Below are positions 1-46,198 of a stretch of 46,198 nt of DNA, piece after piece. Position numbers and translations under genes: made by a program. Under the pieces are notes generated by a model. It was given only the letters and a program-made list of their open reading frames with translations. It made no database searches and had not been told where the DNA came from. Within the stretch, counting starts at the first letter, position 1. Every line of letters starts with the position of its first letter. The DNA is from Acidobacteriota bacterium (GTDB lineage Bacteria; Acidobacteriota; Vicinamibacteria; Vicinamibacterales; Fen-181): positions 1-46,198 of the forward strand of contig JANYLG010000092.1 in NCBI GenBank assembly GCA_025363775.1, in the 5' to 3' direction.

Positions 1-156
1 CGCAGAGGGGTCGGGGCTGACGATGAGGAGTCGGGAACGGACGCAGACGGGTCGGAACGGACGAGGAAGGGTCGGAACGGACGCAGAGGGGTCGGGAACG
101 GACGCAGAGGGGTCGGAACTGACGCAGAGGGGTCGGGGCGGACGAGGAGGGGTCGG
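1..156. repeat. Degenerate 20-bp tandem repeat array, left copy
   Basis: Seven full units of 20 or 21 bp plus partial ends. On this strand each unit is a 13-base core like GTCGGAACTGACG followed by a 7-base linker (CAGAGGG, ATGAGGA, CAGACGG, AGGAAGG or AGGAGGG). Units start at 10, 30, 51, 71, 91, 112 and 132, with a GTCGG stub at 152. The core varies mainly at AA/GG and T/G positions. The array starts before the window. The same family occurs in the opposite orientation at 20939-21113. The rest of the gap (157-320) holds no gene I can support. A GATAAT at 296-301 is a weak candidate -10 for the gene at 321. Confidence 0.93.
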
Positions 157-320
157 TTGATGGCACGGGATCTTGCAGTGGCAATGGCTGATTGGCGGGC
201 GTGTCGGACGATATCGCCGATTGGGTCTCCTGATTCCGGCCGAAAAACGCGAAGCCGCCGTGGGCCGGGGTGCCGTCGGCAGTCGTCATGTTGCTGATAA
301 TGCCATCGTGACTCGATCCG

Positions 321-2864
321 ATGCCGCAGGAATGGCTCACTCTCCGCGCCGGAACCCTGGTGGAAGCCCGAGGTGACCGCTGGAAAATCGTCGAGATGGT
401 CGATCACGGCGCGTGCGCCTCGTGCCGCATGGTCGGCGCCGCCACGTCGAATATCGGCCTCCGCCGGACGCTGCTGGTCCCGTTCGACCGACCGCGGCCG
501 GTCGAATTCCGAACGCGGCCGCGCCGCGTCGGCCGACACCGGTGGATGTTGGCGCTGCGCTCGCTGCTCGCGGCCGATTCCACGCTTGCCGGCCTTCGCG
601 GCGCCGCGTGCGCCCGTCTCGACCTGCTCGGGTATCAGCTGGAGCCGGCGCTGGCCTGCGCGCGGGGTGCGTCGCGCCTCCTCCTTGCGGACGAAGTCGG
701 CCTTGGCAAGACGGTGCAGGCGGGGTTGATCCTCGCCGATCTCTCGGCGCGAGCCGAGTCTGTTCGCGCGCTCGTCCTGTGTCCAGCCGGCCTCTGTGCG
801 CAGTGGTGTCACGAGCTCGAGGATCGGTTCGGCCTCCGCCCGGATCTGGTGGACCTCGCGACCCTCCGTCGCCTGCTGCAGCACTCGTCGCCCGACGTCG
901 GCCCGTGGGACCGGCTTGGCATTGCGGTAGCGTCGATCGACTTCGTCAAGCAGCCCGACGTCCTCCAGGGAATGGGGCACATCCGCTGGGACCTGCTGGT
1001 GGTGGACGAGGCGCACCTGTGCGCCGTAGCGCCCGAGCGGGCCGCGGCCGTCAACTGGCTGGCCCGTCGGTCGAGGCGCGTGGCGCTGCTGACGGCCACC
1101 CCTCACCCCGGGGAGGCCGGCGCCTTCGACGCGTTGATCCGAATAGGACGGCTGCCGGGCGAAGGACCGCTGCTGATGTTCCGTCGAACGCGGGCCAGCC
1201 TGGGCCTGCCGGTCTCCCGCCATGCTCGCGTGCTCGCTGTCAGGCTCTCGCCCGGCGAGCGTCGAATGCACGCGTTGCTGGAACGGTACACGACCCGGGT
1301 GTGGGAGGCCTCGTCGGCCGGCGGGTCGCGCGCGGACGCCCGCCTCGCGATGATCGTGCTGCGCAAGCGGGCCTCGTCCGGAGCGGCGCCCTTGCTGGCG
1401 TCGCTCGTGCGCCGCTTGCGGTGGCTTGCTGCTCCTGACACGGCCGCGACGTCGCAACTCCTGCTGCCGTTCGACGGAGATGGCGAACACGAAGCCGCGG
1501 ACGAGGAGCCGGGCGCCGTCCTTGCCGCACCAGGTCTCAGAGATGCCGCCGCCGAACGTCAGGTCCTCGAGCGGCTGGTCGATCTTGCCGGCGCCGCGGT
1601 CGAGCACGACAGCAAGTGCCGCGCGCTGGTCCGGTTTCTGCGACGCGCCGGCGAACCGGCGGTGGTCTTCACCGAGTATCGCGACACCCTGTCACATCTG
1701 GCCGGCCTGTTCGCGCCAGCCGGCGGCGTGGCGATGATTCACGGAGGGATGGACCGCGCATCGCGATCCGACGCCGTCCGCGCATTCACCCGGGGAACCT
1801 CGCGCCTGCTCCTCGCAACCGACGCCGCCGCGCACGGCCTGAACCTCCAGGCAAGGTGCCGCCTCGTGATCAACTTCGAGTTGCCGTGGAACCCGCTGAG
1901 GCTCGAGCAGCGGGACGGCCGTGTGGATCGCATCGGCCAGCACCGGGCCGTCCATGCCGTGCATCTGCTGGCCAGGGGTACGAGCGAGGCGAAGGTGCTC
2001 GAGCGCCTGACGATGCGTGTGGAACGAATCCGACAAGTGATGGGCGAGACGGCCGATCTCCTGGGGCGGGTAACAGAGGCCGAGGTCGCGGAGAGCGTGT
2101 TCGATCCGAACGTTGTCCGCTCGCGTCGCAAACCGGCCGGCCGCCGCATCGTCGAGACGTCGTCTCCGCGGTGCAACACGGAGTCGCCATCGGAGTTGGT
2201 CGCCCGGTCCAGCCTGGCGGAGGAGGCCGAAGCCGAAGCGGCAAGGCTGCGGAGTGTGCGCCAACTCGGCCGCCCCGGCGAACTGGTCCTGCAGGGCGTC
2301 CTCGCAAGACTCGATCGAACCGGCCCGTGGTGGACGACGCTGCGGGTCCGACGCGAATGGCGGGCGCCCGACGCAGGCCGCGAGGTCGTCTTGCGCAATC
2401 GCATGCTGGCGCTGTTCCGGGCGGACGTGGTTGACGGACGCGGACTGCTGTTGGATCAGTTCCTCCTCGCGCTGTCGATCGGTCTACAGGGTCGCGACGA
2501 GGAGGACGGAGCGGCAATGCGCCGCCTGTGCGAATCGGACTCCCCCGTGATGGCTGCGCTGCAGGCGGAGGCCGGACGACAGGCGGTCGAACGGCTGGCC
2601 GGATTGAGGACACTGGTGATACCGCGCCTCGAGGCGCGACGCACCCGCGAGGTCGCTGTGGCCCTCGTCGACGACCGCGTGCCCGCCGTCGCCTTTCAGC
2701 CGGGACTCTTCGACCGCCGGGCGCTGCGCGCGGATGAAGAAGACCGCCGCGCACGCAACCTCCAGGAGGAAGAGACGAAGCGCATGCTGAGCTCCCTCGG
2801 GCAAGCGACAGACCTTTCGCTGGCTGGCGCGCCGCGCCTGGTCCTGGCGGCGGTGGGCCGGTAG
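321..2864 (+). CDS. SNF2/RapA-type helicase, DrmD-like (DISARM)
   Basis: An 847-aa superfamily 2 ATPase of the SNF2/HepA class. The sequence shows Walker A DEVGLGKT at residues 124-131, the DEAH box at 229-232, TATPH at 258-262, the C-lobe ATDAAAHGLNLQ near 499-510 and motif VI QRDGRVDRIGQ at 530-540. A small N-terminal region (about 1-75) may be a RapA-like beta domain. The C-terminal 250 residues are Arg/Glu-rich with no recognised domain. In class 1 DISARM, DrmD is a SNF2-like helicase next to an Eco57I-type adenine methyltransferase, exactly the pair seen here (20-bp gap to the next gene). The start is fixed by an in-frame stop at 309-311. No clear ribosome site is present. A generic SNF2 helicase outside defence is possible but less likely given the neighbour. 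Confidence 0.85.
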   Translation: MPQEWLTLRAGTLVEARGDRWKIVEMVDHGACASCRMVGAATSNIGLRRTLLVPFDRPRPVEFRTRPRRVGRHRWMLALRSLLAADSTLAGLRGAACARLDLLGYQLEPALACARGASRLLLADEVGLGKTVQAGLILADLSARAESVRALVLCPAGLCAQWCHELEDRFGLRPDLVDLATLRRLLQHSSPDVGPWDRLGIAVASIDFVKQPDVLQGMGHIRWDLLVVDEAHLCAVAPERAAAVNWLARRSRRVALLTATPHPGEAGAFDALIRIGRLPGEGPLLMFRRTRASLGLPVSRHARVLAVRLSPGERRMHALLERYTTRVWEASSAGGSRADARLAMIVLRKRASSGAAPLLASLVRRLRWLAAPDTAATSQLLLPFDGDGEHEAADEEPGAVLAAPGLRDAAAERQVLERLVDLAGAAVEHDSKCRALVRFLRRAGEPAVVFTEYRDTLSHLAGLFAPAGGVAMIHGGMDRASRSDAVRAFTRGTSRLLLATDAAAHGLNLQARCRLVINFELPWNPLRLEQRDGRVDRIGQHRAVHAVHLLARGTSEAKVLERLTMRVERIRQVMGETADLLGRVTEAEVAESVFDPNVVRSRRKPAGRRIVETSSPRCNTESPSELVARSSLAEEAEAEAARLRSVRQLGRPGELVLQGVLARLDRTGPWWTTLRVRREWRAPDAGREVVLRNRMLALFRADVVDGRGLLLDQFLLALSIGLQGRDEEDGAAMRRLCESDSPVMAALQAEAGRQAVERLAGLRTLVIPRLEARRTREVAVALVDDRVPAVAFQPGLFDRRALRADEEDRRARNLQEEETKRMLSSLGQATDLSLAGAPRLVLAAVGR

Positions 2865-2884
2865 CGGCGGGCCTGACTCCTTCC

Positions 2885-5800
2885 ATGCTGTCCGGTTTCT
2901 CCGGCTCGCTCGTCTCCGGGTACTTCGCAGAGACACTCCTCCACGAGATGTTCGCGGGCGAGCTGGGCGAGGCCACCTGCGAGCAGGCGCGCAAGCAGTT
3001 GCTGCGATGGCGGCGCCAACACGCCCGCGATCTGGGCCCGGTGAGCGCGGCGAGGAGCGTGCACGATCTTTGCGCAGCGCCGTTGGTACGGGCACTCGGC
3101 TTCGATCCGACCATCCTCTCGGTGAGCACGGAGGGGTCGCCTGTCCTCTCCCGGCTTGGCTGTGACGCGTCCATGCCAATGCTGCTCGTCACGTCGTGGG
3201 CCGAACTGCTCGATCCCGCCTGGCGCTCGACGGCGAAGCGGGTCATCGCCGCCGGCCCGGCGTGGTGCCTGTGCACGAACGGCCGCCGGCTCCGGCTGGT
3301 GGATGCCCGCCGCGCGTTCGCACGCTCCTTCATGGAGTTCGACCTCGACTGCGCGGTGGACGACGAATCGTCGTTCGCCGTGCTGTGGGGGCTGCTTCGT
3401 CGCGTCAGCTTCGAGTCGCCGACGCTGATCGGCCGGGTCATTCATGCGTCGTCGCGCCATACGGTCGGCGTGTGCCGATCGCTGCGGGATGGAGTGGTCG
3501 AGGCCATCACGGAATTGATCTCGGGACTTGCCGGCGTGGTTCCGCGTTCGATCGGCACCGCGGCGGTCAGCCTCGACCTCGTCCACGAACAGGCCCTCAC
3601 CATCGTCTACCGGATCCTCTTCCTGCTGTTCGCCGAGTCGCGATGCCTGGTTCCGCTCTGGCATCCGGTCTATCGCGAGAGCTACTCGGTCGAGGCGCTT
3701 CGCGATCTCGCGGAGCGGCCGGGCCGCGCACGTGGCCTGTGGGAAACGCTGCAGGCTATTTCACGGCTCGCCCACACGGGCTGTCGCGCCGGCAACCTGC
3801 TCGTCACCCCCTTCAACGGCCGGCTGTTCGCGCCCGAAGCGACGCCGCTCGCGGAGAGCCGGAGAGTGACCGAGGAGTCGGCGCGACGCGTACTGCTCGC
3901 GCTGTCAACGACGCCGGGACGCGAGAATGGCGGTCGCGCGCGCATCGAGTATCGCGACCTGGGAGTCGAGCAGCTTGGCGCGGTGTATGAGAGCGTGCTC
4001 GATTACCGGCCGCGCCTCGTTCACGCGTCGGCATCCGATCCGCCGAGCCGGCGGTCCCGTCCGAGCGAGTCGTCAGGCGGCGGCGGTCGGGTCCCGCGAG
4101 TGAAGGCGCAGCTCCTGCCAGGAAGCGGCGTGAGGAAAGCCACGGGGACGTTCTACACGCCGAGGTCGATCACCACCTACCTCGTGCGGCGCACGCTCGG
4201 CCCGCTGGTGGCCGGAGCCCCACCCGAGCGGATTCTCTCGTTGCGGGTGCTCGATCCCGCGATGGGAAGCGGCGCCTTCCTCGTGGCCGCCTGCCGTTAC
4301 CTGGCAGGAGCCTACGAGGCGGCGGTGATCGCCCGCGGGGGGTGCCACGCAAGCGACATCTCCGACGCCGATCGACGCGGGTTCCGAAGGCTCATCGCGC
4401 AGCGTTGCCTGTACGGCGTGGACCGGAACCCGATGGCGGTCCAGCTGGCGCGACTGTCGTTGTGGTTGTGCACCCTTGCGCCTGACCGCCCGCTGACGTT
4501 CCTCGATCACCACCTGCTCGTCGGCGACAGTCTCATCGGTGCGTCGCTGGACGACCTTCGGCGACCGCCTCCCGGGAGCGCACCCGGACGTCGACCTCCA
4601 CATCGAGACGCCCCGTCACTGCCGCTCTTCGACGTTGAGGAGATCGGGCCGGCGATGCGCGCCGTCCTGCCAACCAGGCTCCGCGTCGCGTCAATACCGG
4701 ACGAGAGCCTGGCCGTCGTGCGCGAGAAGGAGCGCCTTCTCGCGGGCCTTTCCGGTCCATCGTCACCCATCGCGACCTGGAAGGTCGCGGCGGACCTGTG
4801 GTGCTGCTTTGCGTTCAAGAACGGCAACCCGGCGGCGAACGCCGGTGTCTTCTTCGCGCTGGCGGACTCGGTGCTGTCGGGAAGGTCAGCCCTCCCCGCG
4901 CAGACCATCGCCACCTGGCTCGCCGACGCGCGGGCTGCCGCAGCGGCACGCCGGTTCTTCCACTGGACACTCGAGTTTCCAGAAGTCTTCTACTCACCCG
5001 ACGGGTTGCCGAGCCCCGACGCCGGGTTCGACGCGGTGGTCGGCAATCCGCCGTGGGACATGATCCGCGGCGACAACCAGGGTGATGCGGACCGCGAACT
5101 GGCGCGGGCGGATGCGGCCCACCTGCTCCGATTCGCGAGGTCGTCGGGCCTGTACCGCGAGCAGGGCGACGGACACGGGAACGTCTTCCAGCTGTTCGTA
5201 GAGCGCGCGTTCCGCCTGGCGCGGGCCGGCGGGCGCATCGGCCTCGTCGTCCCGTGGGGTCTTGCCGCGGACCGCGGCTGCGCCCCGCTTCGGAGACTAC
5301 TCTTCGACCGCTGCCAGGTGGACTCCTGGATCGGCTTCGAGAACACCGGCGCGATCTTTCCCATTCACAGGAGCGTTCGCTTCCTGCTGCTCACCGCGTC
5401 GACCGGGGGCCGGACCGAGGCAATCCTGTGCCAGCTCGGTCAACGGGATCCCTCGGTGCTCGATTCAGCGAGCGATCTCCCCGGCGACGCTGTGATATCG
5501 GGATCCGTCGTGCTGACCAGGCGGCTGCTCGAGCGGCTCTCTCCCGACGACCTCGCGGTTCCCCATGTGAAGACGACGACGGACCTGGCGCTGCTCGAGA
5601 AGATCACGTCGAACATCCAGCATCTGGCGTCGCCTGACGGATGGGGCGCGGTGTTCGGCCGGGAACTGAACGCGAGCGACGATCGCGGGCACTTCGACCG
5701 CTCTGCGGAAGGACTGCCGGTGCTCGAAGGGAAGCACATCGAACCGTTCCGCGTGTCGGCGCCCGCGGACGTCCGACGGCTGCCAAGGGCGGCCGCCTCG

Positions 5801-6313
5801 AGGCTGCTCGACCGCGCGCGAACCTGGGGGCGTGCGCGCCTTGCCTATCGCGACGTGGCCAGCGCCACGAACCGGCTGACGCTGATCGCAGCCGTCGTTC
5901 CGGCCGGGTGCGTCACGGTGCACACGCTGTTCTGCCTGAAGACACAGCTATCGGCACGCGATCAGGCCTTTCTGTGCGGCATTCTCAACAGCTTCGTCGC
6001 CAACTACCTGGTGCGCCTGCGCGTCACGACGCACGTCACGGCGGGAATCGTCGGGCGGCTGCCCGTCCCCCATCCGCCGGCCGACTCGCAGCTCTACCGA
6101 CACATCGCGGACCTCGCTGCGAGGCTCGCGCGCTCGGTCGAGCCGATGCGCGACGCCGCCTACCCGGAACTGCAAGCCGCCGCGGCGCGCCTCTATGGCC
6201 TGACGCTCGAAGAACTGCAGCACGTGCTCGGGACCTTTCCGCTCATCGACGACGAGACGAAGGCAGGGACATTGACGAGATTTGAATCTGGCGATTTGCT
6301 TCACGAGCGCTGA
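2885..6313 (+). CDS. Eco57I-type N6-adenine DNA methyltransferase, DrmMI-like
   Basis: A 1142-aa protein of the Eco57I/PglX family, expected to methylate adenine in host DNA. Residues 420-426 carry TGTFYTP, motif I DPAMGSGAF is at 457-465, and the catalytic motif IV NPPW at 721-724. The C-terminal third holds a TaqI-type target-recognition region, with EGKHIEPF near 946. The N-terminal part resembles the nuclease-like region of type IIG enzymes, including TNGRRLRL at 131-138. Where those enzymes usually show a hydrophobic ExK strand followed by W and LD, this protein reads LLVTSWAELLD (100-110), so the catalytic ExK appears lost. That fits a methylase-only DISARM DrmMI better than a type IIG restriction enzyme. 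Cotranscribed with the helicase upstream. Methylation motif unknown. Confidence 0.85.
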   Translation: MLSGFSGSLVSGYFAETLLHEMFAGELGEATCEQARKQLLRWRRQHARDLGPVSAARSVHDLCAAPLVRALGFDPTILSVSTEGSPVLSRLGCDASMPMLLVTSWAELLDPAWRSTAKRVIAAGPAWCLCTNGRRLRLVDARRAFARSFMEFDLDCAVDDESSFAVLWGLLRRVSFESPTLIGRVIHASSRHTVGVCRSLRDGVVEAITELISGLAGVVPRSIGTAAVSLDLVHEQALTIVYRILFLLFAESRCLVPLWHPVYRESYSVEALRDLAERPGRARGLWETLQAISRLAHTGCRAGNLLVTPFNGRLFAPEATPLAESRRVTEESARRVLLALSTTPGRENGGRARIEYRDLGVEQLGAVYESVLDYRPRLVHASASDPPSRRSRPSESSGGGGRVPRVKAQLLPGSGVRKATGTFYTPRSITTYLVRRTLGPLVAGAPPERILSLRVLDPAMGSGAFLVAACRYLAGAYEAAVIARGGCHASDISDADRRGFRRLIAQRCLYGVDRNPMAVQLARLSLWLCTLAPDRPLTFLDHHLLVGDSLIGASLDDLRRPPPGSAPGRRPPHRDAPSLPLFDVEEIGPAMRAVLPTRLRVASIPDESLAVVREKERLLAGLSGPSSPIATWKVAADLWCCFAFKNGNPAANAGVFFALADSVLSGRSALPAQTIATWLADARAAAAARRFFHWTLEFPEVFYSPDGLPSPDAGFDAVVGNPPWDMIRGDNQGDADRELARADAAHLLRFARSSGLYREQGDGHGNVFQLFVERAFRLARAGGRIGLVVPWGLAADRGCAPLRRLLFDRCQVDSWIGFENTGAIFPIHRSVRFLLLTASTGGRTEAILCQLGQRDPSVLDSASDLPGDAVISGSVVLTRRLLERLSPDDLAVPHVKTTTDLALLEKITSNIQHLASPDGWGAVFGRELNASDDRGHFDRSAEGLPVLEGKHIEPFRVSAPADVRRLPRAAASRLLDRARTWGRARLAYRDVASATNRLTLIAAVVPAGCVTVHTLFCLKTQLSARDQAFLCGILNSFVANYLVRLRVTTHVTAGIVGRLPVPHPPADSQLYRHIADLAARLARSVEPMRDAAYPELQAAAARLYGLTLEELQHVLGTFPLIDDETKAGTLTRFESGDLLHER

Positions 6314-6379
6314 GGTGATCGAGGTTCTCACTCGTCAGAAGTCAAGGCGTATCGCCCAAGCGAGACGGAGCCGCGGAGA

Positions 6380-6571
6380 TCATTCCAGAGAGAAGGGAGG
6401 CCAATCGTCCTGGGCGACGGGCCGGCGAACAAGCGCGGCGTCACCAAGCAGCGTCTCGAGTGTCGCGGGATCGAGCGTCAGCCACGACGGCACATGCGCC
6501 CGGAGTTCCGCCAGCACGCGGACGTCGTCTGCCGTCGTCGGCAGATCGCGATCGAGATCGAGATCGAGCAT
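6380..6571 (-). CDS. Small acidic hypothetical protein, partner of the nucleotidyltransferase
   Basis: A 63-codon frame starting at the ATG at 6571, eight bases after the stop of the nucleotidyltransferase gene. The frame stays open upstream to an ATG at 6625, which would give 81 aa and a 47-bp overlap. The downstream start is preferred because it restores tight operon spacing. The N-terminus (MLDLDLDRDLP) comes from an iterated GATCGA-like hexamer. The rest is acidic and likely helical, ending DDWPPFSLE. No family recognised. Its position suggests a partner or antitoxin, but it is too short for a HEPN domain. It converges on the methyltransferase gene with a 66-bp gap holding nothing obvious. 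Confidence 0.55.
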   Translation of the reverse strand: MLDLDLDRDLPTTADDVRVLAELRAHVPSWLTLDPATLETLLGDAALVRRPVAQDDWPPFSLE

Positions 6572-6578
6572 CGGCAGT

Positions 6579-7109
6579 TCAGAAGCCGCGTTCCAGCGCA
6601 TGCCACCGCTCCAGTAGATCCGCACGTTCGAAATACCGTTTCACCTCGTCACGATTGACGCCATCCAGTCGGAGCAGATACGCGATATCGACCAGTTCCT
6701 GCCACGTCCGATCGGGCGCGTTCCGCATCGCGTGTACCTTCATCGCAATCAGGTGCTCAGGGCGCGGAACCGCGATCGGACGGCCGCCAGGACCAGTGAG
6801 TATTCTGGCGCCGCCGAACAGGCGGGCGGCGGTGTCTCCCTGGACGTAGACCACATCAACCCGCCCCAGGGACCGGTCCGCATGCAGATGGTTCGAATAG
6901 CCTGACGACCGATGGAGCGTCGAGTAGCCCCGCGACTCCAGGAACCGCACCAGTTCGCCTTGTGCCTCGGCCTCGGTCGCAAGGTCGAGATCGAGCGTCA
7001 TGCGCGGACAGCCATAGGCGGCGAGCGCGACGCCGCCGACGACGGCACAGTGAAAACCGGCCGTGGACAGGAAAGCACCGACCTCGTCGTACGCGCGCCC
7101 AAAGTCCAC
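6579..7109 (-). CDS. Nucleotidyltransferase-fold protein (MNT/AbiEii-like)
   Basis: A 176-aa protein with the DNA polymerase beta-type nucleotidyltransferase signature: GG at residues 25-26, paired aspartates D40 and D42 in TLDLDLATE, and a third candidate carboxylate D85 in GRVDVVYV. The C-terminal half (PEHLIAMKVHAMRNAP) is typical of the AbiEii/MNT-type group often found in toxin-antitoxin and defence loci. The frame is open far upstream only because of GC bias on the strand opposite ygiQ. The GTG at 7109 is the best start: it begins exactly where the domain begins, and CACAAT (7117-7122 on this strand) lies 7 bases before it. Encoded opposite to the drmD-drmMI-like pair and followed by a 63-codon gene. 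Substrate unknown. Confidence 0.72.
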   Translation of the reverse strand: MDFGRAYDEVGAFLSTAGFHCAVVGGVALAAYGCPRMTLDLDLATEAEAQGELVRFLESRGYSTLHRSSGYSNHLHADRSLGRVDVVYVQGDTAARLFGGARILTGPGGRPIAVPRPEHLIAMKVHAMRNAPDRTWQELVDIAYLLRLDGVNRDEVKRYFERADLLERWHALERGF

Positions 7110-7256
7110 GGAGGAGATTGTGACACAGCGCGGACCCGGCTGCACGCCGTGTATCCCTCGACATGGCCTATCCTCTCTCCCTCGTGCCTGCTGGAAGAAC
7201 TGCCAGATCTGGAAGGCGAGTTGCTTCGCGCGCGCTGATGAAGCATCCTCGGGATC

Positions 7257-9017
7257 ATGGCCGCCGCACGAACGCACGCTCCGCCGAACCCCACGGCGTT
7301 TCTCCCGATGTCTCGCGCCGAGATGATTGCGCGCGGCTGGGACGAACTGGATGTGCTCATCATCACGGGTGACGCCTACGTGGATCACCCGTCGTTTGGC
7401 GCTGCGCTCGTCGGGCGCGTGCTGGAGGCGGCGGGCTACCTGGTGGGCATCATCGCGCAGCCGGATTGGAGGAACGGCGAGTCGATCCGGGCCATGGGCC
7501 GACCGCGGCTCTTCGTCGGTGTCACGGCGGGCAACCTGGATTCGATGCTCTCGAACTACACCGCTGCCAGGCACAAACGCAAGGAGGACGTGTACAGCGA
7601 GGGTGGCGTCCCAGGCCGTCGCCCAAACCATGCGGCGGTGGTCTACTCGCAGATGGCGAAGCGGGCGTTTCCCGGCGTGCCCGTGGTGCTCGGCGGCATG
7701 GAGGCGAGCATGCGCCGCGTGGCGCACTACGATTATTGGGAGGACAAGCTGCGCCCGTCCATCCTGGCGGATGCCAAGGCCGACCTGCTCGTGTATGGCA
7801 TGGGCGAAACGGCGGTGCGCGAGATCGCGCAGCGGCTGGCCGCGGGCCGCGCCGACCTCGGCGGCATCCTGGGCACGGCGTTGCTGCTGGGCGCGAAGGC
7901 GACGGCGGCGGCGGATTTCAGCGATTGCCTCGTGCTGCCTTCGTGGGAAGACCTGCAGGCGGACAAGATCCACCTGATGCGGCTGACGAAAGTGGTCGAG
8001 GCGCAGCAGACGCCGCATTGCGGCAGGCGCATGGTGCAGATGCACGGCAATCGCGCGGTCGTGATGGAACCGCCCGCGATGCCCGTGGATGGTCCCGACC
8101 TCGACGCGCTCTACGAGTTGCCATTCCAACGTCGGCCGCATCCGTCCTATGTCGAAGCCGTGCCTGGCTTTGCGACGATCAAGGAGTCCATCGTCGTGTC
8201 GCGCGGCTGTGCGGGCGGCTGCACCTTCTGCGGGTTGGGCTTGCACCAGGGGAAATTCCTCTCCAGCCGCAGCGTGGATTCGGTGCTCGCGGAGATCCGC
8301 ACGCTGGCCGCGTCGGAGGCGTTTCGCGGCACAGTCTCCGATCTCGGCGGGCCCACGGCGAATCTCTACGGCGCGCGGAACGGACATGTGGATGCGTGCA
8401 AGGCATGTCACCGTCCCAGCTGCCTCTGGCCGGCGATCTGCGCGAACCTCGCCATTGACGAGCAACGGGGCATCGACCTCCTGCGCGGTGCCCGCGCGCA
8501 GCCCGGTGTCAAACACGTCTTCGTGCAATCCGGCATCCGCATGGACGTCGCGTTGCGCACCCCGGCGTATCTCAGGGAGTTGGTGCGGCACCACGTCTCC
8601 GGTCACATGAAAGTCGCGCCCGAGCACATGCATCCGGCCGTGCTGCGTCGGATGCGTCGAACGGCTGAGGATTTCCCGGCGTTCATGGAGAAGTTCTTCG
8701 AGGAGAGCGCGGCGGCTGGCAAGGAGCAGTACCTCGTGCCGTACTTCATCTCGAGTTTTCCCGGTTGCACCGACCATGAGATGGGGGCGGTTGAGGAGTT
8801 CCTGCGGAAGGAGAAGTGGAATCTCCAGCAAGTACAGGACTTCATCCCGTTACCCATGACCGCCGCGGCGGCGATGTATGTCACCGGCCTCGACTTCGAC
8901 TCCGAGCAGCCCATTCCGGTGGTCCGCAATGCCGGAGAGCGCGAGCGTCAGAAACGCGCCCTGCGCCCCACCCGGGCGCACCGAGCCCGAAACAGACAAC
9001 TGGATACGGTGGACTGA
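7257..9017 (+). CDS. ygiQ: YgiQ family radical SAM protein (UPF0313)
   Basis: A 586-aa protein of the YgiQ/UPF0313 family. An N-terminal B12-binding-like region runs to about residue 180 ([12 protein letters not shown] near 37-48, [12 protein letters not shown] near 143-154). The radical SAM core has CAGGCTFC at 318-325, the CxxxCxxC spacing characteristic of this family for binding a 4Fe-4S cluster. A second Cys-rich stretch (CKACHRPSC) follows near 380. The family's reaction is not established. The gene stands alone: it diverges from the nucleotidyltransferase (147-bp gap) and converges on the DUF1634 gene. The ATG at 7257 has no strong ribosome site, and a later ATG at 7308 ([13 protein letters not shown]) is possible. 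Confidence 0.93.
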
Positions 9018-9199
9018 CGCCTTCCACTCTCCAGCAGGTCCCAGCCGCCTGGCCCAAGATCAACACCGCGATGGACATGCCACGGGCGCCGCTCGGTGCA
9101 TGGCGTTGGAACAGACCGTGGTTATCGTCCGGCCGTCCCGCGTGGCCGGGGGCCAGCCTCGCCGCGGCGACGCCTGGTCTTCCTCAACCAGTCAGATCG

Positions 9200-9502
9200 T
9201 CAGATTCTGAGAGTGGCGACCATGAGACTCCCGATCAGAATGACGAGGACGCCGCTCGTGAGCGCCACGAAGAGCCAGTCGCGCCCGAGGGCGTACTCGA
9301 CGACCGAGACGACGACGCGTGCGACGGGGGTGGCCATCAGGATGACCAGGCCAACGTGGGTCAGGTTGGCGGCCAGGCCGTGGTTGACGCCGGCAAGCTG
9401 CAATACGAGGCCGGCTGCCAGCAGCAGCGTGCTGCTGATCGTGCCCCAAGTCAGCACCTTGCCGAGCCAGCGTTCCAGCCTGCCGGTGGTTGCCGGGATC
9501 AT
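9200..9502 (-). CDS. DUF1634 family membrane protein
   Basis: A 100-aa protein with three predicted membrane segments (about residues 17-37, 44-63 and 78-97) matching the DUF1634 pattern, including the NLTHVGLVILMATPVARV stretch. Its ATG overlaps the stop of the upstream tauE-like gene by four bases (ATGA, 9499-9502), so the two are translationally coupled. DUF1634 genes are commonly found beside TauE/SafE transporters. The role is unknown, perhaps an accessory subunit. The 182-bp gap to ygiQ downstream (9018-9199) is convergent and shows no gene. Confidence 0.85.
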   Translation of the reverse strand: MIPATTGRLERWLGKVLTWGTISSTLLLAAGLVLQLAGVNHGLAANLTHVGLVILMATPVARVVVSVVEYALGRDWLFVALTSGVLVILIGSLMVATLRI

Positions 9503-10332
9503 CGCGACCTCGTCAGCATGAGAGCGCCGACCGCGAGCAGGATGGCGACGAGAAGGAGTTTCAGCCACTTCGCCCGCGCACGCGCGGCCAGCGCGAATCC
9601 CGCGCGCGATCCCGCCAGCACGCCCAGCACGGTCGAGGCGGCCATCCACGCGACGATCTCTCCCCTCCCGTAGTAGATCACCGCGCCGGCCGTGGCGGTG
9701 ACGCCGATCATGAACGCGCTGGTTGCCGCGGCGGCCCGCAGAGGCACCCCGCACCAGGCGTTCAGCGCGGGCACCTTCAGGATGCCCCCGCCCACGCCGA
9801 GCAGCGACGACACGCTGCCCGCGACGAACGACACGCCCATTGCCAGCGGCAGTCGCTTCACCGCGTAGGTCACGACCGCGCCGCTCTCCTCTTCGTAGTA
9901 GCGCCCTCCGAGGCGCCCGGGGTCGGCTTCGGGATCGAGCAGCACGTTCCGGCGCTCGAGGCGCCCGAGCATCGCAAGCGCCGACAGGACGGCGACGACG
10001 CCGAACATGCGCTGGAGGGTGGTGGCGGAGAGCATCGCCGCGACGAGACCGCCGGTGAGGCCGCCCGCCGTGGTGGCGACCTCCAGCACCATGCCGAGCC
10101 GGAGGTTGACCAGCGACCCTCCCATGCGGCCCGAGGAGACCACGCTCGACGTGGCGATGACGGTGGTGAGGCTGATGCCGACGGCGAGGCGCATCGGCAC
10201 GTGCAGCGCCAGGACGAGGAAGGGCACCAGAAAGACCCCGCCGCCCAGGCCAAGAAGGGCGCCGACGATGCCGGCTGCCGTCCCCGCAGCGAAGAGAACC
10301 AGGGTCAGCAGCAATGAGAGTTCGGGAACCAT
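9499..10332 (-). CDS. TauE/SafE family anion permease
   Basis: A 277-aa inner membrane protein with about eight hydrophobic segments and the two TauE/SafE half-repeats, each with a glycine-rich stretch: GALLGLGGGVFLVPFL near residues 25-40 and SSLLGVGGGILKVPAL near 185-200. The family moves sulfite, organosulfonates or other small organic anions across the inner membrane. The actual substrate cannot be read from the sequence. Starts 2 bases after the stop of the ketopantoate reductase-like gene and overlaps the DUF1634 gene by 4 bases, so the three form one operon. Confidence 0.92.
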   Translation of the reverse strand: MVPELSLLLTLVLFAAGTAAGIVGALLGLGGGVFLVPFLVLALHVPMRLAVGISLTTVIATSSVVSSGRMGGSLVNLRLGMVLEVATTAGGLTGGLVAAMLSATTLQRMFGVVAVLSALAMLGRLERRNVLLDPEADPGRLGGRYYEEESGAVVTYAVKRLPLAMGVSFVAGSVSSLLGVGGGILKVPALNAWCGVPLRAAAATSAFMIGVTATAGAVIYYGRGEIVAWMAASTVLGVLAGSRAGFALAARARAKWLKLLLVAILLAVGALMLTRSR

Positions 10333-10334
10333 GG

Positions 10335-11267
10335 TCAGGGCTGAACGGGCGACCCGTGCTCGAACGCCTTGAGGAGGCCGTAGAGCGTGGCCATCACCGG
10401 CGTGGGAATCCCGACGGCGCGGCCCCGGCGCACCACGGTGCCCATCAATGCCTCCAGTTCCAGCGGCTTCCCCGACGTGATGTCCACCATCATCGACGAG
10501 CGCATCGTCTTTGGGCTGTTGTCCATGTAGCGCATCTTCTGGGCGCGGACGTCCGCGGCGACCGGCACGCCGGCGTGGTGCGCGAGCGCTTCGACCTCGG
10601 TCATCGCCTGGTCGAACACCTCCTGGAATGCGGCCTGCGCCCAGGCCGGGCCGACGGGAAGACGCGCGGCCGCCGTGAGCCCGGCGATCGGCGCGAGGAA
10701 GATGAACTTCTCCCAGATCGGGATCCGGCTGTCAGCCGCCGTTTCCGCCTGGATGCCGGCGCCTGAGAGCGCCTCTTGGATACGAGCGACGCGGTCGGTC
10801 ACCACACGATCGCCGAACGCCTCGCCGAACACGATCCTCCGCACGGTGCCAACGTGCTCGACGACGCCAGGCGCGACCAGGGTGGAGGCGATGTAGGTTG
10901 CCCCGGCGAGCACCGGGGCCGGGCCGACCACGGACGAAAGTTCGTCCGCGCTGTCCACGCCGTTCTGCAGCGTGAGTACCGAGGTCCCTTCGCCGACGAG
11001 CCGCGGCACCAGCGGCAGCGCCTGCGGGTTCGAGTAGGTCTTCACGGCGAAGACCACCAGATCCACAGGTCCGACGTTCGACGGGTCGGCTTCCACGCGC
11101 ACGCGGACGACGAAGTCGCCAAGACCACTTCGGACGCAGAAGCCGCGATCGCGAATCGCGTCGAGGTTCGCGCCCCGCGCGATCAGCGTCACGTCGTGGC
11201 CGGCCTGCGCCAGGCGCGCGCCGTAGTAACCGCCCACCGCTCCCGCACCGATGATGGCCACTCGCAT
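10335..11267 (-). CDS. Ketopantoate reductase family oxidoreductase (PanE/ApbA-like)
   Basis: A 310-aa NADP-dependent 2-dehydropantoate 2-reductase family protein. The Rossmann motif GAGAVGG is at residues 7-13, and K76 (FAVKTY), N102 (NGVDS) and the candidate catalytic lysine K187 (IWEKF) are in family positions. The family reduces ketopantoate to pantoate for coenzyme A synthesis. Paralogues act on other 2-keto acids, and the operon with a TauE-type anion permease instead of panB/panC hints at a different substrate. First gene of the operon. A TACATT -10-like hexamer ends 7 bases before the ATG, so the mRNA may be leaderless. Confidence 0.88.
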   Translation of the reverse strand: MRVAIIGAGAVGGYYGARLAQAGHDVTLIARGANLDAIRDRGFCVRSGLGDFVVRVRVEADPSNVGPVDLVVFAVKTYSNPQALPLVPRLVGEGTSVLTLQNGVDSADELSSVVGPAPVLAGATYIASTLVAPGVVEHVGTVRRIVFGEAFGDRVVTDRVARIQEALSGAGIQAETAADSRIPIWEKFIFLAPIAGLTAAARLPVGPAWAQAAFQEVFDQAMTEVEALAHHAGVPVAADVRAQKMRYMDNSPKTMRSSMMVDITSGKPLELEALMGTVVRRGRAVGIPTPVMATLYGLLKAFEHGSPVQP

Positions 11268-11274
11268 CAGGTCG

Positions 11275-11280
11275 AATGTA
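11275..11280 (-). promoter_or_regulatory. Candidate -10 (TACATT), near-leaderless start of PanE-like gene
   Basis: TACATT on the minus strand, 7 bases before the ATG at 11267. Counting 7 bases past the hexamer puts transcription start at 11268, one base from the start codon. No convincing -35. The rest of the gap to 11468 holds a short dispersed sequence at about 11366-11418 (a TTCGACTCG...GCTCGCTCACGG-type module) and no gene. Confidence 0.55.
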
Positions 11281-11456
11281 GCACGAGTCCGGCGGGTCGT
11301 CGCCGGCGCAGAGAGAGGCGGACGTGGACCGGACTGGCGTGACGGGCGACTGGCGAGGTCGGCCGTTCGACTCGCGGTTCACTCCGCTCGCTCACGGCGC
11401 CCTGAGCCAAGTCGCCCCTCGACCGTGATCGGGGCGACACCAGCCGAATTCGCGGT

Positions 11457-11462
11457 TAGAAT
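11457..11462 (+). promoter_or_regulatory. Candidate -10 (TAGAAT), leaderless start
   Basis: TAGAAT ends 6 bases before the ATG at 11469, placing +1 on the A of the start codon. GCGACA at 11434-11439, 17 bases upstream, matches 4 of 6 bases of the -35 consensus. No Shine-Dalgarno sequence fits between the hexamer and the ATG. Confidence 0.6.
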
Positions 11463-11468
11463 CCGCTT

Positions 11469-13181
11469 ATGTATCCACGCCGACCCGTCTTCTTCCTCGT
11501 GCTTCTCCTTGCCGCCGCCTGGATGTCCGGGCTCATGGTCAGCGCGCACCGCGACAACCAGGGCGGCCCGGCCGACCTGGTGATCTTCAACGGGAAGGTG
11601 TACCCGGGGCACGGGATCGGGTTTGCGGAAGCGGTAGCGGTCCGCGGCAATACGGTGCTGCGCGTCGGGACGAACCAGCAGATCAAGAGCCTCGCCGGCA
11701 GCGCGACGAAGCTGATCGACGCCCGCGGCGGATCGGTGCTGCCTGGGCTGAACGACTCGCACCTGCACGTGATCAGCGGCGGCCTGACGCTGCAGCAGGC
11801 GCTCCTGGGCGACGCCACGTCGATCGAGGCGCTGAAGACGATCATCCGCCAGTTCGCGGCGGCCCACCCCGACCGCCCCTGGGTGCTCGGGCGGGGATGG
11901 ACCTACACGGCGGTTCCCGGCGGCCTGCCCACCCACCAGCAACTCGACGAGGTGGTCTCTGACCGCCCCGCGGTGATGGTGGCGTACGACGGGCACACCG
12001 CGTGGGTCAACTCGCGCGCGTTGAAGCTTGCCGGCATCACGGGCACCACGCCGGATCCCGATGGCGGCGTCATTGTGAAGGACCCGAAGACCGGCGAGCC
12101 CACCGGCGTGCTGAAGGAGAACGCGCAGGGCCTCGTGCGCAAGCTGGTGCCCGCGTGGACGCGCGACGATCGACTGAACGCGGTCCGTGCCGCGGTGGCC
12201 ATGGCTCACAAGTTCGGTGTGACCAGCGTCCAGAACGCGGGCAGCAGCAGCGAGGACATCTCGCTGCTCGACACGCTCCGGAAGTCGGGCGAGTTGAGGC
12301 TCCGCGTCTACTCGGCGATGTCGGTGGAGCCTGGGTTCACCGAGGCGGACGCGGATCAGATTCAGCAGGTGTGGAAGACCTACGGCGACGATCCGCTGCT
12401 GAAGACGGGCGCCGCCAAGCTCTTCGTCGACGGCGTCATCGAGTCGCACACCGCGGTGATGCTGGCGCCGTACGCCAACAAGCCAATCAAGGGCGACCCG
12501 CTCTGGAAGGCCGCGGAGTTCGAGCGCGTGATCACGCTGCTCGACAAGCGGGGCTGGCAGGTGTGGGTGCATGCGATCGGCGACGGCGGGGTGCGGATGA
12601 CGCTCGATGCCTACGAGCACGCGGCAGCCGCGAATCCCGCGCCGGCCCGCGGACGCCGGCATCGCATCGAGCACATCGAGACGATCGACGCGGCCGACAT
12701 CCCGAGATTCGCGACGCTGAATGTCATCGCGTCGCAGCAACCATTCCACGGTACGCCCGACCTGCTCGGCGTGTGGATCCCGAACATCGGGCACGAGCGC
12801 GCGTCTCGGGGCTGGGCCTACGGCAGCATCCTGAAGACGGGCGGCCACGTCGCGTTCGGCAGCGACTGGGCCGTCGTGTCGATGGACCCGCGGATCGGGA
12901 TCCACACGGCCGTCAACCGGACGTCGCTCGACGGCAAGCCGGCGGGCGGGTGGCGTCCCGAACAGAAGATCCCGTTGGCCGCCGCGATTGACGGCTACAC
13001 GTCAGGCGCGGCCTACGCCTCATTCGACGAGCGCCGCAAGGGCACGCTGGCGCCCGGCATGCTGGCCGATCTCGTCATCCTCTCCACCGACATCTTCGCC
13101 ACGCCGCCCGAGCGCTTCCTCGACACGAAGGTGGAGACGACGGTCTTCGACGGCAAGGTGGTCTACACGCGGAGCCGTTGA
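11469..13181 (+). CDS. Exported amidohydrolase, YtcJ-like (amidohydrolase family 3)
   Basis: A 570-aa metal-dependent amidohydrolase with an N-terminal signal peptide or anchor (about residues 5-26). The HxH metal-binding pair is H98/H100 in LPGLNDSHLH. Downstream family elements are VWVHAIGDGG, HRIEHIET and FGSDWAV with the conserved Asp. This pattern matches YtcJ-type enzymes, whose natural substrates are mostly unknown. The active site is complete, unlike the amidohydrolase at 39826. Probably leaderless, from TAGAAT at 11457-11462. Single gene, convergent with the desuccinylase-like gene (49-bp gap). Confidence 0.92.
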   Translation: MYPRRPVFFLVLLLAAAWMSGLMVSAHRDNQGGPADLVIFNGKVYPGHGIGFAEAVAVRGNTVLRVGTNQQIKSLAGSATKLIDARGGSVLPGLNDSHLHVISGGLTLQQALLGDATSIEALKTIIRQFAAAHPDRPWVLGRGWTYTAVPGGLPTHQQLDEVVSDRPAVMVAYDGHTAWVNSRALKLAGITGTTPDPDGGVIVKDPKTGEPTGVLKENAQGLVRKLVPAWTRDDRLNAVRAAVAMAHKFGVTSVQNAGSSSEDISLLDTLRKSGELRLRVYSAMSVEPGFTEADADQIQQVWKTYGDDPLLKTGAAKLFVDGVIESHTAVMLAPYANKPIKGDPLWKAAEFERVITLLDKRGWQVWVHAIGDGGVRMTLDAYEHAAAANPAPARGRRHRIEHIETIDAADIPRFATLNVIASQQPFHGTPDLLGVWIPNIGHERASRGWAYGSILKTGGHVAFGSDWAVVSMDPRIGIHTAVNRTSLDGKPAGGWRPEQKIPLAAAIDGYTSGAAYASFDERRKGTLAPGMLADLVILSTDIFATPPERFLDTKVETTVFDGKVVYTRSR

Positions 13182-13230
13182 CCGCCTCCGCGCCGCCCGG
13201 CCGGTGCCCCTCGTCCCCTGATCCCTGCCC

Positions 13231-14304
13231 CTAATCCCTCTTCACCACCCCGATGTTCGCGATCGTCTCGCCCTTCGTCATAGACGGAACGGCTCGCAGA
13301 TAGAGCACGACGCCCGATTCGGGGGCGCGGGCCTCGAGGATCGTCTTGCCGACGTAGTCCGTCACGTAGCCGACCAGCATGCCTTTCTCCACGTAGGTGC
13401 CCCGCTTGACCAGCGGATAGAACATGCCCGTCTGATCGCTCATCATCCCGGCGATCCGTTCGATCCACACGGGGTGCTCGATCACCGATGGCACGCCCGG
13501 CAGCATCTGGAGATACCGCATCACGCTCAGGCAGCCGTTCACGAGCGCGTTCACGTCGTCGGTCTCGACGGTTCCGGCGTGGCCGGCCTCGGCCGTCAGT
13601 GATGCCTTTCCACGCGTGCTGGCTGTGTTCTCGAGGTAGCGCGACGCGGCGGGATCCTTCGGGCGGTCGGCCGAGATGATGATGGTGTCGAGGCCGAAGG
13701 CGAGCGCCATCTCGCGCGACACCTGGTCCTGCTTCTCTTTGCCCGTGACAGTCCAGTAGCTGTAAGGCCGAAGGCTCTCGTCGAGGTCGCCCCCGTGCAG
13801 GTCGATCAGGTGGTCGGACGGTTCGACCACCTCGCGCGTCATCGCGTACGACGCGCGCTCGGTCTGCGTGCCGGTCGGGTTGCCCGGATAGAACCGGTTC
13901 ATGCTCTTGCCGTCCACCGGGTTGACGTGGGCGATCTTTTGCTCGAACGACGCGGTGTTCACGAGCGGCACGATGATCACCGTGCCCGAGATCTGTGCCG
14001 GGTCGAGCAGCGCGATCATCTTCTCGAGCGCGATGATCGAGGCATACTCGGTGCCGTGCGCGCCGGCGACGAGCGCGAGGACGCGCCCCGGCCTGGCGCC
14101 GTGCACGACCGCCACGGGGATGTTGGTGCCGGCATCGACACCCGCCGGGACGGCAATGACACCGGTGGCCTTCTGGCCGCGAGCCGCCTTCGCGGTGCCC
14201 ACGATGAAGGTCGGGCGTGGGTCGGCCGACTGGGCGAACAGGCTGGCCGAGCAGAACAGCGCGCCTGCCAGGACGAGTACCGAACGCTCGAGCTGAGTTC
14301 TCAT
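13231..14304 (-). CDS. Exported succinylglutamate desuccinylase/aspartoacylase family protein
   Basis: A 357-aa zinc-dependent hydrolase of the AstE/AspA family (M14-like fold) with a signal peptide (about residues 8-25, ending LFAQS). Zinc ligands are visible as H83 and E86 in GAHGTEY and H170 in DLHGGD. The C-terminal part (RGTYVEKGMLVGYV) resembles the beta domain of the family. Members remove acyl groups from amino acids or act as small-peptide amidases. Export suggests work on imported or envelope-derived substrates. Unlike the leaderless genes nearby, it has a real leader: GGGAG lies upstream of the ATG, with a CATACT hexamer at 14328-14333. Confidence 0.88.
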   Translation of the reverse strand: MRTQLERSVLVLAGALFCSASLFAQSADPRPTFIVGTAKAARGQKATGVIAVPAGVDAGTNIPVAVVHGARPGRVLALVAGAHGTEYASIIALEKMIALLDPAQISGTVIIVPLVNTASFEQKIAHVNPVDGKSMNRFYPGNPTGTQTERASYAMTREVVEPSDHLIDLHGGDLDESLRPYSYWTVTGKEKQDQVSREMALAFGLDTIIISADRPKDPAASRYLENTASTRGKASLTAEAGHAGTVETDDVNALVNGCLSVMRYLQMLPGVPSVIEHPVWIERIAGMMSDQTGMFYPLVKRGTYVEKGMLVGYVTDYVGKTILEARAPESGVVLYLRAVPSMTKGETIANIGVVKRD

Positions 14305-14417
14305 GGTTGTGCTCCCTTGCGTGCGGCAGTATGAGGCGCAACGGCGGGAGAATGCAACGGGAAGCCGGTGCGGGCGGGAAGGCGAGAACGTGGCGGTGGC
14401 GATGGGTCGGTTGGCGG

Positions 14418-14423
14418 TAGAAT
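14418..14423 (+). promoter_or_regulatory. Candidate -10 (TAGAAT), leaderless start of aldehyde dehydrogenase
   Basis: TAGAAT ends 6 bases before the ATG at 14430, so +1 falls on the A of the ATG. The context (GTAGAATCCGGTGATG) closely resembles that at 11455-11471. No -35 element is evident. Confidence 0.58.
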
Positions 14424-14429
14424 CCGGTG

Positions 14430-15857
14430 ATGACCCACCCCTTCTTTCTCGCCGGCTCCTGGCGACAGTCCAGCGAGCCCTTGAACGTGACGTGCCCGTA
14501 CGACAACTCGCTGGTCGGCCAGACCTGGCTGGCGGGTGATTCTGAATTCGAAGAGGCCACGCAGGCGGCAGTCGAGGCGGCCGAGGTCATGCGGCGTCTG
14601 CCGGCATACGAGCGCGCGGCGATTCTCATGCGGGCGCACGCGGATCTCGTCTCGCGACGCGACGAGATCGGCCGCACGATCGCCGGCGAGGCCGGCAAGG
14701 CGCTGCGCGATGCGCTGGGCGAAGCCGACCGCGGCATCCAGACGTTTCAGGTGGCGGCTGAGGAGGCCAGGCGCATCGGCGGCGAGGTCATCCCGATGGA
14801 CCTCGCACCACACGGCAAGGGGCGTGTCGCGTTCACCCGGCGGTACCCCATCGGCCCCATTGCCGGCATCTCGCCGTTCAACTTCCCGTTCAACCTGACG
14901 GCCCACAAGCTGGCGCCGGCGATTGCCGCGGGCAATCCGATCGTCCTGAAGCCGGCCACCAAGACGCCGCTGTCGGCGCTGATCCTCGCCGACGCGCTCG
15001 ACAAGGCTGGACTCCCGAAAGGCGCGCTGAGTGTCCTGCCGATGTCACGGCAGGTCGGCGACCGCCTGGTCACCGACGATCGCTACAAGCTACTGACGTT
15101 CACCGGGTCCTCAGCGGTCGGCTGGGGCATGAAGGCGCGGGCCGGGCGAAAGAAGGTGGTGCTGGAACTGGGCGGCAACGCGGGCGTCATCGTGGACGAA
15201 ACGGCCGACATCGACTACGCCGTGAAGAGGATTGCCGTCGGTGGGTTCGCGCTGGCGGGTCAGAGCTGCATCTCGGTTCAGCGGGTGTTCGTCCAGCAGA
15301 CGGTGTTCGACCGCTTTGCCTCGCAACTCGTCGCCCGCCTCGAGGCGCTGAAGGTCGGCGACCCGATGGACCCCGCGACCGACATCGGGCCGATGATCGA
15401 GGAATCCGAAGCGGCGCGCATCGAGTCATGGGTGCGCGAAGCGGTGCAGGAGGGCGCGACGGTGCTCACCGGCGGACGCCGGCTCGGCCCGGCTCTGTAT
15501 TCGCCGACGGTACTGATCAACGTTGCTGAGACGTCGAAGGTGTGCGCGGAGGAGGTCTTCGGGCCGGTGATCGGCCTCTACAGGTTCGAGGAGTTCAGCG
15601 ACGCGCTCGCCAGGGTGAATCGCTCGTCGTACGGCCTGCAGGCCGGGCTCTTTACCGCCAATCTCCTCCGCACGCTCGACGCGATGGACGTCCTCGAGGT
15701 GGGCGGCGTCATCGTCAACGATGTCTCCGCGTGGCGCATCGATCACATGCCGTATGGCGGCGTGAAGGACTCGGGCATCGGGCGCGAGGGGCCGCGCTAC
15801 GCCATCGAGGAGATGACGGAGCAGAAGATCATCGTCATCAACCGTGAGCTGACGTAG
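14430..15857 (+). CDS. NAD(P)-dependent aldehyde dehydrogenase
   Basis: A 475-aa enzyme of the aldehyde dehydrogenase superfamily, cytoplasmic, oxidising an aldehyde to the acid with NAD(P). Catalytic residues are in place: N151 (SPFNFPFN), E246 (LELGGNAG) and nucleophile C280 (GQSCISVQR). Overall it is closest to the succinate-semialdehyde/GapN-like branch, but the substrate cannot be assigned. An adjacent GTG at 14427 would add one residue. The ATG is preferred because the -10 hexamer at 14418-14423 puts transcription start exactly there. Single gene, divergent from the desuccinylase-like gene and convergent with the M14 peptidase. Confidence 0.92.
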   Translation: MTHPFFLAGSWRQSSEPLNVTCPYDNSLVGQTWLAGDSEFEEATQAAVEAAEVMRRLPAYERAAILMRAHADLVSRRDEIGRTIAGEAGKALRDALGEADRGIQTFQVAAEEARRIGGEVIPMDLAPHGKGRVAFTRRYPIGPIAGISPFNFPFNLTAHKLAPAIAAGNPIVLKPATKTPLSALILADALDKAGLPKGALSVLPMSRQVGDRLVTDDRYKLLTFTGSSAVGWGMKARAGRKKVVLELGGNAGVIVDETADIDYAVKRIAVGGFALAGQSCISVQRVFVQQTVFDRFASQLVARLEALKVGDPMDPATDIGPMIEESEAARIESWVREAVQEGATVLTGGRRLGPALYSPTVLINVAETSKVCAEEVFGPVIGLYRFEEFSDALARVNRSSYGLQAGLFTANLLRTLDAMDVLEVGGVIVNDVSAWRIDHMPYGGVKDSGIGREGPRYAIEEMTEQKIIVINRELT

Positions 15858-16085
15858 TCGGCTGGCGGCCTGCGAGCGGTTTCAAAGCCCGAACTGCCGC
15901 TCTTCGGGTCCTGTCGGCGAGCAGCCCCACCGTCCTCGGCGCCAAAGGCACCTGTCACGTGAGTGGCGCCTGCGCGGCGGGCGGAGCGCCCCGTGGTTCG
16001 GCGATGCTCACCACACCGCCACCCGCCTGCGGGCTTCGAAACCAGTTCTCACGAGAGTCCGAGCCGTGTCTGGCTGGCGACAGTC
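15858..16085. other. Convergent intergenic region with an inverted-repeat pair
   Basis: The gap between two convergent genes. GGTTTCAAAGCCCG at 15878-15891 and CGGGCTTCGAAACC at 16030-16043 are inverted copies with one mismatch, about 138 bases apart. No open frame with family signal and no U-tract terminator. Possibly a degenerate small repeat element or a bidirectional termination region. Confidence 0.45.
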
Positions 16086-17480
16086 TCACGATGTTCCAAG
16101 GCGACGCTCGGTGCGAACGATGCGGACCACCGTGTAGCTGCCGGCGCCGGTTGGGCGCAGCAGGACGATGTCCGAGCTGGCGCCGACGACGAGCGGCCGA
16201 TCGGACTTGAACGTTTTCCAGTCGGCGATCTGAACGGCGTCCCCTTCCTTCCAGCCCTGGTTCGTCGCCGCGAGGAGCCCGGTGGCATCGACCGTTTCCA
16301 GCGCGGAGAACACCCGCATGTCGCCCAGATCCTCCACGCGCAGCGCCTGGACCGCTTGCCTCACGCCCTTCGCGTCCGCGGGCTTGACGATGCGGCTCGA
16401 GCCGAGGGCGAGGTCGCCGGTGAATGGCGCAATCCCGGTGCCGGGAACAATCGACGCGTTCCTGATGATGACGGTGAAGAGATTCGATTCGTTGATGGGC
16501 AGCGAGGCGTAACTGGCGGCATCGGCTCCCTGCACGCGGCCGGTCGCCAGCGCGTCGAGCGCGGTCAGGATAGCCACCACGTTCAGTTTGATCAGTTCCT
16601 TGTCGGCCGCGTCTCCCGGGTAGGGTCCTGTTTCGATCAGCACCACCGGCGTTCCCCATTTCGCCACGTTGTCGCCGAACGCGCGCACTTCGAACTCGTC
16701 CTCGTACCGCGCAACCTGCCCGGGGGCGAGCGCCTCCACTGATTCGCGGATCACGGCACAGGTGCGCTTGGCGAGCAACCGGCCCGGCGTCTCCGTTCGC
16801 GCCTCGTCGAACGCCACCGCCAGCAGCGAGATCGACGCCGGCTTCGTCTTGCCGGCCGACGTGCGCCAGCCCTGGTTGTGCAGGTTGAAGCCCAGCGCGG
16901 GCTGAAGGCGATCGCGGAGCGACTTGAGCACCCTCCCCTCGGGCGTCTGGAGCAGCAGCGCGTCGCGGTTGATGTCGATCCCCTGCGCGTTGCGGCGCTG
17001 GAACCGCTCCGCGCCGTCGGGGTTGAGCATCGGCACCACGTGAATGGTCAACTGCTGCAGCAGGCGCTGCACGGGAGCGTCGGCCTGGTGACGCGCCAGG
17101 ATGTGCAGGATATCGAGGAGGGCCGACGTGGCCGTCGGTTCGTCGCCGTGCATCTGCGACCAGAGCAGAACGTGCATCGGGCCGGTGCCGAACCAGACGT
17201 GGTTGATCGAGCGCCCTTCGAGCGACTCGCCGATCTTCTCCAGTTGGTGGAGTCCCGCGCCCGCTTTCACCGCGGTCTCGAGGCGAGCGAGCAGGCGGGC
17301 GTGGTCGAGAAGCGCGGGCGGACCGTAGTCGATGTGCTCCGCCTCCCATACCCGGGCGACGCCCAGGGCGTCGCGCTGGGGATCCTGCGCTGACGCGGGG
17401 GCCACCGACAGCAAGATAGCGAGGACCGCGAACGAGAACACGACGAGAACGCACGGGCGGGGGCGGGTGAGTCGATTCAT
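16086..17480 (-). CDS. Exported M14 family zinc carboxypeptidase
   Basis: A 464-aa secreted metallocarboxypeptidase with a signal peptide (about residues 11-32, ending APASAQ). M14 signature residues are H111 and E114 (SQMHGDEPT), the substrate-binding N171/R172 (DINRD), the third zinc ligand H201 (NLHNQ) and the likely catalytic E283 (LIETGPY). About 160 residues follow the catalytic domain, perhaps a transthyretin-like or regulatory domain. Expected to cleave C-terminal residues from peptides outside the cytoplasm. Lies 13 bases after the epimerase gene and could be cotranscribed with it. A TATACT hexamer overlapping that gap suggests its own near-leaderless promoter. Confidence 0.9.
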   Translation of the reverse strand: MNRLTRPRPCVLVVFSFAVLAILLSVAPASAQDPQRDALGVARVWEAEHIDYGPPALLDHARLLARLETAVKAGAGLHQLEKIGESLEGRSINHVWFGTGPMHVLLWSQMHGDEPTATSALLDILHILARHQADAPVQRLLQQLTIHVVPMLNPDGAERFQRRNAQGIDINRDALLLQTPEGRVLKSLRDRLQPALGFNLHNQGWRTSAGKTKPASISLLAVAFDEARTETPGRLLAKRTCAVIRESVEALAPGQVARYEDEFEVRAFGDNVAKWGTPVVLIETGPYPGDAADKELIKLNVVAILTALDALATGRVQGADAASYASLPINESNLFTVIIRNASIVPGTGIAPFTGDLALGSSRIVKPADAKGVRQAVQALRVEDLGDMRVFSALETVDATGLLAATNQGWKEGDAVQIADWKTFKSDRPLVVGASSDIVLLRPTGAGSYTVVRIVRTERRLGTS

Positions 17481-17487
17481 GGCGGTA

Positions 17488-17493
17488 AGTATA
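17488..17493 (-). promoter_or_regulatory. Candidate -10 (TATACT) before M14 peptidase
   Basis: TATACT on the minus strand in the 13-base gap directly after the epimerase stop codon (17494-17496), ending 7 bases before the ATG at 17480. Predicted +1 is 17481, one base from the ATG. The local sequence CTAATATACTTA is strikingly AT-rich for this genome. Confidence 0.6.
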
Positions 17494-18402
17494 TTAGAGC
17501 AGGTTCCGGAGCGCGTCGCCGAGGTCCGGGTACCCGAACTGGTATCCGTCGGCGAGCGCTCGCGCCGGGACCATCCGGGTGCTCGCCAAGAGCAGCGGCC
17601 CTGCCATTTCTCCAACCGCGAGGCGCAGTGCGAAAGCCGGCGCGGGCAGCAGGCTGGGCCGGCGCAGCACACGTCCCAGCACGTGGGCGAACTCACGGTT
17701 GCGAACCGGGGATGGGGAACCGAGATTGACCGCGCCGCGAACATGGTCGTGTGTGATGGCCAGGGTGGCGATGCCCACCCAGTCGTCGACGTGAATCCAC
17801 GACATGAACTGGCGTCCCGAGCCGAGCGGGCCGCCGCCGAACAGCCTGAACGGCAGCAGCATCCGCGGCAGCGCCCCCGCCTCGGCCGTCAGGACGATCC
17901 CGGTCCGCAGCGTCACCACACGGGCGCGGTCTTCGGCTGTGCGCGCTTCGGCTTCCCACCGCGCACAGACATCCGCCAGGAAGCCACGGCCGGCAGCGGC
18001 GCCTTCGGTGAGTGCTTCGTCACCCCTATCCCCGTAGTAACCCTGCGCCGACGAACTGACGAACGCGGCCGGTGGTCGCCGGAGTCGGTGGATGGCCGCG
18101 ACCAGGCTTCGTGTCGCCGCGAGGCGGCTGTCGAGGATTCGCGCTTTCCGCGCGTCCGTCCAGCGGCCGTTGGCGATGGACTCTCCGGCGAGGTTCACCA
18201 CCGCGTCGGCCCCTTCCAGCGCCGAGGCCCAGTCCCCCGCAGTTCCATCCGGGGTCCAGGCAAGAGACGACCGCGCGGCCTCCCACGGGGTGGACGGGCT
18301 GGCGCCACGGGTCAACACCAGCACGCGGTGCCCGTCGGCGATGAGGCGTTCGGACAACGCCTGCCCGAGAAACCCGCTCCCGCCCGCAATGACAATCTTC
18401 AT
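17494..18402 (-). CDS. TIGR01777-type epimerase (SDR39U1 family)
   Basis: A 302-aa extended short-chain dehydrogenase-like protein of the TIGR01777 group (SDR39U1; E. coli YfcH is the familiar member). It begins MKIVIAGGSGFLGQAL, the NAD(P)-binding GGxGFxG loop at residues 7-12. VVNLAGESIANGRW is family-typical and SSSAQGYYGDRG contains the active-site-region Tyr. The family's biochemical role is unsettled. The frame is open upstream to 18504, but the ATG at 18402 starts the Rossmann fold. TAGAAT at 18416-18421 would give a leader of about 7 bases. Divergent from recD2 (128-bp gap). Confidence 0.92.
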   Translation of the reverse strand: MKIVIAGGSGFLGQALSERLIADGHRVLVLTRGASPSTPWEAARSSLAWTPDGTAGDWASALEGADAVVNLAGESIANGRWTDARKARILDSRLAATRSLVAAIHRLRRPPAAFVSSSAQGYYGDRGDEALTEGAAAGRGFLADVCARWEAEARTAEDRARVVTLRTGIVLTAEAGALPRMLLPFRLFGGGPLGSGRQFMSWIHVDDWVGIATLAITHDHVRGAVNLGSPSPVRNREFAHVLGRVLRRPSLLPAPAFALRLAVGEMAGPLLLASTRMVPARALADGYQFGYPDLGDALRNLL

Positions 18403-18530
18403 GATGGCCCCATCGATTCTACGCCCGGAGGGGGCCCGGGCGGTGCATTCTCTCGGCCCGCGGAACAAGCCCCCTGGTCCTGACACGCGTGACTGACTGA
18501 CCACTGGCCACTGGCAACCGACAACTGCCC

Positions 18531-20816
18531 ATGCTACCGTCGTCCCTCGTGAACGGGCAGAAACACGAAAGCCGCAGAGGTGGGCGACTTGGCGCGACCC
18601 CGGGGGGCCCAGAGGCGCGGGAACCCGAGCAGCCTCGGCTTCTCGATGCCCCGTCGTCGCCCTCCGACCACTTCTCGGGCACTGTCGAGCGGGTGACCTT
18701 TCACAACGAGGAGAACGGCTTCTCGGTCCTGCGCGTCCAGGCGCGCGGCCGTCGCGAACTCGTCACCGTCGTTGGCCACGCGGCCTCGGTGTCACCCGGC
18801 GAGTTCATCCAGGCGGAGGGCGGCTGGGTCAACGACCGCGTTCACGGCGTGCAATTCAGCGCCCGCCTCCTGCGGTCTGTCGCGCCCACGACGGTCGAGG
18901 GGATCGAGAAGTACCTGGGGTCGGGCCTCGTGAAGGGAATCGGACCGCACTTTGCGCGCCGACTCGTCATCGCATTCGGGGCCTCGGTCTTCGATGTCAT
19001 CGACCAGGCGCCGGAGAAGCTCAGGTCGGTCGAGGGGATCGGCCGCGTCCGCGCGCAACGGATCGTCGATGCCTGGCGCGAGCAGAAGGCGGTCCGGGAG
19101 ATCATGGTCTTCCTCCACTCGCACGGCGTCGGCACGTCGCGCGCCGTGAGAATCTTCAAGACCTACGGGCAGGACGCGATTGTCATCATCTCCGAGAACC
19201 CCTACCGGCTGGCTGCCGACATTCGCGGCATCGGGTTCCTGACGGCCGACAGGATCGCCGGGACGCTGGGCATCGAGAAGACCGCGATGATCCGGGCTCG
19301 CGCCGGCATCGGCTACACGCTCGCAGAGGCGATGGACGAAGGGCACTGCGGGCTCCCGCTCGCCGAACTCCGGTCGGCCGCCTCGAAGCTGCTCGACATC
19401 CCCGAGACGTTGGTCGGCGAAGCGCTGGCGCTGGAACTGTCGGCCGGCACGGTGGTCGAGGACACGGTGGCCGGCGCCGCGTGCGTGTTTCTCGCCGGCT
19501 TGTACGCCGCCGAGCGGATGATCGCAGCGCGGATCCGCGGCCTGGCGTCGGGATCAATCCCGTGGAAGCCGATCGATGCCGAGCGCGCGATTCCCTGGGT
19601 GGAGGCGCGGCTGTCGATGTCGCTGGCCGCCATGCAGGCCGAAGCGCTGCGACTGGCCGTCCGGTCGAAGTTCCTCGTCATCACGGGCGGCCCAGGCGTG
19701 GGCAAGACCACGCTGCTGAACGCGATCCTGGCGGTCATCGGCGTGCGCGACATCCGTCTTGCGCTGTGCGCGCCGACCGGGCGGGCGGCCAAGCGCCTGT
19801 CGGAGACGACCGGCCTCCAGGCGAAAACGATTCACCGGCTGCTGGAGGTGGACCCGCGCGGCGGCGGGTTCAAGCGGCAGGAATCGCACCCGCTGGCGAG
19901 CGACCTGCTCGTGGTGGACGAGATGTCGATGGTGGACGTTCCGCTGATGCACGCGCTGCTTCGCGCCGTGCCGCCGCACGCGTCCGTCATCCTGGTGGGC
20001 GATGTCGATCAGCTGCCGTCGGTCGGCCCGGGACAAGTGCTGTCGGACATCATCGAGTCGGGGGCCGTGCCGGTCGTCCGGCTCACGGAGGTGTTCCGCC
20101 AGGCGCGCGAAAGCCGGATCATCGTCAACGCCCACCGGATCAACCGGGGCGAGATGCCGGAGATGGCGGCGACAAACGCGGCGTCCGATTTCTACTTCAT
20201 CGAGGTCGACGATCCTGAACAGGGGGCGGCGCGGCTGCTCCAGATCGTGGCCGAGCGGATCCCCGCAAGATTCGGCCTCGACCCCGTGCGCGACGTCCAG
20301 GTGCTGTGCCCGATGAACCGCGGCGCCCTGGGCGCCCGCGCCCTGAACGTGTCGCTGCAGCAGTTGCTGAACCCGGGGCGGGAGCCGCGCATCGAGCGGT
20401 TCGGCTGGGTATACGCGGTTGGCGACAAGGTGATGCAGATCGAGAACGACTACGACAAGGACGTCTACAACGGCGACCTCGGGTTCATCACCGCGCTCGA
20501 CGCGGACGCTGGCGAGCTCACGGTGGACTTCGACGGCCGCGAGGTGGTCTACGACCTCTCGGATCTCGATCGGCTGGTGCTCGCCTACGCGACCACCATT
20601 CACAAGGCCCAGGGGTCCGAGTACCCGGCCGTCGTCATTCCCCTCTCCACGCAGCACTACCCGATGCTGCAGCGCAATCTCGTGTACACGGGCATCACGC
20701 GGGGCCGGAAGCTGGTGGTGATCGTCGGCCAGAAGAAGGCGCTGGCGATTGCCGTGGCGGGCAGACATTCGAGGCGGCGGTGGACGAAGCTGCGCGAGTG
20801 GCTCACCGCGATCTGA
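18531..20816 (+). CDS. recD2: RecD2-type ATP-dependent DNA helicase
   Basis: A 761-aa superfamily 1B 5'-3' helicase of the RecD2/TraA type, acting in DNA repair outside RecBCD. The N-terminal OB-like region (about 45-120, FSGTVERVTFHNEENGFSVL) is followed by tandem helix-hairpin-helix modules (about 120-240, with VEGIGRVRAQRI). Walker A GGPGVGKTT is at 386-394 and Walker B DEMSMVD at 463-469. The C-terminal UvrD-like part has ATTIHKAQGSEYPAVV and YTGITRGRKLVV. Length is typical for RecD2. The first 45 residues are poorly conserved and the true start may lie slightly downstream. Followed by the repeat array rather than by a gene. Confidence 0.95.
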   Translation: MLPSSLVNGQKHESRRGGRLGATPGGPEAREPEQPRLLDAPSSPSDHFSGTVERVTFHNEENGFSVLRVQARGRRELVTVVGHAASVSPGEFIQAEGGWVNDRVHGVQFSARLLRSVAPTTVEGIEKYLGSGLVKGIGPHFARRLVIAFGASVFDVIDQAPEKLRSVEGIGRVRAQRIVDAWREQKAVREIMVFLHSHGVGTSRAVRIFKTYGQDAIVIISENPYRLAADIRGIGFLTADRIAGTLGIEKTAMIRARAGIGYTLAEAMDEGHCGLPLAELRSAASKLLDIPETLVGEALALELSAGTVVEDTVAGAACVFLAGLYAAERMIAARIRGLASGSIPWKPIDAERAIPWVEARLSMSLAAMQAEALRLAVRSKFLVITGGPGVGKTTLLNAILAVIGVRDIRLALCAPTGRAAKRLSETTGLQAKTIHRLLEVDPRGGGFKRQESHPLASDLLVVDEMSMVDVPLMHALLRAVPPHASVILVGDVDQLPSVGPGQVLSDIIESGAVPVVRLTEVFRQARESRIIVNAHRINRGEMPEMAATNAASDFYFIEVDDPEQGAARLLQIVAERIPARFGLDPVRDVQVLCPMNRGALGARALNVSLQQLLNPGREPRIERFGWVYAVGDKVMQIENDYDKDVYNGDLGFITALDADAGELTVDFDGREVVYDLSDLDRLVLAYATTIHKAQGSEYPAVVIPLSTQHYPMLQRNLVYTGITRGRKLVVIVGQKKALAIAVAGRHSRRRWTKLREWLTAI

Positions 20817-20879
20817 ACCCTTCGACTCGCGTCGCTCGCTCAGGCCAGGCTGCCCCGCTGCCTGCCGCCTGCCGACCGC

Positions 20880-20899
20880 GGGCGACCAGTCGGTCGCCC
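20880..20899. terminator. Hairpin downstream of recD2
   Basis: Perfect inverted repeat GGGCGACC-AGTC-GGTCGCCC, an 8-bp stem with a 4-base loop, 63 bases after the recD2 stop. No T-run follows, so it may be a dispersed palindrome or a factor-dependent stop rather than a classic intrinsic terminator. A dispersed TTCGACTCG...GCTCGCTCAGG module precedes it at 20820-20844. Confidence 0.4.
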
Positions 20900-20938
20900 C
20901 TACGGAGCTTCTGGCCGACCACCGCCTGCTGCCTTCAT

Positions 20939-21113
20939 CGTCAGTTCCGACCCCTCTGCGTCAGCCCCGACCCTCCATCGTCAGTTCCGACTCTTCATCG
21001 TCAGTTCCGACCCCTCTGCGTCAGCCCCGACTCTTCATCGTCAGCCCCGACCCTTCATCGTCAGTTCCGACCCTTCTGCGTCAGTTCCGACTCTTCATCG
21101 TCAGTTCCGACCC
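20939..21113. repeat. 20-bp tandem repeat array, right copy (inverted relative to 1-156)
   Basis: Eight exact 20-bp periods plus a 15-base partial unit. Read on this strand, the 13-base core is CGTCAGTTCCGAC or CGTCAGCCCCGAC, followed by a 7-base linker (CCCTCTG, CCCTCCA-type, TCTTCAT, CCCTTCA-type or CCTTCTG). Units start at 20939 and every 20 bases to 21079, with the partial at 21099. It is the reverse complement of the array at the window's left edge. It ends 2 bases before the candidate -35 of the tetR promoter. Confidence 0.95.
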
Positions 21114-21115
21114 GC

Positions 21116-21144
21116 TTGACATCCCATCCGAACTCGTGTTAACT
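21116..21144 (+). promoter_or_regulatory. Candidate sigma70-type promoter of the efflux operon
   Basis: TTGACA (perfect -35) at 21116-21121, then a 17-base spacer and TTAACT at 21139-21144 as a poor -10 that overlaps the candidate operator. A start codon follows about 70 bases later, with GGAGGA just before the GTG at 21218, so this operon has an ordinary leader. Confidence 0.55.
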
Positions 21145-21177
21145 AAATAGTTAGTTTAACCTGACGATTAGTTAATC
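21138..21177. promoter_or_regulatory. Candidate TetR operator pair
   Basis: AT-rich inverted repeats in GC-rich DNA. Inner arms AACTAA and TTAGTT (21141-21146 and 21151-21156) are separated by 4 bases. Outer arms extend imperfectly to GTTAACTAA and TTAGTTTAAC. A second half-palindromic element GATTAGTTAATC lies at 21166-21177. Position over and just after the -10 suits autorepression by the TetR protein encoded next. Confidence 0.65.
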
Positions 21178-21217
21178 GCCTGGGAGCGAGGCACGCAGAC
21201 TGGCGACGGAGGAAGGC

Positions 21218-21898
21218 GTGAAGAGAGCGGCTGGAGAGACGCGCGGGGCCATCCTGGCGGCGGCGACAACCGAGTTCGCCGCCCACGGGTTCGCCGGCGC
21301 ATCGGTCGACGGCATCGCCGCCCGCGCTCGGGTCAACAAAGCGATGATCTACTACCACTTCAAGAGCAAGAAGGGCCTCTACGTCGAGATCCTTCGCGAC
21401 GTCTTCCGCTTCATGGGCGCCCGCACGGCCGACATCGCCGCCTCGGACCGGGAGCCGGGCCCCAAGATCGAGGCGTTCATCGACGCCCTCAACGACATGG
21501 CGGCCAGCCGGCCCTACATGCCGCCCATCATGATGCGCGAGATGGCCGAGGGCGCCATCCGCCTCGACGCCAACACGCTGCGGCTGATGGCCGGGATCTT
21601 CAACAACCTGAGGCTCATCCTGGAGGAGGGCGCACGCAAGGGCGTGTTCCGGCCCGCCAACCCGCTCCTCACATATTTCACGTTCATCGGCCCGATCATC
21701 TTCTTCCGCGCCACGGCCCCCCTTCGCGCCGCGCTCGAAAAGTCGCACCTCGTCGACACGCGCGTGGTCGAGGCAGCGACGTTCGTGGCGCACCTGAAAG
21801 CCGCCGCCCTCACGGTTCTCGCCTACCGGGCCCCATCGGCGGCCCGGCAGCCGGCGCATCGGCGTTCACGCTCGACCCGTTCTGGAGACCACGCATGA
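21218..21898 (+). CDS. TetR family regulator, CecR-like
   Basis: A 226-aa TetR-type repressor. The N-terminal helix-turn-helix DNA-binding domain spans about residues 8-55 (HGFAGASVDGIAARARVNKA then MIYYHFKSKKGLY), and the C-terminal helical domain would bind the inducer. The GTG start is preceded by GGAGGA. The stop overlaps the HlyD-like start by 4 bases (ATGA), so the regulator is the first gene of the efflux operon and probably represses it through the palindromes at 21138-21177. Gene order TetR, HlyD, ABC, permeases is that of E. coli cecR with ybhGFSR. Equivalence is inference from order and family. Confidence 0.9.
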   Translation: MKRAAGETRGAILAAATTEFAAHGFAGASVDGIAARARVNKAMIYYHFKSKKGLYVEILRDVFRFMGARTADIAASDREPGPKIEAFIDALNDMAASRPYMPPIMMREMAEGAIRLDANTLRLMAGIFNNLRLILEEGARKGVFRPANPLLTYFTFIGPIIFFRATAPLRAALEKSHLVDTRVVEAATFVAHLKAAALTVLAYRAPSAARQPAHRRSRSTRSGDHA

Positions 21899-22920
21899 AA
21901 GCGAATGCTCTCGTCACCATCGTTCCCGTTGCTCTTGCCGTCGCGGTGCTCACCGCCGGGTGCGCGTCGAAGGCGCCGTCCGATCGCGTCCGCGCCTCGG
22001 GCAGTGTCGAAGCCACCGAAGTCCAGGTCTCCTCGCAGGTCGGCGGTCGCCTCCTCGAGTTGAAGGTGGCCGAAGGCGACCGCGTGACGGCCGGCCAGGC
22101 AATCGCCCAACTGGACACGACCGATGCCCTGCTGGCGCTGCGGAGGGCCGCCGCGGATCGCGATCAGGCCGCTGCCCAGCTTGCCCTGCTCGAGGCCGGC
22201 TCGCGCCAGGAGGACATCCGCCAGGCCGAAGCGCAGGTGAGAGGCGCCGAGGCTGACACCGCCGGCGCCCGCGACGACCTCGCGGCAGCCGAAACGGATC
22301 TGGGCCGCTTCGAATCGCTGCTCCAGTCGAACTCAGGCTCCCAGAAGCAGCGCGACGATGCGGCGACCAGGCGGGACGTGGCACGATCCCGGCTGCTCTC
22401 GGCGCAGGAGCGCGTGCGCGCCGCCCGCGAGGCGCAGGTGCGCTTCGAGCGCGGGCCGAGGCCGCAGGAAATCGCCGCTGCCCGGGCCCGGCTCGCGGCG
22501 TCCAACGCGCAGATGGCCACCCTCGAACAGAACGTCAAGGACGCCACGGTGGTGGCCCCGGTGGCCGGCACGGTCACCCAGAAACTCGCCGACGCGGGCG
22601 AGATCCTGGCGCCGCGCACACCGATCGTGAACGTCGTCGATCTCGACCACGCCTGGGCGAACATCTACATCGACGAACCCCTCATCCCGCGGCTCCGCCT
22701 CGGCCAGCCGGCGACGCTCTACAGCGACGCGGGCGGCGCCGGCATCAAGGGCACCGTCACATTCATCTCGCCGAAGGCCGAGTTCACGCCCCGCAACGTG
22801 CAGACGGCCGAGGAGCGGTCGAAGCTCGTGTACCGCATCAAGGTCTCGGTGGACAACACGCAGGGCGTCCTGAAGCAGGGCATGCCGGTGGAAGCCGATG
22901 TGCCGCTGTCGGCGAAGTAG
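21895..22920 (+). CDS. HlyD/YbhG-like periplasmic adaptor, possible lipoprotein
   Basis: A 341-aa membrane-fusion protein that would join the ABC-2 permease complex to the outer membrane channel. The N-terminal hydrophobic segment ends in LTAGC with C23, a plausible but not canonical lipobox. The lipoyl half (SGSVEATEVQVSSQVGGRLL, about 35-54) is followed by a long coiled-coil hairpin (about 80-205, rich in Ala/Arg/Glu/Gln). The second lipoyl half (VVAPVAGTVTQKLADAGEIL, about 219-238) and a beta-barrel come after it. Overlaps tetR by 4 bases, and the next gene starts 5 bases after its stop. Confidence 0.92.
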   Translation: MKANALVTIVPVALAVAVLTAGCASKAPSDRVRASGSVEATEVQVSSQVGGRLLELKVAEGDRVTAGQAIAQLDTTDALLALRRAAADRDQAAAQLALLEAGSRQEDIRQAEAQVRGAEADTAGARDDLAAAETDLGRFESLLQSNSGSQKQRDDAATRRDVARSRLLSAQERVRAAREAQVRFERGPRPQEIAAARARLAASNAQMATLEQNVKDATVVAPVAGTVTQKLADAGEILAPRTPIVNVVDLDHAWANIYIDEPLIPRLRLGQPATLYSDAGGAGIKGTVTFISPKAEFTPRNVQTAEERSKLVYRIKVSVDNTQGVLKQGMPVEADVPLSAK

Positions 22921-22925
22921 CGGCC

Positions 22926-23849
22926 ATGTCCGACACCGCTGTCGTCCTCGACCGTGTCACCAAGCGCTTCGGCACAACCGTCGCCGTCAACGACGTGTCG
23001 CTGGAGATCCATCGCGGCGAGATGTTCGGCCTGATTGGCCCTGACGGCGCGGGCAAGACGACGACCATCCGGCTCATCTGCGGCCTGCTGCGCGCGGACG
23101 CCGGCCGGATAGGCGTGCTGGGTGCCGACCCCATCAGGCAGCACGCCGCCGTGACGCGCACCGCCGGCTACTTCTCGCAACGCTTCAGCCTCTACGGCGA
23201 CCTGAGCATCGACGAGAACATCGCGTTCTTTGCGGAAATCCACGGGCTCACCGACTTCGGAGCGCGGCGCGATCGGCTGCTCGACATGACGCAGCTGACG
23301 CCGTTTCGCCATCGCCTGGCCGACCGCCTGTCCGGCGGCATGAAGCAGAAGCTGGCACTCGCATGCACGCTCGTCCACGAACCGCAGGTCATCGTGCTCG
23401 ACGAGCCGACGACGGGCGTGGACCCGGTATCGCGCCGCGAGTTCTGGAAGCTGCTCTCCGAGTTCCTCGCCCAGGGGATCACGATCCTGATGGCCACGCC
23501 CTATCTGGACGAGGCCGAGCGCTGCTCTCGTGTCGGCCTGCTCTCGGGAGGCACACTGCTCGTGGTCGACACGCCGCAGGCGCTGCGAGACGGCCTCCCG
23601 GGCGTGATCATCGAGGTGCTTGCGCAGCCCCAGCACGAGGCGATCGACGCGCTCCGCTCGCTGCCTGGCGTCGCGGACATCCTGAGTTTCGGCGAGCGCG
23701 TCCATGTGCGGTGGACCGACAGCCAGCCGGGGACGGCCGCGCAGCAGATCGAGCGCCGGCTCCGCGAACAGGGAATTGACGTGGCGGGCCTCCGGGAGAT
23801 CCCGGCCTCGCTCGAGGATGTGTTCATCAACAGGGTGGCCGTACCATGA
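22926..23849 (+). CDS. ABC transporter ATPase 1 (YbhF N-half-like)
   Basis: A 307-aa ABC ATPase with Walker A GPDGAGKTT at residues 38-46 (Asp in place of the usual Asn), signature LSGGM at 135-139 and Walker B VIVLDE at 155-160. The C-terminal extension (about 220-307) ends SLEDVFINRV, as in DrrA/YbhF-type exporters. From memory of the family, the GPDGAGK variant is a mark of the N-terminal ATPase half of YbhF/RbbA-type proteins, so this gene corresponds to one half of the normally fused ATPase. Overlaps the TolC-type gene by 4 bases. Confidence 0.92.
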   Translation: MSDTAVVLDRVTKRFGTTVAVNDVSLEIHRGEMFGLIGPDGAGKTTTIRLICGLLRADAGRIGVLGADPIRQHAAVTRTAGYFSQRFSLYGDLSIDENIAFFAEIHGLTDFGARRDRLLDMTQLTPFRHRLADRLSGGMKQKLALACTLVHEPQVIVLDEPTTGVDPVSRREFWKLLSEFLAQGITILMATPYLDEAERCSRVGLLSGGTLLVVDTPQALRDGLPGVIIEVLAQPQHEAIDALRSLPGVADILSFGERVHVRWTDSQPGTAAQQIERRLREQGIDVAGLREIPASLEDVFINRVAVP

Positions 23850-25168
23850 ACTCGCGTCAGATTTCGCTCGTGACCGTCCTGTCTGCGGCGCTCCTGGCAG
23901 GCGACCTCGCCGCTCAACCCTCATCGCGCCTCACGCTCGACGACGCGATCGCCCGGGGTCTTGCCGCCAGCCATCGCCTGGCCGAGTTGACGGCGAGGCA
24001 GCAGGGGGCCGCGGCAGCCGTGCAGGGCCGCCAGGCGGCCGGCCGACCGCAGCTCTCGGCCCAGGCGGGCTATACCCGCACCAACCACGTGGACGAGTAC
24101 TCGATCCAGGCGCCCGTCGGCCCGCCTCGCGTGATCTACCCGGATGTACCCGACAACTTCAGGACCCGGCTCGACTTCCAGTGGCCCATCTACACGTTCG
24201 GCCGGATCGACGCGCTGGAGCGCGCGGCTCGCGCGGAGTCGGAGGCAACCGGCTTCGACATGGCGGCGGCCAGGAACGACCTGAAACTGGAGATCACACG
24301 CGCATTCTGGGCGGTCGTCACCGCGAACGAGGCCGTGCGGGTGGTGGACGAGTCGCTGAAGCGGATGGACGCCTCGGTGGATGACATGCGCAACCGGCTG
24401 AAGGTCGGCCTGGTGCCGCCCAACGACGTCCTGTCGTTGGAGGCGCAGCGCTCGCGACAGCAGATGCTGCTGGTGCAGGCGCGCAACAACCGCGAGCAGA
24501 TGCTGACCGATCTCCGGCGCCTGACCGGTGCGCCCCCCGACAGCCCGCTGGAGATCGATGCCGTCCTCGAAGCGCCCGCCGCCGCGGTGGCGCCGGCCGA
24601 CAGCCTGGTGGTCGCCGCCCGCGGCGCGAGGCCCGACAGAAAGGCGCTCGAGACCCGGGTACAGGGTGCGGGCGAGCGGCGCGAGGCCGCGCTCGCCAAC
24701 AAGCGGCCGATCATCTCGGTGGGCGCCGGGGTGGACCTGGCCAGGCCGAATCCCCGGATCTTCCCGCGGGCTGCCGCGTGGAACGAGTCGTGGGATGCCA
24801 GTGTGAACTTCACCTGGACGTTCTGGGACTTCGGCCGCGTGCAGGCCGACGTGGCCGAGGCCCGGGCGAACGAGCGCGCGGTTCGCGAGCGCCTGGCCGA
24901 GTTCGACACGGTGCTCGATTTCGAGGTTCGCCAGCGTCGTCTCGACATCGAATCGGCGCGCGCCGCTGTCGCGGCCGCGATCGACTCGGTGCGGGCGGCC
25001 ACCGAGGCGCGTCGCGTGGTTGGCGATCGCTTCGCGTCGGGCGTGGCGACCAGCACCGAAGTGCTCGACGCGCAGGTCGCCCTGCTCCAGGCGGGGCTCG
25101 ATCGCACGCAGGCGCTGGCCAGCGTGCGCCTGGCAGAAGCCCGGCTCGAACGCGCGCTCGGACGGTAA
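23846..25168 (+). CDS. TolC-type outer membrane efflux protein
   Basis: A 440-aa outer membrane factor with a signal peptide (about residues 1-23) and two repeated TolC/OEP halves: LTLDDAIARGLAASHRL near 29-45 at the front, and the second half starting near residue 245. Long helical regions form the periplasmic tunnel. It would complete a tripartite pump with the adaptor and ABC-2 permeases. Its place between the two ATPase genes is unusual: E. coli ybhGFSR has no channel gene and borrows TolC. Overlaps the ATPase 1 gene by 4 bases, and ATPase 2 starts 2 bases after its stop. Confidence 0.92.
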   Translation: MNSRQISLVTVLSAALLAGDLAAQPSSRLTLDDAIARGLAASHRLAELTARQQGAAAAVQGRQAAGRPQLSAQAGYTRTNHVDEYSIQAPVGPPRVIYPDVPDNFRTRLDFQWPIYTFGRIDALERAARAESEATGFDMAAARNDLKLEITRAFWAVVTANEAVRVVDESLKRMDASVDDMRNRLKVGLVPPNDVLSLEAQRSRQQMLLVQARNNREQMLTDLRRLTGAPPDSPLEIDAVLEAPAAAVAPADSLVVAARGARPDRKALETRVQGAGERREAALANKRPIISVGAGVDLARPNPRIFPRAAAWNESWDASVNFTWTFWDFGRVQADVAEARANERAVRERLAEFDTVLDFEVRQRRLDIESARAAVAAAIDSVRAATEARRVVGDRFASGVATSTEVLDAQVALLQAGLDRTQALASVRLAEARLERALGR

Positions 25169-25170
25169 TC

Positions 25171-26124
25171 ATGGCTGCCCCCACTCCTTCATCCCTGGAC
25201 GCCATCGTCGTCACCGACCTCACCCGCCGGTTCGGCAGCTTCGTCGCCGTGGACCATGTGTCCTTCACGGTCCGCACGGGCGAGATCTTCGGCTTCCTCG
25301 GCAGCAACGGCGCCGGCAAGTCCACGACCATCCGGATGCTGTGCGGACTGCTCGAGCCGACCTCGGGTACCGCCCTCGTCGGCGGAATCGACGTGAAGCG
25401 GGATCCCGAGGGCGTCAAGGCGCACATCGGGTACATGTCGCAGAAGTTCTCGCTCTATGAGCTGCTGTCGGTCGATCAGAACATCCGCCTCTACGCGGAG
25501 CTGTACGGCGTGGCGCCGGAGCGCTTCGCGGAACGGCGTCGATTCGTGATCGAAATGGCGGGACTTCACGGCCGGGAGGCTGCGCTCCCGAGAGATTTGC
25601 CGGGAGGGTTCCGGCAGCGCCTGGCGCTCGGCTGCGCGATCCTCCACGAACCGCGCATCCTGTTCCTGGACGAGCCGACGGGCGGCGTCGATCCGATCTC
25701 GCGGCGGCAGTTCTGGCGGCTGATCGACCAGCTGTCGCGGTCCGGCGTCACGGTACTGGTCACCACCCACTACCTGGACGAAGCGGAGTATTGCCATCGC
25801 CTCGCACTGATCCACGCGGGCAAGCTGGCGGCCCTCGGCACGACGGGCGAGCTGAAGCAGATCTTCGCGGACCGCCCGATCGTCGAGATTCGGACCCGCC
25901 GTTCCGTCGACGTGATGCGCGCGCTCGACGCGATGGAGGATGTCGAGGAGAGCAGCGTGTTCGGCACCGCCGTGCATGCGGTGCTTCGGTCCGGTGGGGT
26001 CTCCCCGGCGGACCTCGTCGCCCGGCTGGCCTTGCAGCGGCTCGAGGTCGAGTCGGTGGAACCTGTTCAACCGTCGCTCGAGGACGTGTTCCTCGACGTG
26101 GTGGAAAGGGCGGCGCGCAAATGA
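25171..26124 (+). CDS. ABC transporter ATPase 2 (YbhF C-half-like)
   Basis: A 317-aa ABC ATPase with Walker A GSNGAGKST at residues 44-52 and Walker B ILFLDE at 163-168. The signature is LPGGF (143-147) instead of LSGGQ, so one ATP site of a 1:2 heterodimer would be asymmetric. The ATG at 25171 is chosen over the far longer open frame because it lies 2 bases after the channel gene and begins the domain. The C-terminus ends SLEDVFLDVVERAARK. Expected to pair with ATPase 1 to drive the two permeases. Overlaps the first permease gene by 4 bases. Confidence 0.92.
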   Translation: MAAPTPSSLDAIVVTDLTRRFGSFVAVDHVSFTVRTGEIFGFLGSNGAGKSTTIRMLCGLLEPTSGTALVGGIDVKRDPEGVKAHIGYMSQKFSLYELLSVDQNIRLYAELYGVAPERFAERRRFVIEMAGLHGREAALPRDLPGGFRQRLALGCAILHEPRILFLDEPTGGVDPISRRQFWRLIDQLSRSGVTVLVTTHYLDEAEYCHRLALIHAGKLAALGTTGELKQIFADRPIVEIRTRRSVDVMRALDAMEDVEESSVFGTAVHAVLRSGGVSPADLVARLALQRLEVESVEPVQPSLEDVFLDVVERAARK

Positions 26125-27236
26125 GGAAGGCGCTCGCGGTCGGCAAGAAGGAATTCCGGCAGATCGTGCGCGATCGGCGCACGCTCATGATCCTGCTGTT
26201 CATCCCCGTCTTCTTCCTGCTCCTGTACGGCTACGCGCTGAACTTCGACATCAAGCACGTGGCACTGGCCGTCGAGGACCGGGACGACAGCGTGGAAAGC
26301 CGCGCCCTGGTCTCGGCGTTCCTCAACTCGGGCTACTTCGACCTGGCCGCCACGCTCCGTTCGCCGCAGGATCTCCGGCGGGTGATGGACGCCAACGTGG
26401 CGCGGGCCGCGCTGATCATCCCCGAGAACACCGGTCGCTCGGTCCGACGGGGTCAGGCCGCGCCGGTGCAAATCATCATCAACGGCGACAACGCCAACAC
26501 GGCGGCGACGGTGCTGGGCTACTCGGTCACCATCGTCCGCAGCGTCTCGATCGGTCTGATCGTCGAGCAGCGGGGGTTGAACCTCTCGCCGCCCGTCAGC
26601 GTCGAGCCTCGGATCTGGTTCAACCCGGAACTCCGCAGCACGCTGTTCCTCGTTCCCGGGCTGATCGCCTTCATTGGGATGATCACCGCGACCATCTCCA
26701 CCGCGCTTTCTGTCGTCCGGGAAAAGGAGCGCGGGACATGGGAGCAGGTGCGAATGGCGCCCATCAACACCGTGTCGTACGTCGTCGGCAAGACGTTGCC
26801 GTACCTGGGACTGTCCCTCATCTCGTCGATGGCCATCGTCGTGGCTGCGATGTGGCTGTTCGACCTGCCGATGCGCGGCTCCTGGGGATCCCTGCTCCTG
26901 GCCACCACGCTGTTCCTCCTCGCTGCGCTCGGGACCGGCCTGCTGGTCTCGACCATTGCCGACTCGCAGCTGATCGCGTTCCAGGTGGTGTTGATTCTGG
27001 CCTTCCTGCCGACGTTCCTCCTATCCGGGTTCATCTTTCCCATCCAGAACATGCCCACACCGATCCAGGCGGTCACGTATCTGGTGCCGGCGCGCTATTT
27101 CCTGGTCGCCCTGCGGGGAATCGTGCTGAAGGGAGTCGGTCTGGCCGCCGTGTGGCGCGACATGACGGCGCTCAGCATCTATGCCGTCGTCGTGCTCGGC
27201 CTGGCGTCGGCCCGCCTGGCGCGAGAGAGAGGGTGA
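26121..27236 (+). CDS. ABC-2 type permease (YbhS-like)
   Basis: A 371-aa ABC-2 membrane subunit. One N-terminal membrane helix (about 24-44, ILLFIPVFFLLLYGYAL) is followed by a periplasmic domain of about 130 residues, then five helices from about 180. The conserved REKERGTWEQVRMAPI loop lies between membrane helices, and the C-terminal part shows SGFIFPIQNMP and LVPARYFLVALRGI, typical of YbhS/YbhR-type exporters. ATG overlaps the ATPase 2 stop (ATGA). The start at 26121 is preferred to the longer upstream frame for that reason. Likely forms a heterodimer with the next gene product. Confidence 0.92.
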   Translation: MRKALAVGKKEFRQIVRDRRTLMILLFIPVFFLLLYGYALNFDIKHVALAVEDRDDSVESRALVSAFLNSGYFDLAATLRSPQDLRRVMDANVARAALIIPENTGRSVRRGQAAPVQIIINGDNANTAATVLGYSVTIVRSVSIGLIVEQRGLNLSPPVSVEPRIWFNPELRSTLFLVPGLIAFIGMITATISTALSVVREKERGTWEQVRMAPINTVSYVVGKTLPYLGLSLISSMAIVVAAMWLFDLPMRGSWGSLLLATTLFLLAALGTGLLVSTIADSQLIAFQVVLILAFLPTFLLSGFIFPIQNMPTPIQAVTYLVPARYFLVALRGIVLKGVGLAAVWRDMTALSIYAVVVLGLASARLARERG

Positions 27237-27248
27237 GGCGGAGGTACC

Positions 27249-28367
27249 ATGCGACGCCTGTTCTTCATGATCTGGAAAGAACTCCTCGAGCTTCGGCAGG
27301 ACAAGCGGATGCTGCCGATCGTATTCGTGGCGCCGATCCTTCAGCTCATTGTCCTCGGCTACGCGACGACCACGGACGTGAAGAACGTGCCGATGATCGT
27401 GGCGGACGCCGACCGGTCCGCGGCCAGCCGTGAGTTGATCCAGAAGTTCGACGCGTCGCCGTACTTCACGGTCACGTCGATCGTGACCAGCGTGAACGAC
27501 GTGGCGCCCTATCTCGAAGAGGGTCGCGCCTGGATGGCGCTGTCGATTCCGGTCGGGTACGGACAGCGGGTCGGCGCAGGACGTCCGACCAGCGTCCAGA
27601 TCGTGGCGGATGGAACCGACGCGAACTCCACGAACATCGCGCTCGGGTACGCCAGCAACCTCGTGGCCTCCTACGCGCAGGAGTTGCTGGCCGCGCGACT
27701 GCCGGGCGGCCGGCTCCCGGCGGGGCTCCAGGCGGACGTCCGCGTCTGGTTCAACCCGCAACTGGAGAGCAAGGACTTCATGATCCCCGGCGTCCTGGCA
27801 ATCCTGCTCATCGTCATGACCATCGTGCTCGCCTCGATGGGGATCGTGCGCGAGAAGGAACTGGGAACGCTCGAGCAGCTGAACGTGACGCCGCTCCGGC
27901 GCTGGCAGCTCATCGTCGGCAAGCTCCTGCCCTACGGCCTGATCGGGATGGTCGACATCTTCCTGGTGGTGGGCGTGGCGCGGCTGTGGTTCCGCGTGCC
28001 GCTGCTCGGAAGCTTCTGGCTGCTGTTCGGGCTGAGCCTGGTGTTCCTGCTCAGCACGCTGGGCCTCGGCCTGTTCGTCTCCACGATCTCAGAGAACCAG
28101 CAACAGGCCATGATGACGGCGGTCTTCTTCTTTCTGACGCCGATGATCTACCTGTCGGGATTCGTGTTTCCGATCGAGAACATGCCAGCCGTCATCCAGC
28201 CGTTTACGTATCTCATCCCGATGCGGTATTACCTGGTCATCGTGCGGGGGATCTTCCTGAAGGGAGTCGGGCTGGACGTGTTGTGGCCACAGGCGCTGGC
28301 GCTGCTCGCGTGGGGCGTGGCGATCCTGGGTCTCGCCACGCTGCGATCAAGCAAGCGGGCGGCGTAA
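27249..28367 (+). CDS. ABC-2 type permease (YbhR-like)
   Basis: A 372-aa paralogue of the preceding permease with the same plan: an N-terminal helix (about 20-40), a periplasmic domain, then five helices. It has REKELGTLEQLNVTPLRRW, SGFVFPIENMPAVIQ and IPMRYYLVIVRGI in the conserved positions. Last gene of the seven-gene operon, 12 bases after the first permease. Substrate unknown. The E. coli CecR/YbhGFSR homologues have been linked to cephalosporin, chloramphenicol and cation export, but transfer of that role is inference. Confidence 0.92.
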   Translation: MRRLFFMIWKELLELRQDKRMLPIVFVAPILQLIVLGYATTTDVKNVPMIVADADRSAASRELIQKFDASPYFTVTSIVTSVNDVAPYLEEGRAWMALSIPVGYGQRVGAGRPTSVQIVADGTDANSTNIALGYASNLVASYAQELLAARLPGGRLPAGLQADVRVWFNPQLESKDFMIPGVLAILLIVMTIVLASMGIVREKELGTLEQLNVTPLRRWQLIVGKLLPYGLIGMVDIFLVVGVARLWFRVPLLGSFWLLFGLSLVFLLSTLGLGLFVSTISENQQQAMMTAVFFFLTPMIYLSGFVFPIENMPAVIQPFTYLIPMRYYLVIVRGIFLKGVGLDVLWPQALALLAWGVAILGLATLRSSKRAA

Positions 28368-28389
28368 GACGCGCCGCCCGATTGACACT

Positions 28390-28546
28390 CGCGGGGCTAA
28401 AGCCCCACGCCACACCTGAAGGCCCCACGCCACACGCGGGGCTAAAGCCCCACGCTACACCTGGAGGCCCGCGCCACACCGAAGGCCCGCGCGACACGCG
28501 GGGCTAAAGCCCCACGCCACACCTGAAGGCCCCACGCCACACCTCG
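28390..28546. repeat. Three-copy hairpin module GGGGCTAAAGCCCC
   Basis: The palindrome GGGGCTAAAGCCCC occurs at 28393-28406, 28438-28451 and 28500-28513, each followed by variants of ACGCCACACCTGAAGGCC. Stem of 6 bp with a two-base loop. Sits 23 bases past the efflux operon stop, so the first hairpin may help end or protect that transcript, but no T-run follows. Confidence 0.85.
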
Positions 28547-28650
28547 GTCAGCGTGACAGACTGCGAACCATCGTCAGCTGAGCGCCCGTCGCGGGATCCT
28601 TGCAGCTTGGGAGCGGAAATGGTGACCGCCGTCGCTGAAGGACTCGACGG

Positions 28651-28740
28651 GCTGTCGCGGCCACAGGCTGTCGCGGCCACAGGCTGTCGCGGCCACGGGC
28701 TGTCGCGGCCACAGGCTGTCGCGGCCACAGGCTGTCGCGG
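28651..28740. repeat. 16-bp minisatellite
   Basis: Five full units of GCTGTCGCGGCCACAG (one with CACGG instead of CACAG) plus a 10-base partial unit, units starting at 28651, 28667, 28683, 28699, 28715 and 28731. Each unit contains CGCGG/CGGCC sub-palindromes. Near-identity of copies suggests recent expansion. Confidence 0.93.
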
Positions 28741-28869
28741 CAAGCGCGGCCACGAAGAGCGAACAGCACCAGGGCGTGACTCTTTCGGAACCTGGACCCT
28801 TTCCAGACCCAATCAGAGAACGACTGGCGACAAACGAATCCGGCGGGACGCGCCGGGAAGCCAACGAGC

Positions 28870-29313
28870 TCATGCCACCGCCGACTTCAGGTCGGACGTG
28901 CACTGAGGACACCGGCTCGCCTCGAGCGGAATCGCCAACGTGCAGTAGGGACAGGCCTTCGTCACCACCGCGGGCCCCGGCGCGGGCGCGCGCATCCGGT
29001 TCACCTGCTTCACCACGAGGAAGATCCCAAACGCGATGATGACGAAATCGACCACACTGTTCATGAACTGGCCGTAGTTGAGCGTCACGGCGCCGGCCTT
29101 CTTCGCTTCCTCGAGGGTCGCAAACGAGGCGCCGGAGAGCGTGAAGAAGAGATTCGAGAAGTTCACCTTGCCGAGCAGGAGGCCCAGCGGCGGCATCAGA
29201 ACGTCCGCGACGAACGAGCTGACGATCTTCCCGAACGCCGCACCGATGACGAGGCCAACGGCCATGTCGAGCACGTTGCCCTTCATGGCGAATTCCTTGA
29301 ACTCCTTCAACAT
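28870..29313 (-). CDS. mscL: Large-conductance mechanosensitive channel with zinc-ribbon tail
   Basis: A 147-aa Msc[21 protein letters not shown] at the N-terminus, first helix to about residue 47 and second helix about 84-104 ([20 protein letters not shown]). It opens under membrane tension to release solutes in osmotic downshock. In place of a plain C-terminal helix bundle it ends in a four-cysteine zinc-ribbon-like motif, CPYC at 121-124 and CPQC at 135-138. The ATG at 29313 is preceded by AGGAG. The open frame reaches further upstream without support. Single gene downstream of the DUF4097-like remnant. Confidence 0.95.
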
Positions 29314-29503
29314 CGTATTCTCCTCGACCAAGAGCCAGATCACGTGAGGCAGCACGATCGGACGAACACGGTAGTGTCGCAAAGCGCGACGGGAGAAGTC
29401 TAGCCAGAACTGCAATCTGGGCGGGATCCCATGTGGGAGGGGTCGAGAGAGCGAAGAGGCAGAACGCAGGGCTGGCGCGAGATCAGCCCTGCGCGATCGA
29501 GGC

Positions 29504-29670
29504 TTACCGGCCGGTCTTCACGTCGCCGGAGAACGTCTCGAGGTCGAACTCCGGGCTCGTCGCCGTCCAAGCCAGGCGCACGTCAATGTCTCCCGACAAC
29601 GTCTTGATCGACTGCTCGCCGCTGACGTTGCGCAGGTGCATGTCGCTGCTGAACACGTCCGGCTTCAGGA
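29504..29670 (-). pseudogene. Remnant of a DUF4097-like beta-repeat protein
   Basis: About 55 codons reading [47 protein letters not shown] then a stop. The recurring xxVSGxxxIKTLSGDI / LETFSGDV spacing is the beta-strand repeat of DUF4097-type proteins. Only two or three repeats remain, with no start or signal peptide, and the frame upstream merges with DNA next to hisA. Looks like the truncated tail of a once longer gene, lying 80 bases after the hisA stop on the same strand. A short real protein starting at ATG 29641 (45 aa) cannot be excluded. Confidence 0.5.
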
Positions 29671-29750
29671 GTCGGTAACGCTCCTTCCGCTGTTCGCATA
29701 GACGGGATGCCATCATGGAAGATTGCCCGGGCCCAGGAAGGGGCCGGCTG

Positions 29751-30443
29751 CTACCGCTCTCGTGGCAGGTCCAGCTGCATCGTCCCGGTGTAGATCGCCA
29801 TGCCGACGACGGCATCGATGCCCTTGGCGTCGAGATCGTCAACTTCCGCATGCGTGGCGATGCCGCCGGCAGCGGAGAGCCGGCGCGTGGTGGCCGCGCG
29901 GATGGTCTCGATGGCGGCCAGGTCCATTCCCTGCATCAGTCCGCCGTGGTCCACGTCGGTGTAGAGGAACCCGCCGCAGTACGGTTCGAGCGCCTTGATG
30001 GCTTCCAGTGGCGTGATGGCCAGCGTCGTCCGCCAGCCGTTGATGACGAGGTGGCCACCGCGCGTATCCACAGCCGCCACCACCTGGTCGCGGCCGACAG
30101 CGTCGCAGACCTTTGCGGCAAACAACAGGTCCGGACGCCCTTCTTTGAAGAGCGCCGAGCTGAGGATGATCTGCTTCGCGCCCGCCTCGATGACCTGCTT
30201 CGCGCGTTCGACCGAGCGGATGCCGCCGCCGACCCGGCACGCCAGCTTCGCGGAGACGCGTCGCACGAGGTCGTCGTTGTTACCGGTCGCCATGACCGCA
30301 TCGAGGTCGATGAGCTGGACCATGGGAAAGTTCCGGAAGCGCCGGACCCAACGGAAGACGTCGGAGCTTTCAATGGCGACCCGGTCGCCCTGGGCGAGTT
30401 TGACGACTTTGCCGCCTTTGAGGTCGATACTGGGGATGAGCAT
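29751..30443 (-). CDS. hisA: HisA-like phosphoribosyl isomerase
   Basis: A 230-aa (beta/alpha)8 barrel matching HisA, which isomerises ProFAR to PRFAR in histidine synthesis. It has the two expected catalytic aspartates, D7 (IPSIDLKGGKVV) and D126 (VVAAVDTRGG), and phosphate loops VGGGIRS (71-77) and SAAGGIATHAE near the C-terminus. HisF was ruled out by the D7 context and the tail. No other his gene is in the window, so it is an orphan here. The ATG at 30443 is chosen because it starts the barrel strand. Upstream codons to 30458 lack support. Confidence 0.88.
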   Translation of the reverse strand: MLIPSIDLKGGKVVKLAQGDRVAIESSDVFRWVRRFRNFPMVQLIDLDAVMATGNNDDLVRRVSAKLACRVGGGIRSVERAKQVIEAGAKQIILSSALFKEGRPDLLFAAKVCDAVGRDQVVAAVDTRGGHLVINGWRTTLAITPLEAIKALEPYCGGFLYTDVDHGGLMQGMDLAAIETIRAATTRRLSAAGGIATHAEVDDLDAKGIDAVVGMAIYTGTMQLDLPRER

Positions 30444-31027
30444 GAGCCGGCCGCACAACTACCGCCGTCCCCGATCAATCGACCGGGTGGTGCCACGTCT
30501 TGAATCCTCACTTGTTTCAGACCTGACCTTACCAGCATCGCACCGGGATGGCGTTTGCCGCAAGGTGTCGTTTCAGCGCGAGAGCCTCGGACTCCTGATA
30601 GTGGCCGATGGACGCCGCCAGGACCCTTCCACCGCCTCGCTCCGGGCGTCGAGCACGGCCGACGAGCGGACACGCTCGAGGTGGTTCCGGGCAACATGAG
30701 ACGTTTTGATCTGCAGGATCAGTTTTGATCTGCGGGATCAGACGTGAAGAACGCCAAGATTCAAGATCTGACCCTCATGGTGTCCTGCAGGGCGACGCAT
30801 CTGTCTCGAGCCTGGTGGCTCCCCGCCCGGCCGTCACCCTGAGTGCCTCGAGTTGCTGGCGAAGATCGGGGCGATCACCATCAAGTAGGGCCGCGCCGGC
30901 GGCCCGGCCGTGCAGGCTCTTCGGAGCGGGCCATCCTTCGACATCGCTCAGGGCTCCCGGAGGCCCGCCCCGCTCGCGGTCACCTTCAGGCGGTTCGTTT
31001 TCACGGTACCGAATCGTGAGCGCCGTT
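30444..31027. other. 584-bp gap between hisA and DUF885 gene
   Basis: No gene supported. A 19-bp unit TTTTGATCTGCAGGATCAG is repeated in tandem at 30704-30722 and 30723-30741 (one base differs). Short related stretches flank it: a TTGAATC...CAGACCTGACC block at 30499-30528 and GATTCAAGATCTGACC at 30759-30774, partly inverted to each other. A ccTTCGACATCGCTCAGGGC module lies near 30931-30952. Looks like decayed mobile or REP-type sequence. No transposase frame was recognised. Confidence 0.55.
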
Positions 31028-32752
31028 CTACGGGATCTGCCTGTAGTGCCTCGCCGCCACCGGCCCCAGCCTCATCATGCCGTCCATGAACGCCATCAGG
31101 TCGAACTTCGGGCCGAGCGTCTTGCGCGCCTCGTCATAGACGGCGCGCACTTCCCGATAACCGAGGTAGTAGGTGGTGAGCTGCACAGGGCTGGTGATGC
31201 TGCGCATCCACATGTTGGCGGCGATCTGGTCGCCCTGCAGCGCCTCGTCCTTCACGAAGCGGATCACCTCGTCGCGGGTCATGCCCTCGGTGTGCACGCG
31301 AATGTCCACGATCGTGCGTGCAATATTCTCGAGCTGCTTCTCGAGGTGCGCCATGCGCGGGAGCGGCCCGCCCCACCCCTCGTCGAGGAGCAGCCGCTCG
31401 CAGAAGGTGCCCCACCCCTCCACGTACACGTCGTCGGGAAACAGCGCGCGGACCTTGCGCTTGTGACGGGCCGCGTACTTCAGCTGCGTGTAGTGGCCGG
31501 GCAGCAGTTCGTGCGCGGCGATCATCGTGTTGAAGTCGCGGTTGAAATCGCGGAAAAACACGGATGCCTGCTCGGGCGTCGCAGCGTCGGCCGGCACCGG
31601 CAGGAAGTAGAGCGTCCTGGCCTCGGGTGCAAAGGGTCCGGCGGCGTAGACGCCGCCGACGCTCTGGCTCAGGAAGTAGGAGGGGGATGTCGAGACGAAC
31701 AGCGTCACCGGGTCGGGGAGCGTCATGATCCTGCGCTCGCGCACGAACGCTTCCAGGCGCTTGATCGTGTCCAGCCAGTTCTCCACGTATTCCCTGGTGT
31801 TCTTGTCGCCGTCCGCGGCCACGCGATCGAACAGCCGACCGAGCAACGCGCCCTCGTCCTGCGGCGCGGATTCGTTCGGGAGCAGCATCATCCAGGCCCT
31901 GCGGCCGAAGGCCGCCGCTTCGGCACGCTTGGCGGCGAAGTCGGCCTGCGCCTGCGCGAGGATCGCCGGCAGCGGTTCCTCGATCCCGGTGCCCCACCTG
32001 AATGCAGCGGCGTAGTGTTCGCCCAGGCGAGGTGAACCTTTCGCCCGCGCTGTCAGCGCGTCGAGAAAGGTCGCCAGCACGTTGAGCGCCTTCGCGGCCG
32101 CGGCGCCTTCCTTTCTGAGCGATGCCTCGAGCGCCGGCTGGCCCTTTGCCGCGTCTGCCAGGCCCGTGGCGAAGAACTTCGCCGAAGAACGCGCCTGACT
32201 TGCGGCGATCCGCGCGAGGTCCGGCGCCACCGTGGACGGGTCGGCGGCCTTCAACGCCTCCTGCGCCTGCAGCGCCAGCCGCGGCACAAGCCTGGTCCGC
32301 GCGACGACGCGATCGAGCCGGTCGGCCAGCGGCAGATCGTCCCTGACGAGCAGGAAGACGTTTGCGTTCTCGAAAATCGAGGTCCAGTAGAGCGGGTCGC
32401 GATCGGGCCGCCTCACCACAGCCAACGTCAGGATCTCGCGCTGCAGCTGTGAGGTGAGCGCCTCTGCATCGAGGCGGTCGTCGAGTGAGAGCCCGCCCGC
32501 CGTGGTCGCGGCGGTCAAGCGGTCGAGCGTCTCGCGGTTGAACCGCAGCCACTCAGCCCGGCGAGCTGCCGACAGGTCTTCGAGCTGCCGGTCGAAGTCA
32601 TGACGCCCGGCCTGCGTCGCCAGGCTCGGGAAGGTCTGGAAGTAGCGCTCGATGTAAGCGTTGACGAGGACGGGGACGCCGACCGGCTGCGCCTGGGCGG
32701 TGGACGCGGCGGCAACGGCGGCGAGGATCAGCGAGAGAAGCACGGTGCGCAT
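31028..32752 (-). CDS. Exported DUF885 family metallopeptidase-like protein
   Basis: A 574-aa DUF885 protein with a signal peptide (about residues 1-21, ending STAQAQ). It carries the zinc-binding motif HELLPGH at residues 414-420 and the third-ligand region VEGWG at 444-448, as in zincin-type peptidases. The family is annotated as peptidase-like and substrates are largely unknown. It is the last gene of an operon with an S9 peptidase (7 bases upstream) and an amidase, fitting extracytoplasmic degradation of peptides or amides. Confidence 0.92.
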   Translation of the reverse strand: MRTVLLSLILAAVAAASTAQAQPVGVPVLVNAYIERYFQTFPSLATQAGRHDFDRQLEDLSAARRAEWLRFNRETLDRLTAATTAGGLSLDDRLDAEALTSQLQREILTLAVVRRPDRDPLYWTSIFENANVFLLVRDDLPLADRLDRVVARTRLVPRLALQAQEALKAADPSTVAPDLARIAASQARSSAKFFATGLADAAKGQPALEASLRKEGAAAAKALNVLATFLDALTARAKGSPRLGEHYAAAFRWGTGIEEPLPAILAQAQADFAAKRAEAAAFGRRAWMMLLPNESAPQDEGALLGRLFDRVAADGDKNTREYVENWLDTIKRLEAFVRERRIMTLPDPVTLFVSTSPSYFLSQSVGGVYAAGPFAPEARTLYFLPVPADAATPEQASVFFRDFNRDFNTMIAAHELLPGHYTQLKYAARHKRKVRALFPDDVYVEGWGTFCERLLLDEGWGGPLPRMAHLEKQLENIARTIVDIRVHTEGMTRDEVIRFVKDEALQGDQIAANMWMRSITSPVQLTTYYLGYREVRAVYDEARKTLGPKFDLMAFMDGMMRLGPVAARHYRQIP

Positions 32753-32759
32753 GCCCGGA

Positions 32760-34937
32760 TCACTTCTTCAGGTTCGCGTCGAAGAACGCGCTGACCCTCG
32801 TCCAGGCGTCCCTGAGGACATGCTCCCGAGTGAAATAGTGGAATTCACCCGGGTACATCGTGAACTGGACGATGGGACCCTTGCCCTTCTTCAGGAGTTC
32901 GTCCATCAGGCGGACCGAATGCAGGTACGGCACGTTGACATCGGCCGTGCCGTGCAGGACGAGGAGGGGCGTCACCAGCCGATCGACTTTCGAGACGGGC
33001 GAGGCCTGCGCGTACGCCCGGGGATTCTGCTCCGGCGTGCCGATGCGGCTGACCGTCCAGCCGCCGTGGTAGGGATCCTCGTAGTACATCGCATAGTCCG
33101 CCACGCCGGCAACGTCCACCGCCGCGCGGAAGGTCGTCGGCATCTCGGTCACGGCGAGCAACGTAAAGAACCCGCCGTAGCTGAGGCCCCACACCCCGAT
33201 GCGGGCGGCGTCGACGTAGGGGAGCGTCTTCAGGAAGTCCGCGCTCATCGCGGCATCTCTGAAGTCCTTGCCGCCGACGTCCATGTAGACGCCTTCGCGC
33301 CACGCCGATCCATAGCCGATGCTGCCGCGATAGTCCGGCGCGAGGACCACGTAGCCTCGCTGCAGCAGAAACTGGTGGAAGCTGTAGTAGACGGCGTAGT
33401 TGCGCTCGATGTGCCAGCCGTCGTAGTTCTGGTTCACGCCGTCGCCGTGGATCCAGACGACGGCCGGATGCTTGCGGGTGCGGTCGAGGCCCCTGGGCAC
33501 GAACAGATAGGCCGGTACGGATTGCCCGTCCGGGCCCGCGTAGTGCACCAGTTGCGGTTCGACGAGCGTGGCCCGATCGATCGCTGGAGGCATCGAATCG
33601 GTGAGCCGCCGCGGCCGCGATGCTGGAGCCGCCACGTCGACGACCCACAGGTCGGCCGAATTCCGCGGATCCGTGTGCTGATAGACGAGCAGCCGGCCGT
33701 CAGGCGACCACTGCGCCGCGGTATCGGTTCCGCGACCGCTCGTCACGGCGGTCACCGTCGCTCGAGCGGGATCGCCGCCGATGACCGCCACCCACAGGTG
33801 GCGCGACCCTGGATTCGCGCCCTCGTTCGAGTCGAACGCGATGCGCGTCCCATCGGGCGACCACGAGGGCCGCCAGGCCTCGTACCGGCCTTTCGTAACC
33901 TGCACCGCATCACCACCCGTGGCGGGCATCACGTAGAGGTGGTCCCACCCGTCGCGGTCGCTCAGGAATGAGATCCACCTGCCGTCGGGCGAGGCCTGCG
34001 CGCCACCCTGTGCGCCGCCGGTCATGCTCCAGAACTTCTCCTTGACCTGCTGGTGCACGAGCCTCGGATCGCCGCCCGCCGTGTCGCCGATGGAGATCTC
34101 GCGCCGCTTGAATTCCACGGTGCGATCGACGACGAAGTGGGACGCGTCGATCCAGCGATTCCCGCCGCCCCGGCCTCCAAGCCCGCCGCCCCCGGCGGTG
34201 TACGCTGTCGGCTCGCCGCCGGATGCGGAGACGATGAAGCTCTGGCCGGGCGGGCCGGGAGCGTTCTCCGCCACGGTGTAGATGATCTTGGAGCCGGAGT
34301 AGGCAGGCGTCTGCTCGTGGCGGATCGTCTGCCCGCCGCCGCCCACCATGAACGTCAGGCGCTCGCCGTCGCCGGCCCAGGCGACGCTGCCGACGGCTCC
34401 CTCGACGCTCGCGACGACCCGGTCGCCCCCGTCCACCAGTGAACGGACATGGATGACGGTGGGGCCGCCCCCACCGACGAGGTACGCGACCCGCGTGCCG
34501 TCTTTCGAGACGACGAGGCCACGACCCGGCGTCTCCGCCCAGAAGGGCGTGGCCGGCTGCTTGCCGTCGAGCGACACCCGCATCAGCGAGCCGCCGCGCA
34601 TGACGCCGAGTGCCTTGCTGTCGGCGGTCCAGAACAAGCCCGCCATGAGCTCCCCGTCCGTCGTCAGCGCGACCGGCTTTGCCGAGCCGTCCACGGCCAC
34701 GACGTACAGGTTGCTCACCCCGGCACGTTCCCAGGTGTAGGCAATCCACCGGCTGTCGCGCGACCAGACCGGGTTGGACGGGTGCCTGATGTCGAGAAGG
34801 GCGTCGATCGTGAGACGGGCCGTCGCCGCGTCCCGATGGCTAGCTTGCGGCGCGACGCCCTGGGCACGGACCGCGAGCCACCCTGTCGCGATGGCAACGA
34901 ACCCAATCAGGGTTCCAGCGAGGAGACGGCGCGTCAT
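32760..34937 (-). CDS. Exported S9 family prolyl-oligopeptidase/DPP-IV-like peptidase
   Basis: A 725-aa serine peptidase: signal peptide (about residues 1-26), a TolB-like beta-propeller (about 50-450, with repeated SPDGRWISF/SPDGTRIAF-type blades) and a C-terminal alpha/beta hydrolase. The catalytic triad is visible as S586 (GLSYGG), D666 (GTADVNV) and H700 (GEFHYF). Expected to cut short, often proline-containing peptides in the periplasm. Middle gene of the operon, 27 bases after the amidase and 7 bases before the DUF885 gene. Confidence 0.95.
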   Translation of the reverse strand: MTRRLLAGTLIGFVAIATGWLAVRAQGVAPQASHRDAATARLTIDALLDIRHPSNPVWSRDSRWIAYTWERAGVSNLYVVAVDGSAKPVALTTDGELMAGLFWTADSKALGVMRGGSLMRVSLDGKQPATPFWAETPGRGLVVSKDGTRVAYLVGGGGPTVIHVRSLVDGGDRVVASVEGAVGSVAWAGDGERLTFMVGGGGQTIRHEQTPAYSGSKIIYTVAENAPGPPGQSFIVSASGGEPTAYTAGGGGLGGRGGGNRWIDASHFVVDRTVEFKRREISIGDTAGGDPRLVHQQVKEKFWSMTGGAQGGAQASPDGRWISFLSDRDGWDHLYVMPATGGDAVQVTKGRYEAWRPSWSPDGTRIAFDSNEGANPGSRHLWVAVIGGDPARATVTAVTSGRGTDTAAQWSPDGRLLVYQHTDPRNSADLWVVDVAAPASRPRRLTDSMPPAIDRATLVEPQLVHYAGPDGQSVPAYLFVPRGLDRTRKHPAVVWIHGDGVNQNYDGWHIERNYAVYYSFHQFLLQRGYVVLAPDYRGSIGYGSAWREGVYMDVGGKDFRDAAMSADFLKTLPYVDAARIGVWGLSYGGFFTLLAVTEMPTTFRAAVDVAGVADYAMYYEDPYHGGWTVSRIGTPEQNPRAYAQASPVSKVDRLVTPLLVLHGTADVNVPYLHSVRLMDELLKKGKGPIVQFTMYPGEFHYFTREHVLRDAWTRVSAFFDANLKK

Positions 34938-34964
34938 CGTAACACCTCGACCGGTGAATCCCGG

Positions 34965-36731
34965 CTATTGCAGTTTCGGCGGCACCCGCCGCTTCGTCGC
35001 CTGCTCGAACGCGTAGGCGATCTCGATCAGCCTGGGCTCGCTGCACGCCATGCCCGTGAAGCTCACGCCGAAAGGCGCCGGCTTCGGGTCGAACCCGGCG
35101 GGAAACGCGGACGCCCCGCCGCCAGGGCCGCCGGCACCTGGTGCGCCGCCGGGGCCGCCGCCGAACGGCACGTTGGGCACGAAGGAGAACGGCACGATGA
35201 CGGTCGGGTAGCCAGGTTTCGCCGCGATCGCCGCGCCGTTGGACGAGGGAAACAGCAGGGCGTCGAGGGTGTGCTGCTTCATCGCCGCATCGATGCCTTC
35301 TGTGGCGCTCAGGCGGATGTCCTTCTCGCGGTCGGCCTCGTACCGCGCGCGGTCGGCGCGCACGTCCATCTCGTCCGAGATGTCGAGAATCGCCTGGCCG
35401 TACTTGATCGCGCCGGCGCGCTGGTGGGCCACGTTCCACAGGCGGAGGTCGGTGAGCGTCTTCACCGGCGCCGCCGGCCCGAGCGAGGCCAGCCACGCGT
35501 TGAAGTCGCGCTTCATGCCGTACTTGAACACGACCGAGCAGTCCGCGTCCTTGCCCTTCGCGTTGTCGAGGCCGCCGCACATGGACCACAGCAGGAAGTT
35601 GCTCTTCGCGTCGGCGGCCAGCACGCTCGGGATGTCCGCCGGATCGACGATCACGGCACCCTGCTGCTTCAGGATGTCGATGGCCTCCGCCATGACCTTT
35701 GCCTGCTCGCCGTTCAGCCCGCCACGCGGCTGCGCCGCCCCCGGCGGTGTCGTCTTGTCGTAGAACGAGGCTCGCGGGATGCCGATGCGAGCGCCCTTCA
35801 GGCCGGCGGCGTTGAGGAAACGTGTGTAGTCGCGGCCGGGAGGCGGGGGGCACGTCTTCGTGGCGCCGTCGTTGGGGTCCGGGGCTGCCCCCTCCAGCAC
35901 GCCGAGCATGATGGCGGCGTCGGTCACGGTGCGCGCCATCGGCCCCGCCGTGTCCTGGTCCGCCGTAATCGGGATCACGCCGTAGCGGCTGATGCGGCCG
36001 ACCGTGGGCTTGATCCCGACGAGCATGTTGGCATTCGACGGACTGAGGATCGATCCCGATGTTTCCGTCCCGACGTTGGCCGCCCAGAAGCTCGCCGCGG
36101 TTCCGATACCCGAGCTCGACCCGCCTGTCTGCAGGACCGGCCGGCCGTCGCCCGTGGCCTCGCGCGGGTCGCGCCGCGGATCGTACGGGTTCATGCCGTA
36201 GCCGCCGAGCGCGCTGTAGTTGCCGGGCATGCCGGTCGCCACCCAGTTCGCGAGTTCCGTCATCACCGTCTTCGCGATGATGACGGCGCCAGCGTCGCGG
36301 AGGTTCCTCGTGATCGTGGCCTCGTACGGCGGAACGAGGCCCGCGAAGGCCAGCGCGCCTCCCGTGGTCGGCATGTCGGCGGTGTGGATGTTGTCCTTGA
36401 GCGCCACGGGGATCCCGTGAAGCGGCCCGCGGATCTTCTTCTGGGCGCGCTCGAGATCGCGCGCCTCGGCCTCGTCCAGCGCTCTAGGGTTCACCGTGAT
36501 GACGGCGTTGAGCCGCTTCTCGTAGGTGGCGATCCGGAGGAGGCTGTCGCGCACGAGTTCCTTGGACGTGACGCGTCCCTGCTCCATCGCGGCGCGCATC
36601 GCGGGAATCGTGGCTTCGACGATCGTGAATGCCGGCGTGGGAGTCGCAGCCGGTTTCTTCACCTGTGCCGACAGCACGGACACCGTGCAGCCGGAGGCCA
36701 GGCAGATGGAAGCGAGAAGGAGTCGGTTCAT
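34965..36731 (-). CDS. Exported amidase-signature family hydrolase
   Basis: A 588-aa amidase-signature enzyme with the Ser-cisSer-Lys triad in place: K112 (GIPVALKDN), the serine cluster 205-207 (GGSSSG) and nucleophile S227 (ETSGSILSP). A signal peptide covers about residues 1-22. LASGC with C15 is a possible lipobox. A Gly/Pro-rich insertion (PGAGGPGGGAS) lies near residue 545. Hydrolyses an unknown amide. First gene of the amidase / S9 / DUF885 operon. The start at 36731 is chosen over longer frames because the signal peptide begins there and TACAAT sits 8 bases before it. Confidence 0.93.
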   Translation of the reverse strand: MNRLLLASICLASGCTVSVLSAQVKKPAATPTPAFTIVEATIPAMRAAMEQGRVTSKELVRDSLLRIATYEKRLNAVITVNPRALDEAEARDLERAQKKIRGPLHGIPVALKDNIHTADMPTTGGALAFAGLVPPYEATITRNLRDAGAVIIAKTVMTELANWVATGMPGNYSALGGYGMNPYDPRRDPREATGDGRPVLQTGGSSSGIGTAASFWAANVGTETSGSILSPSNANMLVGIKPTVGRISRYGVIPITADQDTAGPMARTVTDAAIMLGVLEGAAPDPNDGATKTCPPPPGRDYTRFLNAAGLKGARIGIPRASFYDKTTPPGAAQPRGGLNGEQAKVMAEAIDILKQQGAVIVDPADIPSVLAADAKSNFLLWSMCGGLDNAKGKDADCSVVFKYGMKRDFNAWLASLGPAAPVKTLTDLRLWNVAHQRAGAIKYGQAILDISDEMDVRADRARYEADREKDIRLSATEGIDAAMKQHTLDALLFPSSNGAAIAAKPGYPTVIVPFSFVPNVPFGGGPGGAPGAGGPGGGASAFPAGFDPKPAPFGVSFTGMACSEPRLIEIAYAFEQATKRRVPPKLQ

Positions 36732-36739
36732 GGTCAGCC

Positions 36740-36745
36740 ATTGTA
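36740..36745 (-). promoter_or_regulatory. Candidate -10 (TACAAT) of the peptidase operon
   Basis: TACAAT on the minus strand, 8 bases before the ATG at 36731. Predicted +1 is 36733, two bases from the start codon. No -35 consensus and no Shine-Dalgarno sequence. Confidence 0.55.
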
Positions 36746-36793
36746 GCGCCGGCGCCTGCCGGGCGGTGGCGCGAGTCACCCTTCGACTGAGTG

Positions 36794-36865
36794 GTGTTGG
36801 GCACCCTGTCACCCCGGGTGGCTTCGTCAGGACGGGCCTGCGCGGCCGGGCGGGATGCCCAACAC
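36794..36865. terminator. Long-loop inverted repeat after the TonB receptor gene
   Basis: GTGTTGGGCA at 36794-36803 and TGCCCAACAC at 36856-36865 are perfect 10-bp inverted copies 52 bases apart, in the gap between the receptor stop and the amidase promoter. Could end or stabilise the receptor transcript, or be the ends of a small element. No T-run. Confidence 0.4.
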
Positions 36866-36880
36866 AGGAGAGCTCAGGGT

Positions 36881-39706
36881 TCAGAAGCGAAAGGCCGCCC
36901 CGAGCCGCGCGATCCGCGGCCCGAGAATCTGGGACGGCGACAGGAACTGCTGGATGTTGTTGACCACGCCGTTGGGATCCCCTGCCTGGCGTACGTTCAA
37001 CCGCCCGGTGAGGGATCGCATCTCCCACGTGGTGTTCGCGTTGGTCAGGTTCGACACGTCGAGATCCACTTCCAGGCTCCGTCCCGCCCCGAGTTTGATC
37101 GTCTTCGCCACGCGAAGATCCAGCGTTTGCAGTGAGGGCACCCGTCCGGACGCCTGCGGCTCGACGTTGATCGTGGCGCTGCCGCCGCCGAACGAAAGCG
37201 GTGCGCTGATCTGGCGGTTGATGGGCGGCCCGTTCTGGAAGCGGTAGTTCGCGCCCAGGTAGATGTCGTACCAGGGCAGGATGTAGCTGCCGGTCAGCTT
37301 GAACTGGTGGGGCCGGTCGTTGAAGATCGGGCCTTCGGTGTTGAGGAAGGCGTTCGGGCTCGTGCCCACCGAGATGTTGGTGAACTCTGCGCGCGAGTAG
37401 GTGTACCCGGCGAGCATCTGCCAGCGGTTCGAGAGGCGCTTGGTCGCGGTGATCTCCAGCCCCTTGTAGGTCTGATTGGCGGTGGGGTCGTTGGTGATCG
37501 TCGTGAGGCTCCCCGCCAGCGTGCGATCGTAGTAGCTGTACGTGCTGTCGTCAGAGGTGCCCGTGAGGCCGTCCGGCCCCGGGTCGGGCCGCGAGATCAA
37601 CACCCAGGTGTTGAGCGGCGCCGCCGTGTTCAGATTCGCCGTCTGATATCGCTCGGACCGCCAGGTGAAGACCGCGCTCAGCCTCAGGTTCGGCACGAGC
37701 TCACGGTCAACGCCCGCCGTCACCTCGTTCGTGTACGGCCGTTTCAGGTTCGGATCGAACGTCGTCGTCAGCCCGCCGGCGGCCACCGGCACCCCGGTCT
37801 CCTCACCCGCCTGGTAGCGCAGATCGCCGTTCTTGTCGTTCCACGCGTACTGCTTGCTGACGCTGAAGTTCGGGTTGATGGAGTTGGAGAAGCCAGAGGC
37901 GATGATGTAGTAGTAGCGGCCCGCGGAGAACTTGAGGGCCGTCTTGCCCCCGTCGACATCGTAGATCGCCGCCAGGCGTGGGCCGACCGTGTTCCACAAC
38001 GGGGAGTTGCGCACCTCCCCGAAGGTGCGCGCGATGTCCGGGAACCACTTGCTCGGCGTGCTGCTCTGCGCCGGCAGGTACGACTCGACCCGCTCGTAGC
38101 GCAGGCCGCCCGTGAGCGTAAGACGCTTCAGGGAGTAGCTGTCTTGCAGGAACAGCGACAGGACGTCGACCGTCGCCAGCGACTGCACCGGCGTGTTGTA
38201 GAACGTCACGGCCACCGACTGGTTCGTCGCGCTGCGGTAGGTCAACGCGAGGTCGTCCCAGCGGTGCACATCGGTGCCGGTCGGCATGCGCGCGTAGTCT
38301 ACCCCGAAGCGGATCTCGTGGCGCCCGCCGAGCGCATGATCGATGTACTTGTTGAACGTGGCGCTGGCCTGCAACCGCTTCCGGTTGTAGATCTGCTCCG
38401 AAGCCTCGTTGCGGAGCAGGATGCCCGTGGACAGGTCGGTCAGCGCCTGGTCCTTACCGTTGTAGTACAGCGGGAAGAAGATCTTGTTGTAGCTGACCCG
38501 GGCATCCATGAAGAACGTGTTGGTGATCACCGAGTTCCAGAGCACCTGCACGATGTCGAACACGTCGTTCTCGTTCGAGTTCGACTCGCCCGTGTAGAGC
38601 GCCGACGACGCCAGGAACCGGTTCGGTTTCTTGTAGTACTGGCGGCTGTAGAACCCGGTCAGCCGGTTCGCGTTGCTGACCTGCCAGGTGACGTTGACGA
38701 GCGCGGAATCCATGTTGGTCGAGTCGAGGACGGACTCCGAGTACGCGGCGGGCACGTTGACGTGGACCCGCCAGTCGCGGAAGCTCGTGAACAGGCGCAC
38801 GTTCTTCGCAATGGGGCCGCCCACCTGCACGCCGAGGTCCGAGACAAGGTCCACTTTGTTGGTGTCCGTCTTGAACCCCTGGAACAGCAGTGCGCTGTCC
38901 ACGTTGCGGCCCTGCGTCGAGCTGCCCTCCCAGTAGTACGACGTTTTGCCGCTCCAGCGATCGCCCCCCGTCTTCGTCGTCATGTTTACGAACACGCCCG
39001 AGCCCGGCACCGAGATGTCGTGGGCGCCGGTCGACACCTGCACCTCCTGGAACGCGTCGTAGTCGTAGTAGTAGCCGGAGAACCCGATCGCCGCGGGGTC
39101 GCCGACGTTGATGCCGTTCAGGAACTGCGAGTTCTGCGCGTTCGACGTGCCCCGCGCCACCATCGCACCTTGGAGCCCGCCCTGCGTCCCGCCCACATCG
39201 GGCCGGCTCGAAACGAGGCCCGGCACCTTGTACTCCACCAGCGACCAGATGTCGCGCCCGCCGGGCGTGCTCGCAAGGAGCTGCTGGCTCAGCGTGACGC
39301 TGACGTTCGCGCTCGTTGTGTCGACCACCGGCGCATCGGTCGTGACGTTGACCGTCTCCGCCATCTTGGCGACGCTCAGCGCCAGATCGATCGGCACGGT
39401 CTGACCGACGCTGACGGTGATGTTCTCGCGGACGACCGACTGGAAGCCCTGCAACTCCAGTTTCACACTGTAGGTACCAGGCTCGAGCGAGGGAAACCGG
39501 TGGACTCCGCCCGTGTCCGTCGTGCCCGCCATCTGGCCCCGGACCAGCGTCGGGCTGCTGATGGTGGCCGTGACCCCTGGAACGAAGGCCCCCTGTTGAT
39601 CCACAACCCTGACGAGGATGCTGCCGGTCTGCACCTGTGCGGCGGCTAGACTGCCGGACAAAAGGGCGGCGAGGATCAGGATTCCTAGACGCGTTGAGCG
39701 CAACAT
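36881..39706 (-). CDS. TonB-dependent receptor with carboxypeptidase-regulatory plug extension
   Basis: A 941-aa outer membrane protein: signal peptide (about residues 1-24, ending SLAAAQ), a CarboxypepD_reg-like beta sandwich (about 27-110, GSILVRVVDQQGAFVPGVTA), then the plug domain (about 115-240) and a long beta-barrel ending in aromatic RF. This architecture is highly expanded in Acidobacteriota and Bacteroidetes, where it imports peptides, glycans or siderophores. The ATG at 39706 is preferred to an in-frame GTG at 39712 because AGGAGG (39713-39718) is correctly spaced only from the ATG. Upstream of, and on the same strand as, the amidase/S9/DUF885 operon, suggesting peptide uptake. The large frame on the opposite strand is a GC shadow. 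Confidence 0.95.
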   Translation of the reverse strand: MLRSTRLGILILAALLSGSLAAAQVQTGSILVRVVDQQGAFVPGVTATISSPTLVRGQMAGTTDTGGVHRFPSLEPGTYSVKLELQGFQSVVRENITVSVGQTVPIDLALSVAKMAETVNVTTDAPVVDTTSANVSVTLSQQLLASTPGGRDIWSLVEYKVPGLVSSRPDVGGTQGGLQGAMVARGTSNAQNSQFLNGINVGDPAAIGFSGYYYDYDAFQEVQVSTGAHDISVPGSGVFVNMTTKTGGDRWSGKTSYYWEGSSTQGRNVDSALLFQGFKTDTNKVDLVSDLGVQVGGPIAKNVRLFTSFRDWRVHVNVPAAYSESVLDSTNMDSALVNVTWQVSNANRLTGFYSRQYYKKPNRFLASSALYTGESNSNENDVFDIVQVLWNSVITNTFFMDARVSYNKIFFPLYYNGKDQALTDLSTGILLRNEASEQIYNRKRLQASATFNKYIDHALGGRHEIRFGVDYARMPTGTDVHRWDDLALTYRSATNQSVAVTFYNTPVQSLATVDVLSLFLQDSYSLKRLTLTGGLRYERVESYLPAQSSTPSKWFPDIARTFGEVRNSPLWNTVGPRLAAIYDVDGGKTALKFSAGRYYYIIASGFSNSINPNFSVSKQYAWNDKNGDLRYQAGEETGVPVAAGGLTTTFDPNLKRPYTNEVTAGVDRELVPNLRLSAVFTWRSERYQTANLNTAAPLNTWVLISRPDPGPDGLTGTSDDSTYSYYDRTLAGSLTTITNDPTANQTYKGLEITATKRLSNRWQMLAGYTYSRAEFTNISVGTSPNAFLNTEGPIFNDRPHQFKLTGSYILPWYDIYLGANYRFQNGPPINRQISAPLSFGGGSATINVEPQASGRVPSLQTLDLRVAKTIKLGAGRSLEVDLDVSNLTNANTTWEMRSLTGRLNVRQAGDPNGVVNNIQQFLSPSQILGPRIARLGAAFRF

Positions 39707-39811
39707 AGTCACCTCCTGGTTTTCCGCCGGTATTGTGGTGATGAGAACTTGCGGGGAGTTTATCTCCGTGGGCGGAGGCCGTGCAACCGGATAGGGGCCG
39801 GGGCGTGAGGC

Positions 39812-39817
39812 TATACT
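39812..39817 (+). promoter_or_regulatory. Candidate -10 (TATACT), near-leaderless start
   Basis: TATACT ends 8 bases before the ATG at 39826. Predicted +1 is 39824. It lies inside the longer open frame, supporting the shorter start. Confidence 0.58.
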
Positions 39818-39825
39818 TTACCAAC

Positions 39826-41247
39826 ATGAAGGCCGGCATCTCTTTTCGCAGTTCTCGACGAATCACACGGGTCCCGACCATCCTGCTGCTGGTCGCCTCG
39901 GCCGTTCTCGCCGTCCACACCGCGGCTCCGCCGGCACCCGAACCGCTGCTGCTGGTTGGTGTCCGCATCCTGGATACTCTCGCAGGTCGGTACCTGCCAG
40001 CGGCGAGCGTCCTGGTGGTCGGCGATCGCATCACCGACATCTTCGTGCGGCTTCCCACGAATCTCCCGGCCGGCACGCGCCGGATCGACCTGGCTGGCGC
40101 GACCCTGGTCCCCGGGCTGGGCGACATGTTTGCGACAGCGGCGCCCGACGGGTCTGCCGACGCGGACTTCTACTATGCGATGGCGCTCGCAAACGGCGTC
40201 ACGAGCTACCGCGTGGTTGGCGGACAATTGCCGTGGGCGGCATCACAGCGCGCGCGGGTGAAAGCCGGTGAGATCGTGGCGCCGCGGCTGTGGATTGGCG
40301 GCCCCAGGTTCGACCAGCAGGCGCCGCCGTCGTTCTCGACACACAGGGTGGCGGACGCGGTGGCCGCGCGCCGCGAGGTGGCCGAGCAGGCATCGCTCGG
40401 CGCCGAATGGGTGTCCGTCTCTGCGACCACCGGGTCCGACGTCTACCGGGCGGTCGTGGGCGCCGCGCGAACTGGCGGGCTGCGCGTCAGCGGCGAGCCC
40501 GGTGCGACACCGACCGGCGAACTGGTCCGGCTTGGCGTTGACGCCATCGACCGACTGGGCTTGTGGACGAGAGGCCGCGAGGACTACGAACGCGAGCTGC
40601 GATCGCGGCCGGATTACCCGCGCACCGTCGGCGACGAGCTGACCGACTATCTCTGGCAGCGTGCGGGCGCAGCCGACCTCCGGCCGGTCATTCCGAAGGC
40701 GGCGCGACGTCGCGTCGTGGTCATCCCGATGCTGGCGTCATTCAACGGCACGCTTGGCGCCGAGGCCTTGATGCAGGACACGGCGCTCCCGGTCCTGCCC
40801 GGCCGCTGGCGCGAGGCGCTGCTGGCGCGGGCGCATCCCGGCTCGTGGCCAGGCGCCGCGCGCGCCGCGAGGGCGGCCGCAATCCGGGCCACGCTCGCGC
40901 GCGACCTGGTGACGGCCGGCGCCAGGCTGGTGACAGGCGTTGATGTCGAGTCGAGCGGCTACAACATTCCGGGAGCCGGCGTGCACCGGGAGCTCGCACT
41001 GCTCGTCGCGGCCGGGGTCAGCACCGCCGACGCCATCCGGGCCGCCACCGTCAACTGCGCGGAACTGCTGGGGTCGGCGGGTGCCCTTGGACAGATCAAG
41101 GTCGGCTTCAAGGCTGATCTGATTGCGGTCGAAGGCGATCCGCTGGCGAGGGTCGCGGATCTGCAACGGATCAAGTTGATCGTGCGCGGCGGCGAAGTCC
41201 TCGAGCGCGACCAACTGCTGGCGCAGGCGCGCCGGGCCGTCAGGTAG
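39826..41247 (+). CDS. Amidohydrolase-like exported protein lacking the HxH metal site
   Basis: A 473-aa protein with an N-terminal signal anchor (about residues 14-34) and the amidohydrolase-family layout: N-terminal beta region, VPGLGD at 95-100, and the C-terminal GVHRELALLVAAGVSTADAI and FKADLIAVEGDPL typical of imidazolonepropionase-like enzymes. The metal-binding HxH that should follow D100 reads MFATA, so both histidines are missing. Other expected His positions are also not evident, though the late Asp (TGVDVES) and HRE motif persist. Probably non-catalytic or using another chemistry. Start 39826 is chosen from the -10 hexamer. The longer frame begins at 39781. Convergent with the decarboxylase. 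Confidence 0.82.
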   Translation: MKAGISFRSSRRITRVPTILLLVASAVLAVHTAAPPAPEPLLLVGVRILDTLAGRYLPAASVLVVGDRITDIFVRLPTNLPAGTRRIDLAGATLVPGLGDMFATAAPDGSADADFYYAMALANGVTSYRVVGGQLPWAASQRARVKAGEIVAPRLWIGGPRFDQQAPPSFSTHRVADAVAARREVAEQASLGAEWVSVSATTGSDVYRAVVGAARTGGLRVSGEPGATPTGELVRLGVDAIDRLGLWTRGREDYERELRSRPDYPRTVGDELTDYLWQRAGAADLRPVIPKAARRRVVVIPMLASFNGTLGAEALMQDTALPVLPGRWREALLARAHPGSWPGAARAARAAAIRATLARDLVTAGARLVTGVDVESSGYNIPGAGVHRELALLVAAGVSTADAIRAATVNCAELLGSAGALGQIKVGFKADLIAVEGDPLARVADLQRIKLIVRGGEVLERDQLLAQARRAVR

Positions 41248-41332
41248 GGCACCTGGCGACCCGCGGGGTTTGTTGTGTTGTCGTCAGCAGCGTCGCAGGT
41301 CGCACGTCGCGGGCCGAGTTGCGACGCCGGGG

Positions 41333-42778
41333 TCAGAGGAGCGTCTTCGCCAGCTCCCACGCGCGGGCCACATGGCGCTCCTCGGTCCGCAGGTTGCCCA
41401 CCGCAAGCCGCAGCGTGAAGCGGCCGTTCAACTTCGTGTGCGAGAGGAACACCTCGCCGGTCGCGTTCATCGCGTCGAGAAGTCGCTGATTCAGCGTCTC
41501 CAGCCCTGCTTCCGACCAGTCCTTCCCGCGCGGCCTCGCCCTGAAACACACCACGCTGAATGGGACGGGCGCCAACCGCTCGAAGTCGGGATCCCCGTCC
41601 ACCCAGCCGGCAAAGAGACGAGCCAGCCGCATGTGTTCGGACAACCGCGCCCGAATGCCCTCCGCCCCGAAGTAGCGCAGGATCATCCACAGCTTGAGCG
41701 CGCGGAATCGCCGTCCGAGTTGCACGCCCGTGTCCATCAGGTTTTTCACCGCGCCCGCTTCCGTGGTCTTCAGGTACTCAGGCGTGAGGGAGAAGGCCTG
41801 CCTGAGCAGGTCCATCCTGCGGCAGTAGAAGGCACTGAGATCGAACGGCGTGAACAGCCACTTGTGCGGGTTGACGACCATCGAGTCGGCCCGCTCCACT
41901 CCGTTCAGGATGTAGCGGCACTCGGGGACGATGGCCGCCGAGCCGGCATACGCGCAATCGACGTGAAGCCAGATCCGCTCGCGCTCGCAGATCGCGACGA
42001 TCGCCTCCACCGGATCCACGCTCGTCGTGGATGTCGTGCCCACGGTGGCCACCACCGCCATCGGCACGATGCCCGCGCGCCGATCTTCGGCAATCGCCAA
42101 GTCGAGCTCGTCCGCGCGCATGCGGAACTCCGCGTCGGACGGAATCTTCCACAGCGCGTCGTGGCCGAGGCCGAGCAGGATGACGGCCTTGTCAATCGAC
42201 GAATGGGCCTGGTCCGAACAGTAGACACGGTAGCGCGGAAGCTCGGGCCGTCCCGGCATGCCGGCGGTGCGCACCCTGTCAACCGCCGCTTCGCGGGCCG
42301 TGGCCAGCGCGTGCAGGCTCGAGATGGACGCGGTGTCGTAGATGACACCCTCGAAGAGGTCCGGCAGGCCCATCAGCCGGCGCAACCAGCCGAGCGCCAC
42401 CTCTTCGAGCTCGGTCACCGACGGCGACGTGCGCCACAACATGCCCTGCGCGTTCAGCGCCGCCGACAGGAACTCCGCGAGCACGCCTGGCGCGCTCCCG
42501 GTGATCGCGAAGTAGGCGAAGAAGCCCGGGTGGTTCCAGTGCGTGACGCCCGGGACAATCAGCCTCTCGAAATCGGAGAGGATGGCGGAGAACGCCTCCC
42601 CGTGCTCGGGCGCTTCGGCAGGAAGGGCGCTCCGGATATCGCCCGGCTTCACCTGCGACAAGACCGGGTAGCGTTCAGGATGCGCGAAGTAGTCGGCAAT
42701 CCAGTCCACGACCCGGTGTCCTTCACGCCGGAAGGACTCGGGATCCATGTCCCCGGTCTCTCTCGGGTCGCGAGTCAC
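41333..42778 (-). CDS. PLP-dependent decarboxylase, aromatic-L-amino-acid decarboxylase family
   Basis: A 481-aa fold-type I PLP enzyme of the group II decarboxylase family. The PLP lysine is K306 (NPHKWLF), with the cofactor-contacting D274 (HVDCAYAG) and H192 (DQAHSSIDKA). WNHPGFFAYF near 81-90 is the usual substrate-site region. It probably decarboxylates an aromatic amino acid such as tryptophan, tyrosine or phenylalanine, and specificity cannot be read. Its GTG start overlaps the stop of the phosphatase-like gene by 4 bases (GTGA). An ATG ten codons later (42748) is an alternative. Confidence 0.93.
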   Translation of the reverse strand: MTRDPRETGDMDPESFRREGHRVVDWIADYFAHPERYPVLSQVKPGDIRSALPAEAPEHGEAFSAILSDFERLIVPGVTHWNHPGFFAYFAITGSAPGVLAEFLSAALNAQGMLWRTSPSVTELEEVALGWLRRLMGLPDLFEGVIYDTASISSLHALATAREAAVDRVRTAGMPGRPELPRYRVYCSDQAHSSIDKAVILLGLGHDALWKIPSDAEFRMRADELDLAIAEDRRAGIVPMAVVATVGTTSTTSVDPVEAIVAICERERIWLHVDCAYAGSAAIVPECRYILNGVERADSMVVNPHKWLFTPFDLSAFYCRRMDLLRQAFSLTPEYLKTTEAGAVKNLMDTGVQLGRRFRALKLWMILRYFGAEGIRARLSEHMRLARLFAGWVDGDPDFERLAPVPFSVVCFRARPRGKDWSEAGLETLNQRLLDAMNATGEVFLSHTKLNGRFTLRLAVGNLRTEERHVARAWELAKTLL

Positions 42779-43401
42779 GGCCTCGTCTTTCCGTGCGACT
42801 TGAGATAGTCGAGCATGAACTCGCGCAGCGGCTGGGCGACGTTCTTCGACAGGTCGGGCAGCTCGCTCATTGCCTTCTCAACCGGCCAGCCGTCGATCAT
42901 CACGCGCTTGACGGCCCAGAACATCGACGCGCGGCCGCCGCTTGCGCAGTGCAGCATCATCGGCTGGTTCTCGGGCATCGCCACGACCTTCAGGAACTCG
43001 TCAAGCTTGGACGGGTCGGGCGACATGTTCGCGAAGGGCAGGTGGATGTAGTTGAGGCCGGCGTCCTGCGCGGCCTTCTGCTCCTCTTCAAGGTTGGCGC
43101 CCGGCTCGGACGCCGTGCGCAGGTTCACGATCGACGTGTAGCCAGCCTGCTTCAGCGCAGCGAAGGCCTCTGGTGAGAGCGCACCGCCGCACGCAATGGT
43201 CGAATCGACTTTCGTGAAGTTCCGGACGCCGGCCACGGCGTCTCTGGCTGGAGACGCCTGCTCGGGCTTGGCTTGCGCAGCTTGCTGGGTTGTCGCCGCG
43301 ACCTGTGGCGAGGCCGACTGCCGCGCTCCCAGAGTGGCCGCCAGGCCGAGAACGAGCGTCAGGGCGAGGAGTGAACGGACACGCAGTGGGATTGTGTGCA
43401 T
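42775..43401 (-). CDS. Exported DUF442/BLH-type cysteine phosphatase-like protein
   Basis: A 208-aa protein with a signal peptide (about residues 8-27), a low-complexity Ala/Gln linker (28-58) and a compact phosphatase-like domain with HCASGGR at 151-157. The Cx4R loop is that of DUF442/beta-lactamase-hydrolase-like proteins rather than the Cx5R of classical tyrosine phosphatases. IACGGALSPEAFAALKQAGY is the family's N-terminal motif. Substrate unknown. Start 43401 is supported by TACAAT 6 bases upstream. Its stop is coupled to the decarboxylase start. Confidence 0.87.
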   Translation of the reverse strand: MHTIPLRVRSLLALTLVLGLAATLGARQSASPQVAATTQQAAQAKPEQASPARDAVAGVRNFTKVDSTIACGGALSPEAFAALKQAGYTSIVNLRTASEPGANLEEEQKAAQDAGLNYIHLPFANMSPDPSKLDEFLKVVAMPENQPMMLHCASGGRASMFWAVKRVMIDGWPVEKAMSELPDLSKNVAQPLREFMLDYLKSHGKTRP

Positions 43402-43407
43402 GCCCCC

Positions 43408-43413
43408 ATTGTA
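43408..43413 (-). promoter_or_regulatory. Candidate -10 (TACAAT), leaderless start
   Basis: TACAAT on the minus strand in the 25-base gap after the glycine-zipper gene, ending 6 bases before the ATG at 43401, so +1 falls on the start codon. It would give the phosphatase/decarboxylase pair its own promoter inside a possible three-gene run. Confidence 0.6.
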
Positions 43414-43426
43414 GGACAACGACCCG

Positions 43427-44500
43427 TTATTTTTCGACGATCACACTGACCGGCGCCTGCGTCCTCACGCTCAGGGTGGTACCGGCCGGCAGGAAGACCG
43501 GGCGCCGGTCACCGCTCATCGCCGCCGCGGCGCCGCCGGCCGCGCCGATCCCGCTGCCGATCGCCGCACCCCTGCCACCGCCGAGGATTGCGCCGATGAT
43601 CGCGCCGCCAATCGCCGCGCCGCCAATCTTGGCCGAACTCTGGTTCGCCGGCGATTCGCCTTCGCGATACACCGTGTCCGTATTGATCAGCACGAGCGAT
43701 TCGTCGGCCAGCACCAGCGTGTCGAACCTGATCCCGATTCGTGCCTGCTCCTTCACCCGCCCGCCCTTCTCGATCATGATCACCGAGCCGATGGCGTGCG
43801 TGCCGGCCCGGATGGCCACCCGCCCGTTCACGCGAACGTCACGTGTGACGCGCGCGTCAACCCGGTCTTCCACTCGGGCGTACTCGGTGCTGATCGACGA
43901 CTCGAGCTGCAAACCGAGCACCGATTCCGCCGGCACCACCACCTCTTCCCATAGCGTCACGTTGTCGTTCGAGGCATGCTCCGGCTCAACCTTCCCAGGC
44001 TCGATGCCCGGGGGAAGAGCGAGCGGTGAAACGGGCGGCCCGGGCCATGGGCGCTGCGTGACCAGATTCGGGTCCCCTCCGCTCGAAGCCGGGGCGGGAG
44101 GCGGCGGCGGCTCGATGGGGGCCCGGGATGGCGCCTCCCCTGCCCGGAGAGGCAGAGGTGGGACCTTGGCCGAACGCCCTGGGACCTGCCGCGAAGCCGA
44201 ATTGACCTTCGCCCGCGGCTTGTCGGTATTTCCGACGGCTGCACTGGGCGGCGCAGCGGGAAGCGGCGCAACCTCGGAAGCCGGCGCGTTCGCAAAGGCC
44301 TGGGAGGCATCGACCGCTGGAGATGTGGTGCCCTTAGCCCCGACAGGTTGTGGTGACGTTTCCGACACCGGGGGTGCAAGCGAAGCAGCGACCGCCGATC
44401 TGGATCTGGCGTGTTGCAGCGTCGCGACATACGCGCCACCGCCCGCAGCCACCGTGCAGACAACCACGAGCAGGCCGAACGCCAACGGTCTCGAGAGCAT
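43427..44500 (-). CDS. Single-pass envelope protein with C-terminal glycine zipper
   Basis: A 357-aa protein of unknown function. N-terminal membrane helix (about 7-27, LAFGLLVVVCTVAAGGGAYV), then a Pro/Ala-rich disordered region (about 30-185). A beta-rich domain (about 190-280, VPAESVLGLQLESSISTEYA and RVAIRAGTHAIGSVIMI) resembles the TrbI-like/VirB10 beta-barrel core. Last is a glycine zipper (IGGAAIGGAIIGAILGGGRG, about 290-309) followed by another beta segment. AGGAG precedes the ATG at 44500. Membrane-anchored, periplasm-facing. Resemblance to TrbI is fold-level inference only. Confidence 0.72.
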   Translation of the reverse strand: MLSRPLAFGLLVVVCTVAAGGGAYVATLQHARSRSAVAASLAPPVSETSPQPVGAKGTTSPAVDASQAFANAPASEVAPLPAAPPSAAVGNTDKPRAKVNSASRQVPGRSAKVPPLPLRAGEAPSRAPIEPPPPPAPASSGGDPNLVTQRPWPGPPVSPLALPPGIEPGKVEPEHASNDNVTLWEEVVVPAESVLGLQLESSISTEYARVEDRVDARVTRDVRVNGRVAIRAGTHAIGSVIMIEKGGRVKEQARIGIRFDTLVLADESLVLINTDTVYREGESPANQSSAKIGGAAIGGAIIGAILGGGRGAAIGSGIGAAGGAAAAMSGDRRPVFLPAGTTLSVRTQAPVSVIVEK

Positions 44501-44633
44501 GGAACACTCCTGACGACCGGTTAGTAGAGCAATTGCTGTGCCTGGGTTTCGCGCCAGAATTCCACTGCCTTTTTGTGCGTCTGGCCAACATACCTCCATT
44601 ATTAGCCGGCCCGCCGTCCACCTGAGTGGTCAG

Positions 44634-44669
44634 CCTGCCCGCAGGCAGGGACAGCCTCTGGCCTGTCCC
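44634..44669. repeat. Two adjacent small hairpins
   Basis: CCTGCC-CGCA-GGCAGG at 44634-44649 and GGGACAG-CCTCTGGC-CTGTCCC at 44648-44669, overlapping by two bases. Lies between divergent genes, just upstream of the GTG at 44701. Could be a dispersed palindromic element or a structured leader. Confidence 0.6.
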
Positions 44670-44700
44670 GCGTTTCCGATTCGTGCGATCATCATGCGAC

Positions 44701-45456
44701 GTGAAACTCCTCGATCAGATTCCCGGTTCCGGCGACGTGCTGTTCCGCTGGCGCGGGCCACTGCCGCTGCTGATGCTTCCCCTGTTCCTGCTGGGGTTAC
44801 TCGACGCACGCCTTCCGGCGACGCTCTCGCCGGCCCTCCAGATGTGGCAGTTCGTGTCGCTGGCCATCGCCCTCAGCGGTCTGGCCGTCCGGATCATCGC
44901 CATCGGCACCGCTCCGGCCGGAACGTCCGAGCGCAGCACCACTGACCCGCGCGCCTCGATGCTGCGGACAACGGGCCTCTACTCGGTAGTGCGCCACCCG
45001 CTCTACGTCGGCAACACGCTGACCGCGGTCGGCTTCGCGTGCTTCACCACGGTGTGGTACCTGCCCGTGATTGTCGTCCTGCTCGGCGTGCTCTATCACG
45101 AGCGAATTGCCGCGCGCGAAGAAGTGTTCCTCGAGGAACGTTTCGGCGACGAATTCCTGCGATGGGCCGGTTCGGTACCGGCGATGTTCCCGCGACTATC
45201 TGGCTACGTGCCCTCGACGACGCCATTCGTGTGGCGCCGCATCCTCGGCCGCGAGTTTCACGGCCTGTTCGTGATCGGCGCCGTGCTGTTCGTGCTGGAC
45301 GTCGTCCGCTCGGCGCTCGCGACCGGCCGCCTCGTCTTCGATCCATTCTGGACGGCCTTCTTCCTCCTCACCGCCGCCGTCTTCATCGTCTGCAGCGTGC
45401 TGAAGAAACACACGCGCGTGTTGAAGGTGGATGAGTCGGGCGAACTCGTCACCTGA
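44701..45456 (+). CDS. Isoprenylcysteine methyltransferase-like membrane protein
   Basis: A 251-aa integral membrane protein with about five to seven helices. The central motif GLYSVVRHPLYVGN (about 98-111) and the later ERIAAREEVFLEERFGDEF are the SAM-binding signature of the ICMT/PEMT methyltransferase superfamily. The extra C-terminal third adds two more hydrophobic segments. Bacterial members methylate lipids or unknown small molecules. The GTG at 44701 is chosen over the longer frame from 44626 because the upstream codons cover the hairpins at 44634-44669 and lack family character. No strong ribosome site. Confidence 0.82.
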   Translation: MKLLDQIPGSGDVLFRWRGPLPLLMLPLFLLGLLDARLPATLSPALQMWQFVSLAIALSGLAVRIIAIGTAPAGTSERSTTDPRASMLRTTGLYSVVRHPLYVGNTLTAVGFACFTTVWYLPVIVVLLGVLYHERIAAREEVFLEERFGDEFLRWAGSVPAMFPRLSGYVPSTTPFVWRRILGREFHGLFVIGAVLFVLDVVRSALATGRLVFDPFWTAFFLLTAAVFIVCSVLKKHTRVLKVDESGELVT

Positions 45457-45511
45457 GCGCGTGGGCTCGTCGTCCGGTCTCCGTTGAGCGTTCTCCGTTT
45501 GAAAGGACCCC

Positions 45512-45796
45512 ATGCCCCTGCTTTCGCGCGACCAGATTGAGGAGCGCCTGCTCCGGCTCGACGGGTGGCGCTTCGAACGCGACGCAATCGTCAAGACGTT
45601 CACGTTTGCCGGGTTTCCCGAGGCCGTGGCCTTCGTGAGCCGGCTGGTCCCCGGCGCCGAGGCGGCCGACCACCATCCGGATGTCACGGTCAACTACAAG
45701 CGCGTGACACTCGCCTACTCGACCCACAGCGAGGGCGGCGTGACGGACAAGGACTTCGCCGGCGCGACGCTGGCCGAAGAGTGCACGCGCACGTGA
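45512..45796 (+). CDS. phhB: Pterin-4a-carbinolamine dehydratase
   Basis: A 94-aa PCD/DCoH-family protein that dehydrates 4a-hydroxytetrahydropterin, recycling the cofactor of aromatic amino acid hydroxylases or serving molybdopterin-related steps. Visible motifs are LDGWRFERDAIVKTFTF (16-32), the catalytic histidines in ADHHPDVTVNY (52-62) and THSEGGVTDKDF (71-82). Length is normal. GAAAGGA lies before the ATG. No phenylalanine hydroxylase gene is in the window. 55 bases after the membrane methyltransferase gene, so cotranscription is possible. Confidence 0.93.
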   Translation: MPLLSRDQIEERLLRLDGWRFERDAIVKTFTFAGFPEAVAFVSRLVPGAEAADHHPDVTVNYKRVTLAYSTHSEGGVTDKDFAGATLAEECTRT

Positions 45797-45843
45797 TGGC
45801 GTGATCTTCGGGCCCGGTTATGCCTTCCCCCCGCGTTTTGTGC

Positions 45844-45888
45844 TATAACGCGCGGGTCCGGCCGCATTTCTCGCTGACCAACAGGAGG
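45844..45888 (+). promoter_or_regulatory. Promoter -10 (TATAAC) and strong ribosome site of the M14 gene
   Basis: TATAAC at 45844-45849 is a good -10 without a clear -35. AGGAGG at 45883-45888 lies 6 bases before the ATG at 45895. A leadered contrast to the leaderless pattern elsewhere in the window. Confidence 0.5.
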
Positions 45889-45894
45889 GTCTCG

Positions 45895-46198
45895 ATGCCA
45901 CGGCGCCTCACGCGCATCTTCTTTCTTTCGTGTCTTCTCGGGCTCGTCTTCGCCAGTGGCCCGACCGTGCTCTCGAGTAGCGGCGCGCCACAGCGCAAGG
46001 CCGCCCCGCCACAGAAGATCGACGCCGAGTACACGGCGAAGATCAAGGAATACACACAGGATCCGCGGATCCTGACCGAACTGGTGGACCACCTGCCCGC
46101 GTCGGCCACCGTGCCCACGCCGCTCAAGTTCCTCGGGCACGCCGTCGGCATCCCCGACGAGCTCACCTACTACAAGGACATCAAGGCCTACTTCGAGG
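45895..46198 (+). CDS. Exported M14-type peptidase, 5' part only (cut by window end)
   Basis: The first 101 codons of a gene that continues past the window. A signal peptide covers about residues 1-30 (RIFFLSCLLGLVFASG). A lead region follows with EYTQDPRILTELVDHLPASA and VPTPLKFLGHAVGIPDELTY, which in my recollection begins large acidobacterial M14 metallopeptidases. No catalytic residues are visible yet, so the family call is provisional. AGGAGG gives a firm start. Confidence 0.6.
   Translation, partial: MPRRLTRIFFLSCLLGLVFASGPTVLSSSGAPQRKAAPPQKIDAEYTAKIKEYTQDPRILTELVDHLPASATVPTPLKFLGHAVGIPDELTYYKDIKAYFE

Follow-up and report, generated by a model that had tools for sequence, protein, structure and literature searches.

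A SNF2 translocase and an adenine methyltransferase related to DISARM proteins form a two-gene chromosomal module, putatively for host DNA methylation, in one order of Acidobacteriota

We analyzed a contig of 46,198 nucleotides (C213, taken in its entirety and hereafter called the window) from the draft genome of an Acidobacteriota bacterium (3.79 Mb, 83% complete). Near its left end, a gene for a SNF2 DNA translocase lies directly upstream of a gene for an Eco57I-class N6-adenine DNA methyltransferase. The pair is probably a chromosomal module of two genes that is vertically inherited, methylates DNA and has no recognisable nuclease, with a putative role for the host. The fuller proposal, a SNF2-coupled epigenetic methylation system of DISARM stock that is near-core in an acidobacterial order and serves the host rather than defence, seems to us evenly balanced between right and wrong. 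The pair is neither a partial DISARM system nor similar to a mobile defence island, and our literature search found no description of it.

The first-pass annotation of the sequence had recognized a SNF2 helicase beside an Eco57I-type methyltransferase, followed by a nucleotidyltransferase locus and ygiQ. Both ORFs were confirmed, in agreement with Pfam, and the downstream genes were confirmed by profile matches (Table 1). The helicase and methyltransferase genes are both on the forward strand, with a gap of 20 nt. On the opposite strand (6380-7133), the nucleotidyltransferase gene and then the 81-aa ORF overlap by 47 nt and look like a toxin-antitoxin-type pair; they lie beside the helicase and methyltransferase genes in two genomes only, that of the window and its close relative G072. 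The TauE-PanE-amidohydrolase flank further right lies outside the module and is a marker of the ancestral site.

Table 1. Features of the window around the helicase-methyltransferase pair
Feature	Coordinates	Strand	Basis or remarks
Dispersed tandem repeat, 20-bp units	1-156	.	Tandem repeat scan; contig C107 starts in the same repeat
SNF2 (RapA/DrmD-like) DNA translocase, 847 aa	321-2864	+	Pfam SNF2-rel_dom, Helicase_C; AlphaFold model closest to RapA
Walker A region DEVGLGKT (aa 124-131)	690-713	+	D124, V126, G127, G129, K130, T131 invariant in 45 homologues
DEAH box (aa 229-232)	1005-1016	+	D229, E230, A231, H232 invariant in 45 homologues
Helicase motif VI QRDGRVDRIGQ (aa 530-540)	1908-1940	+	Q530, R531, G533, R534, R537, G539, Q540 invariant in 45 homologues
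Eco57I-class N6-adenine DNA methyltransferase, 1142 aa	2885-6313	+	Pfam Eco57I, N6_Mtase; AlphaFold model closest to PglX/BrxX, CamA
Motif GTFYTP (aa 421-426)	4145-4162	+	F423, Y424, T425, P426 invariant, G421 nearly, in 57 homologues
AdoMet-binding motif I DPAMGSGAFLV (aa 457-467)	4253-4285	+	D457, G461, S462, A464, L466 invariant in 57 homologues
Catalytic motif IV NPPW (aa 721-724)	5045-5056	+	Invariant in 57 homologues
81-aa ORF	6380-6625	-	Downstream of the methyltransferase, strand opposite to the pair
Nucleotidyltransferase, NTP_transf_5/AbiEii	about 6579-7133	-	Profile match
YgiQ	7257-9017	+	TIGR03904, 730 bits
Right conserved flank (9499-13181): TauE	9499-10332	-	Pfam
Right conserved flank: PanE	10335-11267	-	Pfam
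Right conserved flank: amidohydrolase	11469-13181	+	Pfam

The PADLOC model closest to the helicase is DrmD (273 bits). Against the NCBIfam DrmD equivalog NF038317 it scores 309 bits, where the cut-off is 610 and the genome's own DrmD reaches 1059.5. The protein therefore falls below the curated DrmD cut-off and does not qualify as a class 1 DISARM member by this measure. Its AlphaFold model (mean pLDDT 85.6) is closest to the structure of RapA (6bog), which also tops the sequence-profile search among solved structures, while in sequence the helicase is nearer to DrmD than to RapA (309 vs 153 bits). In six genomes of family f3 (L128, L131, L133, L147, L165 and L171), the helicase is encoded by two ORFs, a core (roughly 500-620 aa) and a C-terminal one (roughly 200-410 aa). 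This points to a separable C-terminal domain, unless the splits are frameshifts.

For the methyltransferase, the closest PADLOC model is DrmMI (353 bits). Its AdoMet-binding and NPPW motifs are intact and it has no cognate nuclease alongside, as expected of an orphan adenine methyltransferase. The AlphaFold model (mean pLDDT 88.8) has its nearest folds in PglX/BrxX (8q56, 8c45 and 9ewz; the best full-length matches) and CamA, both of which are nuclease-less.

It had been suggested at first reading that drmA, drmB and drmC might lie to the left of the window, beyond the terminal repeat. This repeat is outside the module and explains the assembly break. Another contig of the same genome, C107, starts in the same repeat and is 94% identical over almost 5 kb to the left flank of G072, the nearest relative, whose pair is 96% identical to that of the window. 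On these two grounds we infer that C107 is the left continuation of the window, the join being drawn from synteny since the repeat broke the assembly. The first 20 kb of C107 encode an S9 peptidase, threonine aldolase, dipeptidase, QueF and HU, and tblastn found neither drmA nor drmB in them, which rules out concealed drmABC genes over this distance. The 20-bp unit of the repeat (consensus CGCAGAGGGGTCGGGACGGA) recurs in the window at 20932-21113, with about 80 matches genome-wide. It occurs on dozens of contigs, frequently at their ends, and is the probable cause of many assembly breaks in this genome.

Class 1 DISARM genes are present elsewhere in the genome, divided over two short contigs (loci L009 and L011). 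Contig C131 carries drmD (1099 aa, well above the cut-off) and a drmMI cut by the contig end, and C218 carries drmB and the terminal part of drmA, so that the notion of a mere DISARM fragment was rejected; a simple motif look revealed no drmC after drmB. The binning of both contigs into this genome was taken on trust; DrmB is likewise present in G072, a member of the same genus. Identity to the genome's DISARM proteins is 30% for the window helicase (against DrmD) and 28% for the methyltransferase (against DrmMI). With identity this low, the window pair consists of distant homologues of the DISARM genes, not copies of them.

DUF1998/MZB proved misleading as a marker of DrmB, since it mostly picked up a helicase of 800-900 aa that the majority of genomes carry, and we therefore counted DrmB with the DrmB model instead. 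It was found in 17 of 193 genomes, 9 of the 102 with the pair and 8 of the 91 without it, and never on the contig that carries the pair. Being equally frequent in both groups and never on the same contig, DrmB indicates that the pair neither requires nor tracks DISARM.

The methyltransferase survey covered these 193 genomes of the class, largely drafts, with families and order as given by the group codes of the search. Strong matches occurred in 102 genomes, all belonging to 12 families of one order (102 of the 124 genomes there), and 9 further genomes gave weak, DrmMI-like matches only. A phylum-wide draw of 396 genomes yielded 31 matches, every one in the same order. Families f8, f13 and f14 are without the pair, by loss or original absence. 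Two of the pair-bearing genomes, G186 and G189 of family f15, are single contigs. No orthologues were found in phage and plasmid records, the top plasmid matches being at most about 30% identical.

We fetched about 60 loci and located their helicases by tblastn and codon-position GC. Wherever the contig reaches far enough, the helicase gene is directly upstream of the methyltransferase gene and co-directional with it, with a spacing mostly of -4 to +70 nt, so that the two genes make up one tight operon. Using the genome's own DrmB and the C-terminal part of its DrmA as tblastn probes, we detected neither protein within up to about 8 kb of the pair in these loci. Without drmA and drmB, these loci lack the full drmA, drmB and drmC set that defines a class 1 DISARM locus.

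Across families, the site has the order HU-QueF-Smr-pair-TauE-PanE-amidohydrolase. The left flank common to families comprises a regulator (c23), HU, QueF and Smr; the window holds its part of the right flank (9499-13181), and C107 holds HU, QueF and c23. Relatives without the pair keep the flanks. All that is left of the pair in G144 and G109 is a C-terminal remnant of the methyltransferase (about 180 and 71 aa), and G095 has a broken helicase remnant at the site, while no trace of the pair was seen between QueF and PanE in G107, G115 and G116. This pattern bears the marks of an ancestral pair, placed at one locus in most families of the order, that some lineages have lost through deletion or decay, and not those of a recently acquired island.

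In 31 genomes, identities of both proteins correlated with those of rpoB (Mantel rho 0.62 for the methyltransferase and 0.63 for the helicase, p 0.001) and with each other (0.85). The methyltransferase tree recovered 7 and the helicase tree 8 of 12 well-supported rpoB splits; with shuffled names, the methyltransferase tree recovered 0.08 on average. Four of the 12 splits conflict with the trees of the pair, and occasional transfer or tree error may lie behind them. Between the window and G072, dN/dS was 0.25 for the methyltransferase, 0.28 for the helicase and 0.12 for ygiQ, and the pair is under purifying selection.

In a wider FastTree analysis, in which long branches were noted, each gene formed three clean clades, with clade A separate from B and C at a support of 100: clade A, the window-type pair; clade B, DISARM DrmD-DrmMI, whose longer loci continue with drmA and drmB; and clade C, mostly proteobacterial, with a DruE-like helicase upstream in the loci inspected. 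The methyltransferase of clade A stands apart from DrmMI of clade B. The likeness to DrmD-DrmMI read from the sequence at first thus holds as relatedness by PADLOC and NCBIfam, although the helicase stays below the DrmD equivalog cut-off and the pair forms a separate clade. The pair and DrmD-DrmMI of class 1 DISARM have a common ancestor, the former being a domesticated derivative or an independent branch.

The first-pass annotation had also offered a minimal two-gene defence module. The two-gene unit itself recurs in nearly 60 further loci, and a survey of the kind it called for finds the pair standing alone in the order; the defence reading did not gain support. It is weakened by the non-defence context, which the annotation itself had named as a ground for refutation: the orthologues sit at one metabolic/housekeeping locus, descend largely vertically, occur in a single order and show no dependence on DISARM. 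Still, a minimal, vertically kept defence deserves to be weighed, in which the methyltransferase marks self and the SNF2 translocase blocks unmarked DNA without cutting, as in BREX. The nearest profile relatives of the pair are DISARM proteins, the methyltransferase fold is nearest to BREX PglX, and repeated loss fits a dispensable defence. Against this stand the single fixed locus in one order only, a tree largely following rpoB and the lack of phage or plasmid copies. According to the authors of PADLOC, defence systems are marked by a conserved operon architecture, by diverse contexts and by a wide distribution (PMC8565338). The adjacent, co-directional genes of the pair show the operon-like architecture, whereas its flanks are common to families instead of diverse, and strong matches are in one order only instead of over distantly related organisms. 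As only one of the three hallmarks holds, we favour a host methylation role as the probable reading and regard a BREX-like defence as unlikely, albeit a serious contender. Some points go against host methylation as well: the pair was lost in several lineages and is therefore non-essential, its dN/dS is above that of ygiQ, its trees conflict with four of the 12 well-supported rpoB splits, and family models place it nearest to defence proteins.

Two further explanations seem to us far less credible. The pair might be a split type IIG restriction enzyme, with nuclease and methyltransferase in one protein and the translocase in the other; the methyltransferase does match type IIG models (up to 204 bits), and its N-terminal alpha/beta region (aa 56-153) resembles, by eye on the predicted model, a PD-(D/E)XK-like core. 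Yet across 57 homologues no D, E, K or H is conserved in aa 1-240, the position of a type IIG nuclease, so that a conserved active site is lacking there; Pfam gave no nuclease match in the protein, and its nearest folds lack nucleases too. We consider this very improbable. Scarcely any credence is left for a DISARM helper that provides DrmAB with methylation or translocation in trans. The window genome and G072 both have DrmB, and C131 and C218 carry drmD, drmMI, drmA and drmB pieces, but DrmB is missing from 93 of the 102 genomes with the pair, is as frequent without the pair and is always on another contig, and DISARM has a drmD and drmMI of its own. This explanation is largely refuted by the absent co-occurrence.

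Under the favoured host methylation role, we infer in vivo DNA methylation by the methyltransferase, with the helicase as its partner. The methyltransferase would place N6-methyladenine at one DNA motif of the host chromosome, and the SNF2/RapA-like protein would travel on double-stranded DNA in cooperation with it. The translocase may clear bound proteins or RNA polymerase, or may read the methylation state. The outcome would be epigenetic control or genome upkeep, not phage restriction. If the pair does methylate for the host, near-core chromosome biology would include a helicase-methyltransferase combination that phage defence also uses, and a bacterial methyltransferase would have a SNF2 translocase coupled to it. 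Where annotation pipelines apply relaxed definitions, pairs of this kind may be scored as partial DISARM, which would inflate the number of incomplete systems counted.

We compared the pair with known systems. For type I DISARM, PADLOC requires DrmA, DrmB, DrmC, DrmD and DrmMI (PMC9252829). The pair is like DrmD and DrmMI of class 1 DISARM in gene order and protein classes, and these are the closest family models for both proteins. It differs in its 28-30% identity to the genome's own copies, its separate clade, the absence of drmABC, a helicase about 250 aa shorter, a fixed locus and vertical descent. In clade C (L117, L058, L105 and others), a DpdE/DrmD-like helicase likewise directly precedes a DrmMI-like methyltransferase, which is 24-34% identical to the window enzyme over the matched part. 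Unlike the window pair, these pairs come from scattered taxa, form their own clade and are preceded by a DruE-like helicase in L117 and by a homologue of the same size in L058 and L105. The three-gene row of DruE-like helicase (1757 aa), DpdE/DrmD-like helicase and DrmMI-like methyltransferase (L117, 1400-13480; also L058, L105 and L180) occurs in Proteobacteria and some Acidobacteriota, scores below NCBIfam cut-offs and is perhaps an uncharted defence variant. The existence of three sister clades, one alone, one with drmAB and one with a DruE-like helicase, also hints at a portable SNF2-methyltransferase core that different systems have reused.

PglX/BrxX of BREX is the best full-length structural match to the methyltransferase, with a sequence identity of only 14%, and no other BREX genes were seen beside the pair. 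In structure and, among proteins of solved structure, also in sequence, the helicase is nearest to RapA, the SNF2 ATPase that recycles RNA polymerase; it is nevertheless closer in sequence to DrmD, shorter, and tied to a methyltransferase. CamA of Clostridioides difficile is an orphan methyltransferase present in all genomes of the species and needed for normal sporulation (PMC8187626). Like the window enzyme, it combines an adenine methyltransferase fold without a nuclease (TM-score about 0.67 on CamA) with taxon-wide conservation; it differs from the pair in having no helicase partner, in being species-wide rather than order-wide and in its known recognition site. Taken together, CamA is the nearest functional parallel to the pair, and DISARM and BREX are the nearest parallels in sequence and fold.
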